Source of the DNA: Pomacea canaliculata
Lineage: Eukaryota > Mollusca > Gastropoda > Architaenioglossa > Ampullariidae
DNA length: 64,000 nucleotides
Direction: 5' to 3'
Assembly: GCF_003073045.1 (NCBI RefSeq)
Contig: NC_037597.1
Coordinates: 22,458,158-22,522,157 of the forward strand
How positions within the stretch are numbered: the stretch's first letter is position 1; each line of letters opens with the position of its first letter. Below are positions 1 through 64,000 of this stretch, piece after piece. A program made the translations under genes and the position numbers. A model generated the notes under the pieces. That model made no database searches and was not told the DNA's origin. It worked only from the letters and a program-made list of their open reading frames with translations.

Positions 1-1234
1 CAAGCACATTGCCATCAACTTGCCAAAGTCTGCAGTTTTCCAAATGACAACCATTCATATCCGGTCAAAATGTGATTAGATTAGCAAAACAAATCCCAAA
101 ATAGAAGTTCTATACAAGCGTGACACGGGAAAATGTATTCATGATATTTTTGAGCAGAAATCTGGTCGTTTTAGTGGAATATGACATTTGTTGTTTTTCA
201 GTTCTTGAACCATACAATAAATCTGCAAAATATCACATTATTTGCTATCAATTTGCCTTGACACTGATTGTTCTTGCTATTGTTTACTTCACGGTACCCT
301 GTAAGACATAAAACCTCATTCATATATTTCGGTTTAAAGATGTTAAAAGCGCAAACCATGATTTACAAGGACTAGTGTAGTAATATTATCTTCTGGCAAA
401 CAGACTTTACACTAACGGGCAAAATAGTAAATAAACAATTTAGCTTTAGGAAGTGAAATCGTCTCTTAACATTTTAGTCGTTGGTGAGAAAAGTGATTGA
501 GACCTCACTTCTGTCTGGAGTTATGAGTGCCGTGCCCATGTCCTCCCTCCTGCCTTCCTCAGCCCTCTACTGAGTTGGGTATCCTTTCCCCAAACTCTCG
601 GAGGCAGGGAGGGAAAAGTTCGTTGAAAAAAAGGTTACAGGAATATTCCCGCTGGATTGGGATGCCACCACTGTACTGCCCATAAAGCCAAACATAATCA
701 TCCTCAATTCATTCATTTCATCCTGAAACTGGCAAGGCGGAACCAGTCGGAGGAGAGCTCTGATAGAGAAGTGAACTCTTGACCCTTCCCCCCCCAGTGA
801 ACAGATTGTTCATTCATTCACTCACACAGCTTTTCTTCTGTTTGTCACGGCGTTCATTGCCTTCAACGTGATCTTACTTAAATCTTCAATATTATCGTGG
901 GAATAGGAAAGGTATTATTAGCACTGTGTAATGAGTTTATATCTGTGTAATGAGTTTACATCTCATTGACACTGTTAGATGAACATACACATACACAACA
1001 ACACAGACACATGGATGTTTAAGCTGTGAAGACCTCGACCATCGAGAGAGCAGGGAGCACGTGATCATGAGACCTATCTTGGTGTCACTGTTGTAACCTC
1101 TGTGTACGCATGGGGATGTTTATAGAGAATGGCTGAGTGGTATTCACCCAGATGTTTAGAAATATCATCTTGTTTTACCAGAAATAAATGTTCTAGTCCT
1201 TTAATCGTGCGTGGACTGTTGGCTGTGGCTGCAG

Positions 1235-1447
1235 TACATGTGGCCGGCAGTGCGAGACGCCCTGAAGAAGGCGCTGGCCGAGGACTTCACGGTGGAGGCT
1301 GAGTTGGCCTGGAAACACGTCTTCGACTACATCGTCTCCAAGATGGCGCAGGGAATCAACAGTGGCTCGGGATCCCCCACCAAGACCTCCACTCCCAAGA
1401 ACATCTCCCCGCTCCATGACAGTGGGGCCAATGGAATCCCTCCCTAG
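1235..1447 (+). CDS. Globin (neuroglobin-like), last coding exon; rest of gene lies upstream of the window
   Basis: A splice acceptor (ggctgtggctgcag) ends at 1234 and opens a phase-0 exon of 70 codons ending in TAG. The first 42 residues read as globin helices G and H: YMWPAVRDALKKALAEDF, then TVEAELAWKHVFDYIVSKMA. The Ala-Trp at the start of helix H and the VxxxMxxG pattern at its end resemble neuroglobin. A phase-0 intron at this point matches the classic globin G7.0 position. The haem-binding E and F helices are encoded upstream and are not in the window, so oxygen binding cannot be judged. After helix H there is a polar Ser/Thr/Pro-rich tail of about 28 residues (SPTKTSTPKNISPLH...) absent from vertebrate myoglobin. 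The fold is fairly sure; the subfamily (neuroglobin, globin X or a molluscan intracellular globin) is not. Confidence 0.85.
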   Translation, partial: YMWPAVRDALKKALAEDFTVEAELAWKHVFDYIVSKMAQGINSGSGSPTKTSTPKNISPLHDSGANGIPP

Positions 1448-3594
1448 CAAAGATGAAGGCCTTACCTTACGAATGCCTGGAGTTGTCGGAACCATTGGTA
1501 AGATGCTCTCTTTAGCTCTCAGCTTCATTTGCGCTTTTCTTCTCTTTTTTGATATTTGTTGCTGACGCTTGGTTTGCTAAGATGTTTTATTAACGACTTT
1601 TGTCATCGTCGTCATCATCATGATGGTGGTGATCGTCGTCATATCATCATCGCTGCTATCATCAATCACATATTTTAGACCCATCCTAGCAAGCAAAGTT
1701 TTGTCATTGACATCTCTTTTGACATTTCTCGACGATAAGTCGTTAAAGATCAGATAACATAAACATTAAAATCGATATCGTTTAAATGTGATCACTATTA
1801 AATTATATTTTTTTAAGAAAACGTCCTCGCAGATGTCAAGATCAAGGGCCTGTCACAAAAAAACAAAAAAAAAATTACTGGGGAAAAAAAGAGTTTTCTA
1901 GTCTAGACACATACAAAGGTCGTAACTACTCCTATAATTTTTTTAAACTGCAACTTCCAACATGCCCGGGGAGCTTTGATTTCACGATGGACGACCCCGA
2001 TATCCCCGAGAGAAACGTTTATGACCTGACGTCAAGTCTACGACCCTTGTCTACACAGAGACCAGCCTCGTGTCCACACAGCACTCGCACAGTTAAGGAG
2101 AGTCATCCATCTACCTGTCAGGCACCTGCGTGGGCGGAGTTAGCCAAGGGCTGATTACGACCTCCTCAAATAGCCTCGTATCTAAAGCCAAGGAACAGGC
2201 TGTCGGCCATACGTCACCGTCATGCATGCCTCTCCACAATACAGTTTGTTACCTTGGCAATGCGTGGATGGTTATAAATACCCTCCATACAGTATCTGGA
2301 GGGGAAAAGACATGAACTAGTTTACCATAGCATCGTCAACGGCACGTTCGGATAGATCGCGATGATCCAGGGTGGGCATTGTCATCCGACTTTCCAAGTT
2401 TTATCATCAATATTTACAGGGAATGTAAATATTCAGTATTCCAGTATTGAGAATACAAGAGAATGTCTGCGAGGCAGGCCAGGAAATGTTAAATCAATGC
2501 AGTATGATGAATGAGTTCATTGTTCCATGTCCCCGGGTAGGTGGGAGCGTGGGTGGATGCACGTGTTTGGACTGGCGTCAAAATCAGAAAATATTTCTCT
2601 TGGTTCCATAAAGAATTGTGCTGATCTCCCATTACATTCTGGTGGAAGACAAAACCTAGCCTTAGTTTTGAAGATGAAGGGTCGTTAAGCTGATTTGCTG
2701 GTTTAACAAAGGTCAGAAAAGCGAGAGAAAGAGAGATAAAAAGAGAGAAAAAAACGAGAGAAAAGAGGAAAGAAGAAAAGAGAACTAAGCCGACAGGAAT
2801 AACAATCAATTAAGTTTTGCTATCCGCTGGAGGATATTGTCATTTAAATCCCTACATCGAGAGTTCTTTCTTTACTGCTGTAATTTTAGGTGTTAAAATT
2901 TGAAAGAAAAATTACGACAGAGGGAGAAAAATAAGTGAGGTTCGCACTTCGTGGTCTCGGGACAGCTGAAGAACTCAGTGTTAATGTTTGTTACGAGAGT
3001 CTTTCTCAACATGACTGCAAACTCTTGTTGAAAATAAAGTTCAGGCACGAGCTTGAAGTCTGACCAGCATCCTCCCTCCCTCCTTCCCACATCCCTCCTT
3101 CACATTCATCACACAAACTACAAGACACCACGAGTTCTGAACATTGCTGCAATCATTAAGTTATCGTTTTTATCTTTATCACCCTGTTGATCTACATTCC
3201 TCTTCCTACAACATTTAATGACACATCCATCTTTGCCTTTTTCTTTTTTTTCCAGGCTATGCTTTCTTGTTGTCCCCACGGATACCGAATCTGCAAAAAG
3301 ACATCAACTGACAAGATTTCAGTCCCTTTCTGTGGTCCTCATCGTCGACAGCGTTATCAGTGTCACGTGGGATCCGTATTGATTGCATAGCCTGGCATCT
3401 GCTGATTAGGTTTGCTAATGGACTAGAAAAAAAAGACAGCCCGAGAGTAGGATTTCTCTAAAGGAAATGCAATACGTTTCTGAATTTCTTCACACCTGCC
3501 GCACTTCAGGTGAGCTTAATTTTTGAAGGAAGGAACGCTGAAAGAGGAGGAATTGTTGGAGGGAACTCTGAAAGTCATCCTGCGTGTTAAAAAA

Positions 3595-3910
3595 AAATGT
3601 CATGTCTAACATCTGTCATTCTTTGTGACTGACACTGCAGTGACAGATGCTTCTCATCTAGAACATGAGATGGTAAATGACACATTTAGTCTCGCAGTCG
3701 TGACTTGCCAAATGTGTCTTGCGAGTCACTACTGACACTTGCTTGCCAAGTGTCGTGCGGCGGATGGAAGAGACCAGGCAAGTGTCATTTACAAACTTCT
3801 ATAAGTGCTGGCAGGTGTAGGTAAATGTGTCACAGAGTATCTACACAGGGCATTACTGACACTATAGGCAAGTGTGTCTGCGACCTCCATGACAGTCTCA
3901 AGCCAGACAC
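3595..3910. repeat. Cluster of nested short inverted repeats rich in TGACAC/GTGTCA
   Basis: Several arms pair within 300 bp. catctgtca pairs with tgacagatg around a central cactgcagtg palindrome. gacacttg pairs with caagtgtc. gtaaatgacac pairs with gtgtcatttac about 100 bp later. tctcat pairs with atgaga. No terminal inverted repeat with a clear target-site duplication was found, so the origin (foldback element, decayed MITE or simple sequence drift) is open. Confidence 0.5.
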
Positions 3911-4851
3911 TTTCATACTCTGTTATCCTTGATCGTCACATCATCACATCTATTCTCATTATGCCTTAAGTTTTGTTTATCAGCACCATTAGAAGCTGGA
4001 AGTAATGGTACAGCAAAGCACACATGTGTCGCGGTTTAAATTCCGACTGACTTTCAACAATGTAAAACCGACTTGTGTCATCGTCTGGCGACGAGGTGTG
4101 ATTGGTAGATGATAGCAGCAGCTGTGATTTAATAAGGGCACCCTGTGAAGCAGAAGATTAGATGACCAGGAGGGTCTGTGACATTCTTGAAGTCTTCCTG
4201 CCCATGTGCAATTAAGTAATTTTTTTGGGAGAGACGAGACAGAAGTTTTTGTCTTAATCACAGCCGTGCTTTTGATTGCTCGCACCTGAGCGGCTCGCCT
4301 CTGTCCAGCTCACCTGTAACCGTCATTGTCTCATGGTACGCACTCGTTTCGCGCGCCGTCCGATCAGTCAGTCCGCTGACCGCTGGTCGTAGGTCTAGCG
4401 CCGCACCCCGGGTATGTCGAACAGCCCTTGCTGGACAGCTGACTACTTTTGATGTGCGGCTGCCTTCCGCCTCCGCCATCTCCTATACATCCCAGCCACT
4501 ACCCGCATCCCTCTGTTTCAGAACAAGAAGCCACCCTGTCACCTGAACATGTTCACCCACCGCTCTATAGGCCAGTTTCAGTTCGTATAGTGTTTGTCTA
4601 CCGAGACTAAGGAGAATACTGGAACAGGAAGCACGAGACACCATCTTGGTTGAGCAGCTAATGATTGTGCAATGAAACCACCGTTCTGATATTCCAGACT
4701 ATTATTTCAAATTTAAAAACACAGAAGAGATTTGACATACTATAGAAAAAAAATTAATCAACAGGTTCATCGCGTACTTCTAGACTAGAGAGCTGGACCA
4801 CCAAGATGGCGCCTGATGACGTTATGACCCTTTCAATAAATAATAACTCTG

Positions 4852-4930
4852 TAGTATTATTATTATTATAAAGTTAATTTATAGGGCGCTTTATATCCAC
4901 TATCAAAGGTTAACTCAAAGAGCTTGACAA
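4852..4930 (+). repeat. Dispersed repeat with GCGCTT core, copy 1
   Basis: An ATT-rich lead is followed by atagggcgctttatatcc and ctcaaagagcttgac. The same layout (ATAAT run, then tatat..., then a ...AGAGCTTGACA end) recurs at 8120-8188. I recognise the pattern as a type of short repeat common in marine invertebrate genomes but cannot name the family. Confidence 0.5.
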
Positions 4931-6744
4931 AAAATAAAAACAATAATATATATATATACGGACACACACAACAAAACATGTAAACGTCGTGTCTATAGAA
5001 ATCCACATGGCAAGATGAAGGATGTGTGGTTCGTATTTGCTCGATCCACTTGAAGAACTGTAAGCGAAAAGATGTTTTCTCACAACACGTACAGACTCCT
5101 CGCTGATAGCTAGCAGGTTATTTTTGCTTTGGTTGTATTGGCCTTTTCCGACATTTCTACCACACATACTCGCTTCGTGTTATTTTGAGGGTGTGTAAGC
5201 TGTCTGCCCTTAAAAGCTGCACGCCGAAAGAAGATCCAGATGTGAGACAACCTTCTAAGACATAGCTAGAGAGGGTCTGAACTGCTCGAGTTAAAAGACA
5301 TGATCGGTATTGAGGGTGTGTCTTGTGTTTCATTCTATCGACACGTGTGGATCTCATTTTCTCTCGTAAAGACGTTCACGGCACCACATGCTGAAGATGA
5401 TGCATCTCTAGTGTAACTAAATGTGTTGCTTGCAAATATCCGTTTTTCTTCCTCTTCCCCCGCTCCATCTTGACAGTGTGTACTCTGCGGGACCTGTTTC
5501 TTGCCATGCAGCACTGTCATCTGTATCATGGTATGTGTGTAGCCCACTTCACTGAGCACTGCTCACGCTTGCAGTATTATGACAAGAGCATGATCAGACT
5601 GCTTTTTCATGTCACAAGTGTTTCTATAAATGAACTGGTGCGTGCATCACTAAAGGCACGACTTATCAATTCTGATAATCTTGTACAAAACATTGACATC
5701 ATGCATTGTGCACTTTCTTTCAATTGTGCTTTATTCTGAAGTGGGAGACTGTAAGGTTGACGGTACCCTTGCGGTGCATGATGGTCTGCTCACCCACAGG
5801 CAGGCATATACATACGTGAAATGTACTCGCATATCAAATGTAATTTCACATTAACAGGAGTATGGAGTGTGATATTTGACTATTTTGCATATATACTAAT
5901 AGCTTTGAAATGACTGCATGATGTTTTTCATTAACCTTTTTCACACACACACAAAAAGAAGGCATCGGTCTAGGCTCTGAAATTCAAAACGTTTGATGGT
6001 ACAGGAGTACCTCGGCACTCGACCATCGTGCTAGAAAATTGCCCGAGACTTTAAGCATACCTAGGCGATTATTGCAGAAACAATAAAGGGAGAAGAGATA
6101 ATTTTATTGTGCGTAGATTTCAAGCAGTAAACACCCGTCCTGGTGCTGTTTTCACCCTCTCGTGTGTATTTTTTTTAACCTGTATATATATATATACACA
6201 CGTATATACAGGGTCATCACAAAACAAAAAAGTTGTCGACACTTGAACTGATAGGCACTCGACCGAACTTTCCAAATTATGGTCGAGTGTTGATCGAAAT
6301 ACCAGTATTTTTTCCGAGTCTCAATTATATAGCTATAGCATATTTTACATCATAACTTTGGTTATACGTGGAAATACTGACGTTACAGACAAAGTATAAA
6401 ACAAAATGTTTTTATACGGCTGAAAATTTCCAGTAGGAAAACGCAAGGTGCCTCATTGTGTCAAACAAGGGAGCTAACTCCTTTACGTGGTCATTTGCTC
6501 TGAGTTGTCTGATGCGAATTATCTCCCTTTTTATTTTACTTGGAAAGTATGATAAAACATTGCCTAAGGTTCACCTTGTTTCATCGGTATATCCTTTACA
6601 CTTGTAAATATTATGCTCACTTGTGTTGAAAATGTTATCATCTCATTTATCTTTTAGGTGTTTCTTTTCAAGTGCATTGGTATTTCACTCAGTATTCACA
6701 TGGCAAGAGACAAGAGCTTGATCTCGTCACATCTTGACAAGGCA

Positions 6745-6945
6745 TCAAGTTAACATTATATAGAACAGTGAATCAACGTAAATAAGAGATTGATGAAGGT
6801 GTGACTCTGAGACCATCTGAACCAGATACTCGATATCAGGTGGGGTGGATGAAAGTGCAAAGCCAAGAAAGACAACAGCAACACTACCAACCAAAGCAAA
6901 TCTATCAGAAATGATGTTTCCCCTCTGCTTTAAAAACCTGATCAT
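6745..6945 (-). other. Small open frame with one predicted membrane segment, coding status doubtful
   Basis: A 66-codon frame begins MIRFLKQRGNIISDRF and continues with a hydrophobic stretch, ALVGSVAVVFLGFALSS, then an acidic, polar end. A possible splice acceptor lies about 50 bp upstream on this strand, and all frames between it and the ATG contain stops, so the ATG would be a true start. I recognise no family and see no partner exon. Base composition does not differ from the flanks. Confidence 0.15.
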
Positions 6946-8119
6946 CTTCCTCTATGCATCCAAGTCCCTGACTGGACTTTTAAGAATGTAAGCTATAAAA
7001 ATAGGAAACAAAAGAAAGATCCTTCTTTAACAAAAACTTTAACACCTACGAATATTTTTTTTTAAATCAAGCAAATACCTCAATCGTAAGGTATGCAGTA
7101 TTTAAAAATGTAACACAAAAGAGAGTATAGGCCAGGAGATAACAGAGCTGGACAAAAGAGAGGACAGTGTCCATGAGTGAAAATCTGACATTCGGCAGAT
7201 CTCATATAATGGCAAGTGTTGAAAGATTATAACAAGTCCACTAACCCCACATCTAAAAAAATGAAAGTAATGATTATCATGATTTATCATTTCATTGTTA
7301 CATCAGAAACAAAGGTCATTTACTGCTTTCCTATTAAAATCTTTCCAAAAATGTCTTTTTTGTATTAAAAATGTGTGTTCATTGAAAAAAAGACTTTGGT
7401 GTCTGCATCTGTTTGTCCATCTGTACAAAAGCTACCAAGTGTCACATGTCACAAGAACATTGCCATTTTGATCCATGAATGAATTCGTAAAAATTAACGG
7501 ACCACAAGCCTGCTGCCTTAACAACATAAGCTACAGACCTACACAATGGCAATAAAGGACTAGTGATCGCAATTATGTTTTCTAATGATTGAGTAGAGCT
7601 CACATCTGGCTGAACACATCCTTTCTGTTCTCAAGAAAGACAGTAACAAACACCACCATACACATAGGTAGGTCAACACAACAGACATGAGCATTATACA
7701 TGAGTATGTCTATACTGTCAAGGCCTTAGCCAATGGGAAAGCTTCAACCATTTGCTAATTAGGCATGATTTTTTACCTCAAGTGACTGCTATGATCACGA
7801 TAACAAACAGAAAAAACTATTTTCCATGTTCATCCTATGATAATGAAATGAGCAAACCAGAGATCTACAGGAAGAGGGCAGATGGCTTGCAAACAATGAA
7901 CAAAAGAAATGCCTATCGTTTATGAACAAAACCACGAATTTTCATGAAGTCAAAACAAAAGTGGAATCCTCTTTGTCAAGTTATTGATGCCTGGAATTTT
8001 CAAAAGAAATCAAATTCTGTTTTTAAGTATAGACCTATCAACTTTAGTAACTTACATCGTCCTTATCAATATCTACTGGTGCTGAAAACTCTTTTCTGAT
8101 ATGCTTACAGCATCTGAGA

Positions 8120-8188
8120 CAATAATGATAATAAATGTGCACTTTATATAATCAGAATCATCCTCATGCACTAAGAGCTTGACACAAA
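8120..8188 (+). repeat. Dispersed repeat with GCTTGACA end, copy 2
   Basis: aataatgataataaatgtgc is followed by actttatataatc and cactaagagcttgacac. The order of blocks is as in 4852-4930, with about two thirds of positions matching by eye. Confidence 0.4.
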
Positions 8189-8740
8189 GACTTAACATGC
8201 AGTACATGAAGAAACAGAAAGATATGAAACTACTAGGATAAAGTATAACAGGCACAAAGAAAACAGTAGCAGTAAGAACCTATCTAAAAAATTAATAAAC
8301 AATATCCAAGGCAGGATGGACTAATCAAGAGATATAAAAGGTTGAGGGGAGGGTGTTAGCAGTGAAGTGTGTTTAGGAGAAGTGCTCACAGAAAAACTAT
8401 GTTTTTAATGCACATTGACATGACTCAATGGTGGGTAAGCGGTATATATAAAAGTGGAGTTACATAACTTTCTTGCACTGTAGCTGGCAAGCCCATGACA
8501 ATATGTTATTGTTTTGGGGACAAGAGTAGATGGCAAGTGCTGGTTAATTAAAAAGCAAGGGGTTCTGGTAGGGAAATTAAAGAAAAGCATAGACAACATT
8601 GTGCTGAATGCAACCACCAACAAGCAGCCAGTTCAGAGAACTGTTTTAAAATAAATATTTAAGCAGAATAACTTAGGCACAATTTGATTTAACTCTTCAA
8701 AACAACATTACTGATCTTGAATATTTATATTCACATTGCC

Positions 8741-8746
8741 TTTATT
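8741..8746 (-). terminator. Poly(A) signal AATAAA for EIF1AD
   Basis: tttatt on the plus strand reads AATAAA on the minus strand, 164 bases past the EIF1AD stop codon. It is the first canonical signal downstream of the gene. Confidence 0.5.
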
Positions 8747-8909
8747 ACTATTTTATAAAAAAAACATGTATTTGCACAACAGCAGTGTGTACAAGACACC
8801 TCTTGAATTTTCTGAATGTTGGTTTAATATGTCTTATGGATTTTTTTTCCAAAACAATGTTAAAACACCACAAATACAAAATAAACAAAAATATCTTCAT
8901 CCTGGTGTG

Positions 8910-11582
8910 TTATCTCTCAGTAAGAATTGAATCAGTTATTCTGGAGTCTGGAGAATTTTCCCCCTCAGCTGTCTCTTCTACTTTCTTTTCATTGTCTGTC
9001 TTTTCATCATTCTCCACCTCTGAATTGTCTATCTCTTTCTCACTTTCCAAGTCTTCTTCATCAGAAGAGTCGTCATCTTCAACTTGCCTTCGATTGGTAT
9101 TAATCACCTTCAGCCCCAAATCTTCCTCGCCTTCAGAATCACTCGGAGGCAACATGTCATCTTGGACATAACAGTCTGTTTTTTGTTGCTCTAGCTGGAA
9201 CAAAGCTGGCCTGGAAGTATCAAGTAGAACTGGTAAGAGTTATTCACTTACTGAAACACATGCTGGATTCTGTACTCTCTATGACAAACATGCTTTCACT
9301 TTTTCACAAGCACTAACATTATCTACCAAGTTTTCCCTTCTTCAATTTTAAATCTTTAATAAGGGAGTTTACCAACTGATTATAATAGATGAAACTTAAG
9401 CATTCTTCATTTTCATGTAAAAAAAAAAAACCAGTTGAGATAAATCCCGATACATGTAAAATGGCACATGCTGATGGAGTATGCGTGACCTCTGACCCTT
9501 AGAAATTGAGTTTCATGGGCAAGTTTCAAAATCATTGGCACTCCATGAGTGAGCCATGTCTAGCTAGTATGTTTACAAGGCAATGTTTTGTTACACTTCC
9601 CACACAGACATGTACAATACTGAATATTCATGCCTGCATTCAAACACACACACATGCGTAAGCACATGTATGCATACAGACATACAAAAGCACTTGCACA
9701 CAAGATCACTCACACACAGACATACAAAAGCACTTGCACACAAGATCACTCACACACATATCCAAGAGCACTCACACATTTATGCACACAAAGGGACATA
9801 TGCATACAAGAGAACTCACACACACATATGCATGCACACACATTAGATTCCTTACCACAGACCCTGGTCTTGAATGTGCCTTATATGGTCCCGAAGAAGA
9901 ATGTGTACAATTTCAGCCCTCACTTTTTCACCTTCCTCAATAGGTTCAACAATCACGAAGTCTCCTAACCTCAACAGCCAAGATTCACCAAAATTATGTT
10001 TTACTTATAGTTAACATAACAGCCTGTCTTTAAAACATATGAATAAAAGGTGACACTGTGTTCATCAAACCTAAAAGTTTAAAGTTCCAAAAAACACAAA
10101 AAAGCAGAGAATGACTATTGAATAAACAGCACAAAGTTGCACACAAAAAAATAAAAATAAAAGGATGATTATTTTCTACATTCCCATCTCCCTCAACCCC
10201 CCAAAAAATTCCCCAATGACTACCAATCCAACTTCAAGGAGTGAACATCCTGGAAACAGATCGCTTCATGTATCTCGGAAGCATTGTCAACAAGGACGGT
10301 GGAGCGGACGATGACATCAAAATTCGCATCAATAAGGCCAGGCATGCTTTCAACAGCCTACGTCACATCTGGAACTCCCAAGCATTATCTTTCCGTAGTA
10401 AGACCCTCATCTTCAACACCAATGTGTCCTGGAGAGTGACAAACATCATCACCAACAAGCTCCAGACCTTTACCAACTGATGCCTTAGCCATATTCTGGG
10501 AAAAGATTTCCAACAGTAGCCTGTGGAAAAGAACCAACCAGAACACCACTAGCCAAGACATCAAAAAGAACAAATAGGGCTGGATAGGGCACACCCTGCA
10601 CAAACCAGCTGACACTATTGCCAAGCAAGTACTTGACTGGAATCCTCAGGGGAAGAGGAGAGTTGGGAGACCAAAGCAGACCTGGAAAAGAACAGCAGAA
10701 ACCGAGGCAAAGGACTTGGAACCACATGGGACCAACTCAGGAGAGCGGCGGGGGGCTGCCCAAAACCGGGTCCCCTGGTGAGGTGTTGTTGCGGCCCTAT
10801 GCTCCTCAAGGATTAACAAGGACCAAACTAAACAAACAAAACATGCTATTGACAGTCTTTTTCATTACTCCCCCTTCCTCCATCCAAGTTTGAGTAGTTT
10901 CCAGCTATGCTACAGCATTTGATTCTTGTGCTGCTCATTTGTTTAACTTCAAGCATAGTACTGAACATGCTTAAAACAGAGACCACTAAAAACTTATTTT
11001 TACTTTTATTGTTTAACAGTTATACGTAACACATGCTCTGAATTTGTTATTTTAAACTTACCTCTTTTGATCCAGACATTTTTGCGGAATTTTGTAGGCA
11101 TGCTCACAAGGTACTTTGTGCCTGTAGGATCTTCGACTTCATGCAAATTGTTTCCTCTGCCTCCCAATACCTTCAAAATCAAGTCAATAAATCAGAAGCT
11201 CAGTGTGTGGGAAAGAATGGTTGCTTGCTTGCTGGAGTTTTATGTTCTGCCAGCAACTAAGGCTCACAGTGTGAGATATCTTACATCGAAAGGGTGGTGG
11301 GGAGGGGGATAAGGCATACATGGACCAAAAAATGTTATATAACAAACCCCTTACTGTTGGAAAAACAAGGAAAAGCTCTAGACAATTTAACAAGCAGCCT
11401 CTCGCTTCTCTCAATCACACACACACAAATAGAGAGACGGAAAGACCAGAGGCACTATCTAACTACTACTGAAACCGCTATAGATGTTAGCATACCCTAA
11501 CAATGTCCTGCTTGCCACTTGGCAAAACATATTCGTCAAGAACTTCCCGCACTACATGTTTTCTTTTCGTGATTCTGGACAT
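8910..11582 (-). CDS. EIF1AD: EIF1AD, eIF1A-like S1/OB-fold RNA-binding protein (four coding exons)
   Basis: Coding exons on the minus strand are 11496-11582, 11062-11170, 9856-9964 and 8910-9210. Phases 0/1/2 agree across all three junctions and give 201 residues. The start [15 protein letters not shown] matches human EIF1AD (MSQATKRKHVVKEVL). It is followed by [27 protein letters not shown] and the family signature [10 protein letters not shown], which form the S1-like OB fold (about residues 6-105). The last exon is very acidic ([15 protein letters not shown]) and carries the INTNRRQ block that precedes the acidic tail in vertebrates; the tail is longer than the human one. The protein is a nuclear relative of translation factor eIF1A with a poorly known role. 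Its first intron is short; its second intron holds a LINE fragment and its third a 40 bp tandem repeat. The gene is divergent to BANF1. Confidence 0.96.
9640..9842. repeat. CA-rich microsatellite with an exact 40 bp tandem duplication
   Basis: Within EIF1AD intron 3 the unit beginning catacaaaagcacttgcaca starts at 9681 and again at 9721, a period of 40 bp, embedded in degenerate (CA)n. The overlapping His/Thr-rich open frames here are a by-product of the repeat. Confidence 0.85.
10225..10840 (+). mobile_element. LINE fragment: C-terminal end of a non-LTR reverse transcriptase ORF and 3' end
   Basis: The frame starting near 10229 reads [20 protein letters not shown], then [17 protein letters not shown] and [10 protein letters not shown]. 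These are the thumb-region motifs of non-LTR reverse transcriptases (F-x-YLGS, KARxAF, KxxIFNxxV). After a small internal deletion and stops, other frames continue with the usual tail: [22 protein letters not shown] and [11 protein letters not shown]. The 3' end is near gaccaaactaaacaaacaaa. The copy lacks the endonuclease and the RT core, so it is 5'-truncated and dead. It lies antisense in EIF1AD intron 2. The clade is uncertain; RTE-like is my best guess. Confidence 0.8.
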
Positions 11583-13266
11583 TATCCAACTGTTGTATTC
11601 AACGGTTTCTCTGCAACATAATGTTAACATTTATAATAGTGAAAGTCACTATTAATAACATCAATAAAAAAAGAGATCTTTTTAAAAATGTTTTTCAGCT
11701 AAAATTAATCTCTAAACAGTTTCTCACTCACGAAATTTGACCGCCGAAGTGACGTGTTTGCATTTTGTAAGGTGACCAGACGTCCCGCATTTGGTGGGAC
11801 AGTCCCGCTTTTGACCTCGTGTCCCGCCTGAATATCGGGCGGGACGCCCAATGTCCCGCTTTCTGGCAAGTCCATCAAATGTCCCGGTTGTCTTTAAAAA
11901 TCACTTTTTTCGGCGTTCTTTGACGGTGACGACACCATCATCGGCTCGTGTCCCGCTTTCGCCTCCGAAACGTCTGGTCACCTTACATTTTGTCATTTGT
12001 TTATGGGGATGTACAAGAATCTGTTTTACAGTTCACCTATGCGTGCGTTTCACAATAACTGTATGATTTTTTAGTTTGACAAAATGTTATTTACTTCGTC
12101 CTACTGTCTGGCGTGTCCACACTATGAGCACGAACTTATATCCCCACGTCCATGCTATGAGAGTGTTCCGTCAGTATGTCTCACCGGATAATAATTAAAA
12201 TTAAAACAGAAAGTAGCTTCAATCAAATATGACTTGTATTTATTTTCATAATATTTTTTCCATAAACAACACATAGATAACACAACCGTACCAATGACCA
12301 AAGTATAAAACCTACCCTAGAACAGCGAATAGCCACTGTAGCGAGACAAATGTTTCACTCAAACCGGAAGTAAAAATACAAATACTGTATTTCAAAAAAT
12401 CTGAATGAAATACTTTCCCTTTTCTGTTGGTTAAAAATTTTTATTTATATCAAATAATAAAAATTATTCTACTTGACATAAAATGCTATTTTATATTAAT
12501 TATACAAAATCATTCAAAATAATTAAGAATTTTGATATAGCTTCATTCCTTTTCCTTTTTCCGTTTGTAATAATCCTACAAATGCGACAGCGCGCCAGGC
12601 AAAGTGTGAGTTCATAGCTGGCATTGGTGTGGATCATTTCAGAGGTGTAAAAGGTTCTTATCTGTCTCATTGACGAATCTCATTGAATCAGGTAGTGTCC
12701 ATTTTTTAACAGTATGATTTTTTTTAGTTAGTTTTTATTTCTTTATGTTCCAGAGCTTAATTGTTTGGTAGTAGTTTTAGTGGCTAAGAATAGATCGTAC
12801 AGATCCATTTCAACTTTCATTTTAGTGCCTTATAATATTATAATTATCTTTTATTAAGTCTAATAAAATTATTTAGAATTGTCAGTAGGTATTCTACATG
12901 ATGCTCTTAATTTGAATTACTCAATATTTACTTTTGCAAGGAATTCAGTGTTACTGTATGAGAGAAAAATAAACAGCATGTTATGTGGTAACTTCTAAAT
13001 TAAACTTTGAAACGGTGATCGTAGACTAAACTTAAGTAGTCTTACGGTTCAGATTATTAGGTTGATGCAGATAAAATGAATATCTTACAAAATATCTACC
13101 AAGCCGTGTAAGTGTCACTTTTTGTATAGATTTAAATTTTGTTAACAAGGCCAAAGATAAACTTAAGATGAAGAAAAAACTTATTCACCCAATAGTTAAG
13201 CGTATTTTTTAGATGTTCACCAACAACTGCTCCTGTGATTTTTATTTGATTTTTTAAATCAGCAGC
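11583..13266. promoter_or_regulatory. Shared 5' region between divergent EIF1AD and BANF1
   Basis: The two start codons are 1.7 kb apart and point away from each other. The stretch holds a GC-richer patch with a CRE-like aagtgacgtg near 11746, an ETS-type ccggaagt near 12364, and a GC-rich patch near 12585-12600 (gacagcgcgccaggc). A plausible BANF1 5' UTR exon could end at a donor at 12644/12645 (agag|gtgtaa), joined to the acceptor at 13263-13265 just before the ATG. A MITE has inserted at 11769-11985. Start sites are not directly visible. Confidence 0.5.
11769..11985. mobile_element. Non-autonomous DNA transposon (MITE), hAT-like, with target-site duplication
   Basis: The 217 bp element begins aaggtgaccagacg and ends cgtctggtcacctta, a 14 bp perfect terminal inverted repeat. 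It is flanked on both sides by cattttgt (11761-11768 and 11986-11993), an exact 8 bp target-site duplication, which is the size made by hAT transposases. The interior is GC-rich with repeated gtcccgc and codes for nothing. The intact duplication and perfect ends suggest a rather recent insertion, about 190 bp upstream of the EIF1AD start codon. Superfamily rests on duplication length only. Confidence 0.85.
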
Positions 13267-14071
13267 ATGACAACTTCGCAGAAACACCGCAACTTTGTGG
13301 CAGAGCCCATGGGAGAAAAAAGTGTCCAGGAACTTGCAGGGATTGGTGATGTTCTTGGCCAACGCTTAAGCGAAAGAGGTTTTGACAAGGTGACTAAATT
13401 TTATATAATATGTTGATTTGAGTAATTTCAAACATATGTGTTGATAACATCAAACTGATGATTTCTTCAAGTTGTTTAGGCCCTTTTTGAACATCCTGGC
13501 ATCTTTTTCACATAGAAAAAGCTAGCAGTTCTTCTGAATTATCTGTCAGAAGCCTACACAAATCCACATGTAGATTTATTTTAGATATCAGAATAACCAA
13601 GTGCTTTCCCCTTCATGTTTTTAATTTAATCTTGTTTTCGTGCCTTGTTCTTCATCGGTGAAGTGTACTTGTAGCTATGATTGTGAAGGACTGTAGGGAC
13701 AACATAGCTGTAGTTTCCTAGTATGGAAAAATTGATGGCCATTGTTGAAAATAAAGCTTTATGTTTACTGCAGTAAAAATGAAGACAGAAAATCGCTTAG
13801 TTTTATATCACATTTAAGGGTTCTCTGCTAGATTACAGTCTTTGAGTTTTCTAATTGTTTAGTTTCCCTGTGTTCTGCCTTTTAAAGAAAGAAGTTGTTA
13901 CCAATTTTTGATTGTTCTTTGCAGGCATATGTTGTCCTTGGTCAGTATTTGGTGCTAAAGAAAGATGAGGACTTGTTCAAGACTTGGCTGTATGACACTT
14001 GCAATGCCAACAAAAAACAGCAGAATGACTGTTACCAGTGTTTGAAAGAGTGGTGTGACTCATTCTTGTAA
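13267..14071 (+). CDS. BANF1: Barrier-to-autointegration factor BAF (two coding exons)
   Basis: Coding exons are 13267-13389 (41 codons, donor aag|gtgact) and 13925-14071 (48 codons plus TAA), joined in phase 0 to give 89 residues, the same length as human BAF. The N-terminus [18 protein letters not shown] is nearly identical to human. Known functional positions are kept: T2, T3 and S4 (VRK kinase sites), K6, H7 and R8 (DNA contact), G25-I26-G27 of the helix-hairpin-helix, G47 (dimerisation), L58 (LEM-domain binding), and C67, C77, C80 and C85. BAF dimers bridge double-stranded DNA and link chromatin to LEM proteins and lamins during nuclear assembly. The start ATG follows an acceptor (aaatcag) by three bases. 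A poly(A) signal with a GT-rich tail lies at 14602. Confidence 0.98.
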
Positions 14072-14601
14072 CTGATTCCCCAAATTCTCATTATCAAGAA
14101 CTGTTCTTGAAGAGTTAATGTCTTGAACCCTCAATATTTTCTGTTTATATGTTATAATGTCTGCAAGTGTTGTCCAGTACTTTGAAATTTTCAGAGCTCC
14201 TGAAGTTGTCCTTTAACTTGACTCAGTAGAGAGGAGTATATCTGGATTCCATGAAATCAGTTGAGATATATCTATAGAGTTGTTCATATTAATAGGAGGT
14301 AGCTCGTTTTTATTTTAATTTTTTCCATTAATGCTCCCAACACCTTGGTTATGTTACACACTTTGTTATTGAGATCAGTAATAGATTGCAGCATTGGTTC
14401 TTGTGTCTTTTTTTAAAAAGTACCCTTTTGTTTGCTTAGCTTGTTACATCAGGAAGTGCAGCAGAAAAACTATCAAATACCTATGTCTTGACTTTGTTTT
14501 CTTTATTAAATCTTAACCGTGAGTAAAATATCTGAAATAGCACTTACATATATGTATTTGGGATTTTGCTTTTGGGAGATTATTGGGGTTTTCTTGGGAA
14601 A

Positions 14602-14607
14602 AATAAA
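14602..14607 (+). terminator. Poly(A) signal for BANF1
   Basis: AATAAA lies about 530 bases after the BANF1 stop and is followed by the T/GT-rich run gtttgtttgcttttttggtg, the usual downstream element. Confidence 0.6.
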
Positions 14608-16849
14608 GATAAAACCTTAAGTTTGTTTGCTTTTTTGGTGCTTTGCTCTTGTCAGATTTAGTAGACTTACCTCATTATGAAACCTAGTCTTTTTCCTCAT
14701 CCACTAAGTTTCAGCAAACCAGATAAACCAGCAAATGTATATATAAGGGCTCCTAGCACTAATTTGCCAGTTTATCTGAACAAAACTTTGTGGTCCAGCT
14801 TTCAGTTTTTATCATGGCAGAAATTTTTAGCCAGCATTTGGTGGTGGCCTTTCCATAGGGCCATATGTTTTTACATTTTTGTCACACTTGTGAAGTTTAG
14901 TTAACAATTAAAAGTAAGAAAAAAAGTTTATCAACATTTGAATTTCATTGTGGCTTTGTTTCATTATATGTGCATGATAGAAGGAGTTAAGAGGTGAATA
15001 TGTGCATTACAGTTGGCTAACTTTTCGGATTGTGAAAGGCTACCATTTTTTTGACTGAAAAGTATTTCAACTCCGCAATACTACTTACACCTATTAAAAC
15101 TGATTGATAGGCATCATCATTTATTACCCATCTCTAACAGAAAGTTTGTGATGAAACACTTTTAGGGTTTGTAATGTTGACATGAATCATACTAGCTCAA
15201 AAAAAGCACTTTTCCAATAGTTTTATCATTACTTGGTGATTAAGATAAATGTGACAATGCTATATATAACAAATTGTGACTGCAAGGTTTCATAATGTTG
15301 CACCATTAACTTTGCTACAGCTTAAAGATGATGCTAAAGCTAATAAACCTTCTTCTAATGAGTTTTGATTCCTGTGATATCTGTAGTGTTTTTTCAGTAA
15401 CGTTAATTACTTAATATAAGTCTGCTTGTATAGATTTGAAACATGTGACTTGATAGTTAAAAGGCGTGATTCTTTTCTTGGGGAAAACCAACAAAGAGGC
15501 AGACTTGTATATCTGAAAGGAATAGAAAGTGACGTTTAACTGTTGAGGAAGACGCTTAAGTGTAGAGAACATTCACAGGAGATTGCAAAGCACCCTTCAT
15601 TAACATAATACTAGTCTGCCAAAAAGCTCGCACAGCAATAAACCATCTGTCATGGCAAAGATACTAAATGCTAGTATTTACTATCTTTGGTCATGGCATG
15701 GACTGATGACTTACGAGACTAACGTATAGCCTCTTGCATAGTTATCCGTTGTTAGTCTCCACAAAATTAACTGCTTGAGTTTGTGAGGTCACAAAGTGTG
15801 GCAGAAGTAGATTGTAGCCAGCAGCTTGGCGTTTGCTTGATAGTTCTGAGTGAGAGAGAGATTGAGAGACATACATCGTGCACAAGTCTTATGTAGTAAA
15901 GTCTATTTTCTGAAAACATGGTTTCGTTTCTAAATACCAGCTTCCCGAAATGTTGCAAACCAAATGACTAAATCAGCTTATTTAGCAACACCCACGAAGT
16001 ACACAAGATAATTATGTTTATTGGTACAAAAGGTCTGCTGTTCAACTGTCCACAGCTAAACAGGAACACTGATCTTAACCAGGAAACAAATGGCCATGCA
16101 AGTATAAATGAGAGAAAGAAGTGTGTGTCATCTCAACAAAATTGTGAATGGGGGAAAACCCCTTGACTAAGAAAAATCTTGCTTTCGATTTCGTGATGCC
16201 TAAAGATGACAACACATCTCTAGAGTCCAGTCGTGAAAGCCTGGGTTACTGAGATTGGAACAAAGCTTTCACGACACTGGTCAGATAACAAATGAACCAA
16301 TTATTGTTTCTCTCTCACACAGGTCGAGTTAGACATTTATCGCGCACAGATGTAAGACTGTTTTCCAAATGTAAGACTGTTTTCCAAAAACACGTATTTC
16401 CTTCGTGGCCTCATTTTCCCAGGAAGCTACATTAGCTAGAGAATGACTGTATATCCAGCACATGCACTATGTTGTGAAAGTCTTTCATCCTCTTCTTAAG
16501 CAGTATTTACAGGGCACATAAAGGACTGCGGGAAAGGCACTAAAAATTAATCGGAAAAACCCCATGAGTAAGAAACATCTACTTTCAGTTTCGTTCGTTT
16601 AGTCTGTGCGTGGACGTGTATACAAGTTCGTGGTGTGTGCTTGACGATCGGTACCTAAACCGTGGTTACATCCATCAGCTTCTATTGGGGTTTGTGAGAT
16701 TTTGTGGTGGACAACAGGTGAGATCTTACTATACTGAGTACGGAGTGGGTGGGACGAATTGCATGATATTATTTTTTTACACCGAGCCAGCGACTAAAGC
16801 CATATATAGGTGATATAGCACAGCAAAGGCGGCCATCCATGTAAACAGA

Positions 16850-16955
16850 TGCCACTTGCAGAAAAAGAACAGGGTGTCCGAGACGAGATTTGAGCCCAGG
16901 ACAATCAACCTTCACTGTATTGGCGACAGGCTTTACCATTGCGAGCACTGTATTA
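16850..16955 (+). repeat. Dispersed repeat end with tRNA-like wording, family B
   Basis: agatttgagcccaggacaa is followed by ttcactgtattggcgacagg and ctttaccattgcgagca, the form taken by the end of several invertebrate SINE-like repeats. A related end is seen at 30615-30700. Family not identified. Confidence 0.4.
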
Positions 16956-17146
16956 TATACACCACAATACATGGACATTCTGTTTCATTTTATTCATTTA
17001 TCCTTCTGTATTTCCTTCTTTCGCTTCATCCTGTTTTAAACCGACTTTGATGCTGTTTGTTTTCTTCTGTTCCAGTGGAACAGTTTATGCATGCATAAAG
17101 TATTTACTATTTTTGATTATAACATTTTCCCCCGTGCAGCTACACT

Positions 17147-18975
17147 ATGAGTTCACAAGTGAAACTCAGACGGTTCCTGTCGGAATTGATGGGCAACAAG
17201 CCGGTAACCGACGTACCTGGCATCGATCTGGAGGTTGGCAGGCGGTTACGGCAAGCAAATATCTATTACGTAAGCACTGAACTTTATACCATGTCATGTG
17301 CATAGTTGGCAGTGATGTTGTATTTGACAAGTGATAGATTGTGTGAATGTAGAGCACGGAGGTGTTGCTCGTAAGGCTTTACCATTGTTAATTGCAGGAA
17401 TAATAACAATAGCATTCACTACAATATGATTGTGATGATTTCTACTGTCCAGTATAACACATTATGTAAGTGGGTCCGCTGCGCACATGAGTAAAAAAAT
17501 CCATAGTAGTATAAAAACGGATGTTAATATACTGAAAAACACAAATAAACAAAGCTTAAGCAAAAGAACAATATAAGCATAGCATTAATATTTGTACGAC
17601 ACGTGTGGAGTAAATATCCGTTGGACTAAATTATTAACCGCACCATTCAGAAACATTTCCTAAATCTTTAATTGCTGTAAAACTGCTAAGAGTCAGGACT
17701 GTTGAGAGAAAAACATGCATTAAGTTATAGCAGTCTCGATCATTGTGGGATTTGGACAGTGAATTTTCTGTCTGCCTTTCTTTCCTTCGTTCGTTCGTTC
17801 TTTCCCAAGACTGATTGTGTTTGTTCCAAGAGAAAGGACACTTTATGTTTACCTGAAAAAAGGCTGTTGATAGTAACTAAATGAGCAGACCTGTGTACCC
17901 TTAGAAAGACCAACTTGTGCATGTTTGCTTTCAGAAAAATCATGTCATCCCATTCAATGTGTTTCATCCACTGCAGCTCAAGAAAACGCATCGTTTTGGT
18001 CGTAGCCAGAACTCCTGTAATTCTGATAATTTTCTGTAATGATTATGATAAACACATTCGGGTAAACAGATCTGAATGAGATATCTCGTCTTTTTGGTGG
18101 GGATTTGGGGCAAGGATGAGAGGGACACCATCCATGCCAGCCTATTTGATTTACTATGGATTGGAGTTATTTCCCTTAGTATACCAGTCGCCTGGATTCC
18201 TCGCGACGTAAAGTACAGTCGGCGTTCCGCGTGCAGAGAACGTTCCCAGTTAAACAGTGCTTAGTCCGCAGTTCTTTTGCACGCTGAAATTTTTTTTTAC
18301 TAAATGTAAACTGATAATTGGTTGGATATATTTATGGTAGTAAATGACACAATATATTAATAGTACATCTATTTATGCGACATAATAAAGTTTGTTACTT
18401 CCCTTTTTAGTCTAGCGCTTCGCGTGTGATTTTCCTAAGCAGGCCTCAAAACTTAAAAATTAAAAAAGTTTCATTTAATTAATGATAACAATTGTTTAAA
18501 CCCCCGAATAATCAAAACATCGAAAGTAGTACCAGTTATGCAGGTCAAGGGGTGGCATGCATTAATTTGTTGTCGTTTAATTGTGTTGTTTGTTTGGTTT
18601 GTTTGTTGTTGTTTTTTTGGGGTGGTGGTGGTGGGGGGGGGGAGTTGTCTTTTTCTTTTTTCAATGTGCAAGAGCGCAAAACTTCATTTCAGGTCAATTA
18701 TAGAAGATACTGTTTCCCAATATTGGAATGAATATTTTCCTTAGATCTAAACTTTGAACAATGCATCATCATCATCATCGATGTTGTCGTCATAGTCTTA
18801 GCCATTATTTTCCATTGTCTTTTTTCAGGCTTACTCCTTGCTGGGACAGTTCTTGTTGTTCAGAAAAGACGGGATGAGATTCATTGCGTGGCTGAAGACT
18901 GTCTCTGGCGCCAGTAAAGTGCAGCAGACCGAGTGCCATCACGCTCTTAAATCGTGGTGCGATACGTTTCTGTGA
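17147..18975 (+). CDS. Divergent BAF paralogue (two coding exons)
   Basis: Exons are 17147-17269 (41 codons, donor tac|gtaagc) and 18829-18975 (48 codons plus TGA). The product is 89 residues with an intron at exactly the same codon and phase as BANF1, so this is a DNA-level duplicate, not a retrocopy. It begins MSSQVKLRRFLSELMGNKP and ends ALKSWCDTFL. Relative to BAF it keeps K6, R8, F10, G25-I26, G47, C77 and C85. It differs at H7 (Leu), G27 (Asp), L58 (Arg), C67 (Ser) and C80 (Ala), and has Ser at 2 and 3 with Gln at 4. An Arg at 58 is known in human BAF to block LEM-domain binding, and G27 is part of the DNA-binding helix-hairpin-helix. The reading frame is intact and third positions are more GC-rich than in BANF1, so it looks functional and diverged. 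Human BANF2 is a comparable divergent copy, but common descent is not shown. Confidence 0.93.
18619..18645 (+). repeat. G-rich run in intron of the BAF paralogue
   Basis: ggggtggtggtggtgggggg and following Gs could form a G-quadruplex on the transcript strand. It lies in a T/G-rich intron about 180 bases before the second exon. Confidence 0.7.
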
Positions 18976-19436
18976 ATGAACCAATGGCGCGATCATCGAT
19001 TTGAGACAGCGGTGCAATAGCTGGCTACTTTATTTACTTTTTTTTTAAAAGAGAGAACCGCCGATGGCATTCACTTACAGAGCGGTGAAGACACCGAAGA
19101 TTTATCATTTCAAAATGGGTATAGTGAACTTTGAAAAGAGAGGCGAACATCGCCTGTCATTAAGGACATTGATTAAACTTTTTAACCTTTACAATCTCTG
19201 TCTACACTGCATTCGGGGACATTTAGCGGACTGCAAGGATGTCGTAAAGAAAATATATATAACTCTGGCGAGTAGAGTGTTGTATTACCAAGGTCAGCCT
19301 TAATGTTTAATCGTCGCATTTTAAACTCACACTTGATGACTCATAGTGTTATCATCGGTTGGTTTAAGAGGAGGGATATTTCCGCATGTCTTTCTTTTGA
19401 GCAGTGTAGCCCAGGTCTGACCACGACCGCAATGTA

Positions 19437-19442
19437 AATAAA
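19437..19442 (+). terminator. Poly(A) signal for the BAF paralogue
   Basis: AATAAA about 460 bases after the stop codon; first canonical signal downstream. Confidence 0.45.
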
Positions 19443-20426
19443 GAACCACCTGAGTTTTTAATTAGCCGCTGAAGCCATTTTATAACAGCTTTTTGACCGA
19501 CTTCTTACATTTTTGCGCAAGATACAAACATATAACTGTTGCTTTAGTTGACTGGATTTCGGATTGTATCTCAGTTCAGTTTCTATTAATTGGTTGTACA
19601 GTATTAGGGATTGAAGTGCACAGACGAACAGACAGTACAACAGACTGAAATAAAAGACTTCTTAACTTCATGGGGAGCGCCTGTGTACTGACATCATTGG
19701 GGAATTAATCGTCGTTTACAGACAAAAAATGACATTTGTAATTTTCTCGATGATTTTGGCACCTCGTTGCTGTACATAGATACTTATACATATCGACAAT
19801 GCGCTCGTACATTGAGACACTCATTGACTGAAAGATGGATGGAGAGAGTTGAAGGCCGGGGGAGGGACAGAAAAGGATGGGTCCACACAAGTCTAACATG
19901 CCAGCTACTGATACATGTAAATATGTCCATACAATCCTGAATGACTATTATATGAAATAGAAATGTCTATCACAAACCCAGCTATTGTCAAATAATTTTA
20001 ATAACTGCAAAACGCATAGCTCAATGCGCTGTATATGAAAAACTACAAACAAGTCGATTGTTAACCATACGATACACATAAACATGGATGAAGCACTGAG
20101 TAGTCGGCGTAACAGTACTCTTGATTATACAATTTTAGACATGTCCATTATTCATATAAGTTAAAGTCTAAAAACATGCATGACTAGTTAGTACCATATG
20201 TAGACGTGTCTATTACACGACTAATTAATGCCTTCATTATGTACACATGTATACATGTATTTATGTAATATATTCTTGTAGTAACTGCTAGTCATTCGAT
20301 TTTGCTAAATAAAAATGGGCTGCCAATGCATGAGTTAATAATGTTGACTTTGTTTGTGTGTGTGTTTGTGTGTGTTTTATAATAATCACTTGGTGCTAAC
20401 GAACTCACAACACATTTACATGTTAG

Positions 20427-20933
20427 TTGGTTTAGTCCTTGCTACTTGATCCTTGAGGAGCACAGGGCCGCACCACCACCTCGCCAGCGGACCCAGTTTG
20501 GGGCAGCTCCCTCAGGCCCATGTGGTTCCGACGTCCTTTAGCCCCGGTCTCTACTATTCTTTGCCAAGTTTTGGTATCATAACTCTCCTCTACCCCTGAG
20601 GATTTCAATCAACTGCCTGCAATGGTGTCAGGTGGTCTGTGTCCTATCCAGCTCCAATTGCTCTTCTTGGTGTCTTGGCTAGTGGGATTTTGGTTGTTTT
20701 TTCCCCACAGGCTTCTGCTGAAAATCTTTCCAGGCCATCTAATTTCCAGGATATGGCGTAAGATATGGTAAAGGTCTGGAGCTTGTTGTTAGTGGTATTT
20801 TTTGCTCTTCAAGTTTCAGAACCATAGAAGGATGATGGAGCGGACGATAAGCCGCATCAACAAGGCCAGGCATGCTTTCAACAGCCTAAGCCCCATCTGG
20901 AACTCCCGAGCATTATCTTTGCTCAGCAAGACC
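20427..20933 (-). mobile_element. LINE fragment with 5' inversion, same family as 10225-10840
   Basis: From 20427 to about 20826 the minus strand carries the LINE 3' part (gctcctcaaggat end, GKxxVxRPK-type tail region, ctccagacctttacca). From about 20828 to 20933 the plus strand carries the segment that lies just upstream in the LINE (gatggagcggacga through aacagcctaa to agcaagaccc). The inverted piece abuts, in element coordinates, the start of the 3' piece, the arrangement produced by twin priming. A clear target-site duplication was not found. The copy is short and broken. Confidence 0.75.
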
Positions 20934-23287
20934 CGCGTGTACATATAAAGGCAGTGAACTTTAGGTATAGTTAGGGGGTGACGTGTCTCTGATCAATCTG
21001 ATATCAGTGTAAGGGTACCCACAGTTATATTTCCCACCATGCTCTTTTTGAAGCATTCTATACTCCTCTCCCTCTCCCGATCTCCTTTTCCCCACCCAAC
21101 CTTAGACTCTTCGCTAGACTAACCCCCACACTTCCCAGGTTAGGCTGTTAAAAGAGTTTTTGGCCTTTGCGTGATAAATATGCATAACAAGCGTAAAGAA
21201 GTGACTGCTTATTGCGCTTCCTGTTCTAAATGAAGAACCTAGACAGCTTAGGTTTGAGCTTTGAATCCGACTATGGGTGTAAGGTAAGGAAGTGTAGATC
21301 GTATTACAGTTTGGACCTTCTTTGTGCGTCTATGGCAGGTCTGACCATTTCAGTCTTTTATTTGGACTCTACATGTTGAGTCATATAAACTTTATCGAAC
21401 TGGGTTTTTTATTTGGTCAGAACAGCACTTTCTTAAGATAGCACCTTGGTGGGACTTTCCTATTTGTTATACAGATGACTTTCACAATGTCGGACTGTCC
21501 GTCGTTTAGAAAGCATGTGCATGCGGACTCTGTGACTGAAGACCACACTCTGAATGATATAGACTTGCTTGATTTATTTTTAAATCACACACAACCTGTG
21601 TTTATTGTAGGTGATTTTTTTTCTCACTTCACCAGGTAACTCAAATAAAATGCATGTATCAGTTTCCTTGATCGTACCACGCAGGACTATGTTATATCTG
21701 AAGAAAGGTCTGTTGCAAACTGCTGCTTTCACACACACCCCATCACCACCACCACCACCGGTACCATGATGTGTGAAGCAAGACAACCACGCAGATTGTG
21801 TATTCCGCAGCTGCGAAAAGGAGGGATGCATCCATTTTCGCTATTTCATTACACCATCGACACTGAATTAGTTACGGTCTGAAACGTTTGGTTCCGTAGT
21901 TCTTTTATGTTATAGAAATAGTGATAAAAAAATATGAAAGTAACAATAAATAGTGCACACGTTTGTAGTGTATTTAGGATCATAAATATGTTCCCTGATT
22001 GTATTTAGACATACAGCACACACCACGGTTATTAAATGTTCTATATCGTGTCTCCGGATTCAACTGGCGCTCGAAACGGATACCGGGGCGTATACTTATG
22101 ATCCTGTTCACCGTCATTGTCTGACCTTTCGACCTATCTAAGACGTCCCGTGTCATCTCGCGGCTACTGTCCCACTTCATACGTCACATCAACCTCAAAT
22201 AACATTAGTTTATATATTTTATCGGTCTCGATCGACTTCAGACAAATATTTTCGTCTGGACGAACAATCCGACATATACACTGTTTGAGTTACGATCGAT
22301 CGAGTATAGGATATGCAGTCAAATGTTTATGGTCACCTCGATCTTGTTCGGCAGACATTAAGTATCCGATCTGCCAAGTTACATCAAAAGAGAGAAAAGG
22401 GGGAGAGGGAGGAACGATCTATGGCGGTCTATTGAGGACGTCCGGCCATTGTTTAACAATTTGAAATTTAAGAAAACTATATAATAGACCTTTTCTAGAG
22501 CTAGCCGCAGTTTGCATGACCTACGACTCGAGTAGCTCATGAGTTTCTTAAAAATTTGAGGCAGATGGGTTAGTCTGGATGTCAATTAACTCATCACTAA
22601 ACGTGTATTATACTGTGTATTTCCAATTGTATGTTTAGGATTCATTGTCCCATCACCACCTAAATTATTCGAGTTATCATGACCACACACGCGCGCGCAG
22701 CGGACTGATAAGTGAGGCGTTCAGATATTAACTGCGTTCTCTGGTCGCTGTGCTGAAAAGGTACGGTAGAATAGTCCCTTATCTTAAATTCGATCTCTGC
22801 CGGCATAAATAACATTCTATAGAGCGGTTGCCCTGTTGCATTCTACTGTACCGACAGCCTGCACACGTACGTGCGTGCGATGTTTTACCTGAAGAAACGT
22901 AACATAATAATTCAATTTTTCGTAAATGATTTCTTCAATCACTATTTTGAGATTAACGTTTAAAAATATCAGGAGGAAACGGCCATTAAAGATTAGCGCA
23001 ATCGGTTTTGTGAATCAAGTTCAGGGACGAGATAATGCGTTCCTGGTGACCGGGAAGTAACTCTTACCTCATGGCGGCTTTTTCTGTTCTTTTTTTAACG
23101 CGAGGGAGGTAATCGACGAGGAAGTCTTGGCAGACGAGCTGAGTATTCGTCGACGTCGCACAGCGAGAGGTGGACCAGTGGCTATGGCTCCACTTACTCT
23201 GGCTATAAGGTGAAAAAAGGTATTCAAGGCTGGGTAGGAGTGAGGATTACTTCGCAGACTGCAGTCGTCAAGACAGCTTCTACCCAC

Positions 23288-26200
23288 ATGAGCGTAATAA
23301 TGCCTGAGGTACAGAAAGGTCGCCCGCCCCGCGACTGGGCCTCTCGCATTCAGATTCATGGCACTCTGCTGAAAAAACCATTTGGACATTCTTCCAACAA
23401 ATGGACTAAACGGTTCGTATTATTCCTCACTCTTCTTCTTAGCTATTACAGAGGTTAGGTCAGAGAAGGTAAAGACCGAATCGCCCAGAAGAGGAACTGT
23501 TTATTTTGTTATTTCCAGAAAAATCAGAATTTAAATCGATCGGGCCATAAAAAACGAGCATGCTTAAAAATAATTACAAAAAACTTGTAAAAATTCTTTA
23601 GCCATGCGTACATACATAGGTAAACGCGCCAACATTGTTTAGATATCAAAAATTTAAAAAACATAATAATAGTGCAGCTTCTTCACTGTCTAGTTTGCGC
23701 ACCAAGGCCAGCACACTCAGTTATATTTTCTTCCAAAACAAACATGATTGAAGCTAGATTAAGTTTTCGGTCAGGTCTCAATGTTTTCTTACACACCTAC
23801 ACAGCATGCCGCTAAAGAACTTGCTCTAGTCATATCATTCACCTAAGTGCTAGACTCTCCATTTTAAATTGATTTCACATATGTTGAAGTCTCACTCATG
23901 TGTAATGTAGAAAGAAGTTTACTGGGCTTTATGAATGGACTCTCTTGATTCATTTTCAGCGCTGTTTAGAATTCTTCCCCTGGCTTCCTTATGTTGATCG
24001 AGGTTTATATGACAGGCAAAAGGAAATAACACTACAAAAAAGGAAGCATCCATTGTATTTTACATATCTTGCACTCCAAAGCCTACCATATATAAGACTA
24101 ACATTTTTTAGGGTTGGGGGGTGTAGGATGTTGTAGCTATGAAATTTTTGTATGGTTTTTTTTTCAGTGTATATCAAAGTATAGAAAAACAAATATTCAG
24201 AAGCTGCAACATCTTTAAGCTTTTTTATACTTTAGTTTGACTAGCATGAATTTCTAGAAGTCTATAGATTTTGCAAAATATAACATTCCATGTGGTCTGT
24301 AATGTTTGTGTAGTTCTGTGCTTGTCACATTGTGTAGAGGTGTAGCAACCTTAATACATACCCAAAATATTTGTATTTACAAATAAAAATAGGTCTTGTC
24401 TTTGATAAAGTCTGTCTTTGTTAGTGTATCTGTCTTTATATCTATGAAAATTAAGTTTCTTGTTATACACTTGACAAAGAAAAACTCAGTAGTATGCTGA
24501 TTTATAGTATAGAGAAAAATATCTGTTTATAGGACCAGTCTGCACTGTGTGAGTTTCCTTGATATCTGCCTCGTGTTATCTGCTAGGTGAAAGCACTCTT
24601 GTCTTTCTGTTTTCCTTAGGCTTCTCCCATTTCATCAGAAGTTATTTTTTTGAATTCGCTTTCACTGAGGAAGACATCTTTCTAAATCAGTAGTTCCTTG
24701 ACTGGCGTGAAAGCTTATCATTTTATTTTATGAGAGATAATGCACACTAAATGGTGAAATTCAATCTCTTATCAGTGCTTAGAACAGAGGCCTTCTGTTT
24801 ATGTCTTATTCAGTTTTCTCATGCCATGTCAGTTTTGGCTCAGGAGAGATTGAAGAAACCGTTCACGGAATAACTCAGGTTTTCAAGGCTTGTGTCTGAA
24901 TGATACTATAATATCAAAAGTATTGTGTGTCCAGGTCCAGTAGACTATTTGCAGAGTAGTCCTTCATGCATTTTAATATTAAAACAATTTAATAAAGTGT
25001 TGTTTAGTATTTTCTTAGTCATTTACATGTTTTGATTCTTAATATGTATACTTATTAGTTGACCACTCACTCATTTGCGTATCTAGATTGGGGGAGACAG
25101 AACAGAGAAATTAGAGATGGTGTGAATAAAGTTCTAGGGAGTTTATAGTTGTTTGTTCTACTATTTATATCTATCAGAAAGGTAGTTAGATGCCCCCTCA
25201 AGTCTTATAGCCGAATAAAGAAAAGATAAAAGAAAATGTGAAACACTGCATTGATGGTGTGATTTTTTTAGATTTGTCTTGATTGTGCATGGGTCACATA
25301 TTTAATATTCTGCAGCTAGTTACAGTGTAAATGGTAAGGGAAAACTTTTAATGTAGCTCAATAGAAAATTCTTTGGAGTCTACCCATTAGTTAAGAATTA
25401 AGCCCTGGAATAAGTCAGCATTTCTTTGTTTGTTCTTCTGCTTGCTTCTTCTCTTTTTTCCCATCTCTTTCCCTCACTTATTCTGTCCAGTGTGTGTGTT
25501 TTCATTTACTTTTTGAAAGTTTGCTTTTCCATCTGGTAATCAATATTAGGATTTATCAGCCTAGTAGGTTGACAAACAAGAGGTCCTGAGTGATCTCACT
25601 TTTGTTTGTAGATTTTTCCTTGTCAAAGATGGCTTTCTGATGTACTATGCTGACAATGAAAAAAAGGAGTATGAAAAGAGGGAATTCTTTAACATCCATC
25701 CAAAGGTATGATATATGAAATTTGTTGTTCTGTTATAGCTATCACAAGAAAACCATACATTTATCCTCATTGCTAGGATTTAGGAAGGAAAAGCCATAAT
25801 TCTACTACTCCCATGTTCTTCTGCTTCAGAGTGAATGGAGTTTCATAAAACATTTTATAATACATTCCATGTCATGTCGCCCAGACCTGGATTTAGGGAT
25901 GTCAAAAAACTTCAGCTTTTGCCATGTTTGTAAAAAGAAAGCAGGCACTGTGCCCAGTGAGAAATTGGTGCAGGATGAAGGGGCACTAACACAACCTATA
26001 TGTGTACACAGTGGTGAAATTTTCAGGCTTATAGAAATGATGGTCATAAATTCAGATTTGTAAAAATATCTGTGTACTCATTATTAAAAGTTTCAGGTTT
26101 ATGGAATTATGATGGACATACGTGCAATGTTGTTGCAGATATCCACCTGCAGGTGTCTCCTGTCTTGCCCTCTTTTTTTTTCCTTTTTCTCTCACTCTGT

Positions 26201-29200
26201 GTGTGTGTTTGCATTTATATGTATTTAATATTTTAACTGCAGTAGAATTATAGATAAGTGGAAGACTTTCTGAAAACTTTCTGCAAACTTTCTGTATATA
26301 TGTACACATAGAGAGCAACTTGACTTTTTTAAAACTGGTATATTTTTAACTTGTCTGCCTTATGGCAGGACATAATATGAACACACTTTTAATGTGTACT
26401 TTACACCAACCTTCTTCTAAACTTTCAATTTGATTGGGATACAGTATAGTCGGATATAATGGATTGATTTTCAGTACAGTTACATTTAGTGAAACATGAT
26501 AGTTTCTGCAAAGCTTTGTGCCTCTAGGAGAATTGTGCATTACACCATTGTGTTAGATAAAACATTTCTTTCTACAGGGCATTGTACCTCTAGGAGAATG
26601 TCACATTACACCATTACAGGAGCCTGGCCATCCCTTCTGTCTAAAGCTTGAAAGTCATGAGATTGATGTAAGTATTGTCTTTAACTGTTTCTCTTGACAC
26701 TTGCATGACCTCTCTTCTACGTTCATTTGTGACTAAGTTATTTTATGTCCTCATTATTTTTCATAATTTCCCACAAGCATTCTCTTCCTGTTTTTATTTC
26801 ACCTGTTCATTAACACTTCTCTTTCCTTGTCACTTTCTCACTGTTTCTTTTACACTTTCCCTCAGTCACTTGCACACATGATCACTTGTGTTCTGCTTCT
26901 ATCGTCTCTCTTTCTATTCATTTAAATAATAAGATTACTTGGGTTATAAAAATTAAATTAGACATTTTCCAGAATATGTACCTTTCAGATCTGAAACATT
27001 GGTTTTAGAAATGCACTAAATTTAGATTAGGGATAACTGACTTGAACTGGGATAATTTCTTTTACTCGTCATAGAAATACTCTTTACAATGACTGCTGCC
27101 TTGTGGGCAATCTTGGGAAAGATAAAGGCTAAGGAAGAAAACCCTGCAAAAAAATCATGGTGCTAACATGGCAACAATGGGCAAAGGCTTTCCCAAGACA
27201 AAAGTACCAGCCAGAGCTTAGTGCTTACCTATTCACAACCAGGCTTGTGGTTGTGAATTGTTGTGGTTTTCTTGGAGAGAAGATAGATGCCCAGAAGATA
27301 AGCCCAGAGACAGAACCATGTATATTCGCTACAAATTTATCTGCCACATCAGCGGCAGACCTCACTAGGCTTCTTTCTTTCCTTGTTAGGTCTGCAGCAC
27401 ACACCCAGTAACCCCTTATTCCCTTAGCACTGATAACATGGTTTTTACTTTCTTTCTCGCTACCATTTTTGAGAGGATTGATTTTTTTTCACCCTTTCTT
27501 GTTTGTGATTCTTTTTTTTAAATTCTTTGGTCCGTTGTTGGGAAAAATAAATTCATCTTCATAACCAGATTCGTCTGTGGTTTTTGACACCAAGCCTCTG
27601 CCTCTAAACACAGTATTGCTGAGGGCTTTATACTAAGAGTCACTTGAATTTTTATTGTGTTTGACCTGCTTGCAAGCTGTAATGTTGAGATTAGGGTGAC
27701 AGTGAGAGATCACTAGCTGCATATGCATCTAACCCAGCCACTGCTCCTAAATACTTTTAGGAGTCAAATGCTGGCCTTAAGTGGATGCAAGTGCAATCTC
27801 ACATTAATCTGTTGTTCATTGTCATGCAAATATGCTGCTCACATGCACATGTGCACACATGTGCCTGTGTGCACACACATGCATCTGTATGCACACACAC
27901 CATTTTCTTTTCTCATAACCTCTCTCTCACTCTTCCTCTTTTCATTTTACACACTATCGTGCATCACAAGACACCACCTGTTTTTGTCCATGTTTTACAT
28001 TCTGCAGCATGTGACATCACAGCGGAGGGTATTTACCACAGGGTGTGGAGTTAGTTTGCTCAGTGGGATGTGGCAACCTCCAATTCCCTAGGGAGCTGTG
28101 TATTTGTTTTATCTGTGAGAGCAGTTGGTTTTGGTATTAAATGCATCATTCTTGTAATTTAACACTCTCTAGTGAAAAATTAGAACTTAAGTGACAAAAC
28201 AAATAGGGAAAATGGAGACGTCCTAAAAACATTTAAAAATAAAAAGTAAATAAAAACATTTGTGAGTGGGAATGACCATTGCTTCAAGTGTACTTCGTAG
28301 TTTTATTTGTTTTTCTCTTTTGTAATCTCCTTAATATAATGCACTTCTGGTTATTGTAGTCACATCCTTTTTTCTTAATAGGTATTTGGTCCTAAAAAGT
28401 AAGATGGTATTCAATAGACATTGTCAATCCGAAACTGAAATCAAGTGTTTCATTATATCACCTTGATAATGCACCAGGGCTTAAGGAAGCTTTGACCTGC
28501 AGCATCTTTTTCCTTATAAGAAGGACACTGACCTAACTGTCAGTCTAAATAATTAATATTTAAGGTGCCTAACATGTTTTTTCTTTTGTTTTGTTTTTTT
28601 GGTTGTTGCTTGGTTAAGAAAGTTGTTCTTGTTCAAGTGTTAATATTTTCCCCAGCTTTTTCAAGGTTTTCTTCTTGTTTTGCGCACACCATATGATGAC
28701 AAAAATTACATATAAAATATTAATAGAAACTTTAGTAGGGTCTGGCAGTTGCATGGCTGCTAAGCTTGACCAGTGGAGAAGGCTGCTTGTTTCAAGCTTT
28801 CTAAGCCTTGACTAAATCATTCCCTCACCCTATCACCACCAGCAGTAGATGCTACTACATATATGAGAGAATGTAGAAACAAGCAGTAGGAGAATGGTGG
28901 GCCTTTCTTAATCCATTCCCATAACCTAATTCACTATTTCTCTTTGCCATCTGGTTGTGGGACCATAATAGTCAACCAAATGTTATTTACTCATCATTTT
29001 TATTTACGTCTTTAAAGTGAAAATATTTTGAAAGAAAAATGTTTAGTTTATTCTAATTAATTGTATACAAACGTCTCCCTCACAATGCACTGAACTCTTG
29101 AATAACTATTATTACAACAAGGTGGATTTAAAATTTCTGAATTGAGCCTTCGCTACACATGACAGAGTTATTAAAACATTTTTACTGCTACTTCTTTTGC

Positions 29201-32200
29201 ACATTTTATGTACCACTATATACACAACAGCAGGATCAGTATTACTACTGTTGTTAGATATCTACCAGTCTAATTGAAGTCAGAATTTTGGAGGATATCA
29301 GAGGGTGTGGTTCTGGCCACAGTAGTATATTAAGAGAATTATCATGTTTGTTTATCTGTATGGTGACAAAAAAAAAATTGCCATTAGTACTGTTTCAAGA
29401 ATATCAAGAATGTAGTTGGTGAGTCTAGAGTTCACTGACACAGGACATAGCAGACTGGTGTGCTCAGGCAATGATGTAGAATGCAGAGGAAAATGCAAGA
29501 GATTACAAAAGTGGAAATAATGAGAAAGTGACACATCTTCAAATGGAGAGAAAGTGTCTTCTCTTATTTCATAAACAGCAGTTGTTGAGACAGTGTAGAA
29601 GTGATGTCTGTTCAAGTGGAAGATGACAGATTACCATTCAACATTAGTTTGGATTTTTTTTTTTACTTCTTTTACCTTTTTACAGTTATGGGTTTCTTGT
29701 TCGTCTAAATAGAACTAATTTCTTAAGTACTCATGTTTGAGTAGATTTAGAGTAAAGAAGACAGAGCAGTTGGTTCCTGAAAACAAAAAAACAGACTGAT
29801 GCTTTCTTTATAATGACCAGCAAAATTAGATAAAAATAGGTAGAAAAACCATCACGGAAAGAGAAATTGAATGTTAATACTTGTATCTTTGGGTACTTTT
29901 GTCTACAGGGAACTCTTTTACTGGCAGCTGAGACAGAGCATGAACGCAACAAATGGCAGGAGATTATGGAACGATCAAGGCGTGTGTAAGTGAACTTCTC
30001 TTCCTTTGCCATACCTAGACCACTGGCTATAAACAAACAATTTTTATGGAGTGAGGATTCTGTGTGTAGGTTTCACTATACTTTTTTTAATTTGTTGCAC
30101 ATTTTTCAATGCTAAAAATACATTTCTCCACTCATGAAAGCTATTAAAACACTTTTAAAATGATACCTGATCTGAGTGTTATTGAAGTAAAGATTCTTTC
30201 TTCATGGCTGTGTAATTTTCAAACAATGAAAAATTTCTTAAATAATTATAGTTGATTGTGAAAAATTGGTAAATTCATTGATTTGTGGAAAATTACATTA
30301 TAAATTTCTTTCCCTTTTATTGAAAAAAACTGGGGAAGAGGGGAATGGGGGCTGAGATGGCCTGTTTCAGATTTTAAAAAGTATTATAATAGTATAATGT
30401 TTACTTATAGTATACATCACCTTTTCTCAACAAGGTAGACTCAAAAGAGCATTATTTCCATATGAATACAATTTAAGGCACACAAGCACAAACCATTGGA
30501 ATCAGGTGTTAGTTGTACCTCTTACTAAGTCACTATCATTTTCTCCCACTCACACACACACACACAGAGGGTGGGAAAAAAACTGGAGAAAGCCACCAAC
30601 TCCTAACCCTGTGAACAAGCCTCAAATTCAGAGCCAGGTCCATGATACCCAATTGTTGTCATAGGGACAAGCACTTTATCAGCTGCACCACCAAACACGT
30701 TCTGTGAGGTGTATATCGAATTAGACGCTTAATGAAACTGTCAGTGTTAGTTTTGATTATGAGATTGGTGAAGCTTTTAACTTTTTTAGGTTTTGGGGGA
30801 AAAAAAAAACCTCCTGTAGCTGGTAACTTAATTTTATGGACAGGACATGGCGGAACACACACTTGAGCGCTGAAATGATCCGGCAGCTGGAAAATGAAGG
30901 ACTGTTGATGGCTAGAGAGAAACAGGACTACTTTGGTAAGGTTTCATGAACTCAGAGGTGCTGAATCTGAAAATAGAAAAGATATTCCAAAATATACAAG
31001 TACTGGGCATTGTGACAAAATGGTGAATGCTAACAGTCAGTATGATAAATGGAGCAATATATGAAGTTGGAGAGGACATGGAAAGAAAAAAAAAATTATA
31101 ATACAGAACCCTTTGATGAGTACTGTTTGTTATACTATTTTAACTTACTTTTTCTAGACCGTCTGCAAACAGAGGCACAAGCACTTTCTGAGGAAAGGTT
31201 ACGAGCAGATGTGAGTTTTACTTTATATTTTTCATTTACAGCAGATATTTTACTTTTTTATCAAATTGTGATAAATGAATCTCTTTTCCAATTAAACTTT
31301 AGACAAGTTACAGCTTTAAAAATTTTACAGAGACTGCATTATAGTTTCATTACTGGAAGTAATAGTGCCTTAGGATATCATTTTAAAGAAGACAGATTTA
31401 ATTACCAAATAGCTGTTATGTTTTGCAGCAACTGGAACAAATTAATCAAGAACTTGAAGTGGAGAAAAAGAAGCTAGAATCTTTTACTGCTGAAATGCAA
31501 GAGGAGTATGAGAAAATACGAGGGTGAGAACCCTTTATGTTCTTTTTCGTGGGTTGTCAAAGTATTTCATTGTCTTCTCTGTGTGTGTGCTGTGACACAT
31601 GCGTCTACTTAAAAATTCTAATAACTCTTTCTAGCTTTTGCAAACAAATGAAGTAGCAAGCATTATGGGAGACATGCAGAAGACTGCTTCAGACAGACAA
31701 CTAAAAGATGTGTAACATAACGCTGTGTATATTGACAAAAAGAGAACTAGAAATTTTCATTCCTAATTCAATATTTTACCCTGACATTTAGAAGAGATGT
31801 GATCCATGTTTCCATAGAACACAAATTAGAAATTCAAGAGCTACAGTTAGTAGTCATTGTAACTTTCTGCGTGGCGTTAAATGCTGCATTGGGCTTTGAG
31901 AGTTTAAGAAAGATTCAGAAATATCCTTGTCAATCAACAGGGAACTTGAAGAAACAGTGCAGGTCATGAATGAAATTGAGCAAGAACGAGACAATTTGAA
32001 CACCACCCTCCAGGAAAGGAGTTGTCAGCTGAAGGTAAGCATTATTAGTTTTGTGGTATTTTTACATAAATTTTACCTTGTGTTCTTGTTTATGTATGTG
32101 CAATATATATCACGGCACACTTTGTTTAGTATATTGTTGTCATAATTGCATGTTGTCATATATTGCAGTCATTGGCTGATGACAAGGAGGTAGTTTTGAA

Positions 32201-35200
32201 AGAATTACAAGAGCGTGAAGCCATGGCTTCGCAGCTCAGTAAAGAGAAGCGACACCTGTCAGAAACGACGGATGAGCTGCAGCAACGACTGCTGGAGATT
32301 GAGAAGCAGACAGACCTGATCAAACAGGAAAAAAAGCAGGCTCAAGAAAGGTGAGCTTACACTTCCATCTGCTATAATAAACACGCTTTTATTATAATGC
32401 ACAAGCTATTGTAACAAAATGTTCAATCCCATTTCATCAGTAAGTTATTCTGCATTCATTGTCTTTATTGAAGCTGCTGACTGCTGGGACAGAAATAATT
32501 TTTTAAAAGAAAAACAAATTTTTTTGCTTGTCTTTTTTTTTTTTTTTTTTTTTTTTTGTGATAAAACACTCCAGTTCCTTACACAGCTACAAGTATTGCA
32601 AGTTTTCAAATAAATTCCATTAAGTAAAATTTTGGCAAGTGCGCAATTGATAAAAATTGCTTTTTAAATTTATTCCATTTAGTGTTAATGAAATAACATC
32701 ATGTGGTTATGTAGGTTTAACATTTTTTTTAATCTATGCATCACAGATTGATTTTCATTAATAAACTGCTTAGGAAAATAGGTGATGATTTTTTTTAATT
32801 TTATAAAATGTTAGTCGTGATACAGTATATTAGATTACAAAAATCCATTGTTTTTGTTTTAACTTTCGATGGGTTTTAATAATGTTTGTAAACTAAGCTT
32901 TTGAAGGCAGGCAAATGAACAAAAATATTTGGCTTTTTGACATTTCAGGTTGTTTGAGCAACTGGAGCGGTTACATGACCTTGAGGAAGAAAAGGCCACA
33001 ATCAGTGAACATGCACATGATTTACAGTCAACCATTCAGGTATAACAGGATGTCAGAATTTGCTCAGAACGAATTAACATAGAAGAGATGGCTGCCTTTT
33101 CTAGATTTTGCTCACCTCAGCTTCAATGCAAGTAGCAGGCTGCTTGATTAAAACTTAGAAAATATTGAAACATTATTATAGTTAAGACACACCTGTAGGT
33201 CAGTCATAAACAAAAACATGAATAAATACAATGATGCTAACAAGGAGAAGAGTAAGGGGTGGGGGGAGGTTTTCTTTCCACCACTTTCACACATTTGTAA
33301 CAGCCATTGAGTTAGACGTGCCAATTTTATATGCCAACCTCCCATACAACCATACAACAGTTTACCAGCTGGTTACAGTGAAGTGAGAGATAGACAAACC
33401 ACCCATCTTTCTTATTACATTGTAAATATCTTCAAAGACTTTGGAATGTGTGTGCATGTGGGTAACAAAGCTAATACATATGAATCTAGTTTAACATATA
33501 ATGAAGGGTTAATTTTCATCATGACAATTCAGCATCAGAATTTAAATGGATATACAGTGATCATTGGCTAGGTAAATTGGCTTTTATATTCATGGAAATG
33601 TTATTCTGTGTGTTTCTTACTTCCAACAATTTTTCCAACAATATAGATCACACCAGTCCATATTTAATAATTTTGATTACATCATCCATACATGTCTACT
33701 AAACAGCTAAGAAAGATGTTTCAGTTTATATAATTTTTTTCATTGGTTTTTTTTTTCTTTTTTTTTTTCATTTTTTGTTTTTTGAAAAAAAAAGCTGGAC
33801 ATAATTGCTGTGACCTGCTTTCACATTTTTTTTTTCTCCCACAGGATTTGAAGGCACAGAAGGAGATGACAGAAAAGGAACTTAGAGTATGTAGCCATTT
33901 AACTGAAGACAGCTTGCTTTGACCATTTAAAAATCTTGTGTCTGTCAAATAGACTCCTGGAAGATTTGTTTGATGTCAAGATAAGTAGGATACCATATCA
34001 TTCAGATATGAACTTTCTAGAAAGATTTTTTAATCCTTTGTGCTGTATAGGCCTCCCAATTTACTGCCTTTAGATAAAAAATGGAGAAAAATGTGAAAGG
34101 AAGAATGTCATAAACGGAGTCTGTTTATTCTGACTGAGCAAGGGTGTTATTTTGGTGGTGGTGGTTGGCGGTAGGATAGGGTGAGAAGATAGAGCCACCT
34201 CCTTCCTGTAAAGAAGAGAAAAAAATTTCATTTAAGACATCCATCCTGTCTCACAGCCGAGCAAGTCCATACAGTTAAAGGACAGAACAAAAAAAAAAAA
34301 AATGAAGTAACAATGAGAAGGCAATAATAAAGGTGAAATGCATGATGTGTTAATCTGAGTTAATATAAGGAAGTTTAAAAATGTTTTGATGAGAATAACC
34401 ACAGCTACTGTGATGGATATAAGAACAGCAGACAATCTCTACAATCCTACAATACAAAAACTTATTGATAGAATTTCTGCACTTTTTTTTTTTAGGCTGA
34501 ACTATTACAAGCCCTAGTTGTAGGAACATGAACAATGGGCAGCATACTTCTCTTCAGTTTTGCTTTTTGTTGTTGTTTTTTTCTCAGTGTAGCGTTACAT
34601 GAATCTTTCATAGGAACTTTTTCTGAGGATCACATGACAGAATTTGTCTGCTGAAAGACCTAAGTTTGAAATACATCAATGATCAGTGTGCAGAGGAGAC
34701 AAAACTCTGAAAAGTGCAATGGAGTTTCTCATTTTCTCAGAGATTTCTGTTATGATTTGTACGTGTAGGAGGAGATTCGCGCCCGGCTTTCAGCTGAACA
34801 GCAACTGAAGGAGGCAGAAACATCACTTAAACATCTGGAATGTGCTGTGCAGAACCAGACTCCTAATATTGAGGCTGATATCAAAGAGGAGATGACTGTA
34901 AATGTGAAAAAGCTCAAACGTATGTGGTGTCCTTCTTTCCCTTATACTTAGAACAATATTTTTGGTTTTAGACAAAAAGTAATTTGCAGTTCTTATAACA
35001 TTTCTCTCTAAAAATGTTCTTCATTCACTACTCAGGGACAAAAAGAGAAATGTTTTTTTTTACATTTCCTATGTAGGCCATTATTTAAAGCTAGTCTCTT
35101 GATTTGATATGTAATTCTTTCTTTTAATTCCTCTAGAATTCTTCGAGGAATTAGCAGCAGACAGCAAAATTTCCTCTGAAAAACCACTGATCATCCGAAA

Positions 35201-38200
35201 TCGACTAACAGCAAGGAAGACCCTTGCCAGGAGGGCCAAGACTATTAAATATGAAACCCGTCGTCAGACCAGCAGTGAGTTCTTTAAGCTTCTTTATTGT
35301 GTTGCTTGCAGTTTTCTTCTGTCATAATAAAGAAACAGCTCAGATTGAAATGTTTATCTTTCCTAAAGAAGATTTGCCATCACTTATTTCATATGACTAC
35401 TTTTTAAAAATAGCATACAGGTAAGTGTACATGTACTCTTCAGATGAAAATAAAATCTTGTCCTTAAGTTTTTTTTTTTTCCTTAGCTTCTAATAAAGAA
35501 CACATAGCCTTAGAAATGTTTGTGAGACAGAAAGGGTAGAAAACTGAGAAGTGTGTTGCAGAATAAGAAGACCAATAATGGGAATGAAAGCGATGATGTT
35601 TTGTTTTTAAAATAATGACAGCTTGATTGAGAGTAGCAAATGTTGGAATAATAGATGCATAGAAGCATTAAATGAAAGGGGTCATCATTCAGAAAGGCAT
35701 TTCTCATCATGTGGAATTCGAAAGGTATTGTTTTCATAACAGGCTTATTTCTTGACAGTAAATGATTGAAACAGTCTTTAGACAGTTAACATGGGCAGCC
35801 AGTGATATAACAGTTATATAATCTTGCTTTATAACCCTTTAACCCTAATTTTTAAAATATGCCCTTTCTTCACCATTCATTATTTTTCAAAGGATCTTTC
35901 TGTTCTTGTCACACAACCTTTTAATGGTGTATACAGCTTCTTCTGACCTCTCTGCATGTTTTTTGTATCTTTTCTTGTTAATGCAAACAGTGGATGAAGA
36001 TGTAGAATCTGTAAGTAACGGCATTGCTACTTACCTTTTTTCAAATGACAGCGGTAAAACAAAGTAAGGAGTATCAGTCCATTTTGTTGCGGTAGTTAGT
36101 CTTCAACAATAATGTCCAAACGTTATCGGCTTGAGCATTATGGAAAAGTGCTAATCACTTTGTCTCACAGGGTAGTTTAAAGTTTATATATAAAAGTCCC
36201 AATCAAAATGTTTACAGTCAAACTCACTGTATAAATTGTTGATGAAAAGCTGTCTTAATGTTGCTAAAATATTAACTAGGCTTTTCTATTTTTCTCATAT
36301 CTGTGTAATGCTAAGCAAAGCATCAATCTATGTGACCCCTGACACTAAATATTTTTGGTCAGGATGATAGGCAGACAGGGCAAAGAGTATTATAAACAAA
36401 GAGCTTCTTGCCTTTGGCTTATAGGTACTTCCTTACTTCGTACACCTGACTCAGACATCAGATTCAACATGGCACTTACTCATAGAAAAGGAGGAGGTAA
36501 TTCTGACCCTGGTCTGTAGCCAGGGTAGGAGAGAGCCCTGTCTTACTGCATACGCTTGTAAATCTGTATGCTTATAACATTAGGTTTCCCCATGTTTTCT
36601 TGTTTCTGTTGTGATGCTCATCAAATATTTTTGTTCCATTTGAGTGTTTGTTACCCTTTTGTGAAGTCCTTCAGGATCTTTTTAATTGATCACTAACACA
36701 GTGTCTCATCTTGTGTTTGTACTAGATTGTGACAGTATAGTGATCGCAAACATTATTTTCGACACAATCATGGAGTAAATACAAGTATAGGATTAAGTCC
36801 TTTGGGAAGTTGTGATGTGGTCTATATGGAAGCATTAATCTACATTGTGTGGCTGCTCAAAATAATTATCCTTTCCTTCATTTTGCATGCAGATTGGGTG
36901 GCAGTGTGAATAAAACAAGTTATATTCTTGAATGTTTTAAATCTTGCCATACTTAGAAATTAAATTTATACTTCATAGTATTAATTGTTAAGAAAATAAA
37001 ATAGTAAGTTGCAGCTTTAATGCTTTCAGATAAAAGACCATAAAAATTGTCAGCACAGTTTTGTCCCAGTGTAAGTAAATTTGGCTTAGAATAAACAGAG
37101 CAGAAGAAAGGAATGGTAGAGCTAAATTAGACAATGCAGCAAGTGGCTTTGTGGTGCGGAATTTTTGTATTCATTTATTTCATGCTCTAGGGATTTTTAA
37201 AATTTTGATTGATTTGGAGCAGCAGCATGTCATTGCTTGGACTTGTTTACCTAATGGCTTTTTCTGATTGGTTTGTAATAGGTGAGAGACATTCATGCAT
37301 TATACTAACCATTTTAACAAAACTGGCTGTCCGTGAGAATGTAGCAATCAGGCCACCACTCTTGGTTAAGTTTTGCAGATGTCTTTAACTAAATAGTTTA
37401 AACTGCATATTTCCGGATACAATATTGCTGTTGAGATTTCTTTTAAGGGTATATGATCAGTGCGCATGCATACAGAGTGTGTTTGTGTGTGTTGTACAAG
37501 TGCTTATCTTGATTCTTTTACCCTATAGTAATTCCAAGAGCTTGATGATGGAAAAGGTAGTTGTGATGTCTTTGTTTTTAAAGTTTTTCAGCTTTTCGAA
37601 ATTGACAGGTAGATATTCATTACAGCTTGAATACTACAGTATTGGCAAAAAGGAAACAATTTATATGGTTTATTTTTTTTTTTTTAACGTGTCAGTGATA
37701 GTCATCTGTAATCCATCCAGTAAAACAACAAATGTTCTTGCAATGCTGTCTTTCTTATTTTGAGTCTCAGGATAGCCTGCTTCCATGCACTGATAGCCAT
37801 TTTCTTTGTCTGGTAGGTTGGGAGGAGCTTGATATCTTGCTACTCTGACATGAACAAATTTAATTATGGCAATAAGCAATTATTTTGGAGGCAGCACAGA
37901 GAAAAGAATTTAAATGGTTTTATATAATGTCTTAATGACAGGTACTTTTCCATTCTCAGAATAATCATCACCACAATTTTGAAGGTGTTTTTTTCAAAGA
38001 TATACATACTTTTATCTTCATTGCTTCTAAAAAAAAAAAATTTATTTCACTTACTCTGTATATATTATTTCTGATTAGCTAATCTCAATCCTCTAGAATT
38101 TTTCATGAAGCTAGTTGGATATTCTATCATTAGACATGATTTCATTTTATAGCATTTTTTTCAGTCATGTTTGACTCAATTTGATTGAAATTCAGGTAAT

Positions 38201-40275
38201 GCGATACTTGACATTTATGTCATTTTGTTTGTTTTTCTTTTTTTTAGCTTATGGGTTATTTTAAGCTTTCTTCATTCTTGAGAAAGTCCGTCACAACAAA
38301 TTTTGCACAGATTATTTTAATATTTACTCGTAAAAGAAGTGTTATTCTTAGCAGTAGAAAAGACTTAAGCAGTGGATTTTCTGCTTGAGAGCTTTGATAG
38401 GGAATTTCATAAAGAAGTCTGCCTTTCTTGCTGCATGTCAAATTATATTCACAGATTTTTTTTTTATTATTATTATTTCCTTTTGTTTTTCGAGATGCTT
38501 TAAATCCTTTGTTTAATGATAAATGAAAGCAGTTTCTTGTTTACAAGATATTATCAAACTGAATATGCATTGATCATTGGCCGAGGCCGTTTTTAAGATC
38601 ATCAGTCTTGGATGGATAAAGGTGACTGTCATGGCACCATGACCATTCCCACCCCCCTTTAACAGATTAATTTGTTCTATTATTGCATGACATTGTAGAA
38701 CAATAATTCACCTGTATCTGTTTATTTTATAATAACTTTTTTCTTTAACTTTTTTTCATTATTGGTTTTCAGAACAGTGTATCATTAGCTTTATTTCTCT
38801 CTTTTTTATTTTACTCATATTTTATGATAGGTTTGCCATCTGCCATTTTTTAGATTGTTTTTGAATTATTTATCATTATATTTTTGGGGGATTATGTTTT
38901 ATTAGAAGACTTTAAGTTTTTTCCCTCATATTTTAGCTTAAAGATACTGCACATTTGCAAACTTAAAACTGTCCCTTTGCTCAAGATTAAATTTTTACAA
39001 CATAGTTTACTAAAATGTTTGGTTGTGTTCTGTTTCTCCAACACATACACTCTCACTCTCTGTCTGTGTATTCACACACACACATGCATGCATACACACA
39101 CACCACTCACATGTGTGTGCATCAAAATTAAAGGTTGTGTTTGGGTGAATATTTTTTCCCACAGCAATTGATTTTTTGTCCCCTGTTTTAAAATTTTGAA
39201 CAAAGCATTGTGCTTTTAAAGGTATTGCATGAGTGGTTCCTGTGAGCATGCCTAATATCTCCCACTGTACTACATGTCTTCTCAGGTGAAAATGAAGAGG
39301 AAACAGGTAAAATAAAAAAATCTGAAGGGTTAGGGTAAAAGTCAAACTAAAACCTTATATCCAAAAATTTGCTGTTGGGTATTTTTTTACTTTTGCTGCT
39401 TGCTGCAGACAGTAAAATGTTCATTTTTATCCCTATAACAATTCTTAATATACAAGCAATAGTCAGAAATATTCTATATCCACAGTAAGCTTTATTTTCT
39501 GGATTTGTAGCCCCACATATCAGATTCATAACATCTTTGAATAAACTGCAAAATTCCCAGCTCATGTATCTGGAGTACATTTGACTTTCTATCACTGTAT
39601 TAAAGAAGAGACTACTATATACTCAAGTATCAGTTTAATTTTGTTTTTTAAATGTCTGAGTTTCTGAAATTTTTTACCATTTTGAGATTTTAGTTTGAGT
39701 TTTATTAAAATATAGTTTATAAAATAAAAATGATTTATCCCTGCTGCTTACAGTTTGCAGATATGTATGTTAGGTTCTTAAAAGATCATCAGCGCTAGTT
39801 CTTTGATTTGGCTGTTAACATGCTGTTTTATATATTTTTGTATAAACATATAATAAATAATATTTATTAATGCTATCTTATGTGTGACAAATATTTTGAC
39901 AAGGAATCAAAAAGAAATCATTATGAAGACAAAAGAAGAAAATAATCCTTATTCAAACCAGTTGTTTAAAGCATGGACCAATAAATCTATATTTTTGATG
40001 TAGTGTGATGGCTAAGTTGTATAAATGTCCTTATATGCTTGCAAATAAATTTGTTCAGGAAACAGAGTTTGGCAGAGTTATGCATTCACTGCTCTTTTCA
40101 ATGACCTTGTGCAGAACTTCGATCAACCTCGTGTCTTGATGGTGAAAGTCGTCCACGACAGCAGCTGCGCCGAGCTGTGACATCGGTTGGTCCAGGTACT
40201 GCTTGCAAGACAGTCTTATCTCTTCCAGCATCACCCAGAGATAAGATTGTCTATGAAGAAGAGGAACATCTTTAA
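23288..40275 (+). CDS. PLEKHD1: PLEKHD1-like protein: N-terminal PH domain and long coiled coil (about 15 coding exons)
   Basis: Exons: 23288-23412, 25612-25705, 26578-26667, 29909-29985, 30844-30935, 31158-31210, 31429-31523, 31941-32034, 32169-32350, 32949-33039, 33845-33886, 34769-34919, 35137-35274, 39286-39306 and 40115-40275. Phases agree at every junction and give 501 residues; human PLEKHD1 is about 506. The PH domain spans about residues 20-130: IQIHGTLLKKPFGHSSNKW (human VQLYGVLWKRPFGRPSAKW), FFNIHPKGIVPLGEC, and the closing W of ERNKWQEIM. A continuous coiled coil covers about 150-390. It is followed by LKQFFEELAAD, which matches human LKRFFEEC, and a basic patch, then a tail ending YEEEEHL. 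The start is one of two ATGs (23288, 23300); the frame is open further upstream to 23099 without another ATG. The function is poorly known; PH domains often bind phosphoinositides. It is a single gene without close partners. Confidence 0.94.
23413..25611. other. PLEKHD1 intron 1
   Basis: AT-rich with T-rich simple stretches; no repeat family or nested gene recognised. Confidence 0.6.
26517..26553 (+). pseudogene. Partial duplicate of PLEKHD1 exon 3 in the preceding intron
   Basis: ttgtgcctctaggagaat at 26517 is followed by attacaccatt, echoing ttgtacctctaggagaat in exon 3 at 26583, 66 bp later. About 32 of 37 positions agree by eye. The copy lacks a splice acceptor of its own, so it looks like an unused tandem remnant. 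Confidence 0.7.
26668..29908. other. PLEKHD1 intron 3
   Basis: The longest intron in the PH-domain part. It holds CA/CACATG-rich simple sequence at 27838-27900 and T-rich tracts, and nothing that reads as coding. Confidence 0.6.
30565..30700 (+). repeat. Dispersed repeat, family B, in PLEKHD1 intron 4
   Basis: aactggagaaagccaccaac and ccctgtgaacaagcc, then agccaggtcc and acaagcactttatcagctgc. The first block matches 56012-56072 (accggagtatccagagaaagcccccaac...ccttgcaaacc) and the second resembles 16850-16955. This is the layout of a short interspersed repeat; the family was not named. Confidence 0.5.
35991..36010 (+). other. Possible 20-nt alternative exon of PLEKHD1
   Basis: tggatgaagatgtagaatct lies between an acceptor (atgcaaacag) and a strong donor (gtaagt). 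After exon 13 it reads MDEDVES. Its 20-nt length shifts the downstream frame, giving the ending NFDQPRVLMVKVVHD...CAEL in the last exon instead of the main one. A second GT four bases on (gtaa|gtaacg) would make it 24 nt and keep the frame. Splice signals only; use in transcripts is unproven. Confidence 0.35.
39286..39306 (+). other. 21-nt microexon of PLEKHD1
   Basis: gtgaaaatgaagaggaaacag sits between ttctcag and gtaaaa. In the frame set by exon 13 it adds SENEEET, an acidic heptapeptide in effect. Being a multiple of three, it can be kept or skipped without changing the final exon's frame (…RQTS-SENEEET-ELRS… or …RQTS-KLRS…). Confidence 0.7.
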
Positions 40276-43200
40276 GAGATATTTTTGTGTGTTGTTCACT
40301 CCAAAAAACGTATTTATTGTCATTGAGACTTGATTGCATGGCCCATGTAAATGCTGACTTCATCATTCTTTTCCTGTGACAAGGAAATTTATGTAGTGAC
40401 ATACAACAAGAGGGATCTATTTTAATATGTGGAGTTTCTTACTTTAAAAATGCAGATTTTGTTAAACCCATGCATGTGTCCCATGTTGAACTTCCTGTGT
40501 TCTGGTGGAACGCATTGTCATCTATGCATGTGTGTCTTACAAAGCTGGGGGAAAGCAATAAGGTATCAGAGAGGTAGCAATAAAATATCAGATTATAATT
40601 ATTATAGCTATAGTAGTATTATATGCCTGGATGTGGACAGATAGACTTATCTTCTTTAGTGGCACTTTGAATATTTTAAGACAGATGTGCATCTGTTTGC
40701 CTTTGCACAGAATCATTCTGGAACTCTTAAAATTATCACCTTTTTCTTAGTCCAGGTCTTTTTTTGGGGGGGAGGGGAAGGGGAGGGGTAGCTATGAGGA
40801 TAGCATTAATGTACTTAATTAAATCTTCTTATTTGTCAAGCTTCTTGAAAATATCACTTTCCTCTCAGAATGATCAATGTGATATACTGATGTGAATTGT
40901 ACAGATTCAATGATGTATAAATCAGAATTGAAATGAGACATTGTTATGTAGAAATTGATTTGATTTATATACCATAATTGTAGGTGAAAGACAAACAGGC
41001 GGTTTGAGCAATAGCATTATAGAAGATGTGCTTTAAGCCAGTGGGTATATAATCATGCTTGGTGAGTGGCCATGCTACATGAGCAGATTTTGAAAATATC
41101 TGCAGACGTGTATGCACCTGATGTGTATATTTTTCTGTGAATGAGGGTATGCTTGATCCTGTGTTTGTGAGAGAGAGAGTGTGTGTATGTGTATCCATGC
41201 AGCCGCACAAATACTGGAATGTGTGAAAAAGGTAGAAGAGAGATTGGATAGTAGAAAGTTAAATTTTATTATATGGAGTTTGTGCAATGATGCTGAAAAA
41301 TAAGGGCGGTCAAAGGATAGACCCCAAATCTTTAACAATCATTAAATTGCAGTTCATTTAACTTTTGCAAGTGTTCAGTAGTTTTTTTCTAATGGCATCA
41401 ATAGGACTAGTATTTTAGTGTTTTACAAGAGAACAGAAAGAAAGCATTAAATAAAGGGGTGAGCGGTAGCTGCTAGTTATTGTTTTAGTAGTTGTTAATG
41501 AAAGCATACAGAGAAGACAAACATAGTATGAGTGAGAACTTTGATGTGATAATGCTTGCTGAGTATGTTTTTTCAGATGTTCCAGGTTAAATTTTTGAAG
41601 TACATGTGGTTGTATCATTTTCTGCATTTACTGTTTGCATTGTACAAAGGAATGTATTGACTCATCACAAATGTGATCATTTCATCAACATCGAATGATA
41701 ATATTGTTTGAAACATCACAGTAATTGTTTTTTCAGTAATCCCATTTTTCTCTTTTCTTCACCGCTTTCTCTATAGTTCTTCAGATTAAAAAATGTCCAC
41801 GGAACAAGTATTTGCCTTGCTTCTTGATGTACCACTGATTTTAGCAAGTCTAAGATATCTGGTCTGAGCCATCCAGAAAATCTGTCTAGATCTGAGATAA
41901 CACAAACTCATTTGAAAACGGTATTGTCTTATCTCCCTTTAGTTTTAGGGAAAATGTCTTTGTATTTTCATCCTTTTTACTTACCATTTTATCATTATGC
42001 TGTAAGTTTGGTTTGTTTGTTTTTTTCGACTACGTCTTTATCCTTTCCGAGACCAAATTAAGAACTTTCCAGATTGTCCTGTTTTTGAATTTCACATTGT
42101 CTCTGTGTCATTCAGTTCTAAAGCGTAGGTGGATTGTATTTACTTAGGGCTTGAATCTTCTGGCTGTGAGTCTGTAGCATTAGATCTTACTTGGTTTTTG
42201 GTCTATGTGGTGACATTTCTTCATGTAGTTTGCTTGATTCCATGTTCATTATGACTGAATTTCTTTATTTTAGTTCTTTTTGTGGCTCCTCTAATGAAGA
42301 AATCTCAAATTTTTGCTTGCTGAGGCATGCATATGTTGGTGTCAATTTTGTCAACTGCTGACCAAAGTGAATTTCCTCAAACTGTTGATGACAAGTTATT
42401 GTGATAACAGTGTTAATATTGTTAAAACTGTTCCAGTATGTACACTTTTGCATGAAGTTTTAGTCAAATAAAAATGTTAAAGTTAAATAATGTCCTGTGC
42501 AGCATATTTGTTTTTGTGTAATTTTTGTTCGCTAACATTCTCCACACCACGAATTTTAAGCATTTCATTTTTTAAGTACGAGACTTTAAATGGAAATTTA
42601 TTATCTTGTTACATATTTAAGAAAGAAAAAAATAATATTCATAGTTTCTAGTTGCTCCCATTGATTTTGAGAATATATTTTGTGAATAATAAATACAGAC
42701 TTGTGTAAAAAGAGATAAGATCCACACGAAAAAGAGAAAAGGAAATTAAAAAAAAAAAAGAAAATATTATGCAGCATATTACCTGGATATTGTAACTCTG
42801 CAGTATTCAGGTCTCAAGAAACAAAAACTGAGTGTGATTAAATGCAAGGAAAGTGTAGTTAACTTTTAGTTATATCAGTGTTTTCTTTAAAGTACTAAAG
42901 TACTTTTTTGAACATTTATTGCAAAGCAACTTGAGACAAATATGAAAGGGATATTTATATCGGACACTCTTATTTCATTGTTCCTTCTACCCAACTTGAA
43001 TTTAAAAATAGATACACAAGATACATCTTATATGACCAGATGTGATTTACTATTGTTTTAGGCTCAAAGATCTGTTAGAAGAAGATTTGGGCATGTTGGT
43101 TATGTTGTAATACTTCAGCATGGGTATGTTATTTGGGAAGATCTTTTACTGTAATCAGATTTTCATTTTTTCAAATTGGCTCTGTAGTACACGCATCCTT

Positions 43201-46200
43201 GTTCTCAGACAATGGATGGAGGCTTTAAGTGATGCTGGGGTTCAAGATAACGACTTTTAGATGTCAGTTGGTCAACAAACGATTAACCAAGAACGTTTCT
43301 TTTACATTAGCACTTTGGGCATTAAAGGAAATAGGGCTTTAAGTCAGTGGAGTTCATTGTAAACTCAGGGCAAATATCTGCTAGCATTTCCTCTTTGGTT
43401 ATATGTGAATGTGGTGAATTTTCAAGGTTTTTTGTTCTTTTAGTTTAATACAAAATGTATTACTGCTGTGAGAACCAGTGATATGATATTGTTCTTTGAG
43501 ACGGTAAAGCACTTATTACCAAGACAGTGATGATAGGTTATTTTGTTCTTGCTTCAGCACACAATTTCTTCCTGTATGTGGCTTCTGATTACAGGGTGCC
43601 ATTAGGTCGCCTTAGTCCTATGATAATTGGAGACATTAGTTTTTAAGGAAATCACATTAGTACATTTAAACTTCTGTTTATTAATGGCAGTCTATTACAC
43701 TTGATAACAGAGTACTAAATGGGTTTACAGGAAAAAATTGTAAATAAATACAGCTGCTAGAATTGTGCATATTGTTTGTATTTTTTTATTATTATTATTA
43801 TCCTGAATGAAGTGTATCGTATGACATCATTTATCTTCTTTCATCATTGATCTTCTTTATTTTCACTAATGGTTTAAAAGAAAACATACAAATGCAGGTA
43901 ACTTATTATATAATAATATATGTACTTTTGTCGAGCACTCTGCCACAATATTAGAGTTATGCTCTGAGTGCTAATCAATTACATAAACTTTATGAACTTC
44001 AGAGATTGCATAACAAACGAACGTTGTCAAAGCTACAGGTGATATGAAACAATAGCCAGAGTAAAACCTGTGACCTAAAACTCCAGATGTTTCTTGAACA
44101 AAATGTAAGGGCCCATTGAAATAACTCCATCATCTACCGGTGGCGTTATCATATAAGGAGGGAATTCTAACAAGTTGATGCTGAGTAGACAAACATGCTT
44201 TTTGCCTTGATTCTAGGAATGGGAAGGCGGTGAGTATCTCAGACATACAGAGACCATTGCTTAAAGAATGATGAGTTCAGAGGTCAGAAGTCAGGAGCAG
44301 GACTTGTAAAGAACGCGAAGAAGAGCATAGGTAGTTTATTCTGTGCAAGAAAGCTAGTGGAGAATATGGAACAAGGGTTTTGAATTACCTTGTTTGCATG
44401 AGTATAAAGTCATACAGCAATATATTCTGTTAATAATATTTTGAAATAAAAAGTTTAATTAAAATATAAACATTGCTGTAGCAGTCTTCCCAGACTGGAA
44501 AATAGTGCAATCTAAGGAATACCTTCGTCATTCATGGATTTTTCCCCTTGGAAAATTTCAAATGGTTTTCAAACTTCCATTTAAAATACTTGGAGATGTC
44601 AGACTGAAATTTACTCATGTTTTCACTGCCTCACTATTATGATTAGAGTAAAATATACAATAGGCACTTGTACATTTGTTCATCAAAACATTAATGCAGT
44701 CTGTATACATTTAAATACTCTCTTAACTTTTACAGACACAGAAATAAGCTCCTTTTAAATAATAATAACACTTGTTTGCAGGTCTGGACTCACTGGAATA
44801 CCAATCTCTGCTAAATCGCCGTGAAAAGTGATCAACCTTGTGCACGACTTTCCCGTACCCCTTTTCTTGTTAGTTTCAATTAACACACATAGATAAGATA
44901 GAGTAGCCAGATGACAGCGATTTAGTTTCACACATACCCGCTATTTATTTTTGCTTTGTTTTGACTTCAACGTAGTACCGTAGTCTCCATACATTGCTGC
45001 TTATATAGTCTTCTTCACCATCTGTGGTTATTGTGATTTGTGATATTGAGCTTGCATGTAGGACTTGGATATGGGGCTAATATAAGCAACCTTTATCATT
45101 ATTATTAAGATTGTCAGTATACAGCCTGGCTTGTACAGTCAACTCCCATTTTGTGTGAGAATTGCTGCTCACATTTCGGCTGGAGACCTTTTAATTAGAA
45201 CGACGTCCAGTAGGTGTGTAGCGCCACACAATCATGTATCACTACAAAGTTAAGTCCTAGTATCGAAAACATTAGGAATAATCTTCAGAGACAACAAGCG
45301 ACCAGCCTACCGATGATGAAATCAAATGAGCTTTGGTCGTTCACATAGTTAATAAGATAAAGGTGTCTGATCGATAACCCAACAGACCATGGCGAAACCG
45401 CGCTCATAATGATTACTACCGGTATATAGAATTTGTGATCCAGTTTTTACTGGGGGTTCTTTTATTTTTTATTTTTTTTGCATGTTTTTGAGAAGGTTCT
45501 GCTTATACGTGAGCACAACATCATATCTAGAAGAGAGAAGAATTGGAAGAACAAATGTGGACAACTCTACAAATATAATTTTGTCCAGATATTTAAATGT
45601 TCTTTTAACAATTCCGATCGTTTGATTCTCTAACGACGACGTCCCGGAACAGGCAGAAAAATGGAGAGGACAAGTAATAGCAAAAACACACGCGTCTTTC
45701 AGAACCAAACTGACTTTGCCGAAAAGCGATAAGAAACAACGAGTAGATAAATAAGATAACCCCGCCGTGTAGTGGAGTAGGGGGAGGAGTATACCGACTA
45801 TGGGTCGAGCTAGACAACTCCCTTGAGCAGCTTTGCCACCTTGTGCAGAGGCTCTCACTGGCATCTTTGTATTTATTTTTTTTTTTCCAAGTGAACAGGC
45901 TCGTCATATACCCTAATCGACCCATTTATTTTGCCAACCATGCCACTTAAATTCGCGGCTAAGTTTTTTTTTATAATTTGAGATAAGCTGTATCTTCAGC
46001 GATCAGGAAGATCATCTAGGTCGTTTTTTTACCAGCAGTTATTTCTATCACAGCAGCTTGTCCAGCAGTTAAAGACAACAGAGAGGGAATCGTAACATTT
46101 GTGATGAACCTCTTAGGAGGGAGAAGGGCACTCCGCAGCATGGATTAAATGTTTTTTCAAGAGAGAAGTAAATCATTTTTTATCTGTGTGTGTGTTCTCC

Positions 46201-46569
46201 TCACCCGTGAAGGCGCACGTGAATACGTTTTATGTGAAACGCTGAACAAAACAAAACTTAAAGTGCAAAAGATCATGTTTAAGTTCGTTGCTGATGTCGT
46301 CGTACGACTATACTAAGAATGTGAAGAAACCAGGGGCCAGGTGCAGAACAGAACGCTTTTATGGGCGCTGTCAGCCTGTCAGCTAGATTGTAAAGAGAAA
46401 CCAGTCAGCTAAAGTGAACATAAAAATCACTGAGCTATGATATAACTACACATTAGTATTCCTCTACGTTAACAACATCAACAACAAGAAATGAAGCCAT
46501 TTGAGTGTCTGAACTGGGTTAGCTTAAGCTAAACTTGGCGAGTTATTGTGCACGTGACCCCAGTGAGAA
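40276..46569. other. PLEKHD1 3' UTR and downstream spacer
   Basis: Two AATAAA signals (40579 and 42467) could end the PLEKHD1 transcript. Beyond them is AT-rich sequence with no recognised gene. Open frames on the minus strand at 45469-45925 match no known domain and lie in two overlapping frames, which argues against coding. Confidence 0.55.
40579..40584 (+). terminator. First poly(A) signal after PLEKHD1
   Basis: AATAAA about 300 bases after the stop codon; a second lies at 42467-42472. Confidence 0.4.
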
Positions 46570-46670
46570 AGGCGTGCCGCCTAGAAGGAAGGGCGTGTAA
46601 CTCGCGCGACCGGCTCGGCCACAGGCAGACGATGTCAACACGACGAGCAGACGACATTTTCAGTCAGCGC
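46570..46670 (+). promoter_or_regulatory. CpG-rich patch with possible first exon and donor
   Basis: The stretch gtaactcgcgcgaccggctcg stands out in AT-rich surroundings. It is followed by an ATG at 46632 (MSTRRADDIFSQR) and a consensus donor gcg|gtaagag near 46669. It could be a 5' exon of the TMEM179-family gene 4 kb downstream or of an unseen gene. No matching acceptor was established. Confidence 0.25.
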
Positions 46671-49600
46671 GGTAAGAGAGCCAAAGCCAAGCTGAGTCTC
46701 GATCTTCAAACATTTTACAGTTACTGAAGCAGCAGTGATCTTCGATATCTTAAAAAAAATTTACCCTAGAGCAATGCGATGATATCACGGGCGAAATTCA
46801 AATACATTTATTTGTATGTGGACAGGAACCTAACTTCATGTCTCTAAAGGCTGGTTGAATTTTAAAAGCGACCCTGACCTGCATTAGATTTGATTTAAAA
46901 TGAAGGAAATCTAAGTGTCGTGCGACAGAATTTGTGACTCGTGGAAAATTCGAGGTGCAAGTAACAATGATCTGCCTGGTGTTGTAGGCTAGAGATAAAT
47001 GGACGTGCCTTGAATGTGTACAACAACAGTGGATTAAATCCTCTTCAATGTTCACAATGAGAAGGTCCGATGAAATCAATGAAGTGGTAAGTAATGTTAA
47101 ACATCTATTTGTATTTGTATTTTAGTTATTGCTGACAACACGTGAAATCTGCTTTAATAGAAATGACATTCTGGAAGCTATTTAGGATGTCGATATTTAT
47201 GATATTTTATGGCTTTGCCGAACCTCAAATATTTTCACTAAATATGTTAAGATCATAAAATTTTGGCTCCTCGAAGAAGTGATGATCAATTCTTATTTCA
47301 GACCTTGTAATTATATGTTTACTTAGTAAACGCTTCTGATTCATGCTACTCCCTTCGGAATTTAGCACAGTCTTAGCAAAATCCCCGATGAAATTTGATA
47401 AAGCATTCACCATGGTCAAACGACAATAACAAAGAAAGAAAAGTGTGAATACCGGATGTCAGACATCAATGGATGTCAGGATGAGTGGGTGGCCTGTTCT
47501 CTTATTTTAGACCACACCTGTATCTTGTTAGCGTTCTCGTCATGTCATCGACTCCCTTGTACGCTGTGAAAAAGTTCAGGGTGTGTTCTTTGCTGACACT
47601 GATTGAGGAGGGGTCTCTCTCGGCACAGCTATGTCGACTTCTGACATTGCAGCCTCGGTCAGTGTGTTATGACCTGCTCTTCCGAAAAATCCCTCTCATG
47701 CAGGGATAATTATCTTCTTGGTGAAAACATAAACCTATCTCCTCTTTAACTTCTGTATTCCGATGGCAAAGGGAGATACTGAGGAACACCCTGTTTTTTC
47801 ATGCTTTGAACGCAGTCTATCATCATGGGATTCACTGGGTCTGTCTTTCGGCTTTTGGAGGTATGATGTCCAAACCGAGATGCTCTAGTAAACGGTTAGA
47901 GTGACGGCTCTTCTAACACTATGGACAGCTGTTCTAACTGGGTAAACGTTGTACAGCGCTTTGCGTGCGTGACAGAAGGCTGTTGTTCAACGATCGACTG
48001 GCTGCCGAAGTGTCCAGAAAAATTGCCCTATCACAGAGCTAGCGTTGCGTTTCAGTGTTCACTGTTCAGCAAATCATCTGGTGTTGATGACGACCGCATT
48101 CGATTTTCACCTGTTCACAATAACCGAGAGCTAGGTCTGTTAACACACACACATATCGTGTATAAACTTTGGCATCAAAGTCTGTAATCTCTGTCTCTAA
48201 AACACACACTTTTGCATGTCCAGGACATAGGAATAGGTGTAACGATACGAGAAGAAGCTGTTTAACAATTAAAACACAGTGGATGTATTTCTTTTAATGA
48301 AAACCTGTAAAGCAAGAGATCGTTACTGGTATCACTGCGAGACTCGTTCCAGACATTCTTCACTACTCTTGGTTGGTTGGTTGGTTTTGCGGGCACGAGA
48401 GACCGTTCGGTATATCCACCCATCTGAAAATAATAGACACTGGGTTGGCTTGAAGCTGATTGCCATCTTACCACTCATGTCATTACCGTCTCTGTATTAG
48501 GAATGAGTTACTCTGCCTTTGCGTATTTTTTATAAACTATCTGCGTTTCATTTTTTTCTTGAACTGCTTTAGTTTTTTAAAGGTGCGTAGAGGTATGTTT
48601 TAATCTGTTCCTATTCCATGCTGGTTTGTATGATATGGCAAGATGACTGCGTGATGGCTTCAGCAAGTTTTATTTCAGCACTCGCAGGGTCTATCAAAGG
48701 GCGCTTAGATCATTTGGTGTATCAGAGACATCGATGAAATGTTTTCGCTAGGTATGCATCTTCTCTCCCACGCAGTTTGTCGATTACCTTTTCTCATTCT
48801 GGTTAATCGATTCTCTCCTTCTCACGCTTCTCTGTGTTCATCGTCTCCGAACTGAGCTCATGAAACCTTTATTCGAATTCCGTTCGTCTTCTGTTTCACT
48901 CTGCCCATACTCTGGCACGTAAGAAACTAATATATCTCACAGTGCATGTTTGAGAAATATAATATAAAACAGCGAGGAACTGAGGATTTTACTAAGACAC
49001 GGGATTTGTGAATGGTACAATTTAAAGTGAGGTGAACTTCTGGGACTTCGCTAGCATTGCATTTGTGAACTTCGTTGCAGCTTCAGGTTGGAAAACGTAA
49101 TGTCACTGTTAGTTGGAGGGACAATCAGAACCATGTCGTGTTGTGTTTGAGCGTGTGCTGCCCGCGTGCTGTGGAGTCGTGTCTCAGGTTTGTGCACTGT
49201 ATGGCTGAGCGTGCCTTGACAGTTGCAGGCCATCTCTTGCACCCACCTGTACTATCGAATGTCTTCATGAAAAGAATCATGATGATCCAACAGTGAGTAT
49301 ATCATGATCACTGATGGCATTTTGCAAACCACAGCTAGAAACACGAGTGCGGATTGTCGGGTTGTGTTTCAAAATCTGTTTCTTAGAAAACATTTCAAGT
49401 AAATTTCCATCGAAACAAATTCACGCCTTATGTACCTCAGTCAACTTAGGTGAGTATTCAGTAAACATTATGTTTTTCCCTTTAAAAGCCTTTTTCTCCT
49501 CTGTCACAAAGATACTTTTGTGGATGTACCAAGAGACCGGGAAGCTTGCTTGTGTGGTAAACAGGCGTAGCCACTGGTGGCCACTGGAGATTTTTCAAAG

Positions 49601-50930
49601 GCTGATAGGCGTGCTGTATTTGTTGTTCTGTTAACACAGTAGCCTTAGCTGTGGGGAGTGTTTTTTCCTGGTTGAGTTTGGGTTTGCAGCTGTTTCACGC
49701 CACGTACCAAACATTTTGTGTTATTGTGGAACGAAACGAAAGTACTCTTTTACAACTCACGACTAGACTACAAATACATGTGCAGTCCAGATAAAACGGA
49801 CTATGTTACTGATCGACAAACATATCCCTTCATCAGACTAGTCTACAGGTATATGTTTATATGGAGTCTAGATAGAACGGACTACATTAATTTATTATAG
49901 ATAGGTAGACACACTCTCACGTTAGCTATTCACACGTGCATACTTTATTTAGTTACTTAATTGGTGTTATTTACTGACTCAAGTATCAGTAAGTCCTCTC
50001 GGAGAAAAGACGTTAGTCGTTCAGTTGTTGTTCTCTGTCTTTACAGAAACCAGTGCTCTTCGACGTCACGACGACTTGAAAACGGTGGTCCTTCCTGCTC
50101 GGTACACACCTGTTGAAGTCTTCGCCTGTTGGTGATCAGATGCCATATCATTGATTCAGCCTGACTTTCTTCTCAAGTGAGCTTGGAGACATAACGCCAG
50201 CTGGTGACACACATCCGAGCCTTTTGACGATATAACGGTGTGTGACAAACGAAAAGAAGAATCTGATGTTCGTTGATAAGACTCATGAAACAGTCTCGAA
50301 ACCAAGCTGTCGTTTTCTACTAAAAAAAAAAAAAAAAAATGGAGACATCCGGCACTGAGTGATAACAGAATAAAAAACGTGTTGACGTCTGCAGGTGTGG
50401 TTCTCATTCGCCGTCAGTTTGGGATTAATGGTGCATTTAGTTAGAGCAAGCCGAGGATCTGTTTTCCGACTTACTATCGGAAAATTCAACTTGATCGTTC
50501 ATCTTCAGACTAACCATCTGTCTTCGAGGTGATTGACCGCAGGGCTTAATGGTCGAAGCTTATCTTCCTTGTGTGTGCACTGGCTTGTGGCATTTTATGA
50601 TTGAGGAGAGGGTTGGTCACAGTTTGACTGAAAATCACCTGCTAAACAACCCAGCGGTCTCAACAGAACGTGCTATTGGCTTGCTGAGTCGTTGGGTGCC
50701 CCCAGGCCGGCCAAGAGGTCAACCGTATGTGAAGTTGTTTTGCCTTCGCATTCTCAGGGCATCAACCCATTCCCTGCTGCGTGACCAATAAAATGCAGCT
50801 AGTAGACCGACCTTGACTGATTGCTACTCTCGCGGACCTCCAGGGTACACGAGCTTTACACGCAACTGAATTAAGGTTCAGGGTCGCCGAATATCTTTGT
50901 TTCGTCAAACAAACAAACAAAAAATAGTTC
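46671..50930. other. Spacer upstream of the TMEM179-family gene
   Basis: No domain is recognised in any frame. A (TTGG)n run lies at 48369-48386 and a poly(A) run near 50321. The 50549-50791 frame has no known relative. The gene's promoter and any 5' UTR exon must lie here or further up. Confidence 0.5.
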
Positions 50931-53900
50931 ATGATGGTGGACTTTTCCAAGTTGCTAGAATACGCCAAAAGCTTTTATCTGCAGAGGGCGCTGGGTTACT
51001 GTGTTGTGCTCATCACCAGCTTCTTCGTCATTGTTCCCCTTGGTTTGTTGCAAGTGAGTGAGCTTCCTTGAAAACGTTTCTTCTTTTCTCTAGTACCTTT
51101 TCCTTCTCTCTCTCTCTCGTACTAAGTTCTTCTCCCAGTGTTATGTATCACAACTTTTATTAATTATCCTTTCTTTATCGGACATAAGGAAAGTTTAAAA
51201 AGGAAGAGCAATAATTACGTATAACAATACTATAATTAAATTGGGACGCAAGACGTATTTCAATAGTCTTGAAATGTAATCGAATATTTCACTGCACGTA
51301 AGCTTGTGCATATTCCACGAGGAAGTAGGTGGCTGTTGCCTGTTACACATGAATACTGGGTTTCGTCACGCCATGAACACTGTCCTTATTGCACTAGCGC
51401 GCGCTTTAAGGCATCGACATTTGCTGCAAAGCGATATCTACCACGTACAATCCCTGGTCCGGAGGTGAAGGTTCAAACCTTCACGCATGCCTACACTTTG
51501 CCTCATTAATATTGCTAATGTCCTTTCGTTGCCCTCGTTGTAAAAGGTGCGCACTCGACAAGGCCATACTGTCAGCCCTTAAGCCCGCAATGTACAAATG
51601 TCTTCCCCATGCACACGGTCTCAGCAACACACGCTACACTAGCGCTATATCTGAGCATTGCCGGTTCTAGGGTACCCACCCTTGTCACCCACTTCCTCCA
51701 TAGGATAATGTTACGAGTATTAATTCAAGCCTAGATATGTTATTTAAATTTTCATTTGAGAAACAATGCCTAAGCCTAAACGTTTTATTTCAAAATGTAG
51801 AGAAATGGGTAGTAGATATATGTACCAGAAGGATTTTTTCCCCTAGTATCATTCGCTGCTTTTAAAAGTCCCACAGGTCATCTCTAGGGCCCTTTCAGCA
51901 TGGACGTATATCTCTGGATTGTTTGCAGGCGAATTCCTCCTCTTCTCCTCCCCCTCCCCCCGCGATAACTAGAACTAGGCCAAAGCACATATTCGCTTCC
52001 GGGTTATCAACATTAAGAAGAAGAGCGTACGATGCGAAATCTCGTGTTGACGGAAATACAAAAACTAAAGCTTTATGATCTGTTGTGTTTTCAGTTTCTT
52101 GCCTTTCTAAGTCGTTGGATGTGGAGGTTGAGGACTTTTACCAAAAATGAAAGAAAGAAAAAGTACCTTTCTTTACACACTCCTTGTGAACACATGGAAA
52201 ACAGGAGGAATAAGGCAGGGAAGGCAATATCTGGATAAGACTAAAGATAAAGACAGTAGTTTCTATCTTTTATGACATCAACTCTTTATAGTCTTTATAG
52301 CAGTAATTCAAAGGGTGAGATGCAGACTACAGTTCCCATCTTTGACGGTAACAGAAGTCTTTATAGTAGTCGTTTGCGGCTTTCACATCTGCCGATCTCA
52401 TTACTAAAATTGTGTCTGATATCTTGCCAGAGGATATTTATAACATATTTCGTAACAAAACAGTTTATAGTTTAAGGAAGGATTTTGTAATGTTTCGTTT
52501 TATCACAGATTAGTAAGAATGTATGTCTAAACACAACGTACTGTTGATTGAAGGCGACATATTTCTGCCATTTGTCGTTTTCTGGGTATCGATTCTGTTC
52601 AGTCAGCTCGTCAGGTCACGTGTTTCGTGTCGTGGGGCCTCGTATTGTTAATTCATTGCACACACTCCACTAGTTCTTTGCCTTTCTAGTGCTTCCTGAT
52701 TATCAAGTTTATTTAGAACGTGCAATAAATCTTGACAGTTTTCTTTTCTTCCGGGATAACTCACGACCTTTTTTTTAAAGGAATATAAAATGTCTATTTC
52801 TAGTAACTGCTAAGCTTAGATCCTGTTTGCCCGAGCTTGACCGTGGGTAGCAGTTTGAAATAACCTTAGATTGCGGTCTGTGGCTATTCGAATCATCTGT
52901 GTGTGTCTGAGTGTATGAAATACGCAAACAATGATTACTGTGGCGTTTAAATATTTTTTTAACCTTCAAGATTGAGGAGTTCAAGCATTTTTGGTCGTCA
53001 GTTACTTGAGTGTTTTTCACGAAATGATGGCATCATTAGCTTTGACTTCTTCAGAGTAGATTTATGACCTAACTCTGCTACATCTAGCACAGCAAAACAA
53101 TTGCTAAGAGAACAGCTTTTAAAATAAAGGCGTACCAGGAAAATGACGAAAGGAAAATGGAAAGTGATTTTGCACCCAAATTTACCAATATGATTTTTCT
53201 CTTGAAAGAAATATTGTAGAAGATTCTATTGTGAACAGACTTTATTCTGACAGCCAGTGAACAACATTGAAGAGTTACTGTTCATTCTGCGCTGCTGAAA
53301 ATCTATAAATATCGTCAATAGAAGAGAGCCTGTCTTTAGATGCTGAACTTTGCCCAGTGCATTGAGTGCACCTAATTCCCCCGTTTCTCGGTTTAAATTA
53401 AAGTACTCACCACTAATCACTACAGTGTCACGAAACACGTCTCCAGCCTTCAACACGAAACACGTCTCCAGACTTCAACACACAAATAACTAAACTGTTG
53501 CACGCAGCAGCGGGGAAACCACGTTCCTTCTGTTTACAGAAGGTTGATCCACACTTCCTTTTTGTCCGACTGACCCCTCCTGCCCTTCCCCCACAAAATA
53601 ACTAAACCAGTTCTGTGTTCGACTTGCGGCTTAGACTTGGCTGCTGTCCCAGCTCCCTGCCCCTAACTGGCCATGTGTGCATTGTCATGCTAATTATACA
53701 AGGAGATACAGTAATATGTGCTTACTTTGTGGCTGCTTGCTTCAAGCTTTAATTACCAAGAATTTCTCTCTATGCGTGTATGTGTGTGTGTGGATGTGTG
53801 TGACAATATGTTTCCAAGGAGGATAAAAAGACATGAGTTTTAACGCAGCGACAGTTTCCACGAATGTGCAAAGTGTAACGAAGGGAAGCACACACACACA

Positions 53901-56900
53901 CAAAGAAAATCTTTAAGGCCACTGACTAGCAGAACAAAACTAACCTTTAAGCGCCAGAAAGGAAAAACGGATGTTTTAGAAATTTTGTCAGATGTTGAGG
54001 TTTCCATCTTTTTTCATCAGAAACGATAATTTACAGCAAATGTTGTAGCCTTTTCTTTTGTCTGTTTTTTTTTTTTTTCTTAAATAAGTGGCCGTCTCTA
54101 CAGGTGTCACATTGACATAGATGTTATTATCCTGTTGAGTGAAGTTGGATTCTTTCCCCACCAGCTACCTTTAGTGATGATGACATCGAAGATATTTTAA
54201 CAGGGACTTCGATTCTCCGTTTAGTCAGTTAAACGAAATTTAAATCGTTATCAACAGTTTCAAAACAAAAATTTCTGCTCGAATTCCACGGTCCAAAGAC
54301 GGTGTAACAATCCAATTCCGAAGAGCAAGCAGTTTAAAACAGTGTTAAATTTTGACAAGCTCGCAGGAAAATAAAGGAAAATACATCTTGTATATAGAGT
54401 TGTGTAGGCTGATTCAAAACTAAAAATTTGTTTTGCATCGTTTACTTTGCAGGCACATATAAGAGAAACCTTGATATATATTCCTTCTGTTCTAAATATT
54501 TTTGTCCTGTTTTAACATTCATGTTGGCAGCTCTCCAATTTTCAGATTTATTGTCGCTGGCTACCCTAATCCCCAATTAAAGCAGTAAGATGTCTAGGTT
54601 TTCCCCTAACACACCACCAGTGAGTCATTTGGAGTCGTATTTCTTTTTAACCTTTGGGCTGGAGGGCATACTGATGGATTATCTTGTGTCTTAAGAAGAA
54701 AAACTTCAAAACGACAATTGAAGTTTTTGTCTCGGTGGTTTGTCCTTGTTAGTCGACACGAGGACTCGAAACCCCAGACATGAGAGTGCCTGTAGTGGTC
54801 CTCAACTGGTGAAAGATACTAATCAGAACTACATTCTTATCACATCGTCATAGCTTGAATTGCGATAAGCGATGACGAGCATGTGGCGATATTTGTAGAG
54901 GGGGGGGTGGGATGTTGCCGGCCATACGTGGGACAAATTTCCGTTTTGACATGTCCTTTTATTTCTTTACCACACTTCTTCATTCATGTGCCCACTAGCG
55001 TGCGCAGTCTTTATATTCTACACCAAGCATTTTAATCTTAAGGTCACTAGATCATCTTCCGTCTTCTTTTATACTTTGACTTTTGAGATTTGTCAGCTTC
55101 CGGTTTGTTCACATTTCAGACAGCCGGACAGTTTCGTTGTTCTGTCGGCTGTAAGACAAAGAATAGCAACTGCCAGCACACTCAGTAGCAGCTGCAAGCA
55201 ACCGCGAACGAAACTGTCAGTGACCAGACGGTTCGCAACTGGCTTTTGAGAGCAATCTTTGGTCAAGGCGACCAGCTGTCCACTCTATCCTGACACCTAC
55301 ACCGCGCTGGTCGTCTTGCATGAGAAGGAAGCCATCTGGCATGGACAAGGCAACAGTGAGCTGCAGTCCTCTTCATTGATGAATCTTGCGTTGTCAGATC
55401 CTTTCACGATGGACGAATCCGAGTCAGAAGACAAGGAAAGCGTTACCACGATCCCACTGTGGTGGAGCGTGATCGCTGTGGTGGGGGATCCATCATGGTA
55501 TTGGGTGGGATGAAAACGGTCTCTACCTGGAGCAAGGCAACCTGAAAGGCGTGGCATACAGAGATACAATTTTACAGCACTGCAAGTCATTGGAACAGGC
55601 GCCGTTCTTCAGGACGACAACGCGAGACCGCACTGGGACAGAGTCATTTATCACTTCCTGCAGCAGTACCAAGTCATCCGCCGGACTGGCCATCCTGTTT
55701 CCCAGATCTGAATCCCACTATTTGTAGGATATCCTGGACCAGCGACTTAGAGCCAACCACCCACCCACCCACCCACCCCACTAATTAGTTTACCACAATC
55801 AGCTGTACCAGTTTCTTTAGTGAGAGTGGCTTGCAGTTACTGAAAGGACTCTGAGAACATTGGTTCAGTCCTCGAGATGCATTCAGGCCAATGGTGGACG
55901 CACACGACATTGACTTGCTTTTGCTCCGATATCACTTTTCTGAATTGTGAATACATGAAAGTTCTTCCACCAAGAGATGATTTCGAACTATAAAGAGAAA
56001 TGGAAGAGGGAGAAACCGGAGTATCCAGAGAAAGCCCCCAACACCAACCTTGCAAACCGTGACATCTAGTCGCAAAAAGGTCGGAGGATGGGGAGAAGGA
56101 CTGCCACAAGCAGGAGTCGACAACTCAGCCTTTGCATGGCATGCATTCACATGAAAGACAGAGAAACCCAATCTTATTTTTCTGTCTCGCACCTGATTGT
56201 CGAAATGTTTTTAAAATCTCGACCTCTTGACTTTCTCGACTTTAGAGCTGATGGCCAAACATAAACTTAGGATGTACATGCTGCTTTGCACAAACGCGTC
56301 TCGAGTTTAGGTACTTGGTCTTGCTTCCATCCAGAGGTAATTACATATTTTCTTGCAAATGTGAAAATACAATAACATAAATCAGCAGTGCTTAATTAAA
56401 CTTGCCTCACATGTCTCACTCAGTTTCTTTGGAGGCTTTATGTTGTCTACACCTTACAGACGTTTGAAAGGCACTAATAACAAGAAATATAAATTACAAC
56501 ACGTGATGCCCCTGACTCCGTAGTTAGCACAATACATTTTTATAGCCATGTATTTATCCTGACGCAGGTGACAAAGAGTTCAGCGAAGATTTTTTTTAAA
56601 CCTCTTTTAAAAGTCGGGTTTGTGTAAATATATCTCTATGTCCTCGTCTGGATTCTTTCACCCTTTGAGATGGACGCTGACATCACTATTCGACGCTGCA
56701 ATCTGAACATGAAAAAAGATGGATGGTTGGGAGAGAGGAACAACAATTTGCATCTCGTGAAGGTGCATGCTGTAAATAAGTGGAAAATAAACTAAGATCA
56801 TCACAAGGCTTTAAGGATGGGAGTGGGAGAACTTGTTTGCGCTGTTTTATTGCTGCCGTTTTATTCTGGGCATTTAAAAGTTTTTTTCCACTGTAGTAAA

Positions 56901-59900
56901 CTGTACTCGTACATCAGTAAGATAAAGAAGTAGTTTCAGGTATTTCCGTAAGATTTGAAATGACCACGTGCATCCATTTTTCCACCGCATCATAACCAGT
57001 GTCTGCTTACCTCCATTTATCAAGGATGGCAGAGGTATACACGCGCATTTAAGTCTTTTACTGCTCAAAGCAGCTGAGGTGAGCTAACAATACATGACAA
57101 CATTTTAAGGATATGGAAAGCTAAAGCAAACACAAAGCCGAGTGTGTTTTTCCCTTTCTTTTTGTTTTATAAACCACCGACACAAGCTTTGCAACAAATG
57201 CCATGGTGGGTGTGGTTTTGCTGGTTACGAAACTAGATAAAATAACTTCTGCATAACTTAGGAGACGAACAAAGGACAAGGTGAAGCGTAAGTTTAAAGT
57301 CATCGTATTGTACTGTTGAACCAGAGCACATGCAGCAGGCTATCCCCAGGCCTGTGGTGATGATGGTAGGGGGTACAGGGCGTGGTGTTATCACTGGTGG
57401 CGATGAGTAGGCTTGTCTCGGAGATTGCAGAAGTTTCGAAATGTCATCTGATAAATGTTTCAGCGAAAGATACCTAGTACGTGGAAACGGTCTTGGGAAG
57501 AGATGATATAACTGTGATCGTGGAATTATGGGACAGGCTGATGCAAATTTGTACCTTCACAGCTGAAGAATCCATTAGAAGGTACTAGACCCGGGAGCAT
57601 TATAGGTTTCCAGTCCTACTTATGGGGTGAACTTTTGGTTTTGTGTGCCATCTTCTACTTATTTCCTTTTCACTCTTTCTTTCTCTTTGGCGGTCCGAAG
57701 GTTTGGGCGTTCAAAGATTAGTAACCTTGAGCGTGATTAAAGTTCATGAAGATACTATTTAACCAGCAGGAGAACACAATAGTCTTTTTCTTTGAAAACC
57801 CCAAAATTTCGTAATTATAACTCATTGCGCTATCACACCCGACTCATACACATATCATACAAGCATCATTAACATCCCAAACTCTTCAAGAAAAAGAAAC
57901 TTACATTATTGATCAGCCAGATAGAAGAGACGGGTTTTTATTTCTTGTCTTTAAGGCAACAAGTTTTACAGACTGGCCGCAAGAAAATTTTAAACAGATA
58001 AATAGGGAAGCTCAAACTTTGTCGACCAAAGTATGTAAGTCTCCTTTCAGCGGCTACAAACAGCTTATCACCTGATGTGTGAGAGTGCATGATGGATGGC
58101 AGAGAGCGGTAAGGCAAGGAGATTCGTCATCTGATTAACGATATGCAAACACAGCCAACTTTTATTAGGGTTGAACCTGACTGGAAGGCAGTCAACCTGT
58201 TTGAAAAAGAATTTGACATGGCCGCGCCGTGCCACCGCGCGCGCGTGTGTGTACAGACACTAAAGAAATATTAGTTTTGGGTAGACTCTCTGCCAAACAT
58301 TCAAGAGTGGAGAATAAATATGCAAAAAATTTCGCTTGCACAAATCATTCCGCTAATCATTTTACAAAGCTGCTTTGTTTTTAACATACCTGATCAAAAG
58401 CTTTAATATTAGTGCAGAATTCTAAACGTTTACGGTTGCAAAGATCACTGCACGTGCGCAGGACGTCTATCATGAGGTGGACCTTATCAGGTCGGGGTTT
58501 TTTTTCGCTTTTGTTGTGAACAAACAAAGACTTGTTTCTTACTTGAAGACCCAGTGCAGGCAGCACACGTTCAGTAGTACATTTCAGCTTCGTTAAAATG
58601 CAGACGCACGAGGTGCCCTAAGGGCAAGTGACTCGTACCTGCGGGAATGTGCGTGCGACCCTTTCAAATGACGGTCGTTTGCATGTCACCCTGTTAAGGT
58701 CACAGCCTGTCACACAGCATTTGTGTCGCAAACAGGACCGTTTGCGCGTGACACTCCTGGTCGTCACTGTCACGTCTTTAGGGAGTGAGCAACAAGGGTG
58801 TCACGTACTGTTCTATGTGTGACGTATGATGTATGTGGTAGTCTGACTCTTGAAATATGCATCTTTATCAATAATAAACAATGTAAACTGTAATGACTGT
58901 CTTTTTCCAGATCATTCTAGTAAGACTGTGAATATAATAACGCATTTGTAATGCCATGTGTGTCTCAGAAATGAAAATATGGTTTGTGAGATAAAGGATT
59001 CCACAGACTCAATCCACAAACACTAGACTAGAGAATAAAACTATTTTCTGAATATTTTTCAGTAACTCTTAATGCATTTGTTTTATAATTTCAGACGAAA
59101 TTCAACAAGAACTGTGTCTTGTACTCTGATGTGGTGTACGAACATTACAACGAAACAAACGACAATAATGTGTACTTCCGGATCCGGTTTGGCGCCAGTT
59201 CAGTTTGCAACTACAACCTCGCTGTGACAGCCATATTTTCCATCATCTACTCATCCGCTATGATAGCTGGATACATCTTCATCTATTTCAGAGATAAGGG
59301 TGACAAGAAGTAAGATTCTAAAGTAGCATTGCAAAATCATGTTGTAATTATCAATTAAAGCTCATGTGAGCAAAACCTTTGTACAGAACGACACTGCCAA
59401 CGACACTTCTTCATTGCGAGTGGCTAGTGCCTAATGCGCTTATCACTGGATATAAGGTTGTCACTTTGAGACTCAATCAGGACAATTACTGGACAGCATC
59501 CTCAGTCCCACCCAGCACTTATTGTACCTATGGTTTCTCACAGAAGTAAAATCTGCCATGCCCTCGCTCTTGCGCTCACTGGGCTGCGGGATCTTTACCG
59601 TAACAGCTTGATAAATCCCTCGGGGTAATGATGCAAAAAACCACCAACAATATCTCATTTCTAGTCACAATGGCAATGAACCAGACAACAACGCTCTACA
59701 TTATAGATACATTTATCATTATCGCCATACCTCTCATTATCGATGCATCTGTCATTCGTGGAAAGATGACCACGAGATTGCGTGCACAGTAAATTACCTG
59801 GCGACAAGACTGCGCGGAGAGGAGTAATCACATTAAATCACTCAATCTGCTCTCGTCTTATTCACCCACACGCATAGGTAACCACACACAAACGGTGCTA

Positions 59901-61704
59901 CGCAAATCTCATTGCCGATTGAGGCTGCAGCTGGGAACAGGGTTATATTCCTGTCTCAGAGGCTGTATTTATGGAGCTTCGTCATGCCCCGCGATCTTTC
60001 AAGTGCTCTCTTCCGAGGTATGTGCACCTGTAGAATTCGTGTGATGTGCAGGTGCAGAGATCGATCGGGATTTTCATCCGGACACCCGTCGATGATTTTG
60101 AGACAGTGACAGTCACGCAGACACATAAAGCAGGCCGTTGTTTGAGCTTGTGCAATGGCATGGTGGTCAACTGAGCAGAGAAAAAAATATAACAAAGCAA
60201 GCAACAAATGCCGTATTCTTCACCAGAACGCCTTTATTCTTGACTAAAGAAAGGAGAGAATATTATAAGATATTAATTTCCTTCTCGTCCACTTCTATCA
60301 CTTACCTCTATGTCTTCTGTCTTTTGTCGCCCTTCTGTCATCGCTGTCCATGTTTTCGTTCCTTCAGGTACTTCTTATTGACCTCGTTTTGTGTCAAGTG
60401 TTGAGCGCATGCTCCATGTTTATTATTATTATTCCACAGAATAGATCTGGCACACATTGCTTTCCTCATTCACTGCCTCACCGAGATGGCTGTGGCATTG
60501 TTGATGTTGGTGCTAGCTTGTATGGTCAGTGCCGGCTTCACTCACCTTTGTAAGGGAATCACATCGGGACCTTATAGTGTACCCAGGTGAGTTCATGCTC
60601 ATATTGATATGTTGATGTGTGTGCACAGGTGAGTTCATATTAGTATTATCTTGTGTTGAGGTGTGCACGTGCACACAGGTGAATGTACACAGGTGAGTTC
60701 ATGTTGATATTAGTGTTTACCTGTCATTATATGTGTGCCAGTGTGATGGGTGATTGTGTGTGTGTGTGAAGAAATCCAACCATGTGTACATTCGTAGACA
60801 GCTACATGTCTGTCCCCATGACTAATTGCACTTAGCTTGTGTAGTTTGCACATATGCTCATGCATCTAGACATTACTTATCTCACTGTGAAAGAGGAAGG
60901 ACAGCAGAGCTTATTTCTTGAGCACTGTACTTTGAAATGCAATAAATGTTTTATTTAGCATGGACTAATATTTTCTGAGACATCTTTACGGACACGGAAC
61001 CATAACTGTCTGATGTAATTTTACTTAGCTTATGAAACCTACTGACAGTATTCAATACGAAGCTGACAGGTAGGCAAATGAATAGGTAATGCAAAGTATA
61101 TGTTTGTTGTTGCTGTTTACAGCTGTTCGCATGCGGAGAAGTTCAAGGACTGGAGAGGGCACGACGCGACCAACTTCTACACCTGCCTGGCAGTGGCAAC
61201 GGTGAGTGAAGTCGTCCACTTGTAGATCGTCCACTTCACTGGGATTCTCTTCTTTTACCTGCTTTTTATGTGGCTACCTTTCTTTGTCAGATCGGAATCC
61301 CGTCTAAATGTCATTAATTTGCTTTGGTCTATCTTTCTCTCTTTTTATTTATTTTGTCTCTCATTTCGTCTTTGATCGTCTGCGAGTCATTTCTTCTCTC
61401 TTTGAACGTAAACGAGTCATTTCTTTCCATCAAGCCAAATTAGAAAACACATAGGCCTAGTGCAGTGGATGAAAGTAGAAAAGGAGATAAGTCTTTTACT
61501 GAGTATATGAGTAAGAAACTTCACGTTACTTAGTCTGACGACTATAAAATTTACTCACATTTTTTTTTTATTCAGGCGGGTGCCTGGTTCCAGTTTGTCT
61601 TCTGGCTGCTGCAGGGTTTGTTTGGAGTCTGGAAGCTTTGGCGCCTCAACATGCTGCCAGTGCTACCAGACTGGCTGAAACTACCGTGTGTCACCAGTGC
61701 ATAA
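50931..61704 (+). CDS. TMEM179-family four-pass membrane protein (five coding exons)
   Basis: Exons: 50931-51053, 59095-59309, 60440-60586, 61123-61201 and 61576-61704. Phases agree and give 230 residues (human TMEM179 about 233, TMEM179B about 219). The start is a double ATG six bases after an in-frame TAG. Four hydrophobic segments lie at about 20-40, 83-105, 117-146 and 184-207. FFVIVPLGLL followed by NKNCVLY matches the TMEM179 N-terminus (VVVVPL ... RGRCLLF). Loop cysteines C48, C79, C150 and C163 fit the family; SCSHAEKF recalls SCEELQ in TMEM179 and SCSEAQK in TMEM179B. A glycosylation sequon NET is at residue 60 in the first loop. The function of the family is unknown. The copy could be orthologous to either vertebrate gene or to their ancestor. 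The first intron is 8 kb. Confidence 0.87.
53429..53478 (+). repeat. 25 bp tandem duplication
   Basis: cacgaaacacgtctccag followed by ccttcaa or acttcaa, repeated twice head to tail with one mismatch. Confidence 0.85.
55127..55915 (+). mobile_element. Degenerate Tc1-like (Tc1/mariner, DD34E type) transposase copy
   Basis: Translated pieces across frames follow a Tc1-like transposase in order. First comes a helix-turn-helix end like SxQTVRNWLLRA (about 55210). Next come WTRQQ and the first catalytic block VLFIDESCVV (about 55360), then RVRRRQGKRY, VVERDRCGGGSIMVLGG, GNLKGVAYRDTILQ and the second catalytic block DDNARPHWDRV (about 55610). The C-terminal end reads TLVQSSRCIQANGGRTRH (about 55855-55905). 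The third catalytic Glu region (usual form LNPIEHLW) reads LNPTICR, so the Glu is gone. There are several frame changes and stops, and no terminal repeats were matched, so it is an old inactive copy. Confidence 0.82.
55995..56100 (+). repeat. Dispersed repeat, family B, third copy
   Basis: gagaaaccggagtatccaga, gaaagcccccaacaccaacc and ttgcaaaccgtgaca, followed by gtcgcaaaaaggtcggagga. Related to 30565-30620. I have seen this wording as a common short repeat in marine invertebrates but cannot name the family. Confidence 0.5.
58590..58830. repeat. GTCAC/GTGAC-rich patch with internal repeats
   Basis: ggtcgtttgcatgtcaccct and gaccgtttgcgcgtgacact are near-repeats about 60 bases apart, among many GTCAC and GTGAC words. 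GC content is clearly above the flanks. No ends or target-site duplication found. Confidence 0.4.
60584..60705 (+). repeat. Minisatellite that repeats a splice donor
   Basis: The exon 3 donor context caggtgagttcatg begins at 60584 and recurs as caggtgagttcata (60626), caggtgaatgt (60676) and caggtgagttcatg (60690), with gttgatatt-type spacers between. The later copies lie inside intron 3. Confidence 0.75.
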
Positions 61705-63638
61705 AGTTTTCTATCTTCCGTCATTTTGCGCAGGTGTACTTGCCTTTCACCAGCGCACACACAAAAATGTCTGCAGATGCCCATACACTGCTCAAGAGGC
61801 CTGAAACGCCCTATGTTTCCAGAACTTTGAAATGTTCACCTTTCATTAATCCTTTCGCTAGGACCATTCTCGCCTTGACCTGACACCTATAGCAACTTGT
61901 TCTTCGACAGCGTCTTACACTACTGCACTTACAGCTCGAGAGCGCTGACCAGTCGCCTTCCGGCTCCTACGCCAAGGTTGAGTTAGGTTTGAGAAGGCAA
62001 GGATTGAGGACAAGCAACTGGCGTCCCAGCGCCAGCTCCATTTACTTGCCGTCCTGCAGTGAGAGCAGGAGTTCCACCGAGGGCAGCCACCACGAGTGGG
62101 CGAGCTGATCTAGGAAGGGCAGTTTGTTGTCAGTCATCCTGACTGACGTGTAATGCTGTTGTCTACATCGGAGCCACGTTGCTACTATTCAGAACGCTTC
62201 GTGATGTGCACTTTACTATTTAATCAGGCGTGCTTTGATGTTTTTGAAGTAACGTTTCAGTTTTTTCTGCCTGACTCTCTGCCTGACTCTCTGCCTGCCT
62301 GATTCTTTCCATCGTCTCTGTAATTAATTGTTCATGAGTTTGGGCACTAATTCATCTCTGCTCCATGGGGGTGTGTATGTTCGTGTGTGTGAGAAAATGT
62401 GTACATGTGTTTTACAATAATATCGCGGTGCACAAGGTTCAGAATTTTGTAGCTGCTCTTTTGCGACTGGCAAACCGCCGCTGGTTTCCCGATACGTTTA
62501 ACGAGCGGCAGGATTTGTTAGATGCTCACTCTATTTGCTGTGAAAATGGAGCCTGTTTTTATCATGCTTATTTATTTGTGCTTTACATGACTAGAATCTT
62601 ATTGATCCATTTTAAGCTATAAAACACGATTTTTTGTTGGCTTTAGGAGTTTATTTATTCTGTCATTTTGTGCATCAGAGGCTTTTGCTGTCAGATTCAA
62701 CTTGAGCACTATTTATTTGCCACAAGCTATAGGCAAGATACTTTTATTAGTTTTCATATATTCCTGAAATCTTAAATCTTAGCCCAGACTGGAAATAATA
62801 AACAAGATTATAGCACTTAAACCCTGGTTTTATAAAGTACTTGTGTGTTGGCTGCACTAATGGAAGGATGGAATGATGAAACGAACTGATGTACCGCTCT
62901 TATAGTTTAATGGACAAAGCTCTTCAACATTATATCACGAAGAATGGTATCCCTACCTTCAGTCACTTCTTGTAAGGGCATATGATGCAATATTCGATAA
63001 AAGGATACGATTGTAACGAAAAGGTTTGCTACGAAAAGAACGGGCACAAGAGGCATAACTGCATTTTCACTTCCCTAAGCTAATGAATCAAGGAGTTCAC
63101 TCCCATATATATATATAACCTGAATTCCCAGGGCACCTCTCTTAAACATATTGTTTAACGAAATACTTGCTTTAGATTAATACAAACAGTGCATAAACGT
63201 GCTTTCAATGAAACAGTTGTGTTGGTGATGAACACTTTACAGATGGTACAGAGGAGTCCCGAATATTATCGTCTCCGAAAGAAATTAATATACAACGGTA
63301 AATCTAATTTCATTTATTGAAATTCTGGCATTCAATAAAATACAGAACCCCCTATCTTCTCTGCTTTTAACGGTGGAGAAACTGAACTGTCATTCTGCCA
63401 GTTTTACCTCGATCAAATCAGTGACAAATCCTTAACACAATATTTCATTCTTGACAAAAGGAAACGCTTATTTGTTTCTTAAAACAAATTAATGTGCTGA
63501 AGCTCTCATGTTTTCGGTTATATGAAATCTAGTTTAAGGTCCATTAAAAACTTTTGTCTCAGACAAAATATGGTGGCTGTACGATTTACATCATGGCTTC
63601 TAGCTGCTTCATCCAAGGTCCATTTTCTGCTAAGCCTT
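61705..63638. other. Convergent 3' UTR region between two TMEM179-family genes
   Basis: It holds a plus-strand AATAAA at 62797 and a minus-strand one (tttatt) at 63312, both plausible ends for the flanking genes. No further gene recognised. Confidence 0.5.
62797..62802 (+). terminator. Candidate poly(A) signal of the plus-strand TMEM179-family gene
   Basis: AATAAA about 1.1 kb after the stop codon, the first canonical signal on this strand. Confidence 0.35.
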
Positions 63639-63884
63639 CTACTTCTTGCGGTAAGGATGAATATTCCTGCGCTTTTTGTTTTTGTCATCGTCGTCGTCGT
63701 CGTCACTACCGTACTGCACCCGACAACGGCACGTCCAGCAGGGGCAAAGGTAATTGCAAGGGTTGGTCCACTCGCAGCATCTGTTGCGCGTCAGCACGGC
63801 AAACTCGCGGTGGCGGGCGGACACCACCAGCAGACTGGTGCCCATCTGCAGCGACCACACGATCCACGACAACCATGACCCCGC
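63639..63884 (-). CDS. Second TMEM179-family gene, last coding exon; upstream exons outside the window
   Basis: On the minus strand an acceptor (ggcttgttgcag) opens a phase-0 exon of 81 codons plus TAG. It begins AGSWLSWIVWSLQMGTSLLV, which lines up with the last exon of the plus-strand gene (AGAWFQFVFWLLQGLFGVWK), also phase 0 and at the same point in the last membrane segment; human TMEM179 has FGLWASWLAWL there. After the membrane segment come a Cys-rich patch (CCEWTNPCNYLCPCWTCRC), likely cytosolic and a candidate palmitoylation region, then a run of seven Asp encoded by a GAC/GAT triplet repeat, and a basic end KNKKRRN. The family call rests on one exon and on the matching intron position. 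Confidence 0.7.
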   Translation of the reverse strand, partial: AGSWLSWIVWSLQMGTSLLVVSARHREFAVLTRNRCCEWTNPCNYLCPCWTCRCRVQYGSDDDDDDDKNKKRRNIHPYRKK

Positions 63885-64000
63885 CTGCAACAAGCCAACG
63901 CCTCAGTTACTGGACGAGCAGCAAGTCACGCAGCACTTGTTGCATGGATTCTGTCGGATGGATGTTGCATGCATGGATATTGGATGGGTAAGGTGTGGGG

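Follow-up and report, generated by a model that had tools for sequence, protein, structure and literature searches.

A 64-kb stretch of Pomacea canaliculata DNA (called the window below, meaning the whole stretch that was analysed) carries two BAF genes on the plus strand, BANF1 and a BAF paralogue located about 3 kb downstream. The paralogue encodes Arg at position 58, where the BANF1 of the window has Leu. As described in PMC10668030, the exchange L58R selectively blocks LEM binding of BAF and serves as a laboratory tool for separating LEM binding from the other functions of the protein. The question raised by this locus is whether the snail gene encodes a natural BAF form uncoupled from LEM proteins, and which other properties of BAF have changed along with residue 58.

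Organization of the tandem BAF locus

The features of the two genes are listed here with their positions in the window.

13267-14071, plus strand: BANF1
13267..13389, plus strand: BANF1, coding exon 1 (gene model, SAM_BAF)
13925..14071, plus strand: BANF1, coding exon 2 (gene model, SAM_BAF)
17130..17139, plus strand: likely 3′ splice site of the paralogue, ccccgtgcag, just 5′ of the start codon (recognized by eye)
17147..17269, plus strand: paralogue, coding exon 1, codons 1-41 (gene model, SAM_BAF, genome match L004)
17225..17227, plus strand: paralogue, codon 27, GAT, Asp replacing the DNA-contact residue Gly27
17270..18828, plus strand: paralogue, intron, GT...AG, phase 0 after codon 41, position as in BANF1
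18829..18975, plus strand: paralogue, coding exon 2, codons 42-89 and TGA (gene model, SAM_BAF, genome match L003)
18844..18846, plus strand: paralogue, codon 47, GGA, Gly, kept
18877..18879, plus strand: paralogue, codon 58, AGA, Arg
19437..19442, plus strand: AATAAA, candidate polyadenylation signal of the paralogue (motif only)

The sequence-only reading had described a second BAF gene in tandem, aligning with BANF1 without gaps over 89 residues, with Arg in place of Leu at position 58 and with G47 kept. All of this was confirmed. The paralogue consists of two coding exons on the same strand as BANF1 and matches the Pfam family SAM_BAF (PF02961) with 94.1 bits over profile positions 3-88 of 88, i.e., as a full-length domain above the curated cut-off of 25 bits; codon 58 is AGA compared to TTG in BANF1, and codon 47 is GGA. 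Both genes encode products of 89 amino acids, and the BANF1 protein of the window is identical to P0002 (Pomacea canaliculata).

BANF1 contains a single phase-0 intron after codon 41, matching that of the paralogue, and a possible splice acceptor ending at 13262 was recognized by eye ahead of its ATG. The acceptor before the start codon of the paralogue suggests a 5′ UTR intron, as before the ATG of BANF1. Human BANF1 also has a splice acceptor in its 5′ UTR, as evident from the variant c.-16-1G>C reported in PMC6459885. Since the two snail genes share the intron and both start codons are preceded by possible acceptors, the paralogue arose by DNA duplication and not by retrotransposition. In the marmoset BANF2 record P0185, residues 41 and 42 are separated by an insert, which is consistent with an intron placed as in the snail BAF genes.

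When the whole genome (440,159,624 bases in 24 contigs) was searched with SAM_BAF, four exon matches were obtained, two for BANF1 and two for the paralogue; the published P. canaliculata genome is described as 440 Mb with 14 chromosome scaffolds (PMC6129957). Within the 64-kb window, a search for tRNA genes found none, and no Rfam family matched at the gathering score. Similar short frames recur at 10220-10890, 20432-20608, and 20793-20948 of the window, with one 11-residue string present in two places; they resemble pieces of a dispersed repeat, which might be a retrotransposon. Upstream of BANF1 and on the opposite strand, positions 9852-10004 (minus strand) contain an EIF1AD-like exon matching PDB entry 2dgy (E 2.1e-12) and the human EIF1AD in 6zxf (E 4.1e-12). 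In human, too, EIF1AD and BANF1 are head-to-head neighbours, which would make them an old gene pair.

Coding capacity of the paralogue and searches for relatives

In the gap-free alignment, 37 of 89 amino acids (42%) were identical between the paralogue and the BANF1 of the window, and 37 of 89 were identical between the paralogue and human BAF. The coding sequences of the two snail genes shared 51% of their nucleotides, with 41, 30, and 59 differences at codon positions 1, 2, and 3, respectively. As a null model, we used 4000 unselected simulations starting from BANF1, in which substitutions only were introduced along one lineage until the nucleotide divergence was equal to the observed one. 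A stop-free frame was left in 67 of the 4000 simulations, and the best amino acid identity was 32/89, compared to 37/89 for the real paralogue. As the simulations never reached the observed identity, the frame of the paralogue is not due to chance. The dN value for the two genes was 0.53, whereas the program returned no valid dS, as expected for saturation. The frame of the paralogue evolved under protein-level selection over much of its history; its present expression is a separate matter.

Public protein sets searched with the paralogue protein gave no match, neither an orthologue nor a transcript. The same sets include P. canaliculata BANF1 (P0002), which came from NCBI, UniRef, and nr sources only, and the read-derived sets are therefore uninformative on expression of the paralogue. 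Moreover, 39 of the 197 listed family proteins share at least three 5-residue words with the paralogue and were nevertheless missed in this search, so that a moderately similar orthologue could have escaped it. With a paralogue-biased query, none of the best 120 of 187 matches exceeded 50% identity. A search for BAF in viral contigs yielded nine pattern matches, of which none was confirmed, and a search of the open-licence literature gave no title reporting a mollusc BAF paralogue.

Residue 58 and the ligand surfaces

The paralogue was aligned with 197 proteins obtained from two lists, the best 120 of 1618 matches to a family-alignment query and the best 120 of the 187 matches to the paralogue-biased query. 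These rows comprised 30 mammalian BANF2 proteins, recognized by a sequence motif and by name, the protein P0136, which was set apart, three fragments, which were dropped, and 163 BANF1-type proteins; many are near-duplicates, and row counts are thus not independent. In P0001 from the krill Meganyctiphanes norvegica, the N-terminal half of BAF is present twice in tandem, the second copy without the first residues, perhaps by fusion in the gene model or by exon duplication.

At position 58, the 163 BANF1-type rows among the matches listed contain Leu (139), Met (21), Phe (1), Cys (1), or Asn (1), which means Leu or Met in 160 and a charged residue in none. Because Met alternates with Leu, the position is less than 90% conserved in these rows. 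With Arg58, the paralogue lacks the hydrophobic residue of canonical BANF1. Ile is found in the dropped fragment P0194. The mammalian BANF2 rows listed have Glu58 in 29 of 30 cases and Ala58 in one, which is from pika. The mussel Dreissena polymorpha is represented by two proteins, P0045 with Leu58 and the second BAF-like protein P0136 with Arg58. A natural change at position 58 is thus not unique to the snail: among the matches listed, a charged residue occurs in three duplicate lineages (snail paralogue, BANF2, P0136) and in no BANF1-type row. The site is not lost in every BAF duplicate, since Leu or Met is retained in all 15 listed rows with an LSGIG motif, of which 13 are named as fish. 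On the tree described below, charged and uncharged states at position 58 switch at least four times, which we read as three gains and one loss, the latter in pika BANF2.

For the ligand surfaces we relied on the contacts given in PMC6459885, i.e., R37, F39, Q48, V51, L52, L58, E61, and W62 for LEM binding, K6, G25, G27, V29, and L30 together with S4, Q5, A71, and R75 for DNA binding, and V11, A12, P14, E83, D86, A87, and F88 for the lamin Ig-fold. To these we added K72, which was used in a K72E construct and described as salt-bridge partner of phosphorylated Thr3 (PMC8053085), and the VRK1 sites 2-4. Compared to human BAF, six of the eight LEM contacts differ in the paralogue (R37A, F39I, V51L, L52F, L58R, E61A) and only Q48 and W62 are kept, whereas one of eight differs in the BANF1 of the window. 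Judged from their occurrence in 18, 25, and 6 of the 163 BANF1-type rows listed, A37, L51, and F52 may be harmless; I39, R58, and A61 are found in none of these rows. With respect to DNA, the paralogue shows the changes S4Q, Q5V, G27D, V29E, and L30V, further A71K and R75T at contacts where the BANF1 of the window also differs, and K72V at the added site, and it keeps K6 and G25. The residues Q4, V5, E29, V30, and V72 are absent from the 163 BANF1-type rows listed and D27 is present in one.

Positions were regarded as conserved if at least 90% identical in the BANF1-type rows, and thresholds of 80% and 95% were run as well. By the 90% threshold, the paralogue is altered at two of four LEM, five of seven DNA (four of six without K72), three of four lamin, and two of two VRK positions, and in its DNA contacts it departs from canonical BANF1. 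Ser4, the main kinase site, is among the altered residues; its phosphorylation was suggested to be sufficient to lower the DNA affinity of BAF strongly (PMC8053085). The idea that Arg58 alone represents a LEM-specific loss was set aside, as the LEM surface is no more altered than the DNA or lamin surfaces.

At the 90% threshold, the paralogue was altered at 11 of 16 ligand positions and at 8 of the 32 remaining positions (Fisher p 0.0052). The corresponding values were 12/18 and 13/38 at 80% (p 0.042) and 6/11 and 7/30 at 95% (p 0.073). When K72 and kinase sites 2-3 were left out and the published contacts used by themselves, the values were 9/14 and 10/34 at 90% (p 0.049), and p increased to 0.137 at 80% and 0.241 at 95%. 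The test was devised after the sequence had been inspected, and the enrichment at ligand sites is fragile. In the control, the BANF1 of the window, 0/16 ligand and 0/32 other positions were altered, and there was no enrichment in BANF2 (7/16 and 10/32) or P0136 (1/16 and 3/32).

In the dimer helix, the paralogue retains A42, Y43, L46, G47, Q48, F49, and L50 and shows the changes K41Y, V44S, V45L, V51L, and L52F. According to PMC13040421, the dimer contacts of BAF include residues 44, 45, and 47-52; as V44S affects one of them, dimerisation of the paralogue is not assured. The net charge is +6, compared to -1 for the BANF1 of the window and -5 to +3 for the BANF1-type rows listed, which leaves non-specific DNA binding possible and could even rescue DNA binding of the paralogue.

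Origin, competing explanations, and relation to known BAF forms

A tree was calculated from 112 of 198 rows after thinning at 88% identity and removal of fragments; with 89 columns, its bootstrap was unsettled. The paralogue was placed on an end branch of 2.33, and no neighbour was supported. By path distance, the rows closest to it among the matches listed were four molluscs and one further row, whereas the highest identity of the paralogue there was 49%, to the fish row P0134. The BANF2 rows formed a separate clade with a stem of 2.41, and P0136 paired with Dreissena P0045 (97/79). Holding the paralogue together with BANF2 cost 38.1 log-likelihood units (AU p 0.029, for 89 columns and two long branches). 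Neither a grouping with P0136 (cost 28.1, p 0.171) nor one with P0002, Littorina P0099, and P0018, which groups with these two (cost 9.1, p 0.346), was rejected. The pairing of P0136 with P0045 and the disfavoured grouping with BANF2 make the changes at position 58 look independent, and separate origins of the snail paralogue, BANF2, and P0136 are favoured, which is suggestive only.

At positions 7, 11, 12, 23, 29, 45, 51, and 76 the paralogue has the residue found in most BANF2 rows and not the one found in most BANF1-type rows. Because of these eight shared residues, we considered common descent, i.e., that the paralogue is a true orthologue of vertebrate BANF2 stemming from an old animal duplication and lost in most lineages. 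An approximate version of the human BANF2 sequence shares 43% of its residues with the paralogue, which points in the same direction. Given the result of the clade test, and given that a placement next to three BANF1-type rows from the snail's own group is not rejected, we regard this descent as very improbable. Even less credible is that positions 18829-18975 serve as an alternative last exon of BANF1, which would combine the normal N-terminal DNA residues with Arg58. Strand and phase agree, and the hybrid would be in frame because both introns are of phase 0 after codon 41, but the paralogue is equipped with a separate BAF-like exon 1 that has a start codon and is preceded by a splice acceptor, and a last exon is likewise present in BANF1 itself.

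The explanation that we prefer, tentatively and at somewhat less than an even chance, is that the paralogue is a functional, fast-evolving tandem duplicate of BANF1 whose product forms dimers and acts as a ligand-poor modulator of BANF1. The protein would fold and dimerise, as most dimer-helix residues are kept. It would neither tether to LEM proteins, if such partners exist in the snail, nor bridge DNA normally, and its DNA binding would probably be weakened. By forming dimers with BANF1, or by associating with chromatin proteins, it would modulate BANF1, perhaps in a tissue-restricted manner in analogy to mammalian BAF-L in testis. Arg58 would introduce a charge into the hydrophobic LEM-binding surface as one of several uncoupling changes, and the gene most likely has an origin separate from that of mammalian BANF2.

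Alternatively, the duplicate might simply drift under weak selection, with Arg58 being incidental. With 52 of 89 residues differing from BANF1, a change at any one site is unsurprising, and the end branch of 2.33, the protein-set searches without an orthologue, and the fragile enrichment at ligand sites fit such general relaxation. On the other hand, the frame is open, the splice sites are intact, the amino acid identity exceeds that of all 4000 unselected simulations, and at the 90% threshold just 8 of the 32 conserved positions outside the ligand sites are altered; we consider drift unlikely, although a serious competitor. The sequence-only reading had proposed a form untethered from LEM proteins that binds DNA, for example in the cytosol, or acts as an antagonist. 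The first part has held up as a reasonable prediction, since no BANF1-type row among the matches listed carries a charge at position 58. The second part has lost ground: that Arg58 removes LEM binding only and leaves a membrane-free, DNA-bridging BAF, a cytosolic binder, or an antagonist would agree with the selective effect of L58R (PMC10668030), with the retention of K6 and G25, and with the net charge of +6. Against this, five of the seven conserved DNA contacts are altered, including G27D and K72V (four of six without the added K72), as is V29, where Glu as a further acidic residue occurs in none of the 163 BANF1-type rows listed. Together with the three of four altered lamin contacts, this favours a ligand-poor, BAF-L-like form over a dedicated cytosolic DNA binder, and we judge the DNA-bridging alternative distinctly unlikely for the snail. 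Its pattern fits P0136 better, which combines R58 with seven of seven conserved DNA residues.

A more general proposal, which we consider possible though doubtful, is that BAF duplicates repeatedly and independently become uncoupled from LEM proteins via a charge at position 58 (Glu in BANF2, Arg in the snail and in Dreissena). If true, LEM tethering and DNA bridging would be separable in nature, and untethered partner subunits would be a recurrent regulatory design. Repeated evolution of proteins with a charge at position 58 would demonstrate that animals exploit the division of functions for which L58R is used as a tool. Such proteins would also be ready test material for studying how untethered BAF subunits affect the assembly and repair of the nuclear envelope. 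Compared to P0136, the snail paralogue is a less clean case, as its DNA and lamin sites are altered, too.

Among known forms, BANF1/BAF shares with the paralogue the gapless SAM_BAF domain, the intron position seen in the window BANF1, Gly47, K6, G25, W62, and most dimer-helix residues; it differs by an identity of 42% and by the many LEM, DNA, and lamin contacts and the Ser4 altered in the paralogue. BANF2/BAF-L is likewise a divergent BAF duplicate with a charged residue 58 and altered DNA sites 27, 29, and 72. Most of its DNA-binding residues are described as unconserved, and it was proposed to regulate BAF via dimerisation instead of binding DNA (PMC2770119). Homo- and heterodimers of Banf1 and Banf2 are cited in PMC8268354, PMC8877947 reports interaction of BAF-L with H3, H4, and protamine 1 and no DNA binding, and BAF-L was detected in the spermatid nucleoplasm and in ejaculated sperm (PMC6008938). 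In contrast to the snail protein, BANF2 has Glu58 instead of Arg58 and keeps P14 and E83 in 30/30 and S4 in 28/30 of the rows listed, and a grouping of the two in the tree is disfavoured. P0136 of Dreissena polymorpha is, like the paralogue, a mollusc BAF duplicate with Arg58. Unlike the latter, it is 84% identical to the Leu58 protein P0045 of its own species and keeps all seven conserved DNA residues, and the location of P0136 and P0045 on different contigs is an arrangement unlike that of the snail pair. In addition, P0136 carries Lys at positions 57 and 44, the latter being a dimer contact. Engineered BAF L58R carries the same residue at the same site as the paralogue, but there it is the sole change in an otherwise normal BAF.
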